Positions 1 through 64,000 of a DNA stretch of 64,000 nt are shown one piece after another. The stretch's first letter is position 1. Each line of letters begins with the position of its first letter. The notes beneath the pieces were generated by a model that was given only the letters and a program-made list of their open reading frames with translations, searched no databases and was not told the origin of the DNA. The DNA is from Butyrivibrio sp. (GTDB lineage: Bacteria; Bacillota; Clostridia; Lachnospirales; Lachnospiraceae): the NCBI GenBank assembly GCA_024694565.1, contig JAILJR010000151.1, positions 1 to 64,000 on the forward strand, given 5' to 3'. Made by a program: the position numbers and the translations under genes.

Positions 1-279
1 GCAGGTCTGTCTTACGTAGTTCATGGTGGTGAAGGGAAGCTCTGTGTAAGAGGCAGAGCAGGTTACATCAAGGGTTGAAGATCCGATTTCTTTACCACGG
101 ACACTTGAAAGGACTCTTTTATTGACAGCATCACATGTAAGAACTGAGGGAGACTTGTCATCCTGATAGTCGCAGAAGGTGCATTTTCCGTAGGAGCAGC
201 CAAGAGAGACAAGAAGAACGTTTTCCCTGGGAAGAGAGCTTTTGTCATCAAACTGGTATCGAACAAGATCGTGAATCAT
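1..279 (-). CDS. Radical-SAM-like protein, N-terminal part only (candidate queuine lyase QueL)
   Basis: The gene starts at 279 on the - strand and runs off the left edge, so only 93 codons are visible. Its ATG overlaps the yhhQ stop codon (ATGA), implying translational coupling in one transcript. Residues 28-36 read C-SYGK-C-TF-C, a CX4CX2C cluster followed by DY. This resembles a radical-SAM [4Fe-4S] site, although the canonical spacing is CX3CX2C. Gut Firmicutes salvage queuine with a radical-SAM enzyme (QueL) that makes preQ1 from queuine. Pairing with a queuosine-precursor transporter behind a preQ1-type riboswitch makes QueL the best guess. That is inference: the catalytic barrel is outside the window, and another radical-SAM enzyme is possible. 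Confidence 0.6.
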   Translation of the reverse strand, partial: MIHDLVRYQFDDKSSLPRENVLLVSLGCSYGKCTFCDYQDDKSPSVLTCDAVNKRVLSSVRGKEIGSSTLDVTCSASYTELPFTTMNYVRQTC

Positions 280-1007
280 ATTGTGACCTCAGATATGTTT
301 TCTGACTTATTATCATCATCTTTTTCCAGGAGAATACCGGTATTTTTGATGAACCTCCTGGAGAAATATAAAAATGGTGTATCGCAAATAGCTATAAGCA
401 TTTCGAATATTGAACCGGTAACAGCAATCTCAAGGCAGTAACCAAGAGGAAAGGTACCTGCAAAGGCCAGTATGGTAAATGCAAAATTTTCGGCACAGTT
501 ACATACGATTGTAGAGACGTTGTTTCGAAACCACATGTGTTTGCCGCCTGTCTTTTGTTTTATTCTTTGGTAGAGAATAACATCACACCAGTTTGACAGT
601 ACAAACATAAGCCCGGATGCAGTTGTGATCCTTATTGACATCGCGAAAATGTTTTTCATTCCGGAGTCAACAACGTCATAGGAATTAGGTATGAAAATCT
701 GTGTGAACTGAGCGAATACAATGTATGCAATGAGGGCACCGGCTGCAATCTTGACAGCATTTCTGCTTGCCTTGTCGCTGTATTTTTCATTCAGGAGATC
801 AGTTGCAAGATAGGTTGATGCGAACATAACATTTCCGAGAGCTGTGGAGACTCCGGCTATATCTACCTGCTTTGAAACCTGAATGTTGGCAAATACAACA
901 GCCAGAGCCATCCAGGTATATAGTCCCCACTTACCGAAGAACTTGTCCATAAGAAGGACACCGGAAAAACAAACTATAAGTTCAAAAATTCCAAGGGCTA
1001 AATTCAT
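276..1007 (-). CDS. yhhQ: Queuosine precursor transporter, YhhQ family
   Basis: A hydrophobic integral membrane protein of 243 residues with about six membrane segments, in the YhhQ/DUF165 family that imports preQ0, preQ1 or queuine. Family hallmarks are the FGKWGLYTWMALAVVFANIQ stretch near the N-terminus, LGNVMFASTYLATDLLNEKY, and the later NNVSTIVCNCAENFAF helix. I place the start at 1007 and not at the upstream in-frame ATG at 1109. The latter lies upstream of the leader terminator at 1061-1094, whereas 1007 matches the family N-terminus and has an AAAGAGG ribosome-binding site. Transcription is probably controlled by the preQ1-type riboswitch. It overlaps the downstream radical-SAM gene by 4 bases. 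Confidence 0.93.
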   Translation of the reverse strand: MNLALGIFELIVCFSGVLLMDKFFGKWGLYTWMALAVVFANIQVSKQVDIAGVSTALGNVMFASTYLATDLLNEKYSDKASRNAVKIAAGALIAYIVFAQFTQIFIPNSYDVVDSGMKNIFAMSIRITTASGLMFVLSNWCDVILYQRIKQKTGGKHMWFRNNVSTIVCNCAENFAFTILAFAGTFPLGYCLEIAVTGSIFEMLIAICDTPFLYFSRRFIKNTGILLEKDDDNKSENISEVTI

Positions 1008-1060
1008 TATTCTAAGACCTCTTTCCATATTTTTCAGCAGGGGAGAATTAGAAATAACGA

Positions 1061-1094
1061 CAAAAAGAAGCTCTACGTATAAAATACGCAGAGC
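1061..1094 (-). terminator. Intrinsic terminator in the yhhQ leader (riboswitch expression platform)
   Basis: On the - strand an 11-bp stem (1084-1094 with 1070-1080, one G-U pair) with a 3-nt loop is followed by TTCTTTTTG. It lies between the riboswitch aptamer and the yhhQ start, so it is an attenuator and not an end-of-gene terminator. Confidence 0.85.
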
Positions 1095-1125
1095 AATCAG
1101 AATATCCAAAGATACTTCTAATCAG

Positions 1126-1168
1126 CCCTGGTTTTGTTTAACGACAGGATGGTGCAAACGAACTGTCG
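1126..1168 (-). promoter_or_regulatory. preQ1-I-type riboswitch aptamer
   Basis: On the - strand a CGACAG/CTGTCG hairpin encloses a 15-nt loop containing TTCG and GCACC. The A-rich tail GTTAAACAAAACCAGGG follows. This arrangement of stem, C-rich loop and A-rich 3' tail matches the compact preQ1-I fold; the tail is close to that of the Thermoanaerobacter tengcongensis riboswitch as I remember it. It sits in the leader of a queuosine-precursor transporter and directly precedes an intrinsic terminator. Ligand-induced termination is therefore the likely mechanism. Confidence 0.8.
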
Positions 1169-1192
1169 ATACAAATATCTTTGTACACCCGA

Positions 1193-1221
1193 ATAGTACA
1201 CTTTGAGCTCGGAAATGTCAA
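1193..1221 (-). promoter_or_regulatory. Sigma-A promoter of yhhQ
   Basis: On the - strand TTGACA (1221-1216), a 17-nt spacer and TACTAT (1198-1193). The predicted start near 1186 is about 18 nt upstream of the riboswitch stem. It is back to back with the rightward promoter at 1245-1273. Confidence 0.8.
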
Positions 1222-1244
1222 TAAAAAATAATATTCCGTGACTT

Positions 1245-1273
1245 TTGATACATTTTAAAGTTATAATTATATT
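1245..1273 (+). promoter_or_regulatory. Sigma-A-like promoter of the SpoIIE-type phosphatase gene
   Basis: TTGATA (1245-1250), a 17-nt spacer and TATATT (1268-1273). It would start a transcript near 1280 with a leader of about 107 nt before the gene at 1387. Confidence 0.6.
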
Positions 1274-1283
1274 AAGTATTTAT

Positions 1284-1360
1284 TAGGAACCGGATTCCGT
1301 TAGCGCACGTTCTTTGGTCGTTTACGGTATCCGCAAGAGGCTGGAATAAGTCACATATTT
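1284..1360 (+). other. Conserved leader segment A (resembles 11068-11142)
   Basis: The segment begins just after the predicted transcription start. It contains a 10-bp near-perfect stem (1291-1300 with 1324-1333). It shares colinear blocks with the leader of atpE: GGA-N3-GGA near its start, ACGTTC, CGGTA, and GGAATAAGTCA ending with ATAT. The last block lies 44 nt (here) or 48 nt (atpE) before the start codon. Function unknown; it could be a regulatory RNA or a degenerate repeat. Confidence 0.4.
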
Positions 1361-1386
1361 ACTGTCGTTTATAGGAGAGGAAAGCC

Positions 1387-3171
1387 ATGAAAAAAAGGCG
1401 AAGAGATATACAATTTGGAATCAGTGCCAAGATGAGCTTTGCAATCGGATTGGTAAGTATACTTATTGCGCTGATTTCATTTTGTATAGCGACCCGTTTG
1501 AACACCGTTCTTAACATAGCAGCACTAATAGACAAGAATTGGGTAATCGCACAAAAACTTGTTGCGGAAAATGATGAAAATGAAATGGCCTTTCTTTTAT
1601 CAAGGGAAAAGGATATATACTTTAGTCTTTCTGATAAAGAAAGTGCCAATCCACAGGATAAGGACTATCAGTCGCTCTATAGTCAGCTGCAGGGGCCTGA
1701 ATATGAGGAAATCCTGTCAAATCTTGCCAGGTCCTACGATATACCGGGAATTGCCTGGGCTGATCTGCGGTTTAAGGATGAGGGAAAAGGGCGCTATGTC
1801 TATCTGATGCACACAAGACCACAGGAGGATGGCAAATTTGGCATCGGCTACTGGGAACCCGACGAAGACAGTGTCAATTGCAATTTCTATTACCCTAAAA
1901 GCTATGCAACGGCATATGAACAAATGGAATTTTTTCCCAAATGGGTAGAGAAAGCTTCAAATGTGCTTCCTGAGTCTATCGGGTTTGTTCCTTATGTTTT
2001 GGATCATCTTATGGCGCTTAACAGTCGCAACGCAAAGAATCGGTTTAGCGTTCTTTATCCGGTTGTAGGAGAGGAAGGTACAGAGCCAATAGGATATCTC
2101 GGAATCGGAGAGTATTATAACAATTATCAGACCTACAACTGGGCATTTGCTCTGATGTTCATTATTATTTTTTTGCCTTATTTTGTCATTGTTACGCTGG
2201 TAACAAGAGAACTGGTGAGACGCAACATTGCACTGCCTATTCAGAAGCTGGCAAAGGCTGCAGTAATATATGGCGAAGATGATGATAAGGAGAATGATGA
2301 TAAGCATTTCAAGCAGGTTAAGATTCGGTCAAGGGATGAGGTACTTTTACTGAGAGATTCAATGGCTGACATGGAAGGCAGTCTGGCCAAGTACATGGTA
2401 AATCTTAAAAATTTGACTGCAAAGGAGGAGCGCTTTAAGGCTGAGATGGACATGAGCGCCCAGATCCAATTGGGAATGCTGCCTCATTCGCTCCGTGCAA
2501 ATGACAATGAGAGAGATTTTGCTATCAGCGCGTCGATAAAACCGGCAAAGTCGGTGGGAGGAGACTTCTATGACTTTTTTGAGATTGATGACGACAGGAT
2601 AGGTATTGTCATGGCTGATGTTTCGGGTAAGGGCATGCCTGCAGCGCTCTTTATGATGATTGCAAAGATAATTCTTGCAGCTTCAGCAAAGCTGAGTACT
2701 TCCGTAGAGGAGATAATGAAAAATGCGAACCGCCAGATCTGTGCCAATAATCCTGAGATGCTTTTTGTCACAATATGGTTCGGCATCTATTATGTCAAGG
2801 ACAGAAGCATAAGCTATGTGAATGCCGGACATGATTATCCGGCAGTGTACAAAAGCAGCGAAGGTAAATTTAAGCTCTTCGAAGCTGAGAGCGACCTGGT
2901 TATAGGCTTTGACCCTGAGACAGAGTTTGTAGAACGCAGAATCAAATTGGAATCGAAGGACAAGCTCTTCCTTTACACAGATGGAATACCGGAGGCTAAC
3001 AATCCGAAAGGAGAGATGTACGGAAATGACCGTATGCTCGCAGCCCTCGATAAAAGCTCAGACAAATCAGGAGACGAATTTCTTGAGGCAGTGGATACAG
3101 ATGTCAGAAGCTTTATCGCAGAGGCAGATCAGTTCGACGATATGACTATGCTTTTGCTGGAAATCAAGTAA
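1387..3171 (+). CDS. Membrane-bound SpoIIE/RsbU-type PP2C phosphatase with HAMP domain
   Basis: A 594-residue sensor phosphatase. One membrane helix (about residues 16-38) precedes an extracytoplasmic region, a second helix (about 252-273) and a HAMP-like linker. The C-terminal PP2C/SpoIIE domain (about 365-594) holds the metal-binding GGDFYDFF, MADVSGKGMPAAL and FDDMTML motifs. Such enzymes usually dephosphorylate an anti-anti-sigma factor in response to an external signal, but no partner kinase or STAS gene is next to it. The start has the ribosome-binding site AGGAGAGG. A hairpin follows the stop codon. The domain call is firm; the sensed signal and substrate are unknown. Confidence 0.92.
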   Translation: MKKRRRDIQFGISAKMSFAIGLVSILIALISFCIATRLNTVLNIAALIDKNWVIAQKLVAENDENEMAFLLSREKDIYFSLSDKESANPQDKDYQSLYSQLQGPEYEEILSNLARSYDIPGIAWADLRFKDEGKGRYVYLMHTRPQEDGKFGIGYWEPDEDSVNCNFYYPKSYATAYEQMEFFPKWVEKASNVLPESIGFVPYVLDHLMALNSRNAKNRFSVLYPVVGEEGTEPIGYLGIGEYYNNYQTYNWAFALMFIIIFLPYFVIVTLVTRELVRRNIALPIQKLAKAAVIYGEDDDKENDDKHFKQVKIRSRDEVLLLRDSMADMEGSLAKYMVNLKNLTAKEERFKAEMDMSAQIQLGMLPHSLRANDNERDFAISASIKPAKSVGGDFYDFFEIDDDRIGIVMADVSGKGMPAALFMMIAKIILAASAKLSTSVEEIMKNANRQICANNPEMLFVTIWFGIYYVKDRSISYVNAGHDYPAVYKSSEGKFKLFEAESDLVIGFDPETEFVERRIKLESKDKLFLYTDGIPEANNPKGEMYGNDRMLAALDKSSDKSGDEFLEAVDTDVRSFIAEADQFDDMTMLLLEIK

Positions 3172-3201
3172 TCAGTTTTGGACAATAATATTACAATCCG
3201 G

Positions 3202-3230
3202 TTGCCGGCCGCTCCTTACGCGGCTGGCAA
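3202..3230 (+). terminator. Hairpin after the phosphatase gene, probable terminator
   Basis: An 11-bp GC-rich stem (3202-3212 with 3220-3230, one G-U pair) with a 7-nt loop, followed by an AT-rich tract TTAAATTATT. The T-run is weak. Confidence 0.55.
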
Positions 3231-3346
3231 TTAAATTATTAACTAAAATTAGCTTTTAGCACTAGATATTGTAAAAAAGACTAGCCACCCAACAAAATAT
3301 AGAGTATACTAGAGCGTGAAATAATTTTGTTTTGTTGGGGGAAGCT

Positions 3347-5818
3347 ATGGATAATAAAGAAAAAGCCGGAAACAGTGTTATGCTGAAAATTTGCGCATTT
3401 ATCGTAGATAAGAGAAACCTGTTTTTTCTTATCTACGCTATTTTGTGCATTTTTTCTGTTATTGCAAAGGGTTGGGTTAAGGTTGAGAATGACCTTGCCG
3501 AATATCTTCCACCGACATCTGAGACCAGAAGAGGTCTTGACCTGATGGCGGAACAGTTCACAACCTATGGAACTGTTAAAGTCATGGTGGCCAACATCTC
3601 CTACGATCAGGCACTGGAAATCAAGGAGGCACTTGAGAATATTGACGGGATATTCTCAGCCGATGTTGACGACACAGATGCACATTATAACAATGGATCA
3701 GCTCTTTTCAATATAACATTTGACTATGATGAGAGCGATGATCAGTGTCTCGTTCTTCTTGATGAGGTCAAGGAGTTTTTTAGCAAATATGATTCATATC
3801 TTTCAACATCACTGGGAGACATTCAGTCTGAACTTATCAACAAGGAGATGAGTGTCATCTCTGTTCTTGTTGTCATCATTGTTGTGGCAGTTTTGCTGCT
3901 TACATCACAGGCTTATGCCGAGGTCCCTGTTCTTCTGCTAACCTTTGGAAGTGCCGCCCTCGTTCAGATGGGGACAAACTTTCTTCTCGGCACAATTTCC
4001 TTTGTGTCTGACTCCGTGACAGTTGTCCTGCAGCTGGCGCTGTCGGTTGACTATGCCGTTATTTTCCTGAACAGATACAAGGAGGAGCATGCACAGCTCC
4101 CTTACCGTGAAGCGACTATAGTAGCGCTGGCTAAATCCATTCCCGAGATCTCGGGCTCGTCTCTGACTACCATGGGTGGTCTTATTGCAATGCTGTTTAT
4201 GCAGTTTGGAATAGGCTCGGACATGGGTATCGTACTTATAAAGGCTATTGTACTCAGCCTTTTGTCCGTATTCCTTCTTATGCCGGGCATTATCATGGTG
4301 TTCGCACCACTCATGGAGAAGACCCAGCACAAAAACTTCATTCCACAGATTCCCTTTGTTGGAAAATTTGCTTTTGCCACAAGATATGTGGTAGCTCCTG
4401 CTTTTGTAGTGGTGATCATTATCGCCAACAGGATTTCTTCAAGCACACCTTATGTTTATGGATATTCCAAAATTACTCCGCCTCTTACCAATGAGGTGCA
4501 GGAAGCTGAGAATATGCAGAATGCCAATTTCAAATCGGATAACATGGTGGCGCTTGTCTTCCCTGCAGAGGATTATGATACTGAAAAGAAGCTTATCGAT
4601 GATCTTCTTGCAAACGGAAATGTCAACTCTGTAACAGGTCTGGCCAATACCGAGGCTATAGGAGGATATACCCTCACTGAAAAACTGACTCCGCGTCAGT
4701 TCTCTGAGCTTTTGGACATCGACTACGAGGTGGCTGAGCTAATTTATACAGCCTACGCAGTCAATGATGAGGACTATGCCAAGGCTGTCAACGGGCTTGC
4801 CAATTACAGGGTTCCGCTCATCGATATGTTCATGTTTGTTTATGATGAGGTAGAGCAGGGATATGTCACACTTGACGATGAGCTTATGAAAAAGCTTGAT
4901 GATGCCAACAGGATGATGACCTTTGCCAAGAATCAGCTAAGAAGTGATGAGTACTCCAGGATTCTGGTTTATTTATCCCTTCCTGAGGAGTCTGATGAGA
5001 CCTTTGCTTTTATTGATGAGCTGCATACCATAGCAGAGAAGTACTATGACAGAGATAAAATCTATGTCGTTGGGGAGTCTGTGAGCCAGTATGACTTGAA
5101 GAAATGCTTTGCAAGAGACAACACGGTTACCAGCGTAATTTCAATTCTTGCGGTTCTGGTTGTGCTTCTTTTTACCTTCAAGTCTGCGGGAATGCCTGTG
5201 CTATTGATTGCTGTAATCCAGGGATGTATCTGGATCAACTTCTCATTCCCGGCAATAGAGCATGACAACCTGTTTTTCCTTGGATACCTTATAGTCAGTT
5301 CTATTCAGATGGGTGCAAATATTGACTATGCCATCGTTATTGCCGGAAGATATACGGAGCTTAGAGAGAGTATGGGTAAGAGGGATGCGATTATTGACAC
5401 TATGAACCTTTCCTTCCCGACTATCATCACTTCCGGTACAATGCTTGCAGTTGCAGGAACCCTTATTGGTAAGATGACATCAGATGCCGCTATCTTCGGC
5501 ATAGGAAAGTGTCTGGGAAGAGGAACCATTATCTCCATTTTCATTACGATGTTTGTTCTGCCACAGATACTTCTGGTGGGAGATAAGGTAATAGAGCTTA
5601 CTGCTTTTGTTATGAACATGCCGCTGCAGAACAAACAGATGTCCGGTTCTATGCGTATCGACGGCATGGTACGAGGCAAAATCGATGGAACCGTCAACGG
5701 TGTTGTTCATGCTATAGTTAAGGGTAATGTCAGCGCCTACATTGATAATGGCAATGTAGAAATGATAGATAACGATGATGATCCCGAAACAAATAATCTG
5801 AGGCAGGAGGGTGTGTGA
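3347..5818 (+). CDS. RND/MMPL-family exporter with a beta-repeat C-terminal tail
   Basis: About 823 residues with the two-fold RND layout. A membrane helix and soluble loop are followed by a helix bundle around SVDYAVIFLNRYKEE, then a second soluble loop and a second bundle around GANIDYAIVIAGRYTE. These D-Y-A motifs are typical of MMPL/hydrophobe exporters driven by the proton gradient. I chose the ATG at 3347, behind GGGGGA, over the in-frame TTG at 3332. Unusually, the last ~50 residues alternate hydrophobic and Gly positions (MRIDGMVRGKIDGTVNGVV), like the beta-helix of bactofilins. The next gene starts 2 bases after the stop, so the exporter and the GLUG protein are probably made together. 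Substrate unknown. Confidence 0.88.
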   Translation: MDNKEKAGNSVMLKICAFIVDKRNLFFLIYAILCIFSVIAKGWVKVENDLAEYLPPTSETRRGLDLMAEQFTTYGTVKVMVANISYDQALEIKEALENIDGIFSADVDDTDAHYNNGSALFNITFDYDESDDQCLVLLDEVKEFFSKYDSYLSTSLGDIQSELINKEMSVISVLVVIIVVAVLLLTSQAYAEVPVLLLTFGSAALVQMGTNFLLGTISFVSDSVTVVLQLALSVDYAVIFLNRYKEEHAQLPYREATIVALAKSIPEISGSSLTTMGGLIAMLFMQFGIGSDMGIVLIKAIVLSLLSVFLLMPGIIMVFAPLMEKTQHKNFIPQIPFVGKFAFATRYVVAPAFVVVIIIANRISSSTPYVYGYSKITPPLTNEVQEAENMQNANFKSDNMVALVFPAEDYDTEKKLIDDLLANGNVNSVTGLANTEAIGGYTLTEKLTPRQFSELLDIDYEVAELIYTAYAVNDEDYAKAVNGLANYRVPLIDMFMFVYDEVEQGYVTLDDELMKKLDDANRMMTFAKNQLRSDEYSRILVYLSLPEESDETFAFIDELHTIAEKYYDRDKIYVVGESVSQYDLKKCFARDNTVTSVISILAVLVVLLFTFKSAGMPVLLIAVIQGCIWINFSFPAIEHDNLFFLGYLIVSSIQMGANIDYAIVIAGRYTELRESMGKRDAIIDTMNLSFPTIITSGTMLAVAGTLIGKMTSDAAIFGIGKCLGRGTIISIFITMFVLPQILLVGDKVIELTAFVMNMPLQNKQMSGSMRIDGMVRGKIDGTVNGVVHAIVKGNVSAYIDNGNVEMIDNDDDPETNNLRQEGV

Positions 5819-5819
5819 A

Positions 5820-8800
5820 ATGAATAGGAGGCTAGTAGCGGCCGTTACAGCAGCACTGCTGTTTTCAGGCTCAGCCATCATTTCTTTTGCTGAAAATGAT
5901 ATAGTTAGTACGGAAAATCAAGGCGATAATACAAAGCTGATAACTACAGGTACTCAGACAAAGGCCGAAGAAGATGTGGTTGACGTGGATGAGGACATAA
6001 GAGATGAGGTTTTGGCTAAGATACCTCAGGAGATGGAGGAGATAAGAATCTCATCAGCCGCTGATCTTATAGAGCTGGCAAATAACTGCAGACTCGATAC
6101 ATGGTCAGTGAATAAAAGGGTGATACTTACTTCGGATATCAGCCTGGTCGGAAAGGATTTTAAGGGAATACCTTCATTTGGAGGAGAATTTGACGGTCAG
6201 GGTCATACTATTTCTGAGTTCAATGTAAAGGATGAACTGTCCTATGTTGGATTTTTTGTATACTTGCAGGAAACTGCAAAGGTAAGCAACCTTAACATAG
6301 CCGGTTCTGTCATGCCTGCAGGAAGTCCGGTGATAGTTGGTGGAGTCTGTGGTGACAATCATGGATGTATCAGGGAATGTACATTCAAGGGCATAGTGAA
6401 GGGCAGCGATTATGTTGGCGGACTGGTCGGAATGAATGAGCTTACAGGAACTATCAGCTTCTGTACATCAGAGGGCTTCATAAACGGTATTCATTTTACC
6501 GGAGGCATAGCCGGTGAGAACAGGGGAAATATTGAGAACAGCAGAAACGAAGCAACTGTCAACACCACAAATACTGATACTCAGATCACCCTTGATTCAA
6601 TGGAGAACCTCAACAAGCTCCTTAATCTGATTAAGAATGTCAAAAACAGTGATGATGAGGCTTACAAGGATGTGACAATTTCTGATATCGGCGGTATAGC
6701 AGGTACTTCGATCGGTATTATCTCAAGATGTATCAATAACGGAAGTGTGGGTTATGAACATGTGGGATACAATGTCGGTGGAATTGCGGGAAGGCAGTCC
6801 GGGTATATTCTGGGGTGCTCCAATAACGGAAGGATCCTTGGAAGAAAGGATGTTGGCGGAATAGTAGGCCAGGCTGAGCCATATATAACAGTAGATCTGT
6901 CTTCTGATATTGCCTATCAGTTATCTGAGGCCATTGCAAAGCTTCACGACTCTGTGACAGTGACACTCAATGACGCCAAGAGCCAGTCGAACACAATTTC
7001 AAACAGACTGGCAATGATCCAGCAGTTTACCTCACAGGCTGTTGAGGATACCAGATTTATTGCAAACGGAACCGTTGATTTTGTAAACGGTATTTCCGGA
7101 GCCGCAAATACAGCTATCTCAAGAGCGGACTACATTCTTGATGAAGCTTCAAAGAGTGGCGGCTTAATGGATCAGGCATCAGATACTGCCAGGAATTTCC
7201 ATTATTCAACTGTCTTTTTGGGAGAGACAATTGACGACCTGAGTCTTCGCCAGTATATGACAGAGGCGGAGAAAACCGATTATGATACGGCAAAAAATGC
7301 TCTTGATTCTATTGATGCCCAGTTTAATGACAATTACGACAGAGCATTTGAGAGATTTTATAATCAGAACATTCACAGAAATGCCGGTGAAAGTGAATAT
7401 ACAGCTGACCTGAGATTCAAGTCAGGCGATGAATATTTAGCTCTTGATCCCGGGGCAAGTGCAAGAGACGATCTGGACGGAACGGGCAGTGGAATAACCG
7501 CGCGCGATGGCTACTGGGTTCACTATGTATCGGATGATGATACAAACAGCTTCCCTCTGGATGATGGATCTGAGAAGGCAGGAGCTGACAAGGCCTTGGA
7601 CGCTGAATCATCTGTTTTTGCAGATGCACAGGCAAAGGCATATGCTTATGAAGTTTATCAGTCACCCGAGGGCTATTACTCCGGAAATATGATAGAGGAT
7701 GTAGCAGCAGCCGGCGGTACAATGATCGAAATTATCCGCAGACACTTTCCGGAGATGGCAACAGAAGCCAGATCCGACATTGAGCTTGCAGCCAATCGCT
7801 TTGAGGCGGCAACGGGAGCTTTGTCGGGGGCTACAGATGCCGCCAAGAGCATAGTCAGCACAGTGGCAGGATATGACAGAATTGAAATACCGTCTCTTTC
7901 CGATGAGTATAAAGCTCATACCAACAGTCTTGCTGACAATATGGCAAGCATGAATGACAATTTTGGCATTCTCAATCAGGAAGTAAACGGTGCTACCGGA
8001 GTTCTGGTGGATGATCTGCTGGCAGTAAGCGACCAGTTCAATAGTATTCTTGAACTCTACACGGATGCGATTGACGGAGTACTTGACAAGGATTACACCA
8101 CAGTGTTCGAGGACAAGTCGCTTGAGGAGGCAACATTTACAACAGATGCAACAGTGGATTCCTGTTTTAACTACGGAAGCTGCGAGGGTGATATTGATGT
8201 ATCCGGAATTGCCGGAACCATGGCCATTGAGTATGAATTTGACAAGGAGAGTGCTGTAACAGGTATCAAGGATGCCAATATGAACTCGTCCTTCCTTACA
8301 AAATGTGTTCTTCGTGATAACAGAAACTACGGTGATGTTACAAGCCAGAAAAACTATGCAGGCGGAATATGCGGACTGCAGGAGATGGGAACGATCATAA
8401 ACTGCGGAAGTTATTCTAAGATTCTGTCCAAGACAGCAGATTACGTCGGAGGAATTGCCGGTGGTTCCTATTCATATATTCTTGAATCCTATGCAAAGGG
8501 AGAGCTGGACGGCAAGTCTTATGTGGGAGGTGTTGCCGGAGACGGAATGAATATAAGCAAGTGTCTTACACTGGTCGATGTAGGGGAGGCAGAGAGCTGG
8601 TACGGTGCCATAGCAGGTCACGTCGGTGAAAAGGCAGAAGTGCGCGACAACTATTTTGTCAGTGATAGCCTCGCAGGTATAGACAGAGTGAGCTATTCAC
8701 TTAAGGCTGAGCCCATAAGCTATGATGATGTACTTAATAATCGTGTGTTTAAAGACATGGAAAAGGAGACAAAAAAGAAGTCATCACAGGTAGTTCCCAT

Positions 8801-10319
8801 CAGTACCGGAAGTGATGAGAAGCTCACCTATGAAGAGGGCTACAAGGATCTTCCCTACGAGTTTAACTCCCTTGCTGTCAATTTTGTGCTGGAGGATGAA
8901 GATGCTGAAGGCGGGAAGGAAAAAGTAGGAAGGATAAACAAAAAGTATGGTGATACGCTCACAGAGGAGGATTATCCTGTACTTAAAGAGAGAGATGGCT
9001 ATTACGTAGACTGGGACATCAAGGAAGTTGACAACATGACAAAGGATGTAACGGTCACGGCAACCTACAAAAGATACAGAACGACTATAGCATCCGCTGA
9101 GACAACTGAAGGTATTCATATGTCTGATATTCTTGTCGATGGAAATTTCAGGGAAGAAGACAAGCTTGATGTTATAAGGGAAGAACTGCTGGGAGGCGCT
9201 GATAAGGAAGAAGGCGGCGTTACCATGCAGGAGAAGATGCATATTGATATCCCGGATGACGGAAATCAGGTTCATCAGTTAAGGTTCAAGCCCGTGGATG
9301 ATCTCGCTCAGCTTATGGGGGTTATCGGTAAGTTCACAGGCGGCGATATTGTTCTTTTCGAGGAAAAGAGCGGAGAGCTACGGCAATTAACTCCATCAGG
9401 GTCAATGGGCAAATATGCTACATACGACCTTGAGGGTAACAGTGTTACGCTTGCCTATGGTTACAAGGGCATAAATACGCTGGCCTATATTCTTGTGGGT
9501 GGTGTAATACTCGTTGTTTTAATTATTATAGTACTCATCATTCTGAACATTGTATTTGTGGTCAAGCACGGCAGAAAGGTTCCCGTGATGGTTAACAAGG
9601 TTGTCAATAAGGTTTCCGACAAGCTTGAAAACAAGGAGCAGCTTTTCTATGATGATTCCAATGATAAGACGCCTTCTATCCGCGAGCTGTTAAATGAAAA
9701 GTTCTCCGGAAACAGTGCAGCTGATGCCAAGACCAAGGCTGCTGCAGATGATCCTTCAGAGAATACACTGGAAGATGCAGGCAGCGGCGCAAATGAATAC
9801 GCAGAAGAAAGACCGTTAAGTGCTTCCGAAAAAGGCAAAGACAATGATATATCAGAGGATGATCCTGATTACTACTTTGATGAGGATGACGAGGATACCT
9901 TCGATGCTGAAGAATCCTATAAAGATGAAGCTGTAGGGGCAGATGAAAAGAAAGCTCCGGCGGAAAACCAGGCGGTTTCTGCCCAAAAGAAAGCTTCGGC
10001 AGAAAACCAGGGTGCTTTTGATGAAAAGAAAGCTTCGAAAGATGTGAAGATGAATCAGGATGAAAGGAAACCTGACGGAGAAGGTCATACCGGTTCGGCC
10101 GGGAAGGCTTCAAATGCTGTAAATCCATCAAAAGCTGAAGAAGGATCAAAAGACAAAAAAGCATCAGGCGATAAGAAAGCCTTTAAGGATAAGAAGGATT
10201 CCAAGGGTAAGAAATATACAAATTACAAGAAAGCTGCAAAGGTCAGGAAGGCTTCAGAAGATGGGAAGGCATCCAAAGCAGATAGAGCTTTTGTGAAGGA
10301 TGAAAATTCCAAGGAGTGA
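5820..10319 (+). CDS. Giant membrane-anchored surface protein with GLUG repeats
   Basis: 1499 residues. It starts with a signal peptide (about 1-26). A first set of GLUG-type beta repeats (about 165-360, e.g. YVGGLVGMN, VGGIAGRQSG) is followed by a long helical, probably coiled-coil region (about 365-770). A second GLUG set (about 780-960, e.g. YVGGIAGGSY) precedes a small beta region containing KYGDTLTEEDYPVLKERDGY, similar to InlB-type repeats. One strong membrane helix (about 1220-1250) comes next, then a ~250-residue cytoplasmic tail, first acidic and then Lys/Ala-rich with short repeats. The topology puts the repeats outside the cell. Ribosome-binding site AGGAGG; a GTG at 5811 is too close to it. 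Tight linkage to the RND exporter suggests a common envelope function. No enzymatic motif seen. Confidence 0.85.
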   Translation: MNRRLVAAVTAALLFSGSAIISFAENDIVSTENQGDNTKLITTGTQTKAEEDVVDVDEDIRDEVLAKIPQEMEEIRISSAADLIELANNCRLDTWSVNKRVILTSDISLVGKDFKGIPSFGGEFDGQGHTISEFNVKDELSYVGFFVYLQETAKVSNLNIAGSVMPAGSPVIVGGVCGDNHGCIRECTFKGIVKGSDYVGGLVGMNELTGTISFCTSEGFINGIHFTGGIAGENRGNIENSRNEATVNTTNTDTQITLDSMENLNKLLNLIKNVKNSDDEAYKDVTISDIGGIAGTSIGIISRCINNGSVGYEHVGYNVGGIAGRQSGYILGCSNNGRILGRKDVGGIVGQAEPYITVDLSSDIAYQLSEAIAKLHDSVTVTLNDAKSQSNTISNRLAMIQQFTSQAVEDTRFIANGTVDFVNGISGAANTAISRADYILDEASKSGGLMDQASDTARNFHYSTVFLGETIDDLSLRQYMTEAEKTDYDTAKNALDSIDAQFNDNYDRAFERFYNQNIHRNAGESEYTADLRFKSGDEYLALDPGASARDDLDGTGSGITARDGYWVHYVSDDDTNSFPLDDGSEKAGADKALDAESSVFADAQAKAYAYEVYQSPEGYYSGNMIEDVAAAGGTMIEIIRRHFPEMATEARSDIELAANRFEAATGALSGATDAAKSIVSTVAGYDRIEIPSLSDEYKAHTNSLADNMASMNDNFGILNQEVNGATGVLVDDLLAVSDQFNSILELYTDAIDGVLDKDYTTVFEDKSLEEATFTTDATVDSCFNYGSCEGDIDVSGIAGTMAIEYEFDKESAVTGIKDANMNSSFLTKCVLRDNRNYGDVTSQKNYAGGICGLQEMGTIINCGSYSKILSKTADYVGGIAGGSYSYILESYAKGELDGKSYVGGVAGDGMNISKCLTLVDVGEAESWYGAIAGHVGEKAEVRDNYFVSDSLAGIDRVSYSLKAEPISYDDVLNNRVFKDMEKETKKKSSQVVPISTGSDEKLTYEEGYKDLPYEFNSLAVNFVLEDEDAEGGKEKVGRINKKYGDTLTEEDYPVLKERDGYYVDWDIKEVDNMTKDVTVTATYKRYRTTIASAETTEGIHMSDILVDGNFREEDKLDVIREELLGGADKEEGGVTMQEKMHIDIPDDGNQVHQLRFKPVDDLAQLMGVIGKFTGGDIVLFEEKSGELRQLTPSGSMGKYATYDLEGNSVTLAYGYKGINTLAYILVGGVILVVLIIIVLIILNIVFVVKHGRKVPVMVNKVVNKVSDKLENKEQLFYDDSNDKTPSIRELLNEKFSGNSAADAKTKAAADDPSENTLEDAGSGANEYAEERPLSASEKGKDNDISEDDPDYYFDEDDEDTFDAEESYKDEAVGADEKKAPAENQAVSAQKKASAENQGAFDEKKASKDVKMNQDERKPDGEGHTGSAGKASNAVNPSKAEEGSKDKKASGDKKAFKDKKDSKGKKYTNYKKAAKVRKASEDGKASKADRAFVKDENSKE

Positions 10320-10325
10320 TGTTCT

Positions 10326-11009
10326 ATGAAGGAATTATTAGTTGAACTTTTGATGGAGGACAAGACCCTGATTCATGTCCCCTTCGGAAATGGCTTTTTT
10401 GATATTGCAAAGAGCGTGGTTATAACCTGGATAGTAATGGCCATTGTCATAATTGCAGTTCTTTTGCTGACAAGAGACCTGAAGGTTCACAACATTTCCA
10501 GGAGGCAGGCGGTTCTTGAGAGCTGCGTTTTATGGCTTCGCGAGGCCATAGGGGGGATGCTTGGTGAAGAGGGAGCCATGTATTCTGATTATATGGTAAC
10601 GGTACTTGTTTTTATCGGCGTTTCAAATATGGTTGGTCTGTTCGGAGTAACCCCTCCTACCATGGATCTCAATGTTACCATAGCTCTGTCAGTCATGAGC
10701 ATAATCCTGGTTGAGGCAGCCGGAATTGCAAAGAAGGGGGCCAAGGGGTGGCTCAAGAGCTTTGCTGAGCCAATGCCCGTAATAGCACCGATGAATGTGT
10801 TGGAACTGGTAATAAGACCGCTGTCTTTGTGCATGCGACTCTTTGGAAATATTCTGGGTGCGACAGTCATCATGGAGCTTATAAGATCTGTGGTACCGAT
10901 TGTTTTGCCCGCGGCTTTAAGTCTTTATTTCGACCTTTTTGACGGGGCGATTCAGGCATATGTATTTTGTTTTTTGACATCTCTTTATATCAAGGAAGCG
11001 GTTGAGTAA
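10326..11009 (+). CDS. atpB: ATP synthase F0 subunit a
   Basis: 227 residues, five to six membrane helices. The proton half-channel helix NVLELVIRPLSLCMRLFGNI carries the essential Arg, and the last helices contain FDLFDGAIQAYVF. It is shorter than the ~240-270 usual for the subunit but complete in its core. It opens the atp operon six bases after the GLUG protein, so some readthrough from upstream is possible. No atpI precedes it. Confidence 0.97.
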   Translation: MKELLVELLMEDKTLIHVPFGNGFFDIAKSVVITWIVMAIVIIAVLLLTRDLKVHNISRRQAVLESCVLWLREAIGGMLGEEGAMYSDYMVTVLVFIGVSNMVGLFGVTPPTMDLNVTIALSVMSIILVEAAGIAKKGAKGWLKSFAEPMPVIAPMNVLELVIRPLSLCMRLFGNILGATVIMELIRSVVPIVLPAALSLYFDLFDGAIQAYVFCFLTSLYIKEAVE

Positions 11010-11067
11010 AGTTTATTAGCAACTCATTGTATTATGAACTACCCTGAGAGATGTATCTTGGCGGTCA

Positions 11068-11142
11068 GGAAAAGGAGCCGGTTAACGTATACGTTCGGGA
11101 TGCTTGCGGTAGACGCATCAGACCGGAATAAGTCAGATATAA
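11068..11142 (+). other. Conserved leader segment B before atpE (resembles 1284-1360)
   Basis: The 163-nt gap between atpB and atpE carries possible stems CCGGT/ACCGG (11078-11082 with 11122-11126), AACGT/ACGTT and GATGC/GCATC, which could form a three-way junction. It shares the blocks listed for leader A with nearly the same spacing: CGGTA to GGAATAAGTCA is 18 nt in both. It may tune translation of atpE, whose product is needed in excess. Function inferred only. Confidence 0.4.
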
Positions 11143-11172
11143 ACCGGCATTTTAAGAAGGAGGAGTAAAACT

Positions 11173-11391
11173 ATGGATCTAACAGCAATTGGAGCAGCTA
11201 TCGCTGCATTTACAGGAATCGGAGCCGGCATTGGAATCGGAATTGCGACATCAAAGGCAACGGATGCTGTGGCAAGACAGCCCGAAGCGGATGGCAAGAT
11301 AATGAAGCTTCTGCTCCTTGGATGTGCACTTGCTGAGGCAACAGCAATCTATGGCTTCGTAGTGGCAATTATGATCATTCTTTTCTCATGA
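11173..11391 (+). CDS. atpE: ATP synthase F0 subunit c
   Basis: A 72-residue two-helix hairpin. Helix 1 is Gly-rich (GIGAGIGIGIATSKA), the polar loop is ARQPEA, and helix 2 carries the ion-binding Glu in CALAEATAIYGF. Known Na+-binding c-rings have a Gln in helix 1 and a Ser after the Glu. Here those positions look like Ile and Ala, which favours proton over sodium coupling (inference). A strong AGAAGGAGGAG ribosome-binding site precedes the ATG, fitting high expression. Confidence 0.97.
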   Translation: MDLTAIGAAIAAFTGIGAGIGIGIATSKATDAVARQPEADGKIMKLLLLGCALAEATAIYGFVVAIMIILFS

Positions 11392-11413
11392 ATTTTAAAA
11401 AGGGGATATAGCT

Positions 11414-11911
11414 GTGTTAGATATAAGTTTTGTAAATATTATATGTACAATACTAAATCTTCTGATTCTTTACTTTGTATTTAAGAAGTTTCTTTTTGCC
11501 AGGGTGGATGAGATCATAAGGCAGCGCCAGGCCGAGGTTGACAGTGCAACTGATGCAGCTGACAAGGCCACCGATGAAGCGAGACGAACAAAGAAGGAAT
11601 ATGAGGAAAAAATCTCCCTGGCAGATGAGGAAAAGGAGCAGATCCTGTCTGATATCAAGAAGCAGGGCTATGATGAGTATGACAGGATTGTAAATGATGC
11701 TCACAGGAAGGGCGAGCAGATAATCACAGAGGCAAGGCACAATGCCAAGGTTGAAGCTGAGAGATCGAAGGAAGTATATGCAGCTGAGCTCAAATCCATG
11801 GTAATTGAAGCCGCAACGAAAATAGCTGCAACCAGACACAGTTCTGCTGAGGACAGCGAACTCTATGATAAATTTATAAGAGAAGCGGGAGCATTAACGG
11901 ATGACCACTAA
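11414..11911 (+). CDS. atpF: ATP synthase F0 subunit b
   Basis: 165 residues. An N-terminal membrane helix (about 5-25) is followed by a long charged alpha-helical stalk rich in Lys, Glu and Ala. It starts at a GTG behind GGGG. The length is normal for a stand-alone b subunit, so there is no b-delta fusion here. Its end overlaps the next start codon by 11 bases. A normal delta gene would be expected at this point but is missing. Confidence 0.95.
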   Translation: MLDISFVNIICTILNLLILYFVFKKFLFARVDEIIRQRQAEVDSATDAADKATDEARRTKKEYEEKISLADEEKEQILSDIKKQGYDEYDRIVNDAHRKGEQIITEARHNAKVEAERSKEVYAAELKSMVIEAATKIAATRHSSAEDSELYDKFIREAGALTDDH

Positions 11912-13655
11912 TCTCATTGCAATACTTAAGTATGCTTACGCTGCGCCTTCCGAAGAACAGCTTGAAAAGATCAGGAATATCCTCTGCAATAAATTTGAGA
12001 GAAGGGATATTGAGATACAGGTTGAAGAGGATCCATCTGTCGGTGGCGGTTTCATTGTTTCCTGTGAGAATTTCGAGTATGACTGGAGCGATCTTGGAAG
12101 AGCACGTCAGCTGCGAACGGAATTTAATAATGTAAGAACCAAAAACATTGTCTCGGATACAGGCAAGATTATTTCCATGCTAAAGGAAAAGGTCGATGAC
12201 TTTGAGCTTCGTATCTATGACAGAGAAGTCGGAACCGTTTCCTGGGTCGGAGACGGTATAGCGAATATAGATGGTATAGACCACGCTTTTTACGGAGAAG
12301 TCATTGAGTTTGATGACGGGACGAAGGGCATGGTTCAGGATATACGCGATGACCATATCGGCTGCATCCTCTTTGGAAATGATAATACTATAAGGCAGGG
12401 GACAAGGGCGGTCAGGACCTATCAGGAGGCCGGAGTACCTGTCGGAGATGCGTTCATAGGCCGTGTCATAGATGCACTTGGTGCGCCTCTTGACGGACTT
12501 GGTGATATCAAGGAATCCGGTTACAGAGCTGTGGAGAAAGCCGCACCGGGTATTATTGAGAGACAGTCCGTAAATGAGCCGATGGAGACCGGAATTCTTT
12601 CTATAGATACCATGTTCCCTATAGGAAGGGGACAGCGTGAGCTTATCATCGGTGACAGACAGACCGGCAAGACTTCGATAGCGATTGATACTATCATCAA
12701 TCAGAAGGGCAAGGATGTAATATGCATCTATGTCGCCATCGGACAGAAGGCTTCAACCGTTGCCAAGATCATTCAGACTCTTCGTAAAACAGGAGCTTTG
12801 GATTACACAATTGTTGTAAGCTCGACTGCCTCAGAGCCGGCTCCGCTTCAGTACATTGCACCCTACTCGGGAACTGCTCTTGCGGAGTACTTTATGAAGG
12901 AGGGAAAAGATGTACTGATAGTATATGATGATCTCTCCAAGCACGCAGTTGCTTACAGAGCAATATCACTTCTTTTGGAGAGGTCACCAGGGCGTGAGGC
13001 ATATCCCGGAGATGTTTTCTATCTTCATTCAAGGCTCCTTGAGAGGGCAAGTAAGCTCTCGTCAGAGCTGGGAGGCGGGTCAATTACAGCACTTCCGATT
13101 ATTGAAACCCAGGCTGGAGACGTGTCATCCTATATACCTACAAATGTGATCTCAATTACTGACGGACAGATATTCCTGGAGAGTGATCTGTTCTTTGAGG
13201 GAATGAGACCCGCGGTAAATGTGGGCTTATCTGTTTCACGTGTCGGATCAGCTGCACAGACAAAGGCTATGAAAAAAGCTGCAGGAAGTATAAGGGTTGA
13301 TCTTGCCCAATACAGGGAGATGGCAGTATTTACCCAGTTTTCTTCTGATCTTGACGAGACAACCAAAAAACAGCTCGCTCACGGAAAGGTACTTATGGAG
13401 CTTTTAAAGCAGCCCTTAGAGCATCCGCTTGCCATGCACGAGCAGGTCATAATACTTGTTGCTGTGGGGGCAAAGAGACTTGACAGTATTCCGGTAAAGA
13501 AGATAAAGCAGTACAAGGATAAGCTTATTACCTTCTTTAACACAGAGAAGAGCGATATCTGTGAAGAGCTTGAGAGAAGCAAAAATCTGTCTGATCAGGT
13601 AAAGAGAAGCATTATTGAAGCAGTAGATGAGTTTAACAGCAGAGAAGGATATTAA
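11901..13655 (+). CDS. atpA: ATP synthase F1 subunit alpha with an N-terminal delta-subunit C-terminal domain (delta-alpha fusion)
   Basis: 584 residues against ~500-510 for a usual alpha. Residues ~75-584 are a full alpha subunit with VGTVSWVGDGIA, Walker A GDRQTGKTS, the DDLSKHAVAYR region and VSRVGSAAQTK. Residues ~10-72 resemble the C-terminal domain of subunit delta/OSCP: APSEEQLEKIRNIL, then EEDPSVGGGFIVS and LGRARQLRTEF, which match the SEEQ, DPSxxGG and S-x-RGxLxxL positions of delta. The six-helix N-terminal domain of delta, which normally caps F1, is absent from this protein and from the operon. The frame is open throughout, and the start overlaps atpF. The fusion is read directly from sequence; its structural consequence is inference. 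Confidence 0.93.
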   Translation: MTTNLIAILKYAYAAPSEEQLEKIRNILCNKFERRDIEIQVEEDPSVGGGFIVSCENFEYDWSDLGRARQLRTEFNNVRTKNIVSDTGKIISMLKEKVDDFELRIYDREVGTVSWVGDGIANIDGIDHAFYGEVIEFDDGTKGMVQDIRDDHIGCILFGNDNTIRQGTRAVRTYQEAGVPVGDAFIGRVIDALGAPLDGLGDIKESGYRAVEKAAPGIIERQSVNEPMETGILSIDTMFPIGRGQRELIIGDRQTGKTSIAIDTIINQKGKDVICIYVAIGQKASTVAKIIQTLRKTGALDYTIVVSSTASEPAPLQYIAPYSGTALAEYFMKEGKDVLIVYDDLSKHAVAYRAISLLLERSPGREAYPGDVFYLHSRLLERASKLSSELGGGSITALPIIETQAGDVSSYIPTNVISITDGQIFLESDLFFEGMRPAVNVGLSVSRVGSAAQTKAMKKAAGSIRVDLAQYREMAVFTQFSSDLDETTKKQLAHGKVLMELLKQPLEHPLAMHEQVIILVAVGAKRLDSIPVKKIKQYKDKLITFFNTEKSDICEELERSKNLSDQVKRSIIEAVDEFNSREGY

Positions 13656-13657
13656 AA

Positions 13658-14581
13658 TTGGCTAATATAAAGGAGATAAGGGATCGTATAAACAGCGTCA
13701 GCGATACCAAAAAAATCACCAATGCCATGTACCTTATATCCTCCACCAAGCTCAGGAAGGCAAGGAAGATGCTTTCGGACACTGAACCGTTCTTCTTTGC
13801 AACCAAAGCCATGATAGAGAGGCTTGTAAGCCATCTTCCTGAGGGAACCGAGAATATTTTCCTTGAGACAAGGACAGATATTCCCGAGAGGGAGCGTAGA
13901 AGGGGCTACATAATTTTTACAGATGACAAGGGGCTTGCAGGGGCCTACAACCACAATGTTCTAAAGCTTGCTGAACAGCACATCTTCGGTGACGGGGACA
14001 AGTGGAAGCTGTTTGTCATAGGAGAACTGGGAAGATTTCATTTTGCTTCAAGAAGCATGGAGATTGAGGAGTCATTTCTTTTTACCTCACAGAATCCCAC
14101 ACTTCACAGGGCAAGGAAGATTTCCGCGGAAATTCTCGATTACTACTATGAGAGAAAGATTGATGAGTTTTATGTAATATACACAACAGTGAAGGGAAAT
14201 ACCTGCGAGACCAGATTTGAGAAGCTTCTGCCGCTTGAGCTTATTACCGATATCAAGAAATCAGCTCCTCCACAGGGCACAATGCTTGAGGAGTTTCTTA
14301 TGGAGCCAAGTCCTTCGGCTATTCTGGACAATATAGTGCCGAACTATGTCACCGGATTTATTTACGGCGCACTGGTTGAGGCCTTTTGCAGTGTACAGAG
14401 CAGCAGGATGATGGCAATGGACTCCGCCAACAAGAATGCGGAGAAGATGATATCAGAGCTAAAGCGGGTTTACAACAGGCAGCGTCAGGCAATGATAACG
14501 CAGGAAATCACAGAGGTTGTAAGCGGAGCAAAGGCTTTAAAGAAGAGCAAGGAAGAAAGACTGAGAAAGACGAAGGCTTGA
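13658..14581 (+). CDS. atpG: ATP synthase F1 subunit gamma
   Basis: 307 residues, slightly longer than the usual ~285. The N-terminal helix has RDRINSVSDTKKITNAMYLIS, and the C-terminal helix has SSRMMAMDSANKNAEKMI and NRQRQAMITQEITEVVSGA, the conserved rotor coiled coil. The start codon is TTG two bases after the atpA stop, with GAAGGA upstream. The central shaft transmits rotation of the c-ring to the catalytic sites. Confidence 0.96.
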   Translation: MANIKEIRDRINSVSDTKKITNAMYLISSTKLRKARKMLSDTEPFFFATKAMIERLVSHLPEGTENIFLETRTDIPERERRRGYIIFTDDKGLAGAYNHNVLKLAEQHIFGDGDKWKLFVIGELGRFHFASRSMEIEESFLFTSQNPTLHRARKISAEILDYYYERKIDEFYVIYTTVKGNTCETRFEKLLPLELITDIKKSAPPQGTMLEEFLMEPSPSAILDNIVPNYVTGFIYGALVEAFCSVQSSRMMAMDSANKNAEKMISELKRVYNRQRQAMITQEITEVVSGAKALKKSKEERLRKTKA

Positions 14582-14584
14582 TAG

Positions 14585-16045
<1,461 letters not shown>

Positions 16046-16048
16046 TCT

Positions 16049-16486
16049 ATGAGTAAAGCACTGGTAAAAACCTTTCACCTTCAGGTTATATCCGTCAATG
16101 GTGTTTTTTTTGATGATGAGGCAGAGGAAATAATACTTCCCTGCGATGATGGCGAGCTGGCCATATTGGCAGGACACGAGGAGGCAATACTCGCAATCTA
16201 CGAGGGAATTATCAAGATCAAGGATTCAAAGGGCAAATGGAAGATAGGTGTTGTCAGTATCGGTTCAGTTCAGGTCACTGTAGACAACAGATGCATAGTC
16301 CTTGTGAACACTGTTGAAAAACCGGAGGACATCGACAGACGAAGGGCGCAGGAGGCATATGAATTTGCTATGGAGCACCTTCAGCAGAAGCAGTCTATCA
16401 AGGAGTTCAAGAAGTCACAGGCAGGTCTTGCAAGAGCTCTTACAAGACTGAAGGCTGCATCCAAGTATCAGGGCCTCTCCAACTGA
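16049..16486 (+). CDS. atpC: ATP synthase F1 subunit epsilon
   Basis: 145 residues. The N-terminal beta-sandwich (about 1-90) contains FHLQVISVNGVFFDDEAEEI and LPCDDGELAILAGH. The C-terminal two-helix region carries the R-RAQEAYEFAMEHL stretch. It couples gamma to the c-ring and can inhibit ATP hydrolysis. It is the last gene of the atp operon, 3 bases after atpD. Confidence 0.95.
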   Translation: MSKALVKTFHLQVISVNGVFFDDEAEEIILPCDDGELAILAGHEEAILAIYEGIIKIKDSKGKWKIGVVSIGSVQVTVDNRCIVLVNTVEKPEDIDRRRAQEAYEFAMEHLQQKQSIKEFKKSQAGLARALTRLKAASKYQGLSN

Positions 16487-16493
16487 GAAAGAA

Positions 16494-17042
16494 ATGGTGG
16501 AAAATTTGAGAAAAATCAGGAAAAGACAAAAACTGAAGATCATAAGCATATTGCTGTGTGTATTATTTCTTATGACAGCCTGCGGCAAGACAGCTGATCC
16601 TGAGCTTGAAGCGTACAAGGAGAGCATGTCTTCCTTTTATGACAGACTTACATATTTTGATGCAGCAATTAATGCAATAGATCCTAATTCCGAGGATGCC
16701 AAAACCCAGCTTCTTGGGTATATGGATGAAATGAATGCTGAGTACAAAACAATGGCGGAGCTTCAGATTCCTGAAGCCTTTTCGGGAATATCCGGTATTG
16801 CCGCTGAAGCTGCGGATTATATGCAGAAGGCTGATGAGACCTATCATCTTGCATATGATAACGGATTTGATGAGGACAGTGAGATGCTGGCATCACAGTA
16901 TTACCAGAGAGCAAACGCAAGAGTGCTGGTAATGCTGCAGGTTCTTCACGGAGAGGTACCTGAGGGAGATAATGTTACCGTTGAGACAGAGAGTACCTAC
17001 GAGATTTCAACAATTCCCACGGAGTCGCAAGGGAATGAATAA
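16494..17042 (+). CDS. Small predicted lipoprotein of unknown function
   Basis: 182 residues. A positively charged start (RKIRKRQKLK), a hydrophobic stretch and the lipobox LMTAC give a lipidated Cys30. The mature part is helical and acidic, ending in a Thr/Ser/Glu-rich tail. I do not recognise a family. It begins 8 bases after atpC and its end overlaps the acyltransferase gene, so it may be co-transcribed with the atp operon. The start at 16494 is supported by an upstream GAGAAAGAAATG context only; ribosome-binding is weak. Confidence 0.75.
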   Translation: MVENLRKIRKRQKLKIISILLCVLFLMTACGKTADPELEAYKESMSSFYDRLTYFDAAINAIDPNSEDAKTQLLGYMDEMNAEYKTMAELQIPEAFSGISGIAAEAADYMQKADETYHLAYDNGFDEDSEMLASQYYQRANARVLVMLQVLHGEVPEGDNVTVETESTYEISTIPTESQGNE

Positions 17043-18114
17043 GGATAACCGTTTCATTTATCTGTTCAAGTTGATAGCATGCATCTTTGTGATCACCATT
17101 CATGCCCCTTTTCCGGGGCTTTTTGGTGACCTTGTGGGCAGCATATCCAGGTTTGCTGTCCCTTTTTTCTTTGCTGTTTCCGGGAGATACCTGTTAGCAG
17201 GAAGAGGGTATGAAACACCAAAGGAACCGGCAGGAATTCGAAATATGGTATGCAAAAGGCTTCTGAGACTTTTCAGGATGACTCTTATCGTCTATTCTTT
17301 ACATCTTGCATTTTCTCTTTGGTTTTATCTCTCCGGGGGAACGACCTTACACGAGTGGTTTTGGGATAAGTTCAATCCCTTTGAGGCCAGGATCTTTATT
17401 CTCTTCAACTCAGGGCGATTTATTTACGACGGCTCCTATGTATTTGATCACATGTGGTATCTCTTTGCACTTATTTATGTGTACATTCTCATAATAATAT
17501 TTGCGAAGGTCCTGCGTAAGTGGTACAAGGGTCTGATAGTACTTCTGCTTGGCATGCTGTTTTTTGGAGAACTTCTTCAGGTTTATTATCCGATAAGACC
17601 CTTTGACATCAGCATCAATACCTGGTATGTGTTGAGGAACTGGCTGTTTGTCGGTATGCCCTTTGTGCTGCTTGGAGTCCTCTTTGGAGACTATATTGAG
17701 AAGCTTGAAGGTGGAGCTTCCGATTGTGGTGCGAAAAATAAACTGATCAGGTTCAGACCCTTTTATATCATACTCATCATAGCCGGGTGCATTTTCAGCT
17801 TTGCAGAATCCATGATCTTTGGTTCAAAAGAGGTTTATACAGGATCGGTGATGATAGTGGTCGGTATACTCTTTTTATCCGAGGTTCATGGTCCTCTAAG
17901 GACATCACTTTGGAAGATTGGCAAAAGATCGTCATCTAATATATACTTTTATCATGTTCTTATAATAGCGGTATTGGATATCCTGTCCCAGAGAGGGATA
18001 ATTCCGCAGTACACCATGTGGCAGAAGCCATTGATAGTAATTGTGATATGTCTTTTGCTCTTTGGCTGTATTCCGTTTCTATATGACCGGGTCAGAGGCC
18101 GGGAGTTTGTTTAA
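17035..18114 (+). CDS. Membrane acyltransferase, acyltransferase-3 family
   Basis: About 359 residues with roughly ten membrane helices. The first helix reads YLFKLIACIFVITIHAPFPG with the conserved His typical of this O-acyltransferase family; FAVPFFFAVSGRYL follows. Such proteins acylate cell-wall or surface polysaccharides. The start at 17035 overlaps the lipoprotein gene by 8 bases and is preceded by GGAG. Substrate unknown. Confidence 0.85.
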   Translation: MNKDNRFIYLFKLIACIFVITIHAPFPGLFGDLVGSISRFAVPFFFAVSGRYLLAGRGYETPKEPAGIRNMVCKRLLRLFRMTLIVYSLHLAFSLWFYLSGGTTLHEWFWDKFNPFEARIFILFNSGRFIYDGSYVFDHMWYLFALIYVYILIIIFAKVLRKWYKGLIVLLLGMLFFGELLQVYYPIRPFDISINTWYVLRNWLFVGMPFVLLGVLFGDYIEKLEGGASDCGAKNKLIRFRPFYIILIIAGCIFSFAESMIFGSKEVYTGSVMIVVGILFLSEVHGPLRTSLWKIGKRSSSNIYFYHVLIIAVLDILSQRGIIPQYTMWQKPLIVIVICLLLFGCIPFLYDRVRGREFV

Positions 18115-18125
18115 GGTAAGGAAAT

Positions 18126-20588
18126 ATGAACAGAGAAGAATTTTTGAAATATTGTGATGACAGGATTGTGTTCCTTGACGGAGCCACCGGTACGAATCTG
18201 CAGAAAAAGGGACTTCCTTCAGGCGTGTGTCCCGAGAGCTGGATACTGGAGCATACAGACGTGATGAAAGAGCTTCAGAGAGCGTATTCTCAGGCCGGAT
18301 CTGACATAGTATATGCGCCTACTTTTACCGGAAACAGGATCAAGCTTTCCGACTATTGGCTAGAGAGCGACATAGTCAGGATTAATTCTGAGCTGGTAAA
18401 GCTTACCAAAGGTTCAGTATCCCGGGACACTCTGGTGGCCGGAGATCTCACCATGACAGGAAGGCAGTTAAAGCCTGTCGGGGATCTTGACTTTGAGGAG
18501 CTTATTGAGGTTTATAAGGAACAGATAAGTATTCTTCAGGAGGCCGGCTGCGATATCCTTGTGGTAGAGACTATGATGAGCCTTCAGGAGTGCAGGGCCG
18601 CTCTTATTGCAGCTAAAGAACTCTCAGATATGGCAGTGATGGTAACGCTTACCTTTGAAGCTGAGGGGAGGACGCTGTTTGGTTCTGACCCTGAGTCCTG
18701 TGCAATATGCCTCGAAGCGCTTGGAGCTGCCGCTGTCGGAGCCAACTGCTCAACAGGCCCTGACAGAATGGAAGATATAATACGAAGAATGGCCTCTGTC
18801 ACGAGGATACCCATAATAGCAAAGCCAAATGCAGGTCTTCCCTGCATCGGTAGCAGCGGTGAAACAGAGTATGACATGGACAGGGATACCTTTGTCCGTC
18901 AGATGAAAGGTCTTATAAATTGCGGAGCGTCAATAATCGGCGGCTGCTGCGGGACGACGCCGGACTTTATAAGGGGAATTAAAGAGGCCTACAGCGATTT
19001 AAGACCGTCAGAGCTTTTAAATGAAAGCGGACAAGGAATTCAAAGGAAGATCAGTGGCAGAAGATACCTTTGTTCTGAGAGAAAGAGTCTTTCCTTCGAC
19101 CTTGACTGCGGCTTCATGATAGTTGGAGAGAGGATAAATCCAACCGGCAAAAAGAAGCTTCAGGAGGAGCTGCGAAGCGGAAGCCTTGATATTGTTTCAG
19201 AGTATGCAAGAAGCCAGGAGAGTGAAGGTGCATCCATACTCGATATCAATGTCGGTATGGGAGGAATAGACGAATGCAGCACCATGCTGAATGTAATAAC
19301 TGAGGTCACATCCATATCGGATCTTCCGCTGTGCATTGATACCAGCAGTCTGGAGGTAATGGAGAAGGCTCTCAGGATCTACCCGGGAAGGGCACTTATC
19401 AATTCTATTTCTCTTGAGAAGGGCAAGGCTGAGTCATTCCTTCCGCTGGCTAAGAAGTATGGTGCGATGTTCATTTTGCTGCCGCTTAGTCCTGAGGGGC
19501 TTCCAAAGGATTTGAAAGAGAAGACTGACAATATTGATAAACTCTCAAGGATGGCATATGATGCGGGGCTTGAGATAACAGATATCGTTGTTGACGGCCT
19601 TGTAGCAACAGTGGGTGCAGACCCTGAGGCTGCAAAAAATACTCTTGACACCATCAGCTACTGCTATGAGAGAGGCTTTGCTACAGTATGCGGGCTGTCC
19701 AACATCTCCTTTGGTCTTCCGCAGCGCATGAATGTGAACACGGCGTTTCTTACCATGGCTATCTCAAGGGGACTTACCATGGCTATCGCCAATCCTTCGC
19801 AGGAGATGCTTGTTAATGCAGCCTTTGCGTCCGATCTTCTTTTAAACAAGGAAGGGGCTGCAATTAATTATATAGGAAGAATGGAAAGATATAATGACAC
19901 CTCAGGCAAAAAGTCTGATGCTGCCGTTGTAAAAGAAACTTCCGGTGAAGAGAAGGATTTTTTTAAAATCATAAAGAAAGATGTTCTTGGCGGCTCAAAG
20001 AGGAGCATAGTGAAGGACACTGAAAGCGCTCTGTCGTTTGGTCTTAAGGCAAGAGATATTCTGGACAGAGCTCTTATGCCTGCTATCAATGAGGTTGGAG
20101 AGCTTTTTGACAAGGGTAAGTATTTCCTGCCGCAGCTTATTGCAGGCGCTGAAGCCATGAAGCTTTCTATCGAGGTGCTTGAACCACACCTTCAGAAGGA
20201 TGGCAGCAAGGCGGCAAATCTTCCCACGATCGTAATAGCAACAGTTCAGGGGGACATCCATGATATAGGAAAGAATCTGGTTGCCCTGATGCTTAGGAAC
20301 TATGGCTTCAATGTCATCGACCTTGGCAAGGATGTACCCAGGGAAGAGATCATAAGGGCAGCCAGGGAAAACAATGCAAGTATCATAGCGCTTTCAGCAC
20401 TCATGACAACTACCATGAAGGAGATGAAGAACGTTATAGATTATGCACGGGATGAGAAGCTTGACTGCAGGATAATTGTCGGCGGCGCTGTGGTAACCAG
20501 GGAGTATGCTGATGAGATCGGTGCTGACGGCTATTCGTGTGATGCTGCGGACACTGTAAGGGTGGTAAAGCAGCTTCTGAATATCTGA
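18126..20588 (+). CDS. metH: Cobalamin-dependent methionine synthase, short form without activation domain
   Basis: 820 residues. The homocysteine-binding domain (about 1-300) has DGATGTNLQ and zinc ligands in GANCSTGPD and GGCCGTT. The pterin-binding domain (about 330-590) has MIVGERINPTGKKKL. The cobalamin cap and binding domains (about 610-820) have the cobalt-ligand motif GDIHDIGKN near residue 712. It transfers a methyl group from methyl-tetrahydrofolate through B12 to homocysteine. The ~330-residue S-adenosylmethionine-dependent reactivation domain of E. coli MetH is missing, so a separate reactivase would be needed. Start 11 bases after the acyltransferase, with AAGGTAAGG. Confidence 0.93.
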   Translation: MNREEFLKYCDDRIVFLDGATGTNLQKKGLPSGVCPESWILEHTDVMKELQRAYSQAGSDIVYAPTFTGNRIKLSDYWLESDIVRINSELVKLTKGSVSRDTLVAGDLTMTGRQLKPVGDLDFEELIEVYKEQISILQEAGCDILVVETMMSLQECRAALIAAKELSDMAVMVTLTFEAEGRTLFGSDPESCAICLEALGAAAVGANCSTGPDRMEDIIRRMASVTRIPIIAKPNAGLPCIGSSGETEYDMDRDTFVRQMKGLINCGASIIGGCCGTTPDFIRGIKEAYSDLRPSELLNESGQGIQRKISGRRYLCSERKSLSFDLDCGFMIVGERINPTGKKKLQEELRSGSLDIVSEYARSQESEGASILDINVGMGGIDECSTMLNVITEVTSISDLPLCIDTSSLEVMEKALRIYPGRALINSISLEKGKAESFLPLAKKYGAMFILLPLSPEGLPKDLKEKTDNIDKLSRMAYDAGLEITDIVVDGLVATVGADPEAAKNTLDTISYCYERGFATVCGLSNISFGLPQRMNVNTAFLTMAISRGLTMAIANPSQEMLVNAAFASDLLLNKEGAAINYIGRMERYNDTSGKKSDAAVVKETSGEEKDFFKIIKKDVLGGSKRSIVKDTESALSFGLKARDILDRALMPAINEVGELFDKGKYFLPQLIAGAEAMKLSIEVLEPHLQKDGSKAANLPTIVIATVQGDIHDIGKNLVALMLRNYGFNVIDLGKDVPREEIIRAARENNASIIALSALMTTTMKEMKNVIDYARDEKLDCRIIVGGAVVTREYADEIGADGYSCDAADTVRVVKQLLNI

Positions 20589-20595
20589 ATGTAGA

Positions 20596-20740
20596 GCAGA
20601 TAATGAATAATACAGACCGTCCTAAGGGATTAACCGCAAGTGGTTCCTCATAGGACCATATATAATATGAAGCAGATTATGGAAAATACAGATCGTCCAT
20701 AGGAAACCGCCGCAAACGGTTCACCTTGGGAACTTGGATT
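20596..20740 (+). repeat. Tandem duplicated leader motif upstream of ilvB
   Basis: Two copies of a unit 76 bp apart each start with GCAGATxATG and ATACAGAyCGTCC (20596-20622 and 20672-20698, 23 of 27 bases identical). Each then forms a stem-loop: outer GTCCTA/TAGGAC and inner AACCG/TGGTT in copy 1 (20619-20656), and AACCG/CGGTT in copy 2 (20705-20721). A third, diverged copy lies before the first ilvN. There is no T-box or leader-peptide signature with branched-chain codons. This is probably a cis-acting RNA element. Confidence 0.5.
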
Positions 20741-20754
20741 AAGGGGGAATTGAG

Positions 20755-22380
20755 ATGATAGGTGCAGAGGCTATTGTAAAGTGCCTTGAGAACGAAAATA
20801 CAGAGGTTATCTTTGGCTACTCCGGAGTTGCCATTGATCCTTTCTGGAACAAAATTCTTGACACAAATATAAAGACAGTACTCATAAGGACAGAGCAGAA
20901 TGCCGCCCATTGTGCCAGCGGCTTTGCAAGGATAAGCGGAAAGGTCGGTGTATGCGCCGTGACCTCCGGACCAGGTGCCACAAATCTTATCACCGGAATT
21001 GCAACTGCATATGCTGACAGTATCCCGCTCATTGCAATTACAGGCCAGGTAAACAGCGACATGATAGGTAGCGATGTGTTTCAGGAAGCTGATATTACAG
21101 GGGCTGTGGAGTCTTTTGTAAAATACAGTTATCTGATAAGAAATGTGAATGATATCCCAAGGATATTCAAAGAGGCCTTTTATATAGCCAATACAGGAAG
21201 AAAAGGCCCTGTTCTCATCGATATCCCTTTCGATGTTCAGTGCGCGGTCCTTACAGAAAAATTCTCATATCCGGAAACCATATCCATGAGATCCTATAAG
21301 CCTACGGTCAATGGTAATATTGTCCAGATCAGAAAGGTCATTAAGGAAGTGGAAAAGGCCGAACGTCCTATAATATGCGTCGGCGGAGGTGTACATTTAA
21401 GCGGTGCAACGAATGAGCTTGTAAAATTCGCCGAGCTAAATGATGTTCCAGTGGTGTCGACAATGATGGGTATTGGTGCAATGCCTTCGGATCACCCGCT
21501 CTTTTTTGGCATGGTGGGCAACAATGGTAAGGCATATGCGAACAGGGCTATGAATGAGTCAGACCTGCTGCTCATGGTAGGAGCCAGGGTTGCTGACAGG
21601 GCAGTAAACAGGCCTGACCTGATCACCGAGAATAAGGTCATGGTACATATAGACGTTGATCCGGCTGAAATTGGTAAGAACGTTGGACCTACAATTCCGC
21701 TTGTTGGCGACATAAAGCATATTTTCAATGATTTTCTGCAGCTTGATGATCATCCCGATGATCACAGAAAGTGGGTAGAGACACTTAAAGGCTACAAGGA
21801 GGAAATGAAGACCATACGTGAGCCGGTGGCTGATGGATACGTGGATCCCGAGAATTACATAAGGACACTGTCAAAGGTGATGAAGGATGATGCAATATAT
21901 GTTGCGGATGTGGGGCAGAACCAGATCTGGTCCTGTGCATATCATATTGTAAAGAACGGAAGATTCCTTACATCAGGCGGAATGGGCACCATGGGCTATT
22001 CAATACCTGCTGCCATAGGTGGAAAGATTGCGGATCCGGACAAGCAGGTAGTTGCAGTCATTGGTGACGGTGCCTTCCAGATGTGCATGATGGAGCTGGC
22101 GACAATGAGACAATACGGAGTCAATATCAAGATAGTGATAATGAAAAACGGTTATCTTGGAATGGTCAGAGAGCATCAGCACAAGGCTTACAACGACAGA
22201 TATTCCATGGTAGAGCTGAAGGGGGATCCGGATATTTCTCTTATCGCAAAGGCATATGGTATGGCTTATTACTGTGTCGACGGAAATTCGGATATTGAGG
22301 AAGAAACGATAAAATTTTTGTCAGATGACCGCTCCGGAATAATGGTAGTAATGGTTGATCCTATGGCACTTACCAGATGA
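20755..22380 (+). CDS. ilvB: Acetolactate synthase (acetohydroxyacid synthase) large subunit
   Basis: 541 residues, thiamine-diphosphate enzyme. The N-terminal domain carries the catalytic Glu in RTEQNAAHCASGFAR and the conserved GPGATNLITGIATAYADSIP. The C-terminal cofactor motif begins GDGAFQMCMMEL and continues to KNGYLGMVREHQ. It condenses two pyruvates, or pyruvate and 2-oxobutyrate, as the first common step of Val/Leu/Ile synthesis. It is a little shorter than the usual ~560-570. The start at 20755 has AAGGGGGAA. Followed by regulatory-subunit genes, so the biosynthetic rather than the fermentative enzyme is favoured. Confidence 0.94.
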   Translation: MIGAEAIVKCLENENTEVIFGYSGVAIDPFWNKILDTNIKTVLIRTEQNAAHCASGFARISGKVGVCAVTSGPGATNLITGIATAYADSIPLIAITGQVNSDMIGSDVFQEADITGAVESFVKYSYLIRNVNDIPRIFKEAFYIANTGRKGPVLIDIPFDVQCAVLTEKFSYPETISMRSYKPTVNGNIVQIRKVIKEVEKAERPIICVGGGVHLSGATNELVKFAELNDVPVVSTMMGIGAMPSDHPLFFGMVGNNGKAYANRAMNESDLLLMVGARVADRAVNRPDLITENKVMVHIDVDPAEIGKNVGPTIPLVGDIKHIFNDFLQLDDHPDDHRKWVETLKGYKEEMKTIREPVADGYVDPENYIRTLSKVMKDDAIYVADVGQNQIWSCAYHIVKNGRFLTSGGMGTMGYSIPAAIGGKIADPDKQVVAVIGDGAFQMCMMELATMRQYGVNIKIVIMKNGYLGMVREHQHKAYNDRYSMVELKGDPDISLIAKAYGMAYYCVDGNSDIEEETIKFLSDDRSGIMVVMVDPMALTR

Positions 22381-22430
22381 TCATTTTTTAAGACAAAGAT
22401 AAGTTAGTGTAAAGAAAATTATGAAAACCG

Positions 22431-22524
22431 CAGACCATCCTAAGGAATTGAAGACATCAGGACTTCTCCCGTAAAGAGGGAGCTCCTCATGTCAGATAAC
22501 CGCAAGCGGAATTCCCGGGGATCA
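22431..22524 (+). promoter_or_regulatory. Structured leader of the first ilvN, third copy of the ilv motif
   Basis: CAGACCATCCTAAGGAATT matches the motif before ilvB. A closing stem GGAATT/AATTCC (22444-22449 with 22510-22515) encloses an inserted hairpin (GACAT/ATGTC, 22453-22457 with 22489-22493, itself holding a CTCCC/GAGGG-type arm) and the small CCG-CAAG-CGG hairpin. The leader ends about 16 bases before the ilvN start. No T-run follows, so translation control or RNA stability is more likely than attenuation. Confidence 0.5.
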
Positions 22525-22539
22525 TGAAAAGGATATATT

Positions 22540-23025
22540 ATGAAGAGAATTTACTCGGTTTTAGTTGAAAACAGGGCAGGTGTCCTTTCAAAGGTGGCAG
22601 GACTCTTTTCCAGAAGAAATTTTAATATTGATTCTCTGGTTGTAGGAGAGACGGCAGACAAGGCTGTCTCCTGTATGACTATTGTGTCAACAGGGGATGA
22701 GAGGACCATTGAACAGATTGAGAAGCAGCTGAATAAGAAGATAGATGTAATAAAGGTTAAGACCTTTAAGGAGAGCATGAGCATTAACAGGGAGCTTATG
22801 CTGATAAAGGTAAAATACAACAAGGAAAACAGGCGGGACATTATGGAGAACTGTACCATAATGAACGCGCAGATCGTTGATATGTCCAAGAACATGATGC
22901 TGATCCAGATCTGTGATACCTCCGAGAGGATTGAGCTCTTTATTGAGATGCTAAAGAGCGTCAGTATTGTGGAAATTGCCCGCACAGGGACAGTGGCGCT
23001 GACCAAGTGCAGAGAGAATCAATGA
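22540..23025 (+). CDS. ilvN: Acetolactate synthase small (regulatory) subunit, copy 1
   Basis: 161 residues. The N-terminal ACT domain (about 1-75) starts IYSVLVENRAGVLSKVAGLFSRRNFNIDSL, which binds valine for feedback inhibition; the C-terminal half matches the usual small-subunit domain. AAAAGGA is the ribosome-binding site. It is one of two small-subunit genes here. The two differ clearly (for example LVVGETAD here against ITAGVTAD in the second), so they are old paralogues or have different partners. Confidence 0.92.
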   Translation: MKRIYSVLVENRAGVLSKVAGLFSRRNFNIDSLVVGETADKAVSCMTIVSTGDERTIEQIEKQLNKKIDVIKVKTFKESMSINRELMLIKVKYNKENRRDIMENCTIMNAQIVDMSKNMMLIQICDTSERIELFIEMLKSVSIVEIARTGTVALTKCRENQ

Positions 23026-23094
23026 ATACCGGACCAGACAATAAACTTTAGCGTTGTAACACGTCATTGGTTTAAAGCGTAAAACATTAAAGGG

Positions 23095-23122
23095 TTGACT
23101 TGTGCGATTCAAGTGGTATAAT
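23095..23122 (+). promoter_or_regulatory. Strong promoter before the second ilvN
   Basis: TTGACT (23095-23100), 16-nt spacer and a perfect TATAAT (23117-23122). The transcript would start near 23130 and carry a ~140-nt leader, giving the second ilvN and ilvC their own control. Confidence 0.8.
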
Positions 23123-23144
23123 TTGATTTAAATTGATGAAAAAA

Positions 23145-23259
23145 CAGAGGTTGAGGCTCATAAAAATGTATTCGGATGCAGCTTTAAGGGAGAGGTGAGT
23201 TTATGACTTTAAAGTGCTAAAGGATACAGGCGCAGAGCACGATTACTACCTCTGAGAGG
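23145..23259 (+). promoter_or_regulatory. Three-way-junction leader RNA, candidate riboswitch
   Basis: Closing stem CAGAGGT/ACCTCTG (23145-23151 with 23248-23254), a second stem TCATAAA/TTTATGA (23158-23164 with 23200-23206) and a third GTGCT/AGCAC (23214-23218 with 23236-23240). The 3' strand of the closing stem can instead pair as CCTC-TGA-GAGG with the ribosome-binding site GAGGGGGAG of the second ilvN (23256-23264). This mutually exclusive pairing is what a translational switch needs. It resembles the start of a lysine riboswitch (GAGGTxGAGG) but is too short and lacks the rest. Class unknown. Confidence 0.5.
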
Positions 23260-23268
23260 GGGAGTGGA

Positions 23269-23772
23269 ATGCAGAAAAAAGTGTTTCAGCTGATCGTTGA
23301 TAACAATCCCGGTGTACTTTCCAGGATTTCGGGTTTGTTTTCAAGACGCGGATACAATATTGAGAGCATTACGGCCGGTGTGACGGCTGACCCGAGGTTT
23401 ACAAGGATCACGATCGTTGCTTCTGGCGATGATGTTATTCTTGAACAGATTGAGAAGCAGGTCTCCAAGCTTGTGGACATCAGAGATATTCATGAGCTGC
23501 TTCCGCAGGACAGCGTATACAGAGAGCTGGCACTGGTCAAGGTGAGGGCAGAGGCCGCCAACAGGCAGAGTATTCTTGCAACTGCCAATATTTTCAGGGG
23601 CAACATCATTGATGTAAGCCCGGATTCACTTATCATTGAGATAACAGGCAATCAGTCCAAGGTTGACGCCTTTCTCAAGCTCCTTGAGGGCTATGAGATA
23701 CTGGAGCTTGCAAGGACAGGTATTGCCGGTCTTGGAAGAGGAACAGACAAGGTCATCTACTTTGATGTATGA
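23269..23772 (+). CDS. ilvH: Acetolactate synthase small (regulatory) subunit, copy 2
   Basis: 167 residues. ACT domain QLIVDNNPGVLSRISGLFSRRGYNIESITAGVTADP is close to the family consensus, followed by the standard C-terminal domain (ELALVKVRAEAANRQSI, LARTGIAGLGRG). It has its own promoter and structured leader and lies directly before ilvC, 113 bases away. This copy looks the more typical of the two small subunits. The symbol is used only to distinguish it from copy 1. Confidence 0.92.
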   Translation: MQKKVFQLIVDNNPGVLSRISGLFSRRGYNIESITAGVTADPRFTRITIVASGDDVILEQIEKQVSKLVDIRDIHELLPQDSVYRELALVKVRAEAANRQSILATANIFRGNIIDVSPDSLIIEITGNQSKVDAFLKLLEGYEILELARTGIAGLGRGTDKVIYFDV

Positions 23773-23864
23773 CAGAAGGCTTCGATTGCATCATAGACTT
23801 CTGGCAATTTTTTCAGAATATGAGTGATGGGCCAAAGGCTTAGAAACTTCACTATATTTAATAA

Positions 23865-24914
<1,050 letters not shown>

Positions 24915-24957
24915 TAATAATGTAATTTGATATTAAGCAAAAAAAGGCTTAAAATTA

Positions 24958-24984
24958 TGGAGTGCCATTTTTACTGGCACTCCA
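24958..24984 (+). terminator. Hairpin terminator after ilvC
   Basis: A perfect 10-bp stem TGGAGTGCCA/TGGCACTCCA with a 7-nt loop, followed by TTCTAC. The T-run is short, so termination may be partial. Confidence 0.65.
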
Positions 24985-25006
24985 TTCTACAGTTAAGGGG
25001 AACGAG

Positions 25007-27466
25007 ATGCCATTTCCGGGGGAGAAAAGCATAGGTAAGAGTGAATCGGGGAGAACAAAAGCCTATTATGTGCCTGCTGTTATGTTTGGCAGCAGCTTTG
25101 TTATGTACCTTATTTCGCTCCTTCCGATCTTTATTAAGCGTGGCCTTCCCTTTTTCTATTACGGCGATTACAATGTCCAACAGATTCCGTTTTATACTCT
25201 TGCGCACAGAGCAGTCAGGGCAGGGGACTTTTACTGGAACTGGAATCTGGATCTGGGTGGCTCGCTTTCGGGAGACCTTTCCTTTTATCTTCTTGGAAGT
25301 CCTTTTTTCTGGCTGACAGTTCCTTTCCCCGAAGAAGCGATACCATATCTGATGCCTGTTCTCATGGCGCTTAAGTATGCGGTTGCAGCCACTTGCGCCT
25401 ATCTTTATATCAGCAGATATGTTCACAAGTACATCTATGGTATGATCGGAGGCTATCTTTATGCTTTCTCCGGATTTAATGCATGCAATATCGTATTCAA
25501 TCACTTCACTGATATAGTTGCATTTTTCCCGCTTTATCTTCTTCTTTTTGAGAGGCTGATGGATGCAGAGACAAAAAGGGAAGAGAAGCTTTTGCCATCA
25601 GGGTGGCCATTTGTCTGTTTTTCTCTTATGACTGCATTTATGGCTATTGTGAATTATTATTTTTTCTTTGGCCAGGTATTGTTTCTGATCCTATATTTCT
25701 TCATAAGATATGCTAAAGAGGGTAATCTGAGGGATGGGCTGATAAGGTTTAACAGGGCGCTTTTTTCAGGTATACTCGGAACAGTACTTGCAGGCTTCTT
25801 CTTTATACCTGCAGTGGCAGGAGTAAGTGGTAATTCGAGACTGTCTGATTTTGTCACAGGCTACAACATGCTGGTATACCCAAGCGGGAAGCTTGTGTGG
25901 GATATATTTAAGAGCCTTGCTATGCTTCCGGATATCATTGGAAAGGGAACTCTGTTTTTTACTTCCACGGTAAAGTTCTCATCACTGGCAGCTTATATTC
26001 CGATGTATGGTATTTCTGGCGTGGTGGCTTTTTTTCTGCTTGGTAAAAAGAAGAGAAGCTGGCAGAAGACTCTTCTTTGTACTTGCTTAATAATTGCAGT
26101 TATCCCGGTCTATAATTCGGCTTTTTCGCTCTTTAACAGCTCATACTATGCCAGGTGGTTCTATATGCCTGTTCTCATAATGTGCCTGGTCACGGCAATG
26201 GCTGCTGAGAGAGGCAAGTCGGAGCAGATGAAAAAGGGAGCGATAGCCGCGGTATTCTTTTTCCTTCTCTTTGTGGCTGTATACCTTTTGCCTTCGACAA
26301 ATAATGAAGGGAAAATTGTTTTTTTCAACATGTCTGACAACAATGAACTGTTTCTCTGGGACATGGGCGGAACGGCTGTTTTGTGTATAATGCTGCTGAT
26401 TACTGCCTTTGTGCTGCCAAAGAAGATTTTTGTACACAGGGGGCAAGTCAGAAATCTTAGGGATGCATTAGTACTTTTCCTTGTGATATGCAGCTGTATA
26501 ATAACAACCTTTATTCCGGTCAGAAACGGTAGCAGCATAATCAGTGACAGAGGAAAACAGAAATGGCAGGAGCAGATGCTTGAGGGGCGGGTAGATGTGG
26601 ATCTTACAGGCTTTGCAAGAGGCGAGGTGGATTCAACTTCGACCAACTATGATATAGTGTGGAGTGTACCCTCCATTCACTGTTTTTTGAGCACAGTTCC
26701 GTCTGAGATATTTGATTTCCTTGAGGGTACAGCGAATATTGAGCGCACCGTTGAAACCAATATACCTGAGGACAGAGCCGGACTAAGGGCGATCCTGTCA
26801 GGAAGATACTACTTTGAAAACGCGGACATAAGCAAGGATAGAATCTTCAATAATGGTGAGGGGACTCCGGGTTATTACTACCTGGACACCCGGAATGGAT
26901 TTGATATTTTTGAAAACCGTAATTACATACCGATGGGATTTTGCTTTGACCACTATATTACGGAATCGGAATGGGAGGACCTGGATCCTGAGACCTTTGA
27001 CCTCGACCTTGTGAGAGCCCTTATACTGCCGGATGAGGTTGCCCTTGAAATAGGTGACAGCATTGCCATGGATGAGCTGTTTGCAGAGGATATTATCGTA
27101 GGAGGTCTTTCATACGATGATTTCGTGGATGAGTGCACTAAGCGCAGAAATACTGCGTGTACCGAATTTTTACCGGATACAAACGGATTTCTGGCCAGGA
27201 CCGCGGAAATTCGTGATGACACTCTTGTTTTCTTCTCGGTACCTGCAAGAAAAGGCTTTTCATGTAAGGTGGACGGCTCGCCGGTCCCAATTTATAAAGC
27301 TGATTACGGGCTGATGGCAATACCGGTCAAGGGCGGTGCAGCCCATGAGATAAGGGTGGATTACGAGCTGGAAGGAAAAAAGATCGGCAATGTATTGTCT
27401 TTAATAGGACTTCTGATCCTTGCCGGCTATATTGTTTATATTAAAAAGTATCAATCAAATCAATAA
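25007..27466 (+). CDS. YfhO-type multispanning membrane protein
   Basis: About 819 residues. Twelve or so N-terminal membrane helices include YYGDYNVQQIPFYTLAHRAVRAGDFYWNWN and GGYLYAFSGFNACNIVFNHF, characteristic of the YfhO family. An extracytoplasmic C-terminal domain (about 530-780) and a last membrane helix follow. YfhO is linked in Gram-positives to glycosylation of lipoteichoic acid or other envelope polymers. I use the ATG at 25007 behind AAGGGG; an upstream in-frame GTG at 24962 lies inside the ilvC terminator hairpin. Function in this organism is not proven. Confidence 0.85.
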   Translation: MPFPGEKSIGKSESGRTKAYYVPAVMFGSSFVMYLISLLPIFIKRGLPFFYYGDYNVQQIPFYTLAHRAVRAGDFYWNWNLDLGGSLSGDLSFYLLGSPFFWLTVPFPEEAIPYLMPVLMALKYAVAATCAYLYISRYVHKYIYGMIGGYLYAFSGFNACNIVFNHFTDIVAFFPLYLLLFERLMDAETKREEKLLPSGWPFVCFSLMTAFMAIVNYYFFFGQVLFLILYFFIRYAKEGNLRDGLIRFNRALFSGILGTVLAGFFFIPAVAGVSGNSRLSDFVTGYNMLVYPSGKLVWDIFKSLAMLPDIIGKGTLFFTSTVKFSSLAAYIPMYGISGVVAFFLLGKKKRSWQKTLLCTCLIIAVIPVYNSAFSLFNSSYYARWFYMPVLIMCLVTAMAAERGKSEQMKKGAIAAVFFFLLFVAVYLLPSTNNEGKIVFFNMSDNNELFLWDMGGTAVLCIMLLITAFVLPKKIFVHRGQVRNLRDALVLFLVICSCIITTFIPVRNGSSIISDRGKQKWQEQMLEGRVDVDLTGFARGEVDSTSTNYDIVWSVPSIHCFLSTVPSEIFDFLEGTANIERTVETNIPEDRAGLRAILSGRYYFENADISKDRIFNNGEGTPGYYYLDTRNGFDIFENRNYIPMGFCFDHYITESEWEDLDPETFDLDLVRALILPDEVALEIGDSIAMDELFAEDIIVGGLSYDDFVDECTKRRNTACTEFLPDTNGFLARTAEIRDDTLVFFSVPARKGFSCKVDGSPVPIYKADYGLMAIPVKGGAAHEIRVDYELEGKKIGNVLSLIGLLILAGYIVYIKKYQSNQ

Positions 27467-27553
27467 AAATACAGTGTTCTGATATTTGTTCTTGTATGTT
27501 ATATTTACAGTAATTATATTGATTTATATTATTTTGGAAGGAGACTAACAGGT

Positions 27554-28825
27554 ATGAGCAAAATGACTATGAGCCAGAAGATTCTGGCAGCACATGCAAA
27601 GCTTGACAGCGTATCAGCCGGACAGCTGATCGAAGCTGATCTTGATCTTGTCCTTGGAAATGATATTACAAGCCCTGTGGCCATCAAGGAGATGAGCAAG
27701 TTCAATAAAGAGGGGGTATTTGACAAGGATAAGATTGCACTTGTTCCGGATCATTTTGTGCCCAACAAGGACATTAAATCTGCTGAGAACTGCAAGTGTG
27801 TAAGAGAATTTGCCAAAAGAAATAATATAACCAATTATTTTGAAGTGGGGAAAATGGGTATTGAGCATGCTCTTTTACCGGAACAGGGACTTACTGTACC
27901 CGGCGACCTCATAATAGGTGCGGATTCACATACCTGTACCTACGGTGCTGTAGGTGCTTTTTCAACAGGAATCGGTTCTACAGACATGGCTGCGGGAATG
28001 GCAACAGGAAAGGCCTGGTTCAAGGTTCCTTCTGCAATCAGATTCAATATAGTTGGAAAGCCGGGCAAATGGATCAGCGGCAAGGATGTTATCCTGCACA
28101 TAATAGGAATGATCGGAGTTGACGGAGCTCTTTACAAGTCCATGGAGTTTGTTGGCGAGGGCATAAAGAATCTGTCCATGGATGACAGGTTTACAATTGC
28201 AAATATGGCCATTGAAGCAGGCGGTAAGAACGGAATCTTCCCTGTGGACGAGCTGACAATCGAATATCTTAAGAAGCACGCTCCCGGAAAGGAATACAAG
28301 GTTTTTGAGCCGGATGAGGATGCTGAATACGATGCGGAGTACACTATCGATCTAAGTGAGCTTAAGCCTACGGTTTCCTTCCCGCATCTTCCTGAGAATA
28401 CTCATACCTTTGATGAGGGCTTTGATATAAAGATCGATCAGGTTGTGATCGGCTCCTGCACAAACGGACGGATAAGCGATATGAGATGTGCGGCAAAAAT
28501 ACTTAAGGGCCGCCATGTCGCTGAGGGTGTGAGGTGTATCGTAATTCCCGCGACACAGGAAATCTATCTGACAGCCATGGAGGAAGGACTAATAAGGACC
28601 TTTATCGAGGCCGGTGCTGTGGTTTCAACGCCTACCTGTGGTCCATGCCTTGGTGGTTACATGGGCGTTCTTGCTTCGGGAGAAAAGTGCGTATCTACCA
28701 CAAACAGAAATTTTGTGGGCAGAATGGGAGCTATTGACTCTGAGATCTATCTTGCATCACCGGCTGTTGCAGCCGCAAGCGCAGTTACCGGCAAATTGTC
28801 CTGCGCAGAAGAGCTCGGTCTTTGA
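27554..28825 (+). CDS. leuC: 3-isopropylmalate dehydratase large subunit
   Basis: 423 residues, aconitase superfamily, of the shorter bacterial/archaeal type. [4Fe-4S] ligands lie in [13 protein letters not shown] and [10 protein letters not shown]; the substrate-binding region is [23 protein letters not shown]. With LeuD it isomerises 2-isopropylmalate to 3-isopropylmalate in leucine synthesis. The ATG at 27554 follows GGAAGGAGA; two further in-frame ATGs nearby make the exact start uncertain by up to 12 bases. leuA and leuB are not in the window. Confidence 0.95.
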
Positions 28826-28864
28826 AAAATGCAGGAAGACAAATAATAGAGGAGGAACTGATTT

Positions 28865-29353
28865 ATGAAAGCAGCAAAGGGAACAGTTTTTAAATATGGA
28901 GATAACGTTGATACAGATGTGATCATTCCTGCAAGATATCTCAACACCTCTGATGCAAAAGAGCTTGCTGAGCACTGCATGGAGGATATTGACAAGGACT
29001 TTGTCAAAAATGTCAAGGCCGGAGATATCATGGTGGCTGACAAGAATTTTGGCTGCGGCTCCTCGAGGGAACACGCGCCGATAGCAATAAAGGCTGCCGG
29101 TATAAGCTGTGTCATTGCAAAGAGCTTTGCAAGGATTTTTTATCGCAACAGTATCAATATAGGACTTCCTATCATAGAGTGCGAGGATGCTCCGGATAAA
29201 ATTAATGCGGGGGATACGGTCAGCATCGACTTTGATACCGGACTGATAACAGACGAGACAACCGGAGAGACCTTTAAGGGGCAGGCATTCCCGCCGTTTA
29301 TGCAGAAGATCATAGATTCCGACGGACTGATAAATTACATTAACACAAAATGA
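28865..29353 (+). CDS. leuD: 3-isopropylmalate dehydratase small subunit
   Basis: 162 residues, the swivel domain. It shows the family signatures [14 protein letters not shown] and [19 protein letters not shown], with [10 protein letters not shown] further on. It completes the active site of LeuC, whose gene ends 39 bases upstream. GAGGAGG precedes the start. A long perfect hairpin follows the gene. Confidence 0.95.
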
Positions 29354-29375
29354 ATATTTTGAGTTATGATGTTAG

Positions 29376-29407
29376 GGATAGCGAATTTCTGTAGGAATTC
29401 GCTATCC
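29376..29407 (+). terminator. 12-bp perfect hairpin after leuD
   Basis: GGATAGCGAATT/AATTCGCTATCC with an 8-nt loop. There is no T-tract on either side, so it may be a Rho-independent terminator of weak type, an mRNA 3'-end stabiliser or a palindromic binding site. Confidence 0.45.
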
Positions 29408-29439
29408 GTAAAGTTATAAATAAAACTGGAGGATATTGT

Positions 29440-30408
29440 ATGGGCAAGCTTTACTGTGTGATCCCCTGTTATAATGAGCAGGAGGTTCTGCCCGAAACAT
29501 CTTCAAGAATCAGAGAAAAGATAGAGGAGCTTATTTCAAAGGGCAAGATTTCACCTGAAAGCAGGGTTGTCTTTGTCAATGACGGGTCAAAGGATGAGAC
29601 CTGGAATATTATATCCGCGCTCCACGAGGAGAATCCCGTCTTTCAGGGGATAAATCTTTCAAAGAACATGGGACATCAGAACGCGCTCCTGGCAGGTCTT
29701 ATGACCGTCAAGGATTACTGTGATGCATGTATATCCATGGATGCTGATCTTCAGGATGATATAAATGCCATAGAACAGATGATTGATAAATTCAACGATG
29801 GATTTGATGTTGTCTACGGTGTAAGGTCAAAGCGTGCAACCGACACCTTTTTTAAGAGGGTTACGGCAGAGTCATTTTATAAGCTTATGGAAGGACTCGG
29901 AGCGAAGACTGTTTACAATCATGCTGACTACAGGCTCATGAGTAAGAGGGCTCTGATGGCTCTTTCCGAGTTTGGAGAGGTCAATCTTTTCCTTCGCGGA
30001 ATTGTTCCGATGGTCGGTTTTAAGAGCGACATCGTCTATTACGAGAGGGCAGAGAGATTTGCCGGGGAGAGCAAATATCCTCTGAAAAAAATGATAAGCT
30101 TTGCAGTTCAGGGAATAACAAGTCTGTCAACCAAGCCGATAAAAATGATCACGGGGCTTGGTGTTCTGATATTTTTTGTCAGCATACTGGTGTTTATTTA
30201 TTCTCTGGCGAGATATTTTACAGGTCACACTGTGGCAGGCTGGACCACCACGGTGCTTTCGGTATGGGCGATTGGCGGTCTTATAATGATATCGCTGGGA
30301 GTTATCGGAGAGTATATCGGGAAAATTTATCTCGAGACCAAGAACCGGCCAAGATATATAATAGAGTCCTATTTAGGGGATGAAGAAGAGAACAGAGGAG
30401 ACTTATAA
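29440..30408 (+). CDS. Family 2 glycosyltransferase, polyprenyl-phosphate type
   Basis: 322 residues. A GT-A domain (about 1-225) with VIPCYNEQEVLPET, the metal-binding DADLQDD and YGVRSKR is followed by two C-terminal membrane helices (about 235-300) and GEYIGKIYLETKNRPRY. This is the layout of GtrB/DPM1-like enzymes that transfer a sugar from UDP or GDP to undecaprenyl phosphate on the inner face of the membrane. The lipid-linked sugar could be used by the YfhO protein nearby, but that link is inference. It ends directly before the Mrp gene. Confidence 0.9.
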   Translation: MGKLYCVIPCYNEQEVLPETSSRIREKIEELISKGKISPESRVVFVNDGSKDETWNIISALHEENPVFQGINLSKNMGHQNALLAGLMTVKDYCDACISMDADLQDDINAIEQMIDKFNDGFDVVYGVRSKRATDTFFKRVTAESFYKLMEGLGAKTVYNHADYRLMSKRALMALSEFGEVNLFLRGIVPMVGFKSDIVYYERAERFAGESKYPLKKMISFAVQGITSLSTKPIKMITGLGVLIFFVSILVFIYSLARYFTGHTVAGWTTTVLSVWAIGGLIMISLGVIGEYIGKIYLETKNRPRYIIESYLGDEEENRGDL

Positions 30409-31227
30409 ATGGCTAACGGACACGGAAAGAAACCGGAAGATTTTAAGAAGCAGATGGAGGAAAACTTTAGAGTCGCCCTCTCAGAGTACTCACATGTCAG
30501 GAAGGTTATAGGTATTGTGAGCGGAAAGGGAGGTGTGGGGAAGAGTCTTGTGACCGGTCTTTCTGCTGTTGCTATGAATAACAGTGGATATCAGACTGCG
30601 ATCATGGATGCTGATATAACAGGCCCTTCAATTCCCAAAATGTTTGGGATAGGTAAGTCCAATTTTGCAGATGAGACAGGAATGCTCCCGGCAGTTACGG
30701 CAGGCGGGATGAAGATTATGTCTCTGAATATGCTCATGGACAATGAGACAGACCCCGTAGTCTGGAGAGGACCGGTTATAGCCGGAATTGTCAAGCAGTT
30801 CTGGTCGGATGTCAACTGGGGCAATGTAGATTTTATGTTCGTAGACATGCCTCCCGGAACAGGCGATGTGCCGCTTACGGTATTTCAGTCTCTGCCTGTT
30901 GACGGGATAATTGTGGTGGCAACTCCTCAGGAGCTGGTGGGCATGATAGTCGAGAAGGCTGTCAATATGGCAAAACTGATGAACATCCCTGTTCTCGGGG
31001 TGGTAGAGAACATGAGCTATATGACCTGCCCTCACTGCGGTGAAAAGATTTACATGTTTGGGAACAGCAAAATAGACGAGTATGCAGAGGGGCTTGGACT
31101 TAGTGTACTTGGCAAAATCCCCATGAACCCTGACTTTGCAAAGAAGTGCGACGAGGGACTTGCTGAGGAGCTGGATGTTGACTGCATGAACAGTCTGGTT
31201 GATATTCTTAAAGGAATGATACAGTAA
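30409..31227 (+). CDS. mrp: Mrp/NBP35-type iron-sulfur carrier P-loop ATPase
   Basis: 272 residues. The deviant Walker A is GIVSGKGGVGKS, followed by DADITGPSIPKMFG, the switch region FVDMPPGTGD and a C-terminal MTCPHCGEKIYMFG whose CxxC can bridge an Fe-S cluster between two subunits. It loads Fe-S clusters onto apo-enzymes; clients nearby could include LeuC and the radical-SAM protein (inference). GAGGAGA precedes the ATG, which starts one base after the glycosyltransferase stop codon. Confidence 0.93.
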   Translation: MANGHGKKPEDFKKQMEENFRVALSEYSHVRKVIGIVSGKGGVGKSLVTGLSAVAMNNSGYQTAIMDADITGPSIPKMFGIGKSNFADETGMLPAVTAGGMKIMSLNMLMDNETDPVVWRGPVIAGIVKQFWSDVNWGNVDFMFVDMPPGTGDVPLTVFQSLPVDGIIVVATPQELVGMIVEKAVNMAKLMNIPVLGVVENMSYMTCPHCGEKIYMFGNSKIDEYAEGLGLSVLGKIPMNPDFAKKCDEGLAEELDVDCMNSLVDILKGMIQ

Positions 31228-31233
31228 AAAAAT

Positions 31234-32571
31234 ATGAAAATGAAACCCGAAAAAAACCAGATAACCTGGGGGATAACCCTTTTTTGTGTAGCGGTTGCGG
31301 TTATGCTGGCTTATTACATAATGTTTGACGGAAGGACTATACTGGATTTCTTTACCAAAATTCTGGATTCTCTTTCCGGTATCATTATAGGACTTATCAT
31401 TGCATATATTTTGATACCGCTGCTTAATAAGATTGAAGAGAGGATTCTTATTCCTGTATACCGGAAGTTTGGAATAGATGTATCTTCTTCTGCGAATGCT
31501 GATAAAAAGAAGAAAAAGCAAATGAGGGGCATAGCAGTCCTGTTGACTATGATGATTTTCATCCTCATCATTTATCTTCTGATAATCATCATTTTCCCTC
31601 AATTGGTGAGCAGCGTAAGGGAAATTATTAACAATCTTCCGATGTATATTAAGAATATGGATGAGTATTCCAACCTGCTGTATGATAAATATCCTGAACT
31701 TCAGGAGTTTTTGGATTCACAGCTGGATTCCTATTATGCTTCACTCTCAAGCTTCATTACGCATAATATCAAGCCGTTCCTTCCAGAGGTCGGAACAGTG
31801 GTGAAATTTGCTTCACAGAGCTTTATTTCTGCAATCGGTACTGTTATTGATCTGGTCTTGGGTATTATTGTTGCAGTATATGTACTAAATTCCAAAGAAC
31901 GGTTTACCTCGAGAGGTAAAAAGCTTGTATATGCGTTTTTTAATGAGGATGTGGCCAATGAACTTATTGGAGGGTTCAGGTTTGTAAATAAAACCTTTGA
32001 GGGATTTATTGGCGGTAAGCTCCTGGATTCTATGGTGATAGGCCTTATCTGCTATATTGGCTGCCTGCTTCTTGATATTAATTATCCTGTGCTGATATCG
32101 GTTATTGTCGGAGTGACAAACATAGTTCCCTTCTTTGGACCATACATCGGAGCAGCTTTGGGAGCTATTCTGCTTGTCCTGATCGATCCGATCAAGGCGC
32201 TGGTATTTTTGATATTTGTTCTTATACTGCAGCAATTTGACGGCAATGTTCTGGGACCGATAATTCTCGGTGGATCCACAGGTATATCAAGCTTCTGGGT
32301 CATCTTTGCAATCACATTTTTCGGTGGACTGTGGGGAGTTGTGGGATGGCTGATCGGTGTCCCGATTTTTGCAGTGTTCTATGCCCTTGTTTCAAGAATA
32401 ACCAATCATTATCTTAGGACAAGGGGACTTAGCACACGTACGGCTGACTACACTAATCTTGCTTACATTGAGAACGGAGAGTACAAGACTCTTGATGACA
32501 AGAACAACAGCAAGTTTCAGGTATCTCAAAAGCAATCTGCTTTCAAAAAGATTTTAAGGAAAAAATCTTGA
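31234..32571 (+). CDS. AI-2E family (TqsA/PerM-type) membrane protein
   Basis: 445 residues with eight or so membrane helices. The central hydrophilic loop (about 135-195) and the C-terminal half with GKLLDSMVIGLICYIG, VPFFGPYIGAALGAI and QQFDGNVLGPIILGG are typical of the family. Members export autoinducer-2 or act as Na+(Li+)/H+ antiporters, so the substrate cannot be assigned. It is six bases after mrp and ends in a Lys-rich tail. Confidence 0.88.
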   Translation: MKMKPEKNQITWGITLFCVAVAVMLAYYIMFDGRTILDFFTKILDSLSGIIIGLIIAYILIPLLNKIEERILIPVYRKFGIDVSSSANADKKKKKQMRGIAVLLTMMIFILIIYLLIIIIFPQLVSSVREIINNLPMYIKNMDEYSNLLYDKYPELQEFLDSQLDSYYASLSSFITHNIKPFLPEVGTVVKFASQSFISAIGTVIDLVLGIIVAVYVLNSKERFTSRGKKLVYAFFNEDVANELIGGFRFVNKTFEGFIGGKLLDSMVIGLICYIGCLLLDINYPVLISVIVGVTNIVPFFGPYIGAALGAILLVLIDPIKALVFLIFVLILQQFDGNVLGPIILGGSTGISSFWVIFAITFFGGLWGVVGWLIGVPIFAVFYALVSRITNHYLRTRGLSTRTADYTNLAYIENGEYKTLDDKNNSKFQVSQKQSAFKKILRKKS

Positions 32572-32603
32572 CTACGGGAATTAACGATTTATAATTTATA
32601 TTA

Positions 32604-32625
32604 GTGCTTTGACGTGCTAAAGCAC
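32604..32625 (+). terminator. Possible terminator before ilvE
   Basis: GTGCTTT/AAAGCAC stem with an 8-nt loop, then CATATGG and TTTTT. The T-run is displaced by 7 bases, so this is tentative. The remaining gap to ilvE (to 32711) shows no convincing promoter. Confidence 0.4.
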
Positions 32626-32711
32626 CATATGGTTTTTAAATATAAAACTATAGATCCTGAGTAAAAAGCATAATATGCAGATAACGGGATCAAAGGAAGG
32701 GGATAACAAAT

Positions 32712-33746
32712 ATGGGAAAAAAGAATTTGGATTGGGCGAATATCGGCTTCACATACATGGTTGCCGACAAGAGGTACGTTTCCAACTACAAGGACGGAAA
32801 GTGGGATGACGGCTGTATCACAGAGGATTCCAAGATTGTTCTTTCCGAGGATGCCGGAGTTCTTCATTATGCTCAGGAATGCTTTGAGGGTCTCAAGGCA
32901 TATGAAACAGAAGACGGAAGAATTGTTACCTTCAGACCTGACTTAAATGCAAGCAGAATGGTCGATTCTGCCACCAGACTGGAGATGCCTCCATTTCCTG
33001 AGGACAGATTCCTTAAGGCTGTCGAGGAGGCGGTTGCAGCTAATGCTGACTGGGTGCCTCCATATGGAAGCGGAGCTACTTTGTACATAAGGCCGGTTAT
33101 GTTTGCTACAGGCAATGTTATCGGTGTAAAGCCTGCAGATGAATATCAGTTCAGAATTTTTGTAACACCCGTAGGCCCCTACTTCAAGGGCGGCGCTAAG
33201 CCTATCGTTGTAAAGATCAGTGATTTTGACAGGGCAGCACCTCACGGAACAGGAAATATAAAGGCAGGACTCAACTATGCAATGAGTCTGCATGCAATCG
33301 TAACAGCACATGAAGAAGGCTTTGCTGAAAATGTTTATCTTGATGCAGAGTCAAGGACATATATTGAGGAGACAGGTGGAGCGAATATTATCTTTGTGAC
33401 TAAGGATGGTGGTCTTGTTGTTCCAAAGTCACACACTGACTCAATCCTTCCATCTATCACCAGAAGATCGATAGTCTATGTAGCCAAAGAGATTTTGGGA
33501 ATGACAGTAGAAGAGAGACCTGTTAAGCTCTCAGAGGTTCCTGAATTTGTTGAGATGGGACTTTGCGGTACAGCTGCCGTGATCAGCCCTGTTGGCAAGA
33601 TCAATGACCATGGAAAGGAAATAAGCTTTGCCAATGGCTGTGATGAGATGGGACCGGTTATCAAAAAGCTCTACGACACCCTCACAGGTATTCAGATGGG
33701 AACTATAGAGGCGCCCGCAGGCTGGATCCACGAGATAAAAGTCTGA
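32712..33746 (+). CDS. ilvE: Branched-chain amino acid aminotransferase
   Basis: 344 residues, PLP fold-type IV. It has LHYAQECFEGLKAY, RPDLNASRM and the cofactor-lysine region GTGNIKAGLNYAMSL, then EETGGANIIFVTKDG and LCGTAAVISPVGKI. It belongs to the longer BCAT2-like branch. It carries out the last step of Leu/Ile/Val synthesis (and the first of their breakdown). GGAAGGGG precedes the ATG. A strong terminator follows. Confidence 0.96.
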   Translation: MGKKNLDWANIGFTYMVADKRYVSNYKDGKWDDGCITEDSKIVLSEDAGVLHYAQECFEGLKAYETEDGRIVTFRPDLNASRMVDSATRLEMPPFPEDRFLKAVEEAVAANADWVPPYGSGATLYIRPVMFATGNVIGVKPADEYQFRIFVTPVGPYFKGGAKPIVVKISDFDRAAPHGTGNIKAGLNYAMSLHAIVTAHEEGFAENVYLDAESRTYIEETGGANIIFVTKDGGLVVPKSHTDSILPSITRRSIVYVAKEILGMTVEERPVKLSEVPEFVEMGLCGTAAVISPVGKINDHGKEISFANGCDEMGPVIKKLYDTLTGIQMGTIEAPAGWIHEIKV

Positions 33747-33763
33747 TACGTGAACCAAAGCTT

Positions 33764-33808
33764 AACGCCGTCAATCATTTAGAATAGTGATTGACGGCGT
33801 TCTTATTT
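33764..33808. terminator. Bidirectional terminator between ilvE and the AraC-type gene
   Basis: A perfect 14-bp stem (33764-33777 with 33788-33801) and a 10-nt loop between convergent genes, followed on the + strand by CTTATTTTACTT. The stop of the - strand gene is at 33808. Confidence 0.85.
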
Positions 33809-34668
33809 TACTTGTTGCAGTTTTGTGAGTATTTTTTTGGTGATATCCCGACTGATTTTGTGAAGGCCTTCAGGAAGTTGCTGTAGTCCGAGAAGCCGCA
33901 GCGGTCACAGACTTCACTGACTCCGTATCCTTCAGCGAGAAGGGACTTGGCAATGGATATCCGACGGGCAGTCATGTATTTATTTATGGTGGTTCCGGTG
34001 GCTGACTTAAAAATGCGGCAGATGTAAGACTCACTTATGTAAAACTGTTTGGACAGATCGCTTATGGATATTGGATACTGGATATTGTTGTTGAGGTAGG
34101 AGAGGATGGAGTCAACCTGCTCATTGTAGGTTGCAGGCTTCTCGGAATCGGATTTGCTCTCTCTCTTAGCTACAATTTGATTGATCATGACGAAGAGCTC
34201 AGTAAAAGTGGCGCGCTCTAAAAGGTCATGTCCAAACCCGTTGCTGGTCACAAGCTTGTTGATGAAGTATAAAAATCGGCTCTGCTGTTCCTGAGAGAGT
34301 GTGATCTTGTGGGAAAAATGCTCACTCCGGTTCTGGAAACAGGCATCAAGATTTGTTTCTTCACTTGAAATGCTCTTCATGTATTCCGGGTCTATCATTA
34401 TTACGATTCTCTCATGGAGCTCCTTGTCAATCTGAGTAAGATAGTGTGAGTCATACTGATTGATGAGGAAGAGGTCTCCGGGATTTATGTCATAGAGCTG
34501 GTTGTCTATCAGAAACTGCTTTCCTCCCGAAACTGAAAAGTATACTTCGTAGCAGTCATGAATATGCATCTCCATTGCCTTGTCATCCTTGTAGAGATGG
34601 GCTACTGAGAAATATTTATTTTCGATACTTGCCTTCATGGCTTCTTTACATGAGTTTAGCTCTTTCAT
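33808..34668 (-). CDS. AraC-family transcriptional regulator with N-terminal cupin
   Basis: About 286 residues. The N-terminal cupin sensor domain (about 25-110) contains MHIHDCYEVYFSVSGGKQFL and NPGDLFLINQYDSH. The C-terminal AraC double helix-turn-helix (about 185-286) has ISDLSKQFYISESYICRIFK and VSEVCDRCGFSDYSNFLKAF. Such regulators usually control sugar utilisation. None is adjacent, so the target is unknown. I use the ATG at 34668, which has AGAGG upstream; an ATG at 34683 is in frame but poorly served. Confidence 0.93.
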   Translation of the reverse strand: MKELNSCKEAMKASIENKYFSVAHLYKDDKAMEMHIHDCYEVYFSVSGGKQFLIDNQLYDINPGDLFLINQYDSHYLTQIDKELHERIVIMIDPEYMKSISSEETNLDACFQNRSEHFSHKITLSQEQQSRFLYFINKLVTSNGFGHDLLERATFTELFVMINQIVAKRESKSDSEKPATYNEQVDSILSYLNNNIQYPISISDLSKQFYISESYICRIFKSATGTTINKYMTARRISIAKSLLAEGYGVSEVCDRCGFSDYSNFLKAFTKSVGISPKKYSQNCNK

Positions 34669-34909
34669 CTTAATACCTCTCATTGTTTTTATAAGTTACA
34701 ATTTAGTGACAGCAGGCTTAGGCAGTCAGCTGAATTGCTATTTTACAAAATTTTCATGGAAAACACATTGGAAATGCTGAAATTATCGGCATGTAAAGGC
34801 TTACATGAAATTCACATTTTTAATAATAACCAATTCATTCATTATTTGCAATATTTATTACTGAATTTTCTATAAAATTGAAAATATAAAATTTAAGGAG
34901 TAATAGTTG

Positions 34910-34938
34910 TTGACAAAATCATCATGTATAGGTAAAAT
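34910..34938 (+). promoter_or_regulatory. Consensus promoter of rpmF
   Basis: TTGACA (34910-34915), 17-nt spacer, TAAAAT (34933-34938). Leader of about 85 nt. The rest of the AT-rich divergent region (34669-34909) shows no open frame and no convincing leftward promoter. Confidence 0.85.
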
Positions 34939-35028
34939 ACATGAGTATGCTAATTATTAAACGTAAATAACTGCTCTGTTTTGAAAAGGCGGTTTCTTAT
35001 ACGGATACAGTAAGGAGGTGTTACTGAA

Positions 35029-35211
35029 ATGTCAATCTGCCCAAAGAATAAATCATCAAAGGGACACAGAGATCAGAGAAGAGCTAATTGGAAAATGACA
35101 GCTCCTACTTTGGTTAAGTGCAGTCATTGCGGCGCTCTTATGCAGCCTCACATGGCCTGCAAGAAGTGCGGCTACTACAATAAGAAGAGCATTGTTGAAG
35201 TTGAGGCTTAA
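35029..35211 (+). CDS. rpmF: Ribosomal protein L32 (zinc-binding form)
   Basis: 60 residues: SICPKNKSSKGHRDQRRANWK, then CSHCG and CKKCG, the four-cysteine zinc site of the C+ form. GGAGGTG lies upstream. In many Firmicutes rpmF follows a DUF177/YceD gene, which is absent here; rpmF has its own promoter and terminator. Confidence 0.97.
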   Translation: MSICPKNKSSKGHRDQRRANWKMTAPTLVKCSHCGALMQPHMACKKCGYYNKKSIVEVEA

Positions 35212-35242
35212 GTTTTGTAATACCTCATTTATTCACGAATTT

Positions 35243-35277
35243 AAGGCTTTCCGGCTTTGGCCGGAAAGCCTTGATTT
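35243..35277 (+). terminator. Intrinsic terminator after rpmF
   Basis: A 13-bp perfect stem (35243-35255 with 35260-35272) with loop TTTG, followed by GATTTTTG. Confidence 0.92.
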
Positions 35278-35304
35278 TTGTCTGACTGTTTAGTATAGTG
35301 GATT

Positions 35305-35463
35305 AGTGTACCATCTCAATCATTTCTTTACTTATTTGCACCATCTTGCCGCCATATGCCGCGTTGTCATCAGTCGTCGATGCCCGCATCGACTTCTTCT
35401 TCCGCCTTGCATATGACGACAAGCTGGCACAAATAAGTTAAAGAATGATTGAGACGGCACACT
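35305..35463. repeat. 159-bp imperfect palindrome, MITE-like
   Basis: The two ~59-nt arms are inverted copies: AGTGTACCATCTCAATCATT at the left end against AGTGTGCCGTCTCAATCATT read from the right end, continuing with TTATTTG and CATATGC blocks. The centre holds a TCGATG/CATCGA hairpin. There is no open frame. It fills the gap between rpmF and plsX together with the next entry. The form suggests a non-autonomous mobile element or a structured extragenic repeat. Confidence 0.75.
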
Positions 35464-35527
35464 AGTGTACCATCTCAATCATTTTTAATGAAAAATATCT
35501 CAATTGAAAATGGCTGAGACACACACT
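35464..35527. repeat. 64-bp shorter palindrome sharing the ends of the preceding element
   Basis: It begins AGTGTACCATCTCAATCATT, the same 20 bases as the left end of the 159-bp palindrome it abuts. It ends in the inverted AAAATGGCTGAGAC...ACACT. It looks like an internally deleted derivative in tandem. Confidence 0.65.
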
Positions 35528-35560
35528 TGTTATAACTAACCGTTTTAGAGGAGAGTATGA

Positions 35561-36565
35561 ATGGCTGATATTGTTAGAGTTGCGCTCGACGCAATGGGAG
35601 GCGACAATGCTCCTTATGTCACGGTCAAGGGTGCTGTTGATGCTGTCTCTGAATGTGACAGACTCAAGGTCTTTCTGGTTGGGCAGAAGGACAGGATTGA
35701 GCAGGAACTATCCGGGTACCGGTATGACAAGGACAGGATCGAAGTCGTAAATGCTACAGAAGTGATTGAGATGGCAGAGCCGCCTGTAATGGCAATCCGC
35801 AAAAAGAAGGACTCTTCCATCGTAAAGGCCATGTACATGGTCAACCACGGTGAGGCAGATGCCTATGTTTCTGCCGGAAGTACCGGAGCGACACTGGTAG
35901 GTGGCCAGGTAATAGTTGGAAGGCTGAAAGGGGTTGAGAGGGCACCGCTGGCACCGCTCATTCCCACTGAGAAGGGCAATTCACTGCTCATTGACTGCGG
36001 AGCCAATGTTGATGCAAGAAGTCCGCATCTGGTTCAGTTTGCCAAGATGGGTACCGTCTACATGGAAAATGTGATGGGCATCAAGAACCCGACAGTTGCA
36101 ATAGTGAATATTGGAGCTGAAGAAGAAAAAGGAAATGCTCTTGTAAAGGAGACATTCCCTCTTTTGAAAAACTGTCCTGACATCAATTTCATAGGAAGCA
36201 TTGAGGCACGGGATATCCCTGCCGGAGGTGCTGATATCATTGTATGTGAGGCCTTTACGGGGAATGTGATACTCAAGATGTATGAGGGTGTTGCCACATC
36301 CATGCTTCACATCATAAAAAAGGGACTGATGAGTAATCTCAAGACTAAGATCGGGGCACTTCTTATCAAGGACGATCTCAAGAAATCTCTTGCAGATTAC
36401 AGTATGGACAAATATGGCGGAGCACCGATGCTTGGACTTAAGGGACTTGTTGTAAAGACTCACGGCAGTGCCAATGATATTGAGGTCAAGAACTCAATAC
36501 TGCAGTGTGTTACATTTACCGAACAAAAGATAAGTGAAAAGATCAGCGCCAAGATATCTGACTGA
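35561..36565 (+). CDS. plsX: Phosphate acyltransferase PlsX
   Basis: 334 residues. Starts VRVALDAMGGDNAP, the family signature, with SAGSTGATLVGG and DIIVCEAFTGNVILKMYEG further on. It makes acyl-phosphate from acyl-ACP for the first acylation of glycerol-3-phosphate, acting as a peripheral membrane enzyme. AGAGGAGA precedes the ATG. Next to acpP, its substrate carrier, as in other Firmicutes. Confidence 0.97.
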   Translation: MADIVRVALDAMGGDNAPYVTVKGAVDAVSECDRLKVFLVGQKDRIEQELSGYRYDKDRIEVVNATEVIEMAEPPVMAIRKKKDSSIVKAMYMVNHGEADAYVSAGSTGATLVGGQVIVGRLKGVERAPLAPLIPTEKGNSLLIDCGANVDARSPHLVQFAKMGTVYMENVMGIKNPTVAIVNIGAEEEKGNALVKETFPLLKNCPDINFIGSIEARDIPAGGADIIVCEAFTGNVILKMYEGVATSMLHIIKKGLMSNLKTKIGALLIKDDLKKSLADYSMDKYGGAPMLGLKGLVVKTHGSANDIEVKNSILQCVTFTEQKISEKISAKISD

Positions 36566-36608
36566 CAGCGGCGTTGATAATACAAATTTTAAAAATGGGA
36601 GATTTATT

Positions 36609-36842
36609 ATGGAATTCGAAAAGATGAAAGAAGTTATTGCAAATGTACTTAATGTTGATCCTGAGGAGATCACTCCTGAAACAACATTTACAGAGGATCT
36701 TGGGGCTGATTCACTGGATCTTTTCCAGATTATAATGGGACTTGAGGATGAGTTCGATGTACAGATTGATCCGGAGAAGACAGAGAATATTACCACTGTC
36801 GGTGAGGCGGTTGAGCTTCTTAAGAATGCTATCGGAAAATAA
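36609..36842 (+). CDS. acpP: Acyl carrier protein
   Basis: 77 residues, acidic, with the phosphopantetheine Ser in DLGADSLDLFQIIMGLE. The start at 36609 (MEFEKMKEV) has GGGAG upstream and fits the family length; the frame is open further upstream but without a better site. Followed by a strong terminator. Confidence 0.97.
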   Translation: MEFEKMKEVIANVLNVDPEEITPETTFTEDLGADSLDLFQIIMGLEDEFDVQIDPEKTENITTVGEAVELLKNAIGK

Positions 36843-36848
36843 ACAAAT

Positions 36849-36879
36849 AAGAGGCGGCCTTTGCTGCCTCTTAATTTTT
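36849..36879 (+). terminator. Intrinsic terminator after acpP
   Basis: AAGAGGCGGC/GCTGCCTCTT 10-bp stem (one G-U pair), loop CTTT, then AATTTTTA. Confidence 0.9.
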
Positions 36880-36922
36880 AGGCGTATGATTTAGCCAAAT
36901 GAGATTACAAGGGTAAGATGCG

Positions 36923-37627
36923 ATGCTACATGATTCAGATATAGACAAATTTGAAAGACTAATTGGTTATACATTTAAGGATAAGGCACTGCTTATTCAG
37001 GCCTTCACCCACAGCTCTTTTGTAAATGAGCAGAAGATAAATAAAAAGAGCGACTATGAGAGGCTTGAGTTTCTGGGAGATGCAGTTCTGGAGATGATTT
37101 CAAGTGCATATCTGTTCAGGACATTTCCCGATAAAAAAGAGGGAGAGATGTCAAAAATCCGTGCTGCTCTTGTATGCGAGGGGGCTCTTGCCATGGATTC
37201 GGAAAAGCTTGATATCAGGAATTATATTCAGCTTGGAAAGGGCGAAGAAGCAACCGGAGGAAGGCAAAAGGAGTCGATAATTGCCGATGTCATGGAGGCA
37301 ATCATCGGTGCTTTATTCCTCGATGGAGGAATCGAGGAGTCAAAGCGCTTTATAGACAGTTATGTCCTTACAAACAAGGAAGCAATTGACAGATTCGGGG
37401 ACAGCAAGTCATTGCTGCAGGAGTTTACCCAGGGACATAATCTGGGAAGCATAAGGTATGAAATATGTGGCGAAAGTGGGCCTGAACATGATAAAATATT
37501 TGAGGTTCGCGTTTTCGTAGGCAATGAGAAACTGGGAGAGGGAACAGGCAAGACCAAGAAGGCTGCTGAGCAGGTTGCCGCCTTTTATGCTTTGCTTGCA
37601 CTTAAGAAAAGATATAAATGTATTTAA
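36923..37627 (+). CDS. rnc: Ribonuclease III
   Basis: 234 residues. The endonuclease domain has the signature YERLEFLGDAVLEMISS with the catalytic Glu and Asp, and the second acidic site in ADVMEAIIGALFLDGG. The C-terminal double-stranded-RNA-binding domain ends in GTGKTKKAAEQVAAFYAL. It cuts rRNA precursors and other duplex RNA; transcripts of the palindromic repeats in this window would be potential substrates. It overlaps smc by 10 bases. Confidence 0.97.
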   Translation: MLHDSDIDKFERLIGYTFKDKALLIQAFTHSSFVNEQKINKKSDYERLEFLGDAVLEMISSAYLFRTFPDKKEGEMSKIRAALVCEGALAMDSEKLDIRNYIQLGKGEEATGGRQKESIIADVMEAIIGALFLDGGIEESKRFIDSYVLTNKEAIDRFGDSKSLLQEFTQGHNLGSIRYEICGESGPEHDKIFEVRVFVGNEKLGEGTGKTKKAAEQVAAFYALLALKKRYKCI

Positions 37628-40600
37628 AAAGTATTGAGATTCACGGCTTTAAGTCTTTTGCAAATAAGATAAAATTTGATTTTCACAATGGCATCACCGG
37701 AATAGTAGGACCTAACGGATCGGGTAAGAGCAATGTTGCCGATGCTGTAAGATGGGTTCTTGGAGAACAGCGTATCAAGCAGCTTCGTGGCGGTTCCATG
37801 CAGGATGTCATATTCGCCGGCACAGAGCTTCGAAAGCCACTTGGATATGCCTATGTAGCCATTACGCTTGACAATTCCGACCATTCGCTGGCTATTGACT
37901 ACGATGAGGTCACGGTATCAAGACGTCTTTACAGGTCCGGTGAAAGTGAATACATGATCAATGGCTCCACCTGCAGGCTCAAGGATGTAAATGAGCTTTT
38001 TATGGATACCGGTATAGGTAAAGAGGGCTACTCAATTATCGGACAGGGCCAGATAGAGCAGATTCTTTCAAGTAAGCCTGAGGACAGGAGAAATCTCTTT
38101 GACGAAGCTGCTGGTATTGTGAAGTTCAAGGCAAGAAAAGAGACTGCAATCAAGAAGCTGGAGGATGAGAAGATCAATCTTACCCGTATCAGCGATATAT
38201 TGCAGGAGCTTGAAAAGCAGCTTGGCCCTTTGAAGAAGCAGTCTGAAACAGCCAGGGAATACCTCACTTACAAGGAAAGACTCAAGACTTTGGATGTGAA
38301 TATGTTCCTGGTTGAGAACAGATCACAGAAACAGCAGCTCGAAGAGGCATCCCAAAACTATGAGATAGCGTTTGGGGCACTTGAGGAAGCCAAGGAAACA
38401 TACGAGAAGACAAAAGAGGAATATGAGAGCATCCAGAAACAGCTGGAGGACGTTGACAGAGAAATTGATGAGGCAAGGGCCAGGATAACGGATTCCTCTA
38501 TAAAAAGGGAAAAACTTGAGGGACAGATAGGTATTCTGAATGAGAAGATCAAATCTGCCTCTGATAACGATGCTCATTTTAAGAAGAGACAACGGGATGA
38601 GCAGGAAAAAATAGAGATAAGAAATGCTGAGAAGGAAAAGCTTCTTGAGGAGAAGGAAAAAATTGATTCAGAGGCCAGGGAGCTGCTTTCCGAAAGGAGC
38701 GAAGCAAGGAAAGAGCTGGACAGCGTTCTTCTTCAGATTTCAAATATCAATGATGAAATAGAACAGTGTAAAAATACTATTGTAGAAACTCTTGATAAAA
38801 GGGCCAACATAAAATCAAAGCTCAGCTCACTGGACACCATGAAGGAGCAGGTGAACATAAGAAAGGCAGAGCTCACAGGTAAGCTTGTCAGGGCCCGTTC
38901 TGATGAGTCCAGGCAGGAGGAGACACTTAAAAAGCTAAAGGATGAGTTTGACGCTGTTACAGAGCAGATTTCTCAGATGAACCGGAAAAAGAAGGATGCA
39001 GAATCAGAGCTTGTCGGAATAAGGGAAAAACTTACCGCGAAGGATGAGGAGCTCCGAAAGAACGGGGAGCAGTATCAGCAGCTTAAGTCAAGACATGATG
39101 CACTGGCAAATATAACCGAGAGATATGAGGGATATGGCGGATCGGTCAAGAAGGTCATGGAGCGAAAGGATGATACAAAGGGTATCATCGGTGTAGTTGC
39201 AGATATAATCAAGACAGAGCCAAAATATGAGACTGCGATAGAGGTGGCTCTCGGTGGCAACATTCAGAACATAGTAACAGATGACGAAGAAACAGCCAAG
39301 AAGATGATCCGTTACCTCAAGGATACAAAGGCAGGAAGGGCAACCTTTCTTCCTCTTACTTCACTTGATAATCCGCCTGAGTTAAAGGCCAGGGAGGTTT
39401 TGAATGAAAAGGGCGTACTTGGTATGGCGGATGAGCTTGTCACAACGGATGAAAAGTACAAGACTGTTGCACGTGCCATGCTTGGACGTATCGTCGTTGT
39501 GGACAATGTTGACAATGCAGTTAAGATAGCCAGGAAGTATAATTATACTATCAGGATGGTAACTCTCGAGGGAGAGCTTCTGGTACCCGGAGGAGCCATA
39601 AGCGGAGGTGCATTCAGGAATAATTCCAATCTCCTTGGGCGAAGAAGAGAGATGGATGAGCTTGAGAGCGGCATCAAAAAAGCAAAGGAAAAGACCGAAA
39701 AGCTTCAGGAGGAAATAAAAGCTACAAAGGATAAACGAAATGAACTGAGATCCCTTGTAGAAGAGATAAGGACAAAGCTGCAGGAGAAATTCATCGCTCA
39801 GAATACTGCCAGAATAAATGTTGAGAACGAAGAGAAGCGGATGAATGAGCAGAAGAACAGCTTCACGTCTCTTCGAAGCGAAAATGCAGAGATCGAAGAA
39901 AAGCTTAAGGATATAGCAAGGCAGAAGGATGAAGCTCTTTTGTCTCTCACTGAATCACAGAACCTTGAGAAGGAAGCCTCTGACAAGGTTAACAGATTCC
40001 AGGCGCAGCTTGAAGGCCTTCACGAGATTGAGGAGAAGGAAAACGAGAAGGTTGCCAAGTGGGACATCCAGTATGAGAGGATCAAGCAGAAACAGGAATT
40101 CCAACAGCAGAATATTGAGCGTGTCAATGAAGAGATAAGATCCGAAGAGGAAGCTCTTGCGGAGATTCTTGAAACGATTAAGAAGAATACAAGTACTCTT
40201 GATCAGAGCAAAAAGGACATCGAGGAGATAAGGCTTACAATTGAAGCCTCTGAAGATGTGCACACAGATGCTACCAAAAAGCTGGATGAGAAGAGAGAGA
40301 TAAAAAAGTCTCTTTCCGATTCTCAGAAGGAATTCTTTACCAGGACACAGGAGCTGAACAGGCAAATGTCTGATCTGGACAAGGAGGTTGTAAGGCTCTC
40401 CAATAAAAAGGAGAAATGCCAGGAGGCAATAGAAACCCAGATAAGCTATATGTGGAACGAATACCAGATAACGCTCTCAGATGCTGCTGAGCTTCGGAAT
40501 GAGGAGATGACAGATATTCCTGCAATGCGGCGTGAAATTACTTCTCTCAAGGATTCAATCAGAAAACTGGGTGTGGTAAATGTAAATGCCATAGAGGATT

Positions 40601-41175
40601 ACAAGAACATATCCGAGCGCTATGTATTCATGAAAAATCAGCACGATGACATCATAGAGGCCGAGAGGCAGCTAAGGGAGATAATCCAGGAGCTTGATGA
40701 ATCCATGAGAAAGCAGTTCATTGAGCAGTTCCATCTGATAAATTCGGAGTTCGACAAGGTGTTCAAGGAGATGTTCGGCGGTGGTAAGGGCAACCTTGAG
40801 CTTGCAGAGAACGAGGATGTGCTTGAAGCCGGTATCAGGATAAATGCGCAGCCTCCGGGAAAGAAGCTTGTAAATATGATGCAGATGTCCGGTGGAGAGA
40901 AAGCTTTAACGGCTATTGCACTTCTGTTTGCGATTCAGAATCTCAAGCCTTCTCCTTTCTGCCTTCTTGATGAGATAGAGGCGGCTCTTGATGAGAATAA
41001 CGTGGTTCGTTTTGCCAGATATCTTCACAAGCTTTCGAGCACGCAGTTTATTGTAATTACTCATCGTCGTGGTACAATGGAAAGTGCTGACAGACTATAC
41101 GGTATAACAATGCAGGAGAAAGGTGTATCCACACTGGTTAGTGTAAACCTCATTGATAAGGAGCTTACAAACTGA
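37618..41175 (+). CDS. smc: Chromosome segregation ATPase SMC
   Basis: 1185 residues, the usual length. The N-terminal head has Walker A GPNGSGKSNVADAVRWVLGE, followed by a long coiled coil, a hinge at about 510-680 (GYGGSVKKVMERKD, GRATFLPLTSLDN) and a second coiled coil. The C-terminal head has signature MSGGEKALTAIALLFA and Walker B PFCLLDEIEAALDE. It forms condensin with ScpA and ScpB. It starts inside the rnc gene and ends on the ftsY start (TGATG), so rnc-smc-ftsY are translationally coupled. Confidence 0.98.
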   Translation: MYLKSIEIHGFKSFANKIKFDFHNGITGIVGPNGSGKSNVADAVRWVLGEQRIKQLRGGSMQDVIFAGTELRKPLGYAYVAITLDNSDHSLAIDYDEVTVSRRLYRSGESEYMINGSTCRLKDVNELFMDTGIGKEGYSIIGQGQIEQILSSKPEDRRNLFDEAAGIVKFKARKETAIKKLEDEKINLTRISDILQELEKQLGPLKKQSETAREYLTYKERLKTLDVNMFLVENRSQKQQLEEASQNYEIAFGALEEAKETYEKTKEEYESIQKQLEDVDREIDEARARITDSSIKREKLEGQIGILNEKIKSASDNDAHFKKRQRDEQEKIEIRNAEKEKLLEEKEKIDSEARELLSERSEARKELDSVLLQISNINDEIEQCKNTIVETLDKRANIKSKLSSLDTMKEQVNIRKAELTGKLVRARSDESRQEETLKKLKDEFDAVTEQISQMNRKKKDAESELVGIREKLTAKDEELRKNGEQYQQLKSRHDALANITERYEGYGGSVKKVMERKDDTKGIIGVVADIIKTEPKYETAIEVALGGNIQNIVTDDEETAKKMIRYLKDTKAGRATFLPLTSLDNPPELKAREVLNEKGVLGMADELVTTDEKYKTVARAMLGRIVVVDNVDNAVKIARKYNYTIRMVTLEGELLVPGGAISGGAFRNNSNLLGRRREMDELESGIKKAKEKTEKLQEEIKATKDKRNELRSLVEEIRTKLQEKFIAQNTARINVENEEKRMNEQKNSFTSLRSENAEIEEKLKDIARQKDEALLSLTESQNLEKEASDKVNRFQAQLEGLHEIEEKENEKVAKWDIQYERIKQKQEFQQQNIERVNEEIRSEEEALAEILETIKKNTSTLDQSKKDIEEIRLTIEASEDVHTDATKKLDEKREIKKSLSDSQKEFFTRTQELNRQMSDLDKEVVRLSNKKEKCQEAIETQISYMWNEYQITLSDAAELRNEEMTDIPAMRREITSLKDSIRKLGVVNVNAIEDYKNISERYVFMKNQHDDIIEAERQLREIIQELDESMRKQFIEQFHLINSEFDKVFKEMFGGGKGNLELAENEDVLEAGIRINAQPPGKKLVNMMQMSGGEKALTAIALLFAIQNLKPSPFCLLDEIEAALDENNVVRFARYLHKLSSTQFIVITHRRGTMESADRLYGITMQEKGVSTLVSVNLIDKELTN

Positions 41176-42104
41176 TGGCAGGATTTTTTGAAAAATTAGC
41201 GGCGGGTCTTACAAAGACACGCGACAAATTCGTCAAGGGAATAGATAATGTCTTTAACGGATATACAAGCATTGATGATGACTTCTATGAGGAGCTTGAG
41301 GAAGTGCTCATCATGGGTGATATCGGTGTCAATGCGACCAGTACAATAATGGACAGGCTGCGTGAGCACGTCAGGGAGCAGCACATCACTGACCCTGAGA
41401 AGTGCAGGGCTCTCCTTTTGCAGGATATCTGGCAACAGATGAAGATTGATGAGCATGCCTATGATTTTGAGGACAAAAAGACCATAATCTTCGTTATAGG
41501 AGTAAACGGAGTAGGCAAGACCACATCTGTCGGAAAGCTTGCAGCGATATTCAAAAACAAGGGCAAGAAGGTGATCATAGCCGCTGCGGATACCTACAGG
41601 GCGGCTGCCACGGAACAGCTTGTTGAGTGGGCTGACAGGGCAGGAGCTCCAATAATCACAGGAAGGGAGGGTGCAGATCCCGCCAGCGTAATATATGATG
41701 CAACAAGCGCTTTTAAGGCAAGGGACTGTGATATTCTCATTGTTGATACCGCCGGAAGGCTTCACAACAAAAAGAACCTGATGGAGGAGCTTGCCAAGAT
41801 GAACAGGATCATTGACAAGGAACTTCCCGGTATCTGCAGGGAGAACTTTATTGTTCTTGACGGCACTACAGGACAGAACGCGATCATGCAGGCCCGTGAG
41901 TTTGGCGATGTTGCAGATCTGACAGGTATCATTCTCACAAAGCTTGATGGTACAGCAAAGGGAGGTATTGCGGTAGCAATAGTATCGGAGCTCAATATTC
42001 CTGTAAAATATGTTGGTGTCGGCGAAGGCATAGATGACCTGGAGAGATTCAGTCCGGCTGAATTTGTGGACGCACTGTTTCTTGACAGCGTAGAGAAGAA
42101 ATGA
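41175..42104 (+). CDS. ftsY: Signal recognition particle receptor FtsY
   Basis: 309 residues, NG domains only, without the long acidic domain of E. coli FtsY. The N-domain is followed by G1 GVNGVGKTTSVGKLA, DTYRAAATEQL, DTAGRLHNKKNLMEEL and TKLDGTAKGG. It docks ribosome-SRP complexes at the membrane. In other Firmicutes ylxM and ffh follow at once; here a palindromic element, ilvA and a lysozyme gene lie between. Confidence 0.97.
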   Translation: MAGFFEKLAAGLTKTRDKFVKGIDNVFNGYTSIDDDFYEELEEVLIMGDIGVNATSTIMDRLREHVREQHITDPEKCRALLLQDIWQQMKIDEHAYDFEDKKTIIFVIGVNGVGKTTSVGKLAAIFKNKGKKVIIAAADTYRAAATEQLVEWADRAGAPIITGREGADPASVIYDATSAFKARDCDILIVDTAGRLHNKKNLMEELAKMNRIIDKELPGICRENFIVLDGTTGQNAIMQAREFGDVADLTGIILTKLDGTAKGGIAVAIVSELNIPVKYVGVGEGIDDLERFSPAEFVDALFLDSVEKK

Positions 42105-42121
42105 TGATTCTTATATAAAAA

Positions 42122-42327
42122 GATGTTGAGGTCAAAAGTCACCTGGTGGCTCCGTGGCTGTGCATATTGCACAAGCAACTGAGAGGCCCTTGTGAGCGGT
42201 TGGTACTTAGAGGCCGTACTTTGGCCTCTTAGTACCGTTACCAGCGAGCAGGAGCGAAAGCGTGCCCGAAGTGATTGCACAATATGCACAGCCATGGAGA
42301 CGCAAGGTGACTTTTGACCTCAACATC
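42122..42327. repeat. 206-bp palindromic MITE-like element, copy 1
   Basis: It has 23-bp perfect terminal inverted repeats beginning GATGTTGAGGTCAAAAG. The arms stay complementary for about 50 bases (shared core GGCTGTGCATATTG) and the centre holds an AGAGGCC/GGCCTCT hairpin. A 7-base direct repeat ATAAAAA (42115-42121 and 42328-42334) flanks it, a possible target-site duplication in AT-rich DNA. A copy with 9 differences lies at 47369-47574. No coding frame. Confidence 0.85.
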
Positions 42328-42376
42328 ATAAAAATATAAAAATTCCTGGGATTCACCAAAGGAGGGGAGACGACAG

Positions 42377-43603
42377 ATGTCTGATGAAAAAAAGATGACT
42401 CTTGAGAAATTTGAAGAGGCGTATGAGGATGTTAAGAAGGTAACGCTTGAGACCAAACTTATTTACAGCGACTACTGGAGCGGTGCTACGGGTAATAAGG
42501 TTTATTTAAAGCCGGAGAATCTCCAGAGAACCGGTGCATATAAGGTGCGGGGGGCATATTACAAAATAACGACAATGTCTGATGAGGAGAGGAAGAAGGG
42601 GCTTATAACAGCTTCTGCAGGCAACCATGCACAGGGAGTGGCTTATGCTGCGAGGCAGTACGGTGTAAAGGCTACAATCTGCATGCCTACCTCCACACCG
42701 CTTATAAAGGTTAACAGAACAAAGGCACTTGGAGCTGAGGTCGTGCTTTATGGCGATGTTTATGACGATGCCTACAAAAAGGCATTAGAGCTTGCCAAAG
42801 AGCATGGTTATACACTGGTGCATCCTTTCGATGATCTTGATGTTGCAACAGGCCAGGGAACTATCGCAATGGAGATAATCAAGGAGCTGCCGACTGTTGA
42901 TATCATTCTTGTTCCGATTGGAGGAGGCGGACTTGCTACAGGAGTTTCGACTCTGGCAAAGCTGCTCAATCCCAAAATAAAGGTTATAGGTGTTGAGCCT
43001 GCCGGTGCAAACTGTATGCAGCAGTCTTTAAAAGAGGGAAAGGTAGTGACAATGCCCAGTGTAAACACCATTGCAGACGGAACTGCGGTAAAGACACCGG
43101 GAGAGCATATCTTTCCATATATTCAGAAAAATCTTGATGACATTATAACAGTTCCCGATGAGGATCTTGTTGTCTCTTTCCTTGACATGGTTGAGAATCA
43201 CAAGATGGTTGTGGAGAACTCAGGACTATTGTCTGTTGCAGCTCTGAGGCAGCTCGGGGTAAAGAACAAGAAGATTGCCTGCGTTCTCTCCGGAGGAAAT
43301 ATGGACATTATCACAATGTCCTCCGTTGTACAGCAGGGACTGATAATGAGAGACAGGATATTTACAGTTTCCGTGCTTCTTCCTGACAAGCCGGGTGAGC
43401 TCTCCAGAGTTGCGGGGGTAATTGCAGAGGTCAGCGGCAATGTCATAAAGCTTGAGCACAATCAGTTTGTATCCATCAACAGAAATGCAGCTGTTGAGCT
43501 GAGGATCACTCTTGAAGCCTTCGGAAGCGATCACAAGGAGCAGATTCTTGCTGCGCTCAAGGAAAAGGGATATCAGCCCAAGATAGTAAGGACCAATATT
43601 TGA
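42377..43603 (+). CDS. ilvA: Threonine ammonia-lyase with C-terminal ACT domain
   Basis: 408 residues, PLP fold-type II. The cofactor Lys is in RTGAYKVRGAYYK, the phosphate-binding loop is GGGGLATGVS, and VLSGGNMD lies later. The C-terminal ~75 residues (FTVSVLLPDKPGELSRVAG onward) form an ACT domain, so allosteric control is likely. It converts threonine to 2-oxobutyrate, which feeds IlvB for isoleucine; with the ilv genes of this window a biosynthetic role is favoured, but catabolic enzymes share this length. AAAGGAGGGGAG precedes the start. Confidence 0.93.
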   Translation: MSDEKKMTLEKFEEAYEDVKKVTLETKLIYSDYWSGATGNKVYLKPENLQRTGAYKVRGAYYKITTMSDEERKKGLITASAGNHAQGVAYAARQYGVKATICMPTSTPLIKVNRTKALGAEVVLYGDVYDDAYKKALELAKEHGYTLVHPFDDLDVATGQGTIAMEIIKELPTVDIILVPIGGGGLATGVSTLAKLLNPKIKVIGVEPAGANCMQQSLKEGKVVTMPSVNTIADGTAVKTPGEHIFPYIQKNLDDIITVPDEDLVVSFLDMVENHKMVVENSGLLSVAALRQLGVKNKKIACVLSGGNMDIITMSSVVQQGLIMRDRIFTVSVLLPDKPGELSRVAGVIAEVSGNVIKLEHNQFVSINRNAAVELRITLEAFGSDHKEQILAALKEKGYQPKIVRTNI

Positions 43604-43666
43604 TAAATAAATCAAAGAAAAAGGTCATTATTTGTGCATAGTTATTTTGATGAGAGAAAGTGGAGT

Positions 43667-44770
43667 ATGAAAAAAAGTAAAGCTTCAGATTACCGTTATG
43701 TAAGGGGTTTGCGAAACACTCATAACATAATATCCATAATATTTCTGAGCCTTGTTTCAATTCTGGCTCTATCCTTCAGTATTGTCCTTCTTATCAGAAA
43801 CGCGACGCTTCAAAGGCAGGAGGAAGCTGTGCAGAGTGAGCTTGACGCTCTGAATGCCGAGGGGTATTTCACAACCACGGAGACACAAAAGCTCGTGGAG
43901 ACAGCAAAGAAGGAAGCTGAGGAAACAACGAAGAGCTCCATAAGGAGTATGATACAGAAAAAACTGGAAAGCGGCGACAGCACAATATCTGCAATAAGAG
44001 CACTGTTTCCGGAGCAGATGGTCGTTGCCAGCTCAGGCAGGTACTATTTCTTTCCGATACTTGATGCCATAAAACGCCACGGCTTTTCCGACACCGACTT
44101 TGAGCTTGATGAAAAGGGCTTCATCAAGTATGTGGGAGAGGACAAAAGCTTGACCTTCAGGAACGGAGTCGATGTCTCCAGATTTCAGGGAGATATTGAC
44201 TGGGCCAGAGTTGCCGGCGCAGGCATTGACTTTGCCATTGTAAGAGCCGGACTCAGGGGAACAACAGAGGGCAAGGTTCTTGCTGATGACTGCTTTGAGG
44301 ACAATGTGGAGGGAGCACTGAAAAACGGCATCGATGTTGGTGTGTATTTTTATTCCCAGGCCATAAATGAGGCTGAGGCAAAAGAGGAAGCTCAGATGAT
44401 GCTGGATATGATAGAGCCCTATGAGATCAAATATCCGGTAGTTATCGATGTGGAATCTGCTGATTCCGAAAATGCAAGGACCAACAATCTGACTACAGAT
44501 CAGTATGAAGCAGTGGTAAGGACATTTCTGGAGACTGTCAGAAATGCCGGCTACACGCCAATGATCTATGGCAATGTCAAGACATATACTCTTCTTGTAG
44601 ATGCAATTGATGTCGATGATTACGACATATGGATAGCATATTACGGCATTCCCATGTACTACCCTTATCACTTTGATATTTGGCAGTACAGCTCCACAGG
44701 TACTGTTCCCGGTATAGAGGGAAATGTGGATTTAAATATTTGCCTGACAGATTATACCGCGAAGAATTGA
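43667..44770 (+). CDS. Membrane-anchored GH25 lysozyme-like protein
   Basis: About 367 residues. A Lys/Arg-rich start, one membrane helix (about 20-42, NIISIIFLSLVSILALSFSIVLLI) and a helical stalk precede a glycoside hydrolase 25 domain (about 165-365). Its motifs are GVDVSRFQGDIDW, FAIVRAG, DVGVYFYSQA, YPVVIDVE with the catalytic acids, and FDIWQYSSTG. It would cut peptidoglycan from the outer face of the membrane. The start is uncertain: ATG 43667 follows GAAAGTGGAG closely, and a GTG at 43634 with AAAGG would add 11 residues. Confidence 0.88.
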   Translation: MKKSKASDYRYVRGLRNTHNIISIIFLSLVSILALSFSIVLLIRNATLQRQEEAVQSELDALNAEGYFTTTETQKLVETAKKEAEETTKSSIRSMIQKKLESGDSTISAIRALFPEQMVVASSGRYYFFPILDAIKRHGFSDTDFELDEKGFIKYVGEDKSLTFRNGVDVSRFQGDIDWARVAGAGIDFAIVRAGLRGTTEGKVLADDCFEDNVEGALKNGIDVGVYFYSQAINEAEAKEEAQMMLDMIEPYEIKYPVVIDVESADSENARTNNLTTDQYEAVVRTFLETVRNAGYTPMIYGNVKTYTLLVDAIDVDDYDIWIAYYGIPMYYPYHFDIWQYSSTGTVPGIEGNVDLNICLTDYTAKN

Positions 44771-44775
44771 TTTAT

Positions 44776-44814
44776 GAAGGTGTCAAGAAAAAATACTTGA
44801 CACCTTCTTTATTT
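44776..44814 (+). terminator. Intrinsic terminator after the GH25 gene
   Basis: A 12-bp perfect stem GAAGGTGTCAAG/CTTGACACCTTC with an 8-nt loop, followed by TTTATTT. Confidence 0.88.
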
Positions 44815-44860
44815 AGGACTAATATAACATTTGTGCTTATATTGAAAGGTGTGTTTTTCA

Positions 44861-45202
44861 ATGGACAAGATCGTGGAACAGGGCTTGTTGTATGACTTCT
44901 ACGGCGAGCTTTTAACTGATCATCAGAAAAAGATATATGAGTCCGCCGTTTATGAAGATATGTCGCTCACCGAAATAGCCGATGAGAATGGCATAAGCAA
45001 GCAGGGGGTGCATGATATTCTGAAAAGATGCACCCGGGCACTTCAGGAATACGAGGATAAGCTTCACATGATAAGGCGCTTTGAGGCAATCAAGACGCAG
45101 GCAGAAGAGCTTAAAAGCTTATCTGAAAATGCCGAGGCTTTAGAGACTATTCAGAGGAGCATAGCTGATATTTCTGATAAAATTCTGGAGGAGCTTGGTT
45201 AA
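44861..45202 (+). CDS. ylxM: YlxM-family helix-turn-helix protein linked to SRP
   Basis: 113 residues. A sigma-70 region-4-like helix-turn-helix (YEDMSLTEIADENGISKQGVHDILKR) is followed by a charged coiled-coil tail. YlxM proteins are encoded beside ffh and associate with or modulate the signal recognition particle. The ATG at 44861 follows GAAAGG at some distance. The stop overlaps the ffh start (TAATG), so the two are coupled. Confidence 0.93.
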   Translation: MDKIVEQGLLYDFYGELLTDHQKKIYESAVYEDMSLTEIADENGISKQGVHDILKRCTRALQEYEDKLHMIRRFEAIKTQAEELKSLSENAEALETIQRSIADISDKILEELG

Positions 45203-46578
45203 TGGCTTTTGAAAGTCTTACAGACAAATTACAAAATATATTCAAGAACCTTAGGAGCAAGGGTGTCCTTACCGAAGAGGATGTAAAGGTTGCACTCAAG
45301 GAAGTAAAGATGGCCCTTCTTGAGGCCGACGTAAGCTTTAAGGTAGTAAAGCAGTTTGTTTCATCTGTAGAAAAAAGGGCTATAGGTGAGGGCGTTTTAA
45401 ACGGACTTAATCCCGGGCAGATGGTCATCAAAATAGTCAATGAAGAGATGATATCCCTGATGGGTTCCGATACCACAGAGATAGCACTTTTGCCCATCAA
45501 TGAGATCACGGTTATCATGATGTGTGGTCTTCAGGGCTCAGGTAAGACGACTACCGCGGCCAAGATCGCCGGCAAGCTCAAGCTTAAAGGACGAAAGGTT
45601 CTTCTGGCTGCCTGTGATATCTACAGGCCTGCTGCCATAGATCAGCTGCGCATCAATGCCCAGAAGCAGGGTGTCGACTTCTTTTCAATGGGAACTGATG
45701 TAAGTGCAGTTGAAATTGCGAAGGCATCTGTCGAGTATGCCCGCAAGAACCAGGACAACGTTGTTATCATAGATACTGCAGGACGACTTCAGATTGATGA
45801 AGCCATGATGCAGGAGCTCGTTGATATAAAGAACAATGTCGCGGTCAATCAGTCACTCCTTGTTGTGGATGCCATGACAGGTCAGGATGCGGTGAACGTT
45901 GCTACTCAGTTCAATGAGAAGGTTGGCATTGACGGAATTATCCTTTCCAAGATGGATGGTGATTCAAGAGGCGGTGCAGCTCTTTCAGCCAAGGCAGTGA
46001 CAGGCAAGCCGATTCTCTACGTAGGTATGGGCGAGAAATTAAGCGATCTCGAGCAGTTCTACCCTGACAGAATGGCCAGCAGGATACTTGGCATGGGTGA
46101 TGTGCTGAGCCTGATTGATAAGGCGATTGAAGCCAACGCCGAAATGGATGCCCAAAAAGAAAAAGAGATGGCCCAGAAGATGAAGAAGGGCAAGCTCGAT
46201 TTCGAGATGTATCTTGAGAGCATGAAACAGATGCGCAATATGGGCGGACTTGGTGCGATAATGAATATGCTTCCCGGAATGGGCAGGATAAGCGACGACC
46301 AGCTTCCCGATGAGAAGGAGCTTGCAAGGCTTGAAGCCATAGTTCTTTCAATGACACCACAGGAGCGCAAGAATCCCAAGCTGATGACTCCGCAGAGAAA
46401 GTACAGGATAGCTAAGGGTTCAGGAAATGATATAGCCGCTGTAAACAGATTCATCAAACAGTTTGATCAGATGCAAAAGATGATGAAGCAGATGCCGGGG
46501 CTCTTCGGAGGCAAGAAGAGAGGCATGGGCGGCCTTGGAGGTTTGGGAAGATTTTCGGGAAAAAATAAGTTCTTTTAA
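45202..46578 (+). CDS. ffh: Signal recognition particle protein Ffh
   Basis: 458 residues. N domain, GTPase G domain with GLQGSGKTTTAAKIA, DTAGRLQIDEAMMQEL and SKMDGDSRGGAALS, and a Met-rich M domain (about 310-458) ending in Gly/Lys-rich sequence that binds SRP RNA and signal peptides. Partner of FtsY upstream. The SRP RNA gene itself is not in the window as far as I can see. Confidence 0.98.
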   Translation: MAFESLTDKLQNIFKNLRSKGVLTEEDVKVALKEVKMALLEADVSFKVVKQFVSSVEKRAIGEGVLNGLNPGQMVIKIVNEEMISLMGSDTTEIALLPINEITVIMMCGLQGSGKTTTAAKIAGKLKLKGRKVLLAACDIYRPAAIDQLRINAQKQGVDFFSMGTDVSAVEIAKASVEYARKNQDNVVIIDTAGRLQIDEAMMQELVDIKNNVAVNQSLLVVDAMTGQDAVNVATQFNEKVGIDGIILSKMDGDSRGGAALSAKAVTGKPILYVGMGEKLSDLEQFYPDRMASRILGMGDVLSLIDKAIEANAEMDAQKEKEMAQKMKKGKLDFEMYLESMKQMRNMGGLGAIMNMLPGMGRISDDQLPDEKELARLEAIVLSMTPQERKNPKLMTPQRKYRIAKGSGNDIAAVNRFIKQFDQMQKMMKQMPGLFGGKKRGMGGLGGLGRFSGKNKFF

Positions 46579-46661
46579 TACAAGATATGTCTTTGCAGCA
46601 AGTGCTGTCTGATACATATAAAACAAGTAAATTTTTATAATTTTAATGGAGGAAAGTTAAA

Positions 46662-46907
46662 ATGGCAGTAAAAATCAGATTAAAGAGAATTGGTAAGAAG
46701 AAGGTTCCTTTTTACAGAATTATCGTTTCAGATTCAAAGTTCCCTGTACAGGGCAAGTTCATTGAGGAGATCGGAACTTATGATCCCAACACAGATCCCA
46801 GCACAGTAAAGGTTAATGAGGAGCTTGCCAGGAAGTGGCTTTCAAATGGTGCTCAGCCAACAGAGTCTGTAGCCAAACTGTTCAGACAGGCCGGCATTCA
46901 GAAATAA
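46662..46907 (+). CDS. rpsP: Ribosomal protein S16
   Basis: 81 residues beginning [25 protein letters not shown] (shown in part: [18 protein letters not shown]), with the family motifs [18 protein letters not shown] and [21 protein letters not shown] precedes the ATG. It heads the rpsP-khpA pair that follows ffh in most Firmicutes. Confidence 0.98.
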
Positions 46908-46940
46908 GACCTATTAAAAAAATATGCCGGAGGTTGATCA

Positions 46941-47168
46941 ATGAAAGATTTAGTTGAAGTTATCGCAAAAGCTCTTGTTGATAACCCTTCAGAGGTAGTA
47001 GTTACCGAAAAGAAGGAGGGACGCAACATAGTGATCGAGCTTCATGTTGCTCCTTCAGACATGGGCAAGGTAATTGGAAGACAGGGGAGGATTGCCAAGG
47101 CAATCAGAGCTGTTGTTAAAGCTGCATCAACCAGGGAAAATGTCAAGGTTGACGTTGAAATTGTTTGA
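46941..47168 (+). CDS. khpA: KH-domain RNA-binding protein KhpA
   Basis: 75 residues, a single KH domain with the GXXG loop in IGRQGRIAKAIR. KhpA forms a dimer with KhpB/Jag and binds RNA, affecting cell elongation and division in Gram-positives. It starts 33 bases after rpsP, with GGAGG. A terminator follows. Confidence 0.95.
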   Translation: MKDLVEVIAKALVDNPSEVVVTEKKEGRNIVIELHVAPSDMGKVIGRQGRIAKAIRAVVKAASTRENVKVDVEIV

Positions 47169-47225
47169 CTTCCAGTGGGCAAAAGAAAAACTGCCCACAG
47201 GATCCTGCGTTGTGCAAGACAAAAT

Positions 47226-47264
47226 AGAGCCGGATGGGATTACCTGTTCGGCTCTTATATTTTA
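47226..47264 (+). terminator. Intrinsic terminator after khpA
   Basis: AGAGCCG/CGGCTCT stem (47226-47232 with 47249-47255), then TATATTTT. A separate GTGGGCA/TGCCCAC hairpin lies just upstream. The stretch 47265-47368 shows nothing further before the palindromic element. Confidence 0.75.
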
Positions 47265-47368
47265 ATGATCAGCCAATAAATGCTCATCTTTATAGTCAGC
47301 TTTTTACATAGATTTGTGCTGATAGATGAGATATACTGATCTGAAAATCGTGTAATGTTATCAGGTAT

Positions 47369-47574
47369 GATGTTGAGGTCAAAAGTCACCTGGTAGCTCC
47401 GTGGCTGTGCATATTGCACAAGCAGCTGAGAGGCCCTTGTGAGCGGTCGGTACTAAGAGGCCGTACTTTGGCCTCTTAGTACCGCTACCAGCGAGCAGGA
47501 GCGAAAGCGTGCCCGAAGTGATTGTACAATATGCACAGTCATGGAGACACAAGGTGACTTTTGACATCAACATC
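47369..47574. repeat. 206-bp palindromic MITE-like element, copy 2
   Basis: Same length as copy 1 at 42122-42327 and the same orientation, with 9 substitutions by my count. The central AGAGGCC hairpin pairs perfectly here, while the right terminal repeat has one mismatch. I see no clear flanking target duplication. It lies between khpA and trmD, which normally sit close together in this operon. Confidence 0.85.
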
Positions 47575-47616
47575 ACTTGTATCATCAATAGAGTTTAATG
47601 GGACAAAGGGCGGGAT

Positions 47617-48393
47617 ATGAATTTTCATGTTATGACACTTTTTCCTGAAATGATCGAGCAGGGACTGTCTGCAAGTATTATCGGCAGAGCAAGGGATAAG
47701 GGCTTTATTTCATTTGAGGCGACAAATATAAGGGACTACTCAGGTGACCTCAGGCATCACAAGGTAGACGACTACACCTATGGCGGAGGCGCAGGTATGC
47801 TTATGCAGGCACAGCCTATATATGACTGTTACCGTCATATCGCTGACACCATTCCCGATGAAAGAAGAAAGTGCCTCAGAGTTATCTATGTGACTCCCCA
47901 GGGGAGCGTCTTTGACCAGAATATGGCAAAGGAATTCTCAAAAGAGGAGGATCTGATATTTCTATGCGGACACTATGAGGGAGTAGATGAGAGGGTTCTT
48001 GAAGAGATTGTGACAGATTATGTCTCTATCGGTGATTATGTTCTTACCGGCGGCGAGCTGCCCGCCATGGTGATGATAGATGCCATTGCGCGGCTTGTTC
48101 CGGGGGTTCTGAATAATGAGGAATCGGCAAATACGGAGAGCTTTTCAAATTATCTCCTTGAGTACCCGCAGTATTCAAGGCCGGAGGAATGGATGGGCAA
48201 AAAAGTACCGTCTATTCTTCTGTCTGGAGATCACAAAAAGGTTGATGACTGGAGGCTTGAGCAGTCAATAGAGCGTACAAAAATGCGTCGCCCGGACTTA
48301 TATGAAAAGTGGCTGATTGAAAACCCGCCAAAGCCGCCAAAGAAAAAGAGAAAAAGACACATCGACAGGGATGATTCCCAAAATTCTCAGTAA
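47617..48393 (+). CDS. trmD: tRNA (guanine37-N1)-methyltransferase TrmD
   Basis: 258 residues, SPOUT fold. Start NFHVMTLFPEMIEQGL, then DDYTYGGGAGMLMQ, and the knotted SAM site with LCGHYEGVDERVLE, SIGDYVLTGGELPAM and YPQYSRPEEW. It prevents +1 frameshifting by methylating G37. The C-terminal tail is Lys/Arg-rich (PPKPPKKKRKRH). In most Firmicutes trmD follows rimM; here it precedes it. Confidence 0.97.
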   Translation: MNFHVMTLFPEMIEQGLSASIIGRARDKGFISFEATNIRDYSGDLRHHKVDDYTYGGGAGMLMQAQPIYDCYRHIADTIPDERRKCLRVIYVTPQGSVFDQNMAKEFSKEEDLIFLCGHYEGVDERVLEEIVTDYVSIGDYVLTGGELPAMVMIDAIARLVPGVLNNEESANTESFSNYLLEYPQYSRPEEWMGKKVPSILLSGDHKKVDDWRLEQSIERTKMRRPDLYEKWLIENPPKPPKKKRKRHIDRDDSQNSQ

Positions 48394-48426
48394 AGCAGCC
48401 AATAAACAGAACGGAGAGTAAACAAT

Positions 48427-48939
48427 ATGACTGACAGATTTCAGATAGGAGTAATTGCATCAACCCATGGAATTGCAGGTGAAGTCAATGTCTTTCCGAC
48501 AACTCAGGAGCCGGAGAGGTTCAGGAAGCTGAAGCAGGTTACATTGCACACACAAAGGGGTGAAGAGCTGCTGCTTGATATCACAGGCGTACGCTTTTTT
48601 AAAAAGTTTGTGATCGTAAAATTCAAACAGTTCAATAACATCAATGAAGTAGAAAAGTTCAGGGGGTGCGAGCTTACCATTTCAAGAAAGTACGCTCTTA
48701 AATTAAATCCCGGGGAATATTACTGTGCAGACCTTATCGGCCTTAAGATAGTAGACGAGGAGGGCAATGAACTTGGAACCCTTTCCGAGATTCTTCAGAC
48801 CGGAGCTAATGATGTCTACGAAATGACCCGCCTTGAAACAGAAGAAAAAGTCTACATTCCGGCCATCAGGGACTGCATTAAATCAATAGAACCGGATAAA
48901 GGGCAAATTGTAATCCACATAATGGATGGGCTACTTTAG
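48427..48939 (+). CDS. rimM: 16S rRNA processing protein RimM
   Basis: 170 residues. The N-terminal barrel starts FQIGVIASTHGIAGEVNVFP and the PRC-barrel domain contains YYCADLIGLKIVDEEGNELG and IPAIRDCIKSIE. It matures the 30S head and binds S19. CGGAGAG precedes the ATG, 33 bases after trmD. The operon is then interrupted by the nucleoside cluster. Confidence 0.96.
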   Translation: MTDRFQIGVIASTHGIAGEVNVFPTTQEPERFRKLKQVTLHTQRGEELLLDITGVRFFKKFVIVKFKQFNNINEVEKFRGCELTISRKYALKLNPGEYYCADLIGLKIVDEEGNELGTLSEILQTGANDVYEMTRLETEEKVYIPAIRDCIKSIEPDKGQIVIHIMDGLL

Positions 48940-48977
48940 AATATGGTTAAATTACCTCGTCATTACATCAAATTATA

Positions 48978-49006
48978 GTGACTTTTGCGTAAATTTGAAT
49001 TATAAT
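48978..49006 (+). promoter_or_regulatory. Promoter of the nucleoside-salvage cluster
   Basis: A perfect TATAAT (49001-49006) with a weak -35 GTGACT (48978-48983) at 17-nt spacing, about 60 bases before udp. The weak -35 would suit an activator-dependent or regulated promoter. Confidence 0.55.
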
Positions 49007-49067
49007 AAAATAGTAATATGTAGTGTATGATATTTTCTGGATACAATATATTGGGGTAATTGTTCTT

Positions 49068-49844
49068 ATGGTAGATTATACTGAAGGTGCCGGATATCAG
49101 TACCACACACATGTCAAACCGGGAGACGTAGGAAGATACGTTTTATTAACAGGGGATCCGGGCAGATGTGAATCTATTTCTAAATTTTTTGATAATCCTG
49201 AATTTATTTCTTATAACAGGGAGTACAATACTTATACAGGGACTCTTTGCGGTGAAAAGGTCAGTGTTGTTTCCACAGGTATAGGGGGTGCTTCCACAGC
49301 TATTTGCGTGGAGGAGCTTGTTAAGTGTGGAGCCGATACTTTTATTCGCATGGGCACATCAGGTGGCATGCAGGATAATTGTATAGGCGGCGATATTGTC
49401 ATTGCATCAGGCGCCATAAGGGCAGAGGGAACCTCTAAGGAGTATGCTCCCATAGAATATCCCGCAGTTGCTACCTTTGATGTGGTAAATGCGCTTGTCA
49501 GCGGTGCTAAGATGACAAATGCAAGGTACCATGTGGGTGTTGTTCAATGCAAGGACTCCTTCTTTGGACAGCATGAACCTGAGACCAAGCCTGTTGGACC
49601 TGAGCTTCTCTACAAGTGGGATGCCTGGATAAAGTGCGGAGCTCTGTGCTCTGAAATGGAGAGCTCAACGCTGTTTGTTGTCGGCGATTATCTGCGGGCA
49701 AGGACAGGTGCAATTCTTCTTGTAGTTGCCAACCAGGAGAGGGCAAAAAAAGGACTTTCCAACCCTCAGGCCCATGACATGGATATCGTCTACAGAACCA
49801 CAATTGAAGCTGTCAAACAGCTGATTGCTTTGGATAAAGCTTAA
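49068..49844 (+). CDS. udp: Nucleoside phosphorylase, uridine-phosphorylase-like
   Basis: About 258 residues, NP-1 family. It has LLTGDPGRCESISKFF, the phosphate-binding RMGTSGGMQ, and the base/ribose-binding EMESSTLFVVG; DSFFGQHEP also fits a uridine phosphorylase. It splits nucleosides to base and ribose-1-phosphate. The ATG at 49068 is preceded by GGGG; an upstream GTG at 49023 would add 15 unusual residues. It opens a cluster for uptake and breakdown of nucleosides. Preference for uridine is inferred. Confidence 0.88.
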   Translation: MVDYTEGAGYQYHTHVKPGDVGRYVLLTGDPGRCESISKFFDNPEFISYNREYNTYTGTLCGEKVSVVSTGIGGASTAICVEELVKCGADTFIRMGTSGGMQDNCIGGDIVIASGAIRAEGTSKEYAPIEYPAVATFDVVNALVSGAKMTNARYHVGVVQCKDSFFGQHEPETKPVGPELLYKWDAWIKCGALCSEMESSTLFVVGDYLRARTGAILLVVANQERAKKGLSNPQAHDMDIVYRTTIEAVKQLIALDKA

Positions 49845-49911
49845 GGAATCAATTAAGTTCTTTGAGTTTTATTATATATGTTCTTAATATTTTAACTTTA
49901 GGAGGGAAATT

Positions 49912-51135
49912 ATGAAAAAGAAACTTTTAGCAGTTATAATGGCTGCAACAATGGTATCTTCACTTGCTGCCTGCGGCGCATCTGAGCCCGCACCCCAGCA
50001 GAACGCAGATACGACAACAGCAGATGCTCCTGCAGACAAGCCTGCTGATAATGCAGAGGCAAAGAGCGATGCTCCGGCCGCTACAGAAACTACAGAGGCT
50101 ACAGGTGATGCTTCAGACATGAAGGTTGCCATGGTTACGGATTACGGCGATATCACAGATGAGTCCTTCAACCAGTCAACATACGAGGCATGCAAGGCTT
50201 TCGGTGAGGCAAACAGCGTAGACTTTACATACTATAAGCCCGAGGGCGATTCAACTGCAGAGCGTGTAGCAATGATTGACAAGGCAGTTGCTGACGGCTA
50301 CAACATCGTAGTAATGCCGGGATATGCTTTTGGTGAGGCTATTCAGGAGACAGCTGATATGTATCCTGATGTTAAGTTTGTTGCTCTTGATGTATCAGAG
50401 TTTGACCTTGGCGGAACAGTTTCTCCAAACGTATTCTCAGCAGTTTATCAGGAAGAGCTTCCCGGCTACATGGCTGGATATGCAGCTGTAAAGATGGGCT
50501 ACACAAAGCTTGGCTTCCTTGGCGGAATGGCAGTTCCTGCAGTTATCCGTTACGGCTATGGTTTCGTTCAGGGCGCTGACGCTGCCGCAGCTGAGACAGG
50601 TGCTGCTGTAGAAATCAATTATGCTTATGGTAACCAGTTCTATGGTGATTCTGATATTACAGCAGCTATGGATACATGGTATCAGGGCGGTACTGAGGTT
50701 GTATTTGCATGTGGCGGCGGTATCTTCACATCAGCTGCTGAGGCTGCTGCAAAGGTGAACGGCAAAGTCATCGGTGTCGATGTAGATCAGAAATCTAAAA
50801 TTGATGGTGACTATGGCGAAGGCATGACTATTACATCTGCCATGAAGGGACTTCAGGCTACTGTAAATACAGTGCTTTCAGCAATCAGAGACGGAAAATG
50901 GGATTCTTATGCAGGACAGGTTCAGAACCTTGGACTTGTATCCGCTGATGACCTTTCACTCAACTATGTAGGCCTTGCAGATTCAACTGTTTACAACGAT
51001 ACATTCACAGTTGATGACTACAAGAAGCTTGTAGCTGATATGGCAAATGGCGTTATCACAGTATCCAATGATTCTTCTGCTGAGCAGCCTTCTGCTACAA
51101 CAGCGAAGATCAACTTCCAGGGCAACATCAAATAA
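49912..51135 (+). CDS. BMP-family nucleoside-binding lipoprotein of an ABC transporter
   Basis: 407 residues. Signal peptide and lipobox SLAAC place the lipidated Cys at 21. A Pro/Ala/Thr/Glu linker (about 25-70) follows, then a Med/PnrA-type binding domain (DMKVAMVTDYGDITDESFNQSTY shown in part: VTDYGDITDESFNQ; GFLGGMAVPAVIRYGYGFVQG). GGAGG precedes the ATG. Codon use is strikingly regular, as in highly expressed genes. It is the solute-binding part of the transporter that follows, with a terminator in between. Confidence 0.92.
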   Translation: MKKKLLAVIMAATMVSSLAACGASEPAPQQNADTTTADAPADKPADNAEAKSDAPAATETTEATGDASDMKVAMVTDYGDITDESFNQSTYEACKAFGEANSVDFTYYKPEGDSTAERVAMIDKAVADGYNIVVMPGYAFGEAIQETADMYPDVKFVALDVSEFDLGGTVSPNVFSAVYQEELPGYMAGYAAVKMGYTKLGFLGGMAVPAVIRYGYGFVQGADAAAAETGAAVEINYAYGNQFYGDSDITAAMDTWYQGGTEVVFACGGGIFTSAAEAAAKVNGKVIGVDVDQKSKIDGDYGEGMTITSAMKGLQATVNTVLSAIRDGKWDSYAGQVQNLGLVSADDLSLNYVGLADSTVYNDTFTVDDYKKLVADMANGVITVSNDSSAEQPSATTAKINFQGNIK

Positions 51136-51155
51136 TTTGGTCACTTGACCTTTAG

Positions 51156-51188
51156 GGCCGGCAGATTTCACAGTCTTCCGGCCTTTTT
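51156..51188 (+). terminator. Terminator between the binding protein and its ABC genes
   Basis: GGCCGG/CCGGCC stem (51156-51161 with 51178-51183) plus an AGA/TCT extension, followed by TTTTT. Partial termination here would yield more binding protein than permease, a common arrangement. Confidence 0.85.
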
Positions 51189-51234
51189 CTAAAAAAAGAG
51201 GTTATATATATAAAGGAATATGGAGGGAATGTAC

Positions 51235-52776
51235 ATGGCAGGAAACAGCGAATATGCTATTGAAATGCTTAACATTACCAAAAGGTTTCCGGGTATCATT
51301 GCCAATGATAATGTCACAATCCAGCTTAGAAGAGGTGAAATCCATGCGCTTTTGGGAGAAAACGGAGCAGGTAAGTCCACCCTTATGAGTGTATTGTTCG
51401 GACTGTATCAGGCAGAAGAGGGCATCATCAAAAAGGACGGAGTTGAGGTTAAAATCAACAATCCCAATGATGCCAATGATCTTGGAATCGGAATGGTACA
51501 CCAGCATTTCAAACTCGTACAGTGTTTTACCGTTCTTGACAATATCATTCTTGGTGTTGAGACGACAAAGCACGGTATTTTGCAAAAGGATGAGTCCAGA
51601 AAGAAAATTCTTGAACTCTCTGACAAGTATGGCCTTAAGGTGGATCCGGATGCGAAGATAGAGGATATCACAGTTGGAATGCAGCAGAGAACAGAAATTC
51701 TCAAGATGCTTTACAGGGACAATGAGATACTCATTTTTGACGAGCCAACTGCAGTCCTGACTCCGGCAGAGATAGATGAGCTTATGATCATAATGAAAAA
51801 TCTTGCCAAGGAAGGTAAATCTATTCTCTTTATTTCGCACAAACTAGCTGAGATCATGTCCGTTGCTGACAGGTGCTCGGTACTCAGAAGAGGAAAATAT
51901 ATAGGTACTGTAGATATCAAGGATACCAATGAGGATGAGCTGAGCCGCATGATGGTAGGCCGTGATGTTCAGCTTGTTGCAACAAAAGAGGACAAGACAC
52001 CCGGAAACGTTATTCTTCACGTCGAGAACATGACTGTTCCGAGTAAGCTTCATCACAATAACGCAGTCAAGAATGTATCCTTTGATGTCAGGGAGGGAGA
52101 GATTGTCTGCATAGCCGGTATCGATGGAAACGGTCAGACTGAGCTTGTATACGGTCTGTCAGGACTTGAAAATATCACAAGCGGCAAGATTACTCTTTCA
52201 GGCAAGGATATAACAAATGCCTCCATAAGAGAGCGTTCAACCAGCGGAATGAGCCATATTCCTGAGGACAGACACAAGCATGGTTTGGTTCTTGATTACA
52301 ACCTTGGTTATAATCTGGTTTTGCAGAGATACTTTGAACCGGCATTCAGCACTATGGGATTTCTGAAAAAGAAAGATATAATGGATTATTCAGACAAGCT
52401 GATAGAACAGTATGATATCAGATCAAGTCTGGGGTCCCAGACCATAACCCGCAGTATGTCAGGAGGTAACCAGCAGAAGGCGATAATAGCCAGGGAGATT
52501 GACAAGAACCCGGACCTTCTGATAGCTGTTCAGCCCACACGAGGACTGGATGTAGGTGCTATTGAATACATTCACAAGCAGCTCATAGCCCAGAGAGATG
52601 CAGGACATGCGGTTTTATTGGTTTCACTTGAACTGGAAGAGGTTATGAGTGTCTCTGACAGGATACTTGTGATGTATGAAGGTGAGATTGTAGGAGAATT
52701 TGATCCCAAGAAGACAACCCCTGAAGAGTTGGGCCTGTATATGGCAGGGGCTAAGAGAAAGGAGGTAAAAGTATAA
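51235..52776 (+). CDS. Nucleoside ABC transporter, duplicated ATP-binding subunit
   Basis: About 513 residues with two ABC cassettes. The first has LLGENGAGKSTLM, Q-loop HQHFKLV, VGMQQRTEILK and FDEPTAVLTP. The second has GIDGNGQTELVYGLSG, the signature MSGGNQQKAI and a degenerate Walker B (AVQPTRGLD). This matches NupO/YufO-type subunits of the BMP/CUT2-like class. The ATG at 51235 lies 6 bases after GGAGGGA; earlier in-frame ATGs at 51220 and 51229 are less well placed. It overlaps the first permease (TAATG). Confidence 0.93.
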   Translation: MAGNSEYAIEMLNITKRFPGIIANDNVTIQLRRGEIHALLGENGAGKSTLMSVLFGLYQAEEGIIKKDGVEVKINNPNDANDLGIGMVHQHFKLVQCFTVLDNIILGVETTKHGILQKDESRKKILELSDKYGLKVDPDAKIEDITVGMQQRTEILKMLYRDNEILIFDEPTAVLTPAEIDELMIIMKNLAKEGKSILFISHKLAEIMSVADRCSVLRRGKYIGTVDIKDTNEDELSRMMVGRDVQLVATKEDKTPGNVILHVENMTVPSKLHHNNAVKNVSFDVREGEIVCIAGIDGNGQTELVYGLSGLENITSGKITLSGKDITNASIRERSTSGMSHIPEDRHKHGLVLDYNLGYNLVLQRYFEPAFSTMGFLKKKDIMDYSDKLIEQYDIRSSLGSQTITRSMSGGNQQKAIIAREIDKNPDLLIAVQPTRGLDVGAIEYIHKQLIAQRDAGHAVLLVSLELEEVMSVSDRILVMYEGEIVGEFDPKKTTPEELGLYMAGAKRKEVKV

Positions 52777-53933
52777 TGACAAATAGCAAAAAGACCTCCG
52801 GTATTCTTTCCAATCCCACAGTGCAGTCAATACTTGCAGCGCTTCTGTGCATAGTCATTGGACTGTTTGTGGGGTATATTGCACTTCTTATCATTAATCC
52901 CAAGGGTGCGAACACTGCTATTATTACAATCCTTAAAAACTACTTTACTTATCCGTCCAAAGCAGCAGCGCTTAAGTATCTGGGTAATACATTGGTAAAA
53001 GCGGCGCCTCTTTTGATGTGCGCTCTTTCAATACAGTTCTGTTATCAGGCCGGATTGTTTAACATCGGTGCAGCGGGTCAGTACGTGGCAGGAGCAGGTG
53101 CCTGTCTTTACTGTGCACTTGCACTTCATATGCCCTGGATCATTTGTATTCTTGCAGCCATTCTGGCAGGTGGAATTTTCGGACTCATTGTCGGACTTCT
53201 AAAGTCATACCTGAACGTTAATGAGGTTATTTCGGGAATAATGCTGAACTGGATAGGACTTTATTGTGTAAATATGCTGCTGAATGGTGTAAAAGAGGTT
53301 GCAAGTCCCTATACATTGCATCTTTCAGCAGAGAATCCATCAGCAATCCTGCCATCCATGGGACTTGAGAAATTCTTTTCAAACAACAAGTATGTAACTA
53401 TAGCTGTACCGCTCGCAATAATAATCGCCATAATTATCAAGATTGTGCTGTCCATGACTGTATTCGGATATGAGATAAGGGCAACGGGTATTGCCAAGGA
53501 CGCCGCCAGATACAGTGGAATGAAAGAAAAGAGAAACCTTGTTATAACACTGTTCATAGGTGGTGCACTTGCAGGTATTGGAGCAGCTTTCCTTTATCTG
53601 ACAGGCTATGAGGAGTGGTCTGTTACCCAGTCCTCAGTACCAAGTATGGGATTTAACGGAATCGCGGCAACCTTCCTCGGGGGGCTTGATCCAATCGGAA
53701 CAATCTTTGCATCATATTTTATTCAGCATATTACCAGTGGAGGCTCATATCTGGACAAGAATGTGTATCCTTCACAGATATCGGATTTCATTTCGGCCAT
53801 AATCATCTACCTGTGCGGATTTGTGCTGATCTTTAAGCTTTACCTTAACGGAATGCTGCGCAAGAGAGAAGAAAAAAAGTCAAATGATGGAATGGCTCAT
53901 AATGGCAAAAAACAGGAAGGAGGTATAAGTTAA
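52776..53933 (+). CDS. Nucleoside ABC transporter permease 1
   Basis: 385 residues, about nine membrane helices, BPD_transp_2 family (NupP/YufP-like). Motifs include ALSIQFCYQAGLFNIGAAGQ and NEVISGIMLNWIGLY, plus the EAA-like IRATGIAKDAARYSGM. A Lys-rich tail follows the last helix. The gene overlaps its neighbours by one base at each end, so expression of the three transporter genes is coupled. Confidence 0.92.
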   Translation: MTNSKKTSGILSNPTVQSILAALLCIVIGLFVGYIALLIINPKGANTAIITILKNYFTYPSKAAALKYLGNTLVKAAPLLMCALSIQFCYQAGLFNIGAAGQYVAGAGACLYCALALHMPWIICILAAILAGGIFGLIVGLLKSYLNVNEVISGIMLNWIGLYCVNMLLNGVKEVASPYTLHLSAENPSAILPSMGLEKFFSNNKYVTIAVPLAIIIAIIIKIVLSMTVFGYEIRATGIAKDAARYSGMKEKRNLVITLFIGGALAGIGAAFLYLTGYEEWSVTQSSVPSMGFNGIAATFLGGLDPIGTIFASYFIQHITSGGSYLDKNVYPSQISDFISAIIIYLCGFVLIFKLYLNGMLRKREEKKSNDGMAHNGKKQEGGIS

Positions 53934-54874
53934 TGGTACTGCTTCTTCAATATACACTGCTTTTTGCATCTGTACTTATACTTGTTGCACTTGGGGGATG
54001 TTTTTCGGAACACTCAGGTGTGATAAATCTGGGACTTGAAGGTACAATGGTTATGGGAGCTCTTGGAGGAGCGCTTACTCTGAAGTATATTGCTCCCGGA
54101 ACACCGAGAATTTTTATTGTACTTGCGGTAATACTGACTTCGATACTTTGCGGAGTATTGTATTCAATGCTCCTTGCAGTTGCCTGTATCAATCTTAAGG
54201 CGGATCAGACACTGGTAGGAACTGCGCTTAATATGCTTGCAGCAGCTGCAGCAACGGTAATTGTCAAGTCCATAAACATGCACGAGAATCCTGATAATGT
54301 CTCCTCGACAGTTCAGTATGTTCAGACAAAAAGAGCGCTTGTTTTCAATATAGGTTCTTTCCAGTTTAACTGGTTCATTCTGGTAGCACTTATTGCACTT
54401 ATTGCCTCATATATTATTCTGTACAAGACAAGGTTCGGTCTTCGTCTTATGGCCTGTGGTGAGCATCCTCAGGCTGCAGACTCAGTGGGTATCAATGTTT
54501 ATAAGATGCGCTGGGCAGGAGTTCTGATCTCCGGTGCACTTGCAGGCGTGGGTGGAATTGTATATATCACAGCAGGTGTAAGTGAATGGAAATTTGAAGT
54601 CGGAGTGGCTGGTTTTGGTTTCCTTGCACTTGCGGTTATGATCTTTGGCCAGTGGAAGCCTTTCAATATTGGTCTTGCTGCTTTATTGTTTGGATTCTTC
54701 AGGGCATTATCAAATGTTTACTCAGGCTTTGGGTTCCTTGCAAATCTCAATATTCCGGGAACCGTTTACAACATGATGCCTTACATTATTTCTTTGATCG
54801 TGCTTGCATTTACATCTTCATCATCCAGAGCACCTAAGGCAGAAGGTATTCCGTATGACAAGGGATCCAGATAA
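53933..54874 (+). CDS. Nucleoside ABC transporter permease 2
   Basis: 313 residues, about eight to nine membrane helices, BPD_transp_2 family (NupQ/YufQ-like). It has CFSEHSGVINLGLEGTMVMG, KADQTLVGTALNMLAAA and the EAA-like LMACGEHPQAADSVGINVY. It forms the membrane channel together with permease 1. Confidence 0.92.
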   Translation: MVLLLQYTLLFASVLILVALGGCFSEHSGVINLGLEGTMVMGALGGALTLKYIAPGTPRIFIVLAVILTSILCGVLYSMLLAVACINLKADQTLVGTALNMLAAAAATVIVKSINMHENPDNVSSTVQYVQTKRALVFNIGSFQFNWFILVALIALIASYIILYKTRFGLRLMACGEHPQAADSVGINVYKMRWAGVLISGALAGVGGIVYITAGVSEWKFEVGVAGFGFLALAVMIFGQWKPFNIGLAALLFGFFRALSNVYSGFGFLANLNIPGTVYNMMPYIISLIVLAFTSSSSRAPKAEGIPYDKGSR

Positions 54875-54883
54875 GGAGCCGGA

Positions 54884-55303
54884 ATGGATATTAATATTGA
54901 GGAACTTGCAAAAATAGCGCTTGAAATGAGAAACATGTCGTATACACCATATACGAAGTTTAATGTTGGTGCAGCTCTTTTATCCCGGGACGGGCAGATC
55001 TACACAGGCTGTAATATTGAGAATGCGGCGCTGACCCCTTCAAACTGTGCTGAGAGAACTGCGTTTTTCAAGGCGGTAAGCGAAGGGGTAAAGGAATTTA
55101 CAGCGATTGCGGTTGCAGGCGGGCCAAGGGATGCAAAGGAGCTTGGTTTTTGTACTCCCTGCGGTGTATGCAGGCAGGTTATGAGTGAATTTTGCCGTGA
55201 TGATTTTAAGATCATAATGGTTAAGTCAGAAACAGAATACAGAATTGTTACTCTATCGGAATGTCTCCCGGACAGGTTTGGACCTAAGGATCTTTTGGGT
55301 TGA
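54884..55303 (+). CDS. cdd: Cytidine deaminase
   Basis: 139 residues, the short tetrameric form. Catalytic Glu and zinc ligands are in NCAERTAFF and PCGVCRQVM; the N-terminal YTKFNVGAAL and GCNIENAA are substrate-binding. It converts cytidine to uridine, feeding udp at the other end of the cluster. It starts 9 bases after the permease. Its stop codon lies within the -35 element of the rplS promoter. Confidence 0.96.
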   Translation: MDINIEELAKIALEMRNMSYTPYTKFNVGAALLSRDGQIYTGCNIENAALTPSNCAERTAFFKAVSEGVKEFTAIAVAGGPRDAKELGFCTPCGVCRQVMSEFCRDDFKIIMVKSETEYRIVTLSECLPDRFGPKDLLG

Positions 55304-55387
55304 CGCAGGATGCACTTTTGTGGTATATTATAATGCGTTGTGATAATCAGACGGTCCTCTGATGTACAGGTTACATTTAAGAACGTC
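55300..55387 (+). promoter_or_regulatory. rplS promoter and possible L19 leader
   Basis: TTGACG (55300-55305), 18-nt spacer, TATATT (55324-55329). The TGA stop of cdd is inside the -35 box. The leader folds as GACG/CGTC (55350-55353 with 55384-55387) around an ATGTA/TACAT hairpin, which could be an autoregulatory L19-binding leader as known for rplS in Firmicutes. The fold is seen; the regulation is inferred. Confidence 0.55.
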
Positions 55388-55407
55388 CAAAGAATAGGAG
55401 AAAAGAT

Positions 55408-55758
55408 ATGAGTACAATTATCCAGGAGCTCGAGAAAGAGCAGCTGAACGCCAATGCACCTGTATTTCACACAGGCGACACAGTAAGGGTTCACGCCAAG
55501 ATCAAGGAAGGAAACCGTGAGAGAGTTCAGGTTTTCGAGGGAACAGTTAAGAAGATCCAGGGCGGCAGCAACCGCACAACTTTCACTGTAAGAAAAGAGT
55601 CTTACGGAGTTGGCGTTGAGAAGACATGGCCTCTTCACTCACCTATCGTTGAGAAGGTAGAAGTTGTAAGAAGAGGTAAGGTAAGAAGGGCTAAGCTGAA
55701 CTACCTTAAGGGACTTACAGGTAAGAAGGCTAAGGTTAAGGAGCTTGTTACCAGATAA
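55408..55758 (+). CDS. rplS: Ribosomal protein L19
   Basis: 116 residues with the family core [29 protein letters not shown] and [20 protein letters not shown], and a Lys/Arg-rich tail. It sits at the 30S-50S interface. Normally it directly follows trmD/rimM; here a 6.4-kb nucleoside cluster intervenes and it has its own promoter. Confidence 0.98.
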
Positions 55759-55768
55759 GATGTTTTTA

Positions 55769-55803
55769 AAAGGCAGTTACTTTCACAGTAATTGCCTTTT
55801 TTT
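55769..55803 (+). terminator. Intrinsic terminator after rplS
   Basis: AAGGCAGTTACT-type stem (55769-55781 with 55787-55799, one mismatch) and a run of T to 55803. Confidence 0.9.
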
Positions 55804-55838
55804 ATGAGCTGGTCCGGTACGATTAAGATGAGGTAAGG

Positions 55839-56444
55839 ATGCGCAGGCGTAAGAACAATCTTTACTACAATACCAATAAGAAGAAAAAGAGCTTTATCAC
55901 AAAAGAGCTGATTAGTGAGATCATTTCCTGGATCTCTATAACGGCGATTGCAATTGTTATCGCAATTGCACTTGTTACCGCATTTGGTATGCAGGTCAAG
56001 GTTATAGGTGATTCAATGGAGGAGACTTTAAATAATGGTCAGGGTATTTTGATAGACAGAGTTTTATCCCGTATAGCCAGTCCCAAGAAGGGTGATATAA
56101 TTGTCTTTTTGCCTAACGGAAACAAGAATTCCCATTACTATGTAAAGCGGATTGTAGCTACTTCAGGAGATACAGTTCAGATTATAGATGGCAGGCTTTA
56201 CCTGAATAATCAAAAGGTAGATGAGGGCAATGCATATGACACCATGCAGGATGCAGGAATTGCAGAAAATGCAATCAAGCTTTCCAGCGGTGAATACTTC
56301 GTTTTGGGAGACAACAGAAACAGCAGTGAGGACTCACGAAGTGCCAATATTGGAATTGTAAGGCAGAATATGATAGTCGGCAAGGCATGGTTCAAGCTGA
56401 AATCAGATAATGCATCAGGCGGCTTTATCATGAATGACTATTAA
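55839..56444 (+). CDS. lepB: Signal peptidase I, copy 1
   Basis: 201 residues. A basic N-terminus and one membrane helix (about 26-50) are followed by box B GDSMEETLNNG with the catalytic Ser, box D HYYVKRIVATSGD with the general-base Lys, and box E GDNRNSSEDSR. It cleaves signal peptides of secreted proteins on the outer membrane face. A second signal peptidase lies 0.9 kb downstream, on the other side of rbgA. Confidence 0.95.
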   Translation: MRRRKNNLYYNTNKKKKSFITKELISEIISWISITAIAIVIAIALVTAFGMQVKVIGDSMEETLNNGQGILIDRVLSRIASPKKGDIIVFLPNGNKNSHYYVKRIVATSGDTVQIIDGRLYLNNQKVDEGNAYDTMQDAGIAENAIKLSSGEYFVLGDNRNSSEDSRSANIGIVRQNMIVGKAWFKLKSDNASGGFIMNDY

Positions 56445-56459
56445 GAGGTCAATGGTTTT

Positions 56460-57332
56460 ATGAATTTACAGTGGTACCCCGGGCATATGACAAAGGCCCG
56501 ACGTATGATGCAGGAAAGCATCGGTCTTATAGACATTATCATTGAGATAACTGATGCCAGGATACCTGCATCCTCAAGAAATCCTGATATTGATGAGCTG
56601 GGCAGGAACAAATACAGACTGATCATACTTAACAAGGCAGATCTGGCAGATCCTTCCATAACCTCAATGTGGCGGAGCTTTTATGAAAAAGACAAGACCT
56701 TTGTTTTGGAAATGAACTCAAAGACCGGCAATGAAGCCGGGAGAGTTAAGGAAATCGTGCAAAAGGCCTGCAGCGAGAAAATTGAAAGGGATAAAAAGAA
56801 GGGCATAGTGGGCAGACCTATACGTGCAATGGTTGCAGGTATACCAAACGTGGGGAAATCCACCTTTATCAACAGGCTTGCAGGAAAGGCATCTGCAAAA
56901 ACCGGTAATAAGCCGGGAGTTACCAAGGGCAAGCAGTGGATAAGCCTTGGTAAGAACATGCAGCTTCTCGATACTCCGGGTATTCTCTGGCCTAAGTTTG
57001 AGGATGAAGAGGTAGGGTTAAACCTGGCGCTTGTTGGTTCTATGAATGATGAAAATCTCGACAGTGTTGAGCTTTCATGTGAACTTATAAAAAAGCTAAA
57101 GGACACTTATCCTGATGTTGTAAAAGAGAAGTATAATATAACTGATGAAGAAATTTCTGAGTTTCAAAATGAGCCCTATCAGACTCCACTAAGTGCGGTT
57201 TTGACAGCAATAGCAAGGAGCAGGAAGCTTTTAAAGCAGGGCGCAGAGCCTGATATCGACCGTGCAGCTTCACTTGTACTGGATGATTTCAGAAACGGAA
57301 GATTGGGAAAAATATCTTTAGAGAGGCCGTGA
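56460..57332 (+). CDS. rbgA: Ribosome biogenesis GTPase RbgA (YlqF)
   Basis: 290 residues, circularly permuted GTPase. G4 (LNKADLAD) precedes G1 GIPNVGKSTFINRLAGK and G3 DTPGILWPKF; the start QWYPGHMTKARRMM is the family signature with the catalytic His. It is needed for late 50S assembly. The C-terminal ANTAR-like helical domain is present. It begins 16 bases after lepB copy 1 and overlaps the region of the next start. Confidence 0.97.
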   Translation: MNLQWYPGHMTKARRMMQESIGLIDIIIEITDARIPASSRNPDIDELGRNKYRLIILNKADLADPSITSMWRSFYEKDKTFVLEMNSKTGNEAGRVKEIVQKACSEKIERDKKKGIVGRPIRAMVAGIPNVGKSTFINRLAGKASAKTGNKPGVTKGKQWISLGKNMQLLDTPGILWPKFEDEEVGLNLALVGSMNDENLDSVELSCELIKKLKDTYPDVVKEKYNITDEEISEFQNEPYQTPLSAVLTAIARSRKLLKQGAEPDIDRAASLVLDDFRNGRLGKISLERP

Positions 57333-57334
57333 AA

Positions 57335-57898
57335 ATGGAAAATAGTATTAAAGAGAAACAGGCAGCAAACAGCGCTATGAGGGAGATTTTAAGCACAGTT
57401 TTATACTTGCTGGCAGTTTTTGCGCTGACTTTTTTATTCATAACTTTTGTTGCGCAGAGAACTGAAGTGAGCGGTCAGTCCATGGAACCGACACTTCATG
57501 ACAAAGACTCGCTTCTTGTGGATAAGCTTTCGTACAGATTTTCAGATCCTAAGAGGTTTGATATAGTGATTTTTCCCTACCAGTATGGAGACGATCAGTA
57601 TTTCATAAAGAGAGTCATAGGGCTTCCGGGAGAGACTGTCAGAGTGGATTATGACGGCGTTATTTACATCAATGGTGAAATTCTGAAGGAGAACTACGGA
57701 GCAGAGGTCATCAAGGATCCCGGAAGGGCGGAGACAGAGGTTGAGCTCAAAGAGGGAGAATACTTTGTAATGGGGGACAACAGGAATCACAGTATGGACA
57801 GCCGTGATATCTCTGTTGGCAATATCAAGAAGAAAGATATCCTTGGTAAGGCATTTATCAGGATCTATCCTTTTTCCACTTTTGGGGGAATTAACTGA
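57335..57898 (+). CDS. lepB: Signal peptidase I, copy 2
   Basis: 187 residues. Membrane helix about 18-40, then SGQSMEPTLHDKDSLLVDKL with the catalytic Ser, QYFIKRVIGLPGE with the Lys and MGDNRNHSMDSRD. This copy is nearer the usual Firmicutes consensus than copy 1. I use the ATG at 57335, 8 bases after GAGAGG; a GTG at 57329 is also in frame. Ends on the rnhB start (TGATG). Confidence 0.95.
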   Translation: MENSIKEKQAANSAMREILSTVLYLLAVFALTFLFITFVAQRTEVSGQSMEPTLHDKDSLLVDKLSYRFSDPKRFDIVIFPYQYGDDQYFIKRVIGLPGETVRVDYDGVIYINGEILKENYGAEVIKDPGRAETEVELKEGEYFVMGDNRNHSMDSRDISVGNIKKKDILGKAFIRIYPFSTFGGIN

Positions 57899-58659
57899 TG
57901 AAGTCTTTGACAGAGATCAGAGCACTATTTAATACACTGGAAAGCGAACAGGAGCTGAATGCATTTATTGATGAATTTGGCTCAGACGGCCGTGTAGGAG
58001 TCGGCAGACTTACGGACAAGGCCCGCAAAAAAATTACGGATATAGATAAAGAAAAAGCCCGCACACATAATATGTACCATTATGAGAGAGAAAATATTGC
58101 TTTTTCTCCTCTGTGCGGCATTGATGAAGTCGGAAGAGGACCTCTTGCAGGTCCTGTCTATGCAGCTGCGGTCATTCTGCCGCAGCATAACGAACTGTTA
58201 TATCTTAATGATTCCAAGCAATTATCCGAAAAAAGAAGAGAAGAGCTTTATGATGTGATAATGGAAAAAGCAATTGCAGTGGGGATCGGTCATGTATCAC
58301 CCCAGCGGATTGACGAGATCAATATCCTGCAGGCGACCTATGAAGCTATGACAATGGCAGTAAAGAGCCTTATGGTTTCACCAAAGGCCCTTCTGATTGA
58401 TGCTGTTCACATTCCGCAGCTGGAGGAGATCAGACAGATTTCAATAGTAAAGGGAGATACAAAGAGTGCATCAATCGCTGCTGCCAGCATTATTGCCAAG
58501 GTGACAAGGGACAGGGTGATGAAGGACTTATCGGACAGATATCCGCAGTACAATTTTGCGTCAAATAAAGGCTATGGAAGTCAGGAACATATAGAAGCCA
58601 TAAAAAAATTCGGTTTGTGTGAGATTCACAGAAGATCTTTTACAGGGAACTTTGTATGA
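57898..58659 (+). CDS. rnhB: Ribonuclease HII
   Basis: 253 residues. An N-terminal extension (about 1-70) typical of Gram-positive RNase HII precedes the catalytic core: GIDEVGRGPLAGPVYAAAV, LNDSKQLSEKRRE and LIDAVHIP with the acidic metal ligands. It removes ribonucleotides and RNA primers from DNA. It is coupled to lepB copy 2 upstream and overlaps the next gene (ATGA). Confidence 0.96.
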   Translation: MKSLTEIRALFNTLESEQELNAFIDEFGSDGRVGVGRLTDKARKKITDIDKEKARTHNMYHYERENIAFSPLCGIDEVGRGPLAGPVYAAAVILPQHNELLYLNDSKQLSEKRREELYDVIMEKAIAVGIGHVSPQRIDEINILQATYEAMTMAVKSLMVSPKALLIDAVHIPQLEEIRQISIVKGDTKSASIAAASIIAKVTRDRVMKDLSDRYPQYNFASNKGYGSQEHIEAIKKFGLCEIHRRSFTGNFV

Positions 58660-60644
58660 GTTTTATCAGCAACATCGGACAATCCAATAAACAGCTGGTC
58701 ATTGACAGCGCAAACAGCCGCGGACAGAAGCCATCTGAAGGTAATCTGAACCTTAAGAGTGGAGAAACTATTCGTGGAACGGTAGTATCTGTCACTGATA
58801 CTGAGAATGGAAAGATAGCTAATATCAATGTCGGCGACAATGTAATCTCAGCGAAGCTTTCTGATGGTATGGGACTTCGTGAGGGGCAGACAATGAGCTT
58901 TGCTGTGAGAAACGGCGGAACCAGCAGCATAGCCATTACCCCGCTGTATGAAAACACAGCTGTCAGCACCAGTGCACTTAAAGCTCTGACAGCTGCAGGC
59001 ATCGAAGTAAACAATGACACTGTACAGATGGTAAAGGACATGATGGAGGCAGGCCTTCCGATTGGAAGGGATGCGCTTCTTGAGATGAACAGAAATCTCT
59101 CGTCGCATCCCAATGCTTCAATCTCAAACATGGTTGAGATGAAGAGTCTGGGCATTCCGGTAAATGACAACAATCTTGTTCAGTTTCAAAGCTATAAAAA
59201 CTACGAGCATCAGGTCACAAGTGCCATGGAGAACATCATGGATGAACTTCCGGAAGCCTTTAATGAACTGCTTTCATCGGGGGATGCCAGGGGAGCCTTG
59301 GATCTTTACGGATCTGTCCTCAAACTCTTTGGGGAGGAAGCATCACCTTTGACAAAGGATCTTACGTCTGGTGAGCAGGCACCTTCTTTAACTGCAGATG
59401 GTGAAGAAGCTGTTTTGGGACAGGATGGAGCTGTCAAAGGCTCACAGGAGCATCCTGCGTTAGAGAATTTTCCGCTTGAAGTAAAAACGGATGAGAAAAT
59501 GGCTGGCGGCAATACTTTGCAGACGGATGCAGCTGACGGGAATATCCTGCAAGAGTTCTCTGACGGAAAGGTGAAGACCACTGCAGCATCAGAAGATACC
59601 GGAACGAATACAGGGGCACAGACTGTATCCGGGGAAGTGACTGAAAGCAAATTGGTTATTGGCCAGGAGAATCTGAAGGGACAGAGCGAAAAAGCAGTAC
59701 AAAAAGATGGCTCTGTTTCGGACAAAACGGACAATATGGGTTATACAAGATCCTCAGACCTGCCTGCTGAACCGGGCAAGGATTTTGTGAACACCTTGAA
59801 GAGCCTTGGAATATCTGACAAGGCTATAGATAACTATAATCAGGCTATTAAACTGGCAATTGAATCAGGGAAGAATCCCGAATCAACTGAATTTGCAGAG
59901 CATGGGAAAAAGCTTGAGCTTGCCCAGAAGGAGCTTATGAAGGAGATGGCACATGCCTTTGAAGGCGCCGACCTTACTGACAGGGCTGAGAGTGAATCAT
60001 GGAAAAAGCTTTTTTCAGGTAATGATTACAATAAGCTGCTCAAGGACAATATATCATCCCAGTGGCTTTTAAAGCCCGGTGACGTAAAGGATAAGGAGAA
60101 TGTAGAGAATCTTTATCAGCGCCTCAATGCGCAGGTAAAGGGGCTTACAAATGCAATTAACGGTACACTTGGAGCAGAGTCAAAGCTATCTCAGGCTGCG
60201 AACAATCTACAGAACAATCTGGACTTCATGAATCAGCTGAACCAGATGTTCCAGTATGTACAGCTGCCGCTGCAGATGACAGGGCAGAATGCCCACGGTG
60301 ATCTCTATGTCTACAGAAATAAAAACAAGAGAATGAGTGACGACGGCTCAGTCAGCGCAGTTCTTCATCTGGACATGGAAAATCTGGGCCCATTGGATGT
60401 ATATGTAAAGATGAAGGAGACGAAGGTTAGCACCAATTTTTATGTGGCTGATGACAGCGTTATTGACCTTATAAATGACAATATTCATATCCTCAATGAG
60501 AGGCTTGAAAAAAGAGGATACAGCATGTCAGTCAGAATGATGCTTCATGATGATATGGATGGGCAGGATGCAGCGGTGGATGAGATGCTGGAAGTGAACA
60601 AAACACCTCTTTTATCGATTAATTCTTTTGACGCAAGAGCTTAG
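58656..60644 (+). CDS. FliK-like protein (flagellar hook-length-control C-terminal domain), YlqG position
   Basis: 662 residues. The N-terminal ~80 residues form a small beta domain (IRGTVVSVTDTENGKIANINVGDN shown in part: GTVVSVTDTENGKIANI). The middle (about 225-380) is low-complexity, rich in Gly, Glu, Asp, Thr and Lys. The C-terminal ~160 residues resemble the Flg_hook domain of FliK: YVQLPLQMTG, GDLYVYRN, VLHLDMENLGPLDVYVKMK. The layout matches FliK, but it stands beside rnhB as ylqG does in Bacillus, not in a flagellar operon. Followed by an FlhB-C-like gene, the natural partner of FliK. Function unknown. Confidence 0.8.
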   Translation: MSFISNIGQSNKQLVIDSANSRGQKPSEGNLNLKSGETIRGTVVSVTDTENGKIANINVGDNVISAKLSDGMGLREGQTMSFAVRNGGTSSIAITPLYENTAVSTSALKALTAAGIEVNNDTVQMVKDMMEAGLPIGRDALLEMNRNLSSHPNASISNMVEMKSLGIPVNDNNLVQFQSYKNYEHQVTSAMENIMDELPEAFNELLSSGDARGALDLYGSVLKLFGEEASPLTKDLTSGEQAPSLTADGEEAVLGQDGAVKGSQEHPALENFPLEVKTDEKMAGGNTLQTDAADGNILQEFSDGKVKTTAASEDTGTNTGAQTVSGEVTESKLVIGQENLKGQSEKAVQKDGSVSDKTDNMGYTRSSDLPAEPGKDFVNTLKSLGISDKAIDNYNQAIKLAIESGKNPESTEFAEHGKKLELAQKELMKEMAHAFEGADLTDRAESESWKKLFSGNDYNKLLKDNISSQWLLKPGDVKDKENVENLYQRLNAQVKGLTNAINGTLGAESKLSQAANNLQNNLDFMNQLNQMFQYVQLPLQMTGQNAHGDLYVYRNKNKRMSDDGSVSAVLHLDMENLGPLDVYVKMKETKVSTNFYVADDSVIDLINDNIHILNERLEKRGYSMSVRMMLHDDMDGQDAAVDEMLEVNKTPLLSINSFDARA

Positions 60645-60651
60645 GATACGG

Positions 60652-60948
60652 ATGCCGGATAAGAATGAGAAAAAAGTAAAAACCGCGGTGGCCCTTGGAT
60701 ACGATCCAAATGAGGATGGGGCACCTAAGGTCATAGCTTCAGGAAAGGGGGCCCTTGCCGAGAAGATCATAGAGCAGGCCAGGGAGAACAAGATTCCTGT
60801 TCACGAGGACAGCAAGCTTGCTGATACCTTGTCGCGCCTTGAAATAGGTGAGATGATCCCGCCGGAGCTATATGAAGTTGTAGCTGAGATTCTGGTTTTT
60901 GTCGATGCAATGGATAAGATAAAGGCCAAGGACAAGTCTCACCATTAG
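60652..60948 (+). CDS. Stand-alone FlhB/EscU C-terminal-domain-like protein (YlqH type)
   Basis: 98 residues. TAVALGYDPNEDGAPKVIASGKGALAEKI and ENKIPVHEDSKLADTLSRLEIGE (given in part: ALGYDPNEDGAPKV, PVHEDSKLADTL) match the cytoplasmic domain of FlhB after its autocleavage site. The NPTH cleavage motif itself and the membrane domain are absent. It starts 7 bases after the FliK-like gene. In flagella the FlhB C-domain and FliK together switch export substrate; here the role is unknown. Confidence 0.88.
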   Translation: MPDKNEKKVKTAVALGYDPNEDGAPKVIASGKGALAEKIIEQARENKIPVHEDSKLADTLSRLEIGEMIPPELYEVVAEILVFVDAMDKIKAKDKSHH

Positions 60949-60986
60949 GGACCTGAAGTATTAAAAAAGGTAAGGAATGAGTAAAA

Positions 60987-61352
60987 GTGAATAAGCGGAC
61001 AATTGGAGGCAATACCGAGTCTCTTGCCTGTGAGTATCTAAGATCTCAGGGGGCATCTGTTATTTCGTCAAATTACAGATGTCGTCAGGGAGAGGTTGAC
61101 ATTATAGCAAGAGACGGAGTATACTTGTGCTTTGTTGAAGTAAAATACAGAAATAATTATCGTTTTGGAGAGCCCCAAGAGGCAGTAGATCTCAAAAAAA
61201 GGAGACATATTTGCAAAGTCTCCGAATTCTATTTATATTCTAAGTGTAAATCTTTTGATATCCCCGTAAGATATGATGTTATAGCAATTTCCCGGAAAAA
61301 TGATGTTTTTACTTTTAAGTGGATAAAGAATGCCTTTGAGTATATTGAGTAA
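60987..61352 (+). CDS. yraN: UPF0102 family protein YraN (endonuclease-like fold)
   Basis: 121 residues with the family motifs NTESLACEYLRSQGA, NYRCRQGEVDIIARDG and LCFVEVKYRNN, an arrangement of Asp, Glu and Lys as in restriction-endonuclease-like folds. Commonly found beside rnhB. GTG start behind AAGGA. Biochemical function not established. Confidence 0.93.
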   Translation: MNKRTIGGNTESLACEYLRSQGASVISSNYRCRQGEVDIIARDGVYLCFVEVKYRNNYRFGEPQEAVDLKKRRHICKVSEFYLYSKCKSFDIPVRYDVIAISRKNDVFTFKWIKNAFEYIE

Positions 61353-61419
61353 ATCTGTTGGGATGGAGCGCCCAAGGCGCGGCGAGACGTAAGCGTACAT
61401 ATTCGCAACGACCGACCCG

Positions 61420-61541
61420 GGCAGGTAAAATATGCCGGTTAAAGAGGAGCTTCATACGGCTGACACCGTTATTTCGGGTGCCTGGAGAATACACTATAGA
61501 CTGAAGTAAGGCAGATAGAACATGCCGATAAAAGAGGAGGA
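61420..61541 (+). repeat. 90-bp-spaced direct repeat of the pgeF start region
   Basis: 61420-61450 and 61510-61540 share about 26 of 31 bases (GGCAGrTAxAAxATGCCG and AAAGAGGAG). The second copy provides the pgeF ribosome-binding site. In the first copy the position matching the pgeF ATG reads ATA. A GCGCC/GGCGC hairpin lies at 61368-61380. It looks like a partial tandem duplication of the translation-start region. Confidence 0.6.
61432..61509 (+). CDS. Possible 25-codon small ORF upstream of pgeF
   Basis: ATG at 61432 to TAA at 61507-61509, reading MPVKEELHTADTVIS and ending WRIHYRLK. The repeated unit has a second short frame starting MPIKEEEF at 61522, which runs out of frame over the pgeF start. 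The upstream ribosome-binding signal (GGGCAGG) is weak. It may be a by-product of the duplication and not a gene. Confidence 0.2.
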   Translation: MPVKEELHTADTVISGAWRIHYRLK

Positions 61542-61546
61542 ATTTC

Positions 61547-62413
61547 ATGAGCGAAATTAGGATTAAAAGATATGGCGGTGAAAAAACTATGGAACTCAGG
61601 GAGCACGAGGGGCTTAAGTACCTGGTTTTTCCGGAAATTGAGAAGCTGGGAATTGTGGATCATATGTTTAGTACAAGGCTCGGAGGTGTATCCAGAGGGT
61701 GCTATGCTGAATGTAACTTAAGCTATACCAGGGGAGACGTAAAAGAGGATGTTGATGAGAACTACAGGCGTGTGTCCAGGGCATTGGGGCATGATTATGA
61801 TCTTAATGACTTTGTGTGCTCCTTTCAGACTCACACCACGAATATAAGAGTGGTTACAGAACTGGACAGGGGCAAGGGACCGGCCAGAGTCCGGGATTAT
61901 ACCGACATAGACGGACTTATTACGAATGTGCGGGGGCTAATACTTGGTACCTTTCATGCGGACTGTCCACCTGTATACTTCATTGATCCTGTTCACAGAG
62001 CAATAGGACTCTCACATTCAGGCTGGAAGGGGACAATGGGGAAGATTTCAAAAAATACAATAGAGCAGATGAACCTAAACTATGGAACGAACGCGGAAGA
62101 CCTTATATGCGCGATTGGTCCTTCAATCTGCGGAGAATGCTATGAGATAGGCAGCGACGTAGCCGACAGGTTTGCAGCTGCATTTACACAAAGTGAGCTT
62201 GAAGATGAGCATATTCTTGTTCCTTATCCGAATGACAAGTACAGGCTCTATCTTTGGAACGCCATAAAGCTTACTTTGCTTCAGAGCGGCGTCAGAAAGG
62301 AAAATATTATAGTAACTGACATTTGCACAAGGTGCAATCCAAATCTTCTTTTTTCTCACAGAGTTCATCACGAGCAGAGAGGAAATCTGTGTGCATTTTT
62401 GTCTTTGAGATAA
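61547..62413 (+). CDS. pgeF: Peptidoglycan editing factor / multicopper-like purine nucleosidase family (YlmD, PgeF)
   Basis: 288 residues. Family motifs: FSTRLGGVSRG, CSFQTHTTNI, the metal-binding HADCPPVYF and GLSHSGWKGTMGKI, and IGPSICGECYEIG. Called laccase-like in older annotation; members have purine-nucleoside and oxidoreductase activities and, in E. coli, an effect on peptidoglycan composition. A strong AGAGGAGG ribosome-binding site fixes the start, though an ATG at 61589 is also in frame. Confidence 0.92.
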   Translation: MSEIRIKRYGGEKTMELREHEGLKYLVFPEIEKLGIVDHMFSTRLGGVSRGCYAECNLSYTRGDVKEDVDENYRRVSRALGHDYDLNDFVCSFQTHTTNIRVVTELDRGKGPARVRDYTDIDGLITNVRGLILGTFHADCPPVYFIDPVHRAIGLSHSGWKGTMGKISKNTIEQMNLNYGTNAEDLICAIGPSICGECYEIGSDVADRFAAAFTQSELEDEHILVPYPNDKYRLYLWNAIKLTLLQSGVRKENIIVTDICTRCNPNLLFSHRVHHEQRGNLCAFLSLR

Positions 62414-62437
62414 AAAAATAACGAAAAAAAGTTAATT

Positions 62438-62479
62438 TCTTAAGAAATCTTAAGAAATTTCGACGGTAAATCTTAAGAA
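62438..62479 (+). promoter_or_regulatory. Three TCTTAAGAA boxes before the response regulator gene
   Basis: TCTTAAGAA occurs at 62438-62446, 62448-62456 and 62471-62479, start-to-start 10 and 23 bases, i.e. on about the same helix face. OmpR/PhoB-type regulators bind direct repeats with such phasing, so these are likely autoregulatory operators. Each box is also nearly palindromic. Confidence 0.6.
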
Positions 62480-62512
62480 TTGTGTGTTTTAATTAATAAA
62501 AGTGAGGACGAT

Positions 62513-63208
62513 ATGGAGAATATTCTGGTTTGTGATGACGACAAGGAGATAGTTGATGCTATTGAGATCTACCTGGAACAGGAGGGATACAAGGTCTATA
62601 AGGCATATGATGGTGAGCAGGGGCTCTCTATCTTAAGGCGCAATGAGATTCATCTTGCCATTATTGATATCATGATGCCCGGGATAGACGGTATCCATCT
62701 GGTAAAGGAGCTCAGGTGTTTTTCTACAATTCCGGTGATCATTCTCTCTGCAAAGTCAGAGGATTCAGACAAGATTCTTGGTCTTAATATCGGAGCCGAT
62801 GACTATGTTACTAAGCCCTTTAATCCCCTTGAGCTGGTTGCGAGAGTTAAGTCCAACGTCAGGAGATATACTACGCTTGGAAAGGTTATCGAGAAGGAAA
62901 ATGTATATATCTCCGGAGGACTTATGATCGATGACAATGCCAAGATAGTTACGGTTTACGGCGAGACAATAAGACTTACTCCGATTGAGTACAAGATTCT
63001 TGCCTTCCTTGCGAAGAACAAGGGAAAGGTATATTCCATCGACCAGATTTACACAAACATCTGGGGGGATTATTCCGTCAGAACAGACAACACGATTGCA
63101 GTCCATATCAGGCACATAAGAGAAAAAATAGAAGTGGATCCGAGGGAGCCCAAGTATCTTAAGGTAGTCTGGGGAGTCGGATACAAGATTGAGGAAGACA
63201 GTAAATGA
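62513..63208 (+). CDS. OmpR/PhoB-family response regulator
   Basis: 231 residues. Receiver domain (about 1-120) with acidic VCDDDKEI, phospho-acceptor Asp in AIIDIMMPGIDG, LSAK and the switch Lys in DYVTKPFNPLEL. The winged-helix DNA-binding domain (about 135-231) has TPIEYKILAFLAKNKGKVYS and TIAVHIRHIREKIE. AGTGAGGA precedes the ATG at 62513. Overlaps the histidine kinase start (ATGA). Target genes unknown. Confidence 0.95.
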   Translation: MENILVCDDDKEIVDAIEIYLEQEGYKVYKAYDGEQGLSILRRNEIHLAIIDIMMPGIDGIHLVKELRCFSTIPVIILSAKSEDSDKILGLNIGADDYVTKPFNPLELVARVKSNVRRYTTLGKVIEKENVYISGGLMIDDNAKIVTVYGETIRLTPIEYKILAFLAKNKGKVYSIDQIYTNIWGDYSVRTDNTIAVHIRHIREKIEVDPREPKYLKVVWGVGYKIEEDSK

Positions 63209-64000
63209 AAAAAATATCGTTGGTTCAACACATTCTGGTAGCATTTATTGCACTTGTTGTTTCATTCTCCATAGCAGGGACAACAATAGTCATTCCCGGG
63301 GTAAGCGGCAATACCTCCTACAATCTCTATGAGTCGGACAGAAGCAGAAGCTATGAGGACTCATATCTTTTCAATAACATTCTGGGAAACAATCTCGCAG
63401 ATCTTTTGCGTCATGTTGCTATCAGGTCGCAGCTTGAGACTCAGGGACAGTATGATGACAGAAAGAAGATAGATGTAACAGCTTATGTAAACAGAGGAAC
63501 AACTCTGTCAGGTGACTATGTCACAGCAGTTTATTATCTGTCTGATCTTCTGAAATGGGCGCAAAACGGATTCAATTACGAGACAAAGAACTTCACACAG
63601 GCTGAAAGCGCCGACTATCTGAGTAAGGAGACTACATATACCCATCTTAAGAACAACTTGTACTCAGGAGGAATGAATTCTTATTTAAATTCCCAGATTG
63701 AAGGCAACAGTGTGACATTTAAGCTTGCAAGCCCGACAGAGCCATCCGGTGGTGAGCATACATTTCTTTTGTCAAGATATCAGACCGTAGATGGGAAGAA
63801 TATTGAAAACCTGGTTTCCAGCTGGGAAGAATACAGTGCACTCAGTTCTTCGGTTGTTGAGGCTGCGACGGATCTCTTTGACAACTATGAGGCTTATTCA
63901 GAGGCTGTTTCATATTACAGTTTTTCAAACAGCAATTTAAGATATTGCATCCTTCGCACTATAGGAGGAAAAACGGAGATCTTTACCAATATCAGTGAGC
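63205..64000 (+). CDS. Sensor histidine kinase, N-terminal part only
   Basis: 265 codons are visible before the right edge. A short basic start and a membrane helix (about 7-30, LVQHILVAFIALVVSFSIAG) lead into a long extracytoplasmic sensor region without Cys pairs and no recognised domain. The kinase domains lie outside the window, so the kinase call rests on its coupled start with the response regulator and its topology. Confidence 0.8.
   Translation, partial: MKKISLVQHILVAFIALVVSFSIAGTTIVIPGVSGNTSYNLYESDRSRSYEDSYLFNNILGNNLADLLRHVAIRSQLETQGQYDDRKKIDVTAYVNRGTTLSGDYVTAVYYLSDLLKWAQNGFNYETKNFTQAESADYLSKETTYTHLKNNLYSGGMNSYLNSQIEGNSVTFKLASPTEPSGGEHTFLLSRYQTVDGKNIENLVSSWEEYSALSSSVVEAATDLFDNYEAYSEAVSYYSFSNSNLRYCILRTIGGKTEIFTNISE

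Follow-up and report, generated by a model that had tools for sequence, protein, structure and literature searches.

A delta C-terminal domain on the alpha subunit of a Butyrivibrio F-type ATP synthase: a candidate multi-stalk enzyme with relatives among Clostridia

The F-type ATP synthase operon described here lies in a stretch of 64,000 nucleotides from a Butyrivibrio sp. (contig JAILJR010000151.1, hereafter the window). We are practically certain, judging from profile matches, that its delta subunit has been reduced to the b-binding C-terminal domain (C-domain), which has been transferred to the N-terminal end of alpha. Because all three alphas would carry the C-domain and the axial N-terminal domain (N-domain) of delta is gone, we infer that this bacterium rather likely possesses a natural multi-stalk synthase with a high H+/ATP ratio, by analogy with an engineered enzyme of the same design. 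The peripheral stalk would then be attached in a manner different from the canonical one. The initial annotation had likewise read a C-domain on alpha, a missing cap and three stalk-binding modules per F1; this reading is supported and came through the checks reported below that it had named as able to overturn it.

The fused protein and its operon

The window holds a single F-type operon on the plus strand, in the order a, c, b, CTD-alpha, gamma, beta, epsilon, where CTD-alpha denotes alpha preceded by the delta C-domain only. Its features are as follows.

10326..11009, + strand: atpB, subunit a (227 aa; PF00119, E 4.8e-43)
11173..11391, + strand: atpE, subunit c (72 aa; PF00137, E 2.6e-18)
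11414..11911, + strand: atpF, subunit b (165 aa; PF00430, E 5.9e-11), overlapping the fused gene by 11 nt
11901..13655, + strand: fused gene, delta C-terminal domain plus alpha (584 aa, ATG start)
11946..12119, + strand: delta/OSCP C-terminal domain, residues 16-73 of the fused protein (PF00213 positions 113-170)
12120..12164, + strand: linker from the C-domain to the alpha N-terminal helix, about residues 74-88 (from the alignment with 9jc1_I)
12165..13640, + strand: alpha proper, residues 89-580 (TIGR00962, 761.7 bits)
13658..14581, + strand: atpG, subunit gamma (307 aa; PF00231, E 5.7e-85)
14630..16045, + strand: atpD, subunit beta, start codon uncertain (PF00006, E 6.7e-75)
16049..16486, + strand: atpC, subunit epsilon (145 aa), with both of its domains present (PF02823 and PF00401)

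The initial annotation had placed a delta C-domain ahead of a complete alpha, and both parts are found within the 584-aa frame. PF00213 (OSCP) matches residues 16-73 at positions 113-170 of its 172, and a search of residues 1-90 alone, the step proposed earlier for the first residues, is significant (E 7.8e-7; 29.8 bits vs a curated cut-off of 22.3). TIGR01145 (delta) matches the same region with E 1.4e-5 and 25.4 bits, under its full-length cut-off of 57.5. A profile made from the C-domains of 37 fused loci recovers the delta/OSCP chains of solved synthases, the best being residues 109-176 of the Bacillus PS3 delta (6n2y_I, E 9.9e-12). The remainder, residues 89-580, is a complete alpha according to TIGR00962 (761.7 bits vs a cut-off of 484.45).

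In terms of known families, the protein holds a delta C-domain and is no delta subunit, falling outside full-length delta as defined by PF00213 and TIGR01145. It belongs to the F-type alphas (TIGR00962), stays below the cut-off for N-ATPase alpha (TIGR03324; 606.4 bits vs 750.5), and displays both hallmarks of the engineered deltaDeltaN-alpha FoF1, namely a delta C-domain on the alpha N-terminus and a missing delta N-domain.

The operon lacks a delta N-domain and has no space for one between atpF and the fused gene, in agreement with the earlier remark that the overlap of atpF with the fused start (11 nt) leaves no room for atpH. Subunits a, c, b, gamma, beta and epsilon appear intact from their sequences. 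A link to the upstream 1502-aa GLUG-motif protein was considered and is unsupported, blastp of the open reading frames of 80 loci giving no relative.

Distribution among relatives

Genome contigs were scanned with the fused protein and the best 80 of 594 loci were taken. Together with the window these make 81 rows: CTD-alpha in 44 (counting the window), the full delta-alpha fusion, about 670-700 aa long, in 18, separate delta and alpha genes in another 18, and one locus cut by a contig end; since the loci were picked by similarity, one search pattern lying in the C-domain, these proportions are not prevalences. The CTD-alpha architecture is thus common to 43 of these best 80 relatives and includes the named isolates Butyrivibrio sp. 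INlla18 and INlla21, Shuttleworthella satelles DSM 14600 and Faecalibacterium longum, while full fusions occur in Pseudobutyrivibrio xylanivorans DSM 14809 and in Lachnospiraceae GAM79, the latter a complete genome. This breadth among the best 80 of 594 loci, along with single-contig genomes, excludes chance and sequencing error. The frameshift or assembly error that had been raised as a possible cause is ruled out on the same grounds, as named isolates show the identical architecture.

For a broader survey, the C-domain profile (37 rows) was run against 200 genomes of the window's own family and 293 genomes of the class, two samples that overlap in part, and counts were made by open-frame length among the matches listed. 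The own family yielded at least 32 of 200 genomes with a match in a frame of 576-636 aa, at least 12 with one of 669-697 aa and at least one of 787 aa. The class sample of 293 gave at least 28 genomes with a match in a frame of 584-651 aa and at least eight with one of 671-691 aa, spread across 13 family codes. Frame length alone is no proof, and therefore 20 such loci were fetched: all 20 are fusions behind a b gene (16 CTD-alpha and four delta-alpha), and gamma was recognised downstream in 17, the gamma frame running on into beta in L110 and L112 and the piece ending in L109. In L098 and L099, two divergent CTD-alphas, alpha is preceded by a long stretch. A further 30 loci picked by frame length as CTD-alpha all have an alpha of 579-640 aa, with no adjoining delta found. 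Some relatives have a c subunit of 117-174 aa, for which a duplicated V-type c was considered and rejected, the added length being a signal-peptide-like N-terminal extension.

Delta subunits elsewhere in the genomes

The genome that contains the window (82% complete, 4.6% contamination, 249 contigs) encodes a full 179-aa delta on another contig, C158, within a second complete operon (a-c-b-delta-alpha-gamma-beta-epsilon). Contamination is an unlikely source of this second operon, because five more genomes of the genus hold the fused gene and a separate full delta together: INlla18 and INlla21 (G001, G002), G171, G766 and G800. The initial annotation had coupled a full-length atpH elsewhere with an alpha translated from an internal start as a way to explain the fusion away; the delta exists, in its own C158 operon, and the one in-frame start near the alpha boundary of the window protein, ATG codon 93, has a weak Shine-Dalgarno (SD) sequence.

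A profile of the delta N-domain (23 rows) was run on 13 CTD-alpha genomes, several of them drafts or MAGs, and on five positive controls, all of which it detected. In none of the 13 did it find the stand-alone N-domain gene whose search had been proposed; five show the domain only inside a separate full delta, and in eight the genome-wide search gave no credible N-domain (best E 0.13). In the window's genome the profile finds solely the second operon's delta. Among the PF00006 matches of those eight genomes, a single F-type pair seems to be present, made up of the fused alpha and one beta; this is read from match lengths and scores, the remaining matches looking V/A-type or export-type.

Among the 24 fused genomes of a second set, nine carry a separate full delta and 15 show only the fused C-domain (E up to 0.1) and no full delta; four of these 15 are single-contig genomes (G643, G679, G741 and G846). 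The PF00213 search is not fully sensitive, since it misses the fused domain of G631 (E 0.1) and scores that of G812 under the cut-off. PF00213 matches that suggested an N-domain lying across an in-frame TAA in G008, G011 and G012 were rejected, as they sit on the b C-terminus and the N-domain profile does not reproduce them.

In the window's genome and in the nine of 24 others that encode one, the full delta of a second operon might help the fused enzyme in trans. Were this the rule, the C158 delta would cap the fused F1 and restore a normal N-domain with a normal single stalk. We judge such completion very improbable in view of the 15 of 24 genomes that show no full delta, four of them on a single contig, and of the eight of 13 others in which the N-domain profile comes back empty; the second delta, moreover, belongs to a complete operon of its own.

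Internal starts and selection

Another way to arrive at one stalk would be a mixture of alphas, in which an internal start or proteolysis supplies plain alpha and leaves about one C-domain alpha per F1. Between its C-domain and the conserved core of alpha, the window protein offers a single in-frame start, an ATG at codon 93 that lies within the N-terminal helix of alpha; the SD energy there is -2.5 kcal/mol vs -6.6 at the fused gene's own start. Across 62 fused loci, the boundary region contains an in-frame ATG in 36, which could favour a mixture, and a start with an SD of -6 kcal/mol or stronger in nine; 15 have no in-frame ATG, GTG or TTG there at all. A conserved second product of this kind therefore appears unlikely from the sequences. 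The window's genome, furthermore, shows no plain alpha except that of the second operon, and we regard mixed alphas as improbable.

The moved C-domain has dN/dS ratios of 0.04-0.32 (computable for 16 of 20 pairs) and alpha of 0.03-0.09, ratios that are rough because synonymous changes are saturated in several pairs. They point to purifying selection on the C-domain, weaker than that on alpha. The C-terminus of b, which binds the delta C-domain in canonical enzymes, is retained in the enzyme described here and, across the 75 rows compared, in each of the three gene states, with exceptions that include L045 and L084, both separate-delta loci. The presence of a second complete synthase in the genome could speak for the fused enzyme being an unassembled relic of an operon on its way out, a reading that is hardly credible when its subunits are all intact, purifying selection is seen and in several genomes it looks like the sole F-type synthase.

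Evolution and variants

A tree was made from 126 alpha cores, trimmed of the fused part, by a quick search under LG+G4 with SH-aLRT support only. On this tree the CTD-alpha state requires eight changes, at least six of them forced by starred branches, and full fusion requires ten, at least five of them forced. Several origins of the N-domain-less state are required by the tree, on which parsimony is blind to gain vs loss; the return of a lost N-domain is unlikely. The CTD-only locus L028 clusters with the full fusions L018 and L022 (support 96), L023 and L029 cluster with the full fusions L017, L020, L021 and L076 (support 97), and L109 with the separate-delta locus L136 (support 97). An earlier tree (82 rows, mixture model) has the states likewise intermixed, the position of L028 being slightly different.

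Two further variants were each seen in one genome. A single 778-aa frame in G480 (L093) joins b, the C-domain and alpha; no further b was found in this genome, and the stretch running from b through the C-domain contains just two start-like codons, one TTG and one GTG. Since the sole b found is fused to CTD-alpha, b and alpha would stand at 1:1 in this enzyme unless the protein is processed. In G826 (L092), a 261-aa delta with one N-domain and two tandem C-domains lies beside a normal alpha.

Natural F-type synthases with two or three peripheral stalks and an equal number of a subunits may be, beyond Acidaminococcus, a recurrent invention of fermenting Clostridia, serving gut and rumen anaerobes as a low-gear synthase or pump with an H+/ATP ratio above those measured for natural enzymes and, in some species, beside a canonical synthase of another gear and ion; we consider this wider proposal evenly balanced between true and false. 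The stepwise route would lead from a separate delta through delta-alpha fusion to loss of the cap domain, and other routes would lead through the b-CTD-alpha triple fusion or a delta with tandem C-domains.

Proposed mechanism

In the canonical enzyme, delta occupies the three-fold axis of alpha3beta3 with its N-domain and holds b2 with its C-domain, an arrangement that limits the enzyme to one stalk (PMC12229609). Ueno et al. (2025) removed residues 2-104 of the Bacillus PS3 delta and fused the rest to alpha, and the product is reported to bear up to three b2-a stalks, with an H+/ATP ratio of 5.8 vs 3.0 and an equilibrium pmf of 68 vs 133 mV under one condition; cryo-EM showed few triple-stalk particles, and the engineered enzyme had a lower pumping activity (PMC12229609).

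In the natural enzyme, three alphas each with a C-domain, and with the N-domain off the axis, would offer three equivalent docking sites on F1. Two or even three b2-a stalks could then join one F1, as happens in the engineered version, and each added a subunit would provide further proton passages per turn and raise the H+/ATP ratio. A high ratio would permit ATP to be made at low pmf and, in reverse, many protons to be pumped per ATP against a small gradient.

The alternative of most weight is a single-stalk synthase of ordinary H+/ATP ratio, in which one C-domain binds b2 and two are idle or packed atop F1 as a substitute for the cap, the fusion merely guaranteeing stoichiometric supply and firm attachment. 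One C-domain suffices in all characterised one-stalk enzymes, and fusion alone need not mean many stalks, because the 18 full delta-alpha fusions among the best 80 of 594 loci keep the N-domain; in these 18 of the 81 rows (window included) an axial N-domain coexists with three C-domains, so that a surplus is tolerated or useful. On the other hand, the engineered CTD-only form binds extra b2-a stalks once the docking sites are free (PMC12229609), the N-domain was lost in several lineages, and the atpB SD shift described below, though unsecured by independent pairs, runs opposite to the single-stalk prediction. We therefore hold a single stalk to be unlikely, if worth serious attention, and favour the multi-stalk reading.

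Shine-Dalgarno comparison

The premise of the comparison was that three a per gamma would call for an atpB SD stronger relative to that of atpG than in canonical operons. The comparison was at first exploratory and was then written down and repeated on 60 newly fetched loci, eight of which came from genomes whose fused gene was already known and had been unused in the first comparison. Among the first set (best 80 of 594 loci), the medians of a minus gamma were +3.35 for 18 separate, -0.9 for 17 full and -3.3 kcal/mol for 39 CTD-alpha loci (p 2e-5). The new loci gave +1.7 (28 separate) vs -1.5 kcal/mol (29 CTD-alpha), with a one-sided p of 0.003 and three loci without a usable gamma; after removal of two with an alpha identical to that of a first-set locus (n 28 and 27) p was 0.005, and within the own family alone the values were +3.9 (8 separate) vs -1.6 (20 CTD-alpha), p 0.019.

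Three independent pairs on starred branches are not significant, with on average 1.6 in the predicted direction, 0.1 in the opposite one and 1.3 without difference. The SD of c relative to gamma shifts too, for which there was no prediction, and because c minus gamma moves as well the shift comes partly from a weaker gamma SD. The stronger atpB SD of CTD-alpha operons has the direction that three a per gamma needs and is, being phylogenetically unsecured, suggestive and no more.

Ion specificity and significance

The Na+ motif of F-ATPase subunit c consists of Q/E32, E65 and S/T66. At these positions, aligned by eye, the window's c has I, E and A and so lacks the motif, while the c of C158 has E, E and T. 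A proton machine beside a sodium machine is expected from the missing motif of the one and the two carboxylates of the other, and the fused enzyme would be a low-gear, probably H+-linked machine next to a canonical, probably Na+-linked synthase.

The H+/ATP ratio determines how low the membrane voltage may be for a cell still to make ATP, and a low-gear proton synthase or pump would suit a fermenter whose pmf is small. A 2020 paper in PNAS reportedly deals with two circuits of Pseudobutyrivibrio. Both Ech and Rnf pumps are encoded by 47 of 62 butyrivibrio genomes (PMC4478896). Tuning of the H+/ATP ratio in natural F-ATP synthases is thought to proceed via c-ring size (PMC12229609). If the fused enzymes are multi-stalk and contain several a, they would represent a second, discrete gear change, one reached several times by gut and rumen bacteria, and nature may have repeatedly made low-voltage motors of the kind that engineers only recently designed with up to three stalks. 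INlla18 and INlla21 are sequenced isolates with both a fused and a canonical synthase, which makes the proposal directly testable, and the series of separate delta, full fusion and CTD-only forms is a natural experiment on the purpose of the delta N-domain.

Comparison with known systems

Fusion of delta to another stator subunit is known from mycobacteria and Gordonia (PDB 7jg5, chain d), where the partner is b and not alpha and delta is not reduced to its C-domain (PMC5709465). The N-ATPase operon (TIGR03324) is described there as lacking a separate delta (PMC5709465). Its gene order differs from that of the window. Within the F-type synthases of the PDB 9itj series, whose organism we take to be Chloroflexus aurantiacus, delta is a separate 157-aa chain and is not fused; six entries together contain 18 alpha and 12 delta chains, and 18 entries contain 36 a chains, which implies two copies each of delta and a for every F1.

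Closer to the window are the full delta-alpha fusions of the same clade (L018, Lachnospiraceae GAM79; L020, Pseudobutyrivibrio xylanivorans), which have the C-domain in frame before alpha and the same operon order and, unlike the window, keep the N-domain. In the open literature that we could consult, with most subscription papers outside its scope, the one paper recognised as treating delta-alpha fusions was that of Ueno et al. (2025), and we met no account describing such a fusion for Butyrivibrio, Lachnospiraceae or Ruminococcaceae, nor one of the full delta-alpha or b-CTD-alpha form.

The closest system is the engineered deltaDeltaN-alpha FoF1 of Bacillus PS3 (PDB 9jc1), which is likewise without the delta N-domain and has the C-domain joined by a short linker to the alpha N-terminus (PMC12229609). 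The window protein aligns with 9jc1_I in one stretch over residues 11-567, with a two-residue length difference at the linker. The PS3 enzyme is man-made and lacks the epsilon C-domain, whereas the natural operon keeps a two-domain epsilon, and it is the engineered form alone whose stalk number has been demonstrated (PMC12229609). A natural delta-alpha fusion without the N-domain, "highly likely" multi-stalk, is reported for Acidaminococcus fermentans FoF1 and for the UniProt entries G4Q3K6 and A0A1I2C5T3 (PMC12229609); the likeness to this type follows the published description, and the window and its relatives differ in coming from Butyrivibrio and other Clostridia and in having intermediates. 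Other bacteria with this kind of fusion were already noted in print in 2025, to which the window adds a further member. Beyond the print that we found in the literature seen, the present comparison appears to add the breadth among Clostridia, the intermediates, the recurrence, the co-residence with a canonical synthase, the b-CTD-alpha fusion and the delta with tandem C-domains.

Delta Variants and Fused Frames among Relatives

A 261-aa delta subunit in which a tandem pair of C-terminal domains accompanies a single N-domain was found in a locus of genome G826 (L092:3271-4056), where the adjoining alpha is normal (503 aa). This delta with two C-terminal domains possibly represents a two-stalk design. 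In the full delta-alpha fusions, in which both delta domains and alpha occupy one gene, the delta N-domain is kept and the proteins reach about 670-700 aa; three N-domains per F1 would compete for one axial site.

In genome G480, a single 778-aa frame (L093:3156-5492) encodes b fused to the delta C-domain and alpha, and a search of that genome for a second b gene, besides the b part of this frame, found none. Unless processed, this triple fusion would bring three b per F1. Gamma and beta share one open frame, without an intervening stop, 3' of the gene for CTD-alpha (alpha with the delta C-domain on its N-terminus and no delta N-domain) in genomes G812 and G725, and the likely beta start within these frames is a methionine. 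Such a joined product, unless cut, would tie the rotor to one of the stator's catalytic subunits.

Relatives' ATP synthase loci with variant subunits
Full delta-alpha fusion: L018, L020, L024, L026, L030, L068-L070, L076, L083, L105 and others
CTD-alpha with long c: L048, L050-L052, L054-L056, L058, L061, L067 and others
Joined gamma-beta frame: L110 and L204 (genome G812), L112 (genome G725)

Subunit c and Flanking Genes

In some CTD-alpha loci the c subunit is 117-174 aa long, and its hairpin, an ordinary one, follows an N-terminal extension that resembles a signal peptide. Full-fusion operons of Ruminococcus MAGs carry a tandem pair of c genes (L068:3717-4180 and L083:3735-4192).

Two genes flank the window operon:
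5811-10319: secreted-looking 1502-aa protein with a GLUG motif
16494-17042: short lipoprotein-like gene immediately 3' of epsilon

The 3' end of the former lies 6 bases upstream of atpB, and no operon-adjacent relative of its product was seen among 80 loci (the best 80 of 594 matches). The lipoprotein-like gene, which matched no Pfam family, also occurs in four Butyrivibrio loci (L012, L013, L014, and L075).

Comparison with Other Synthases

The window's own genome holds three more ATP-synt_ab matches, on contigs C83, C188, and C141, outside both F-type operons. The chain counts of the PDB 9itj series imply an F-type synthase in which each F1 has two copies of delta and two of a.
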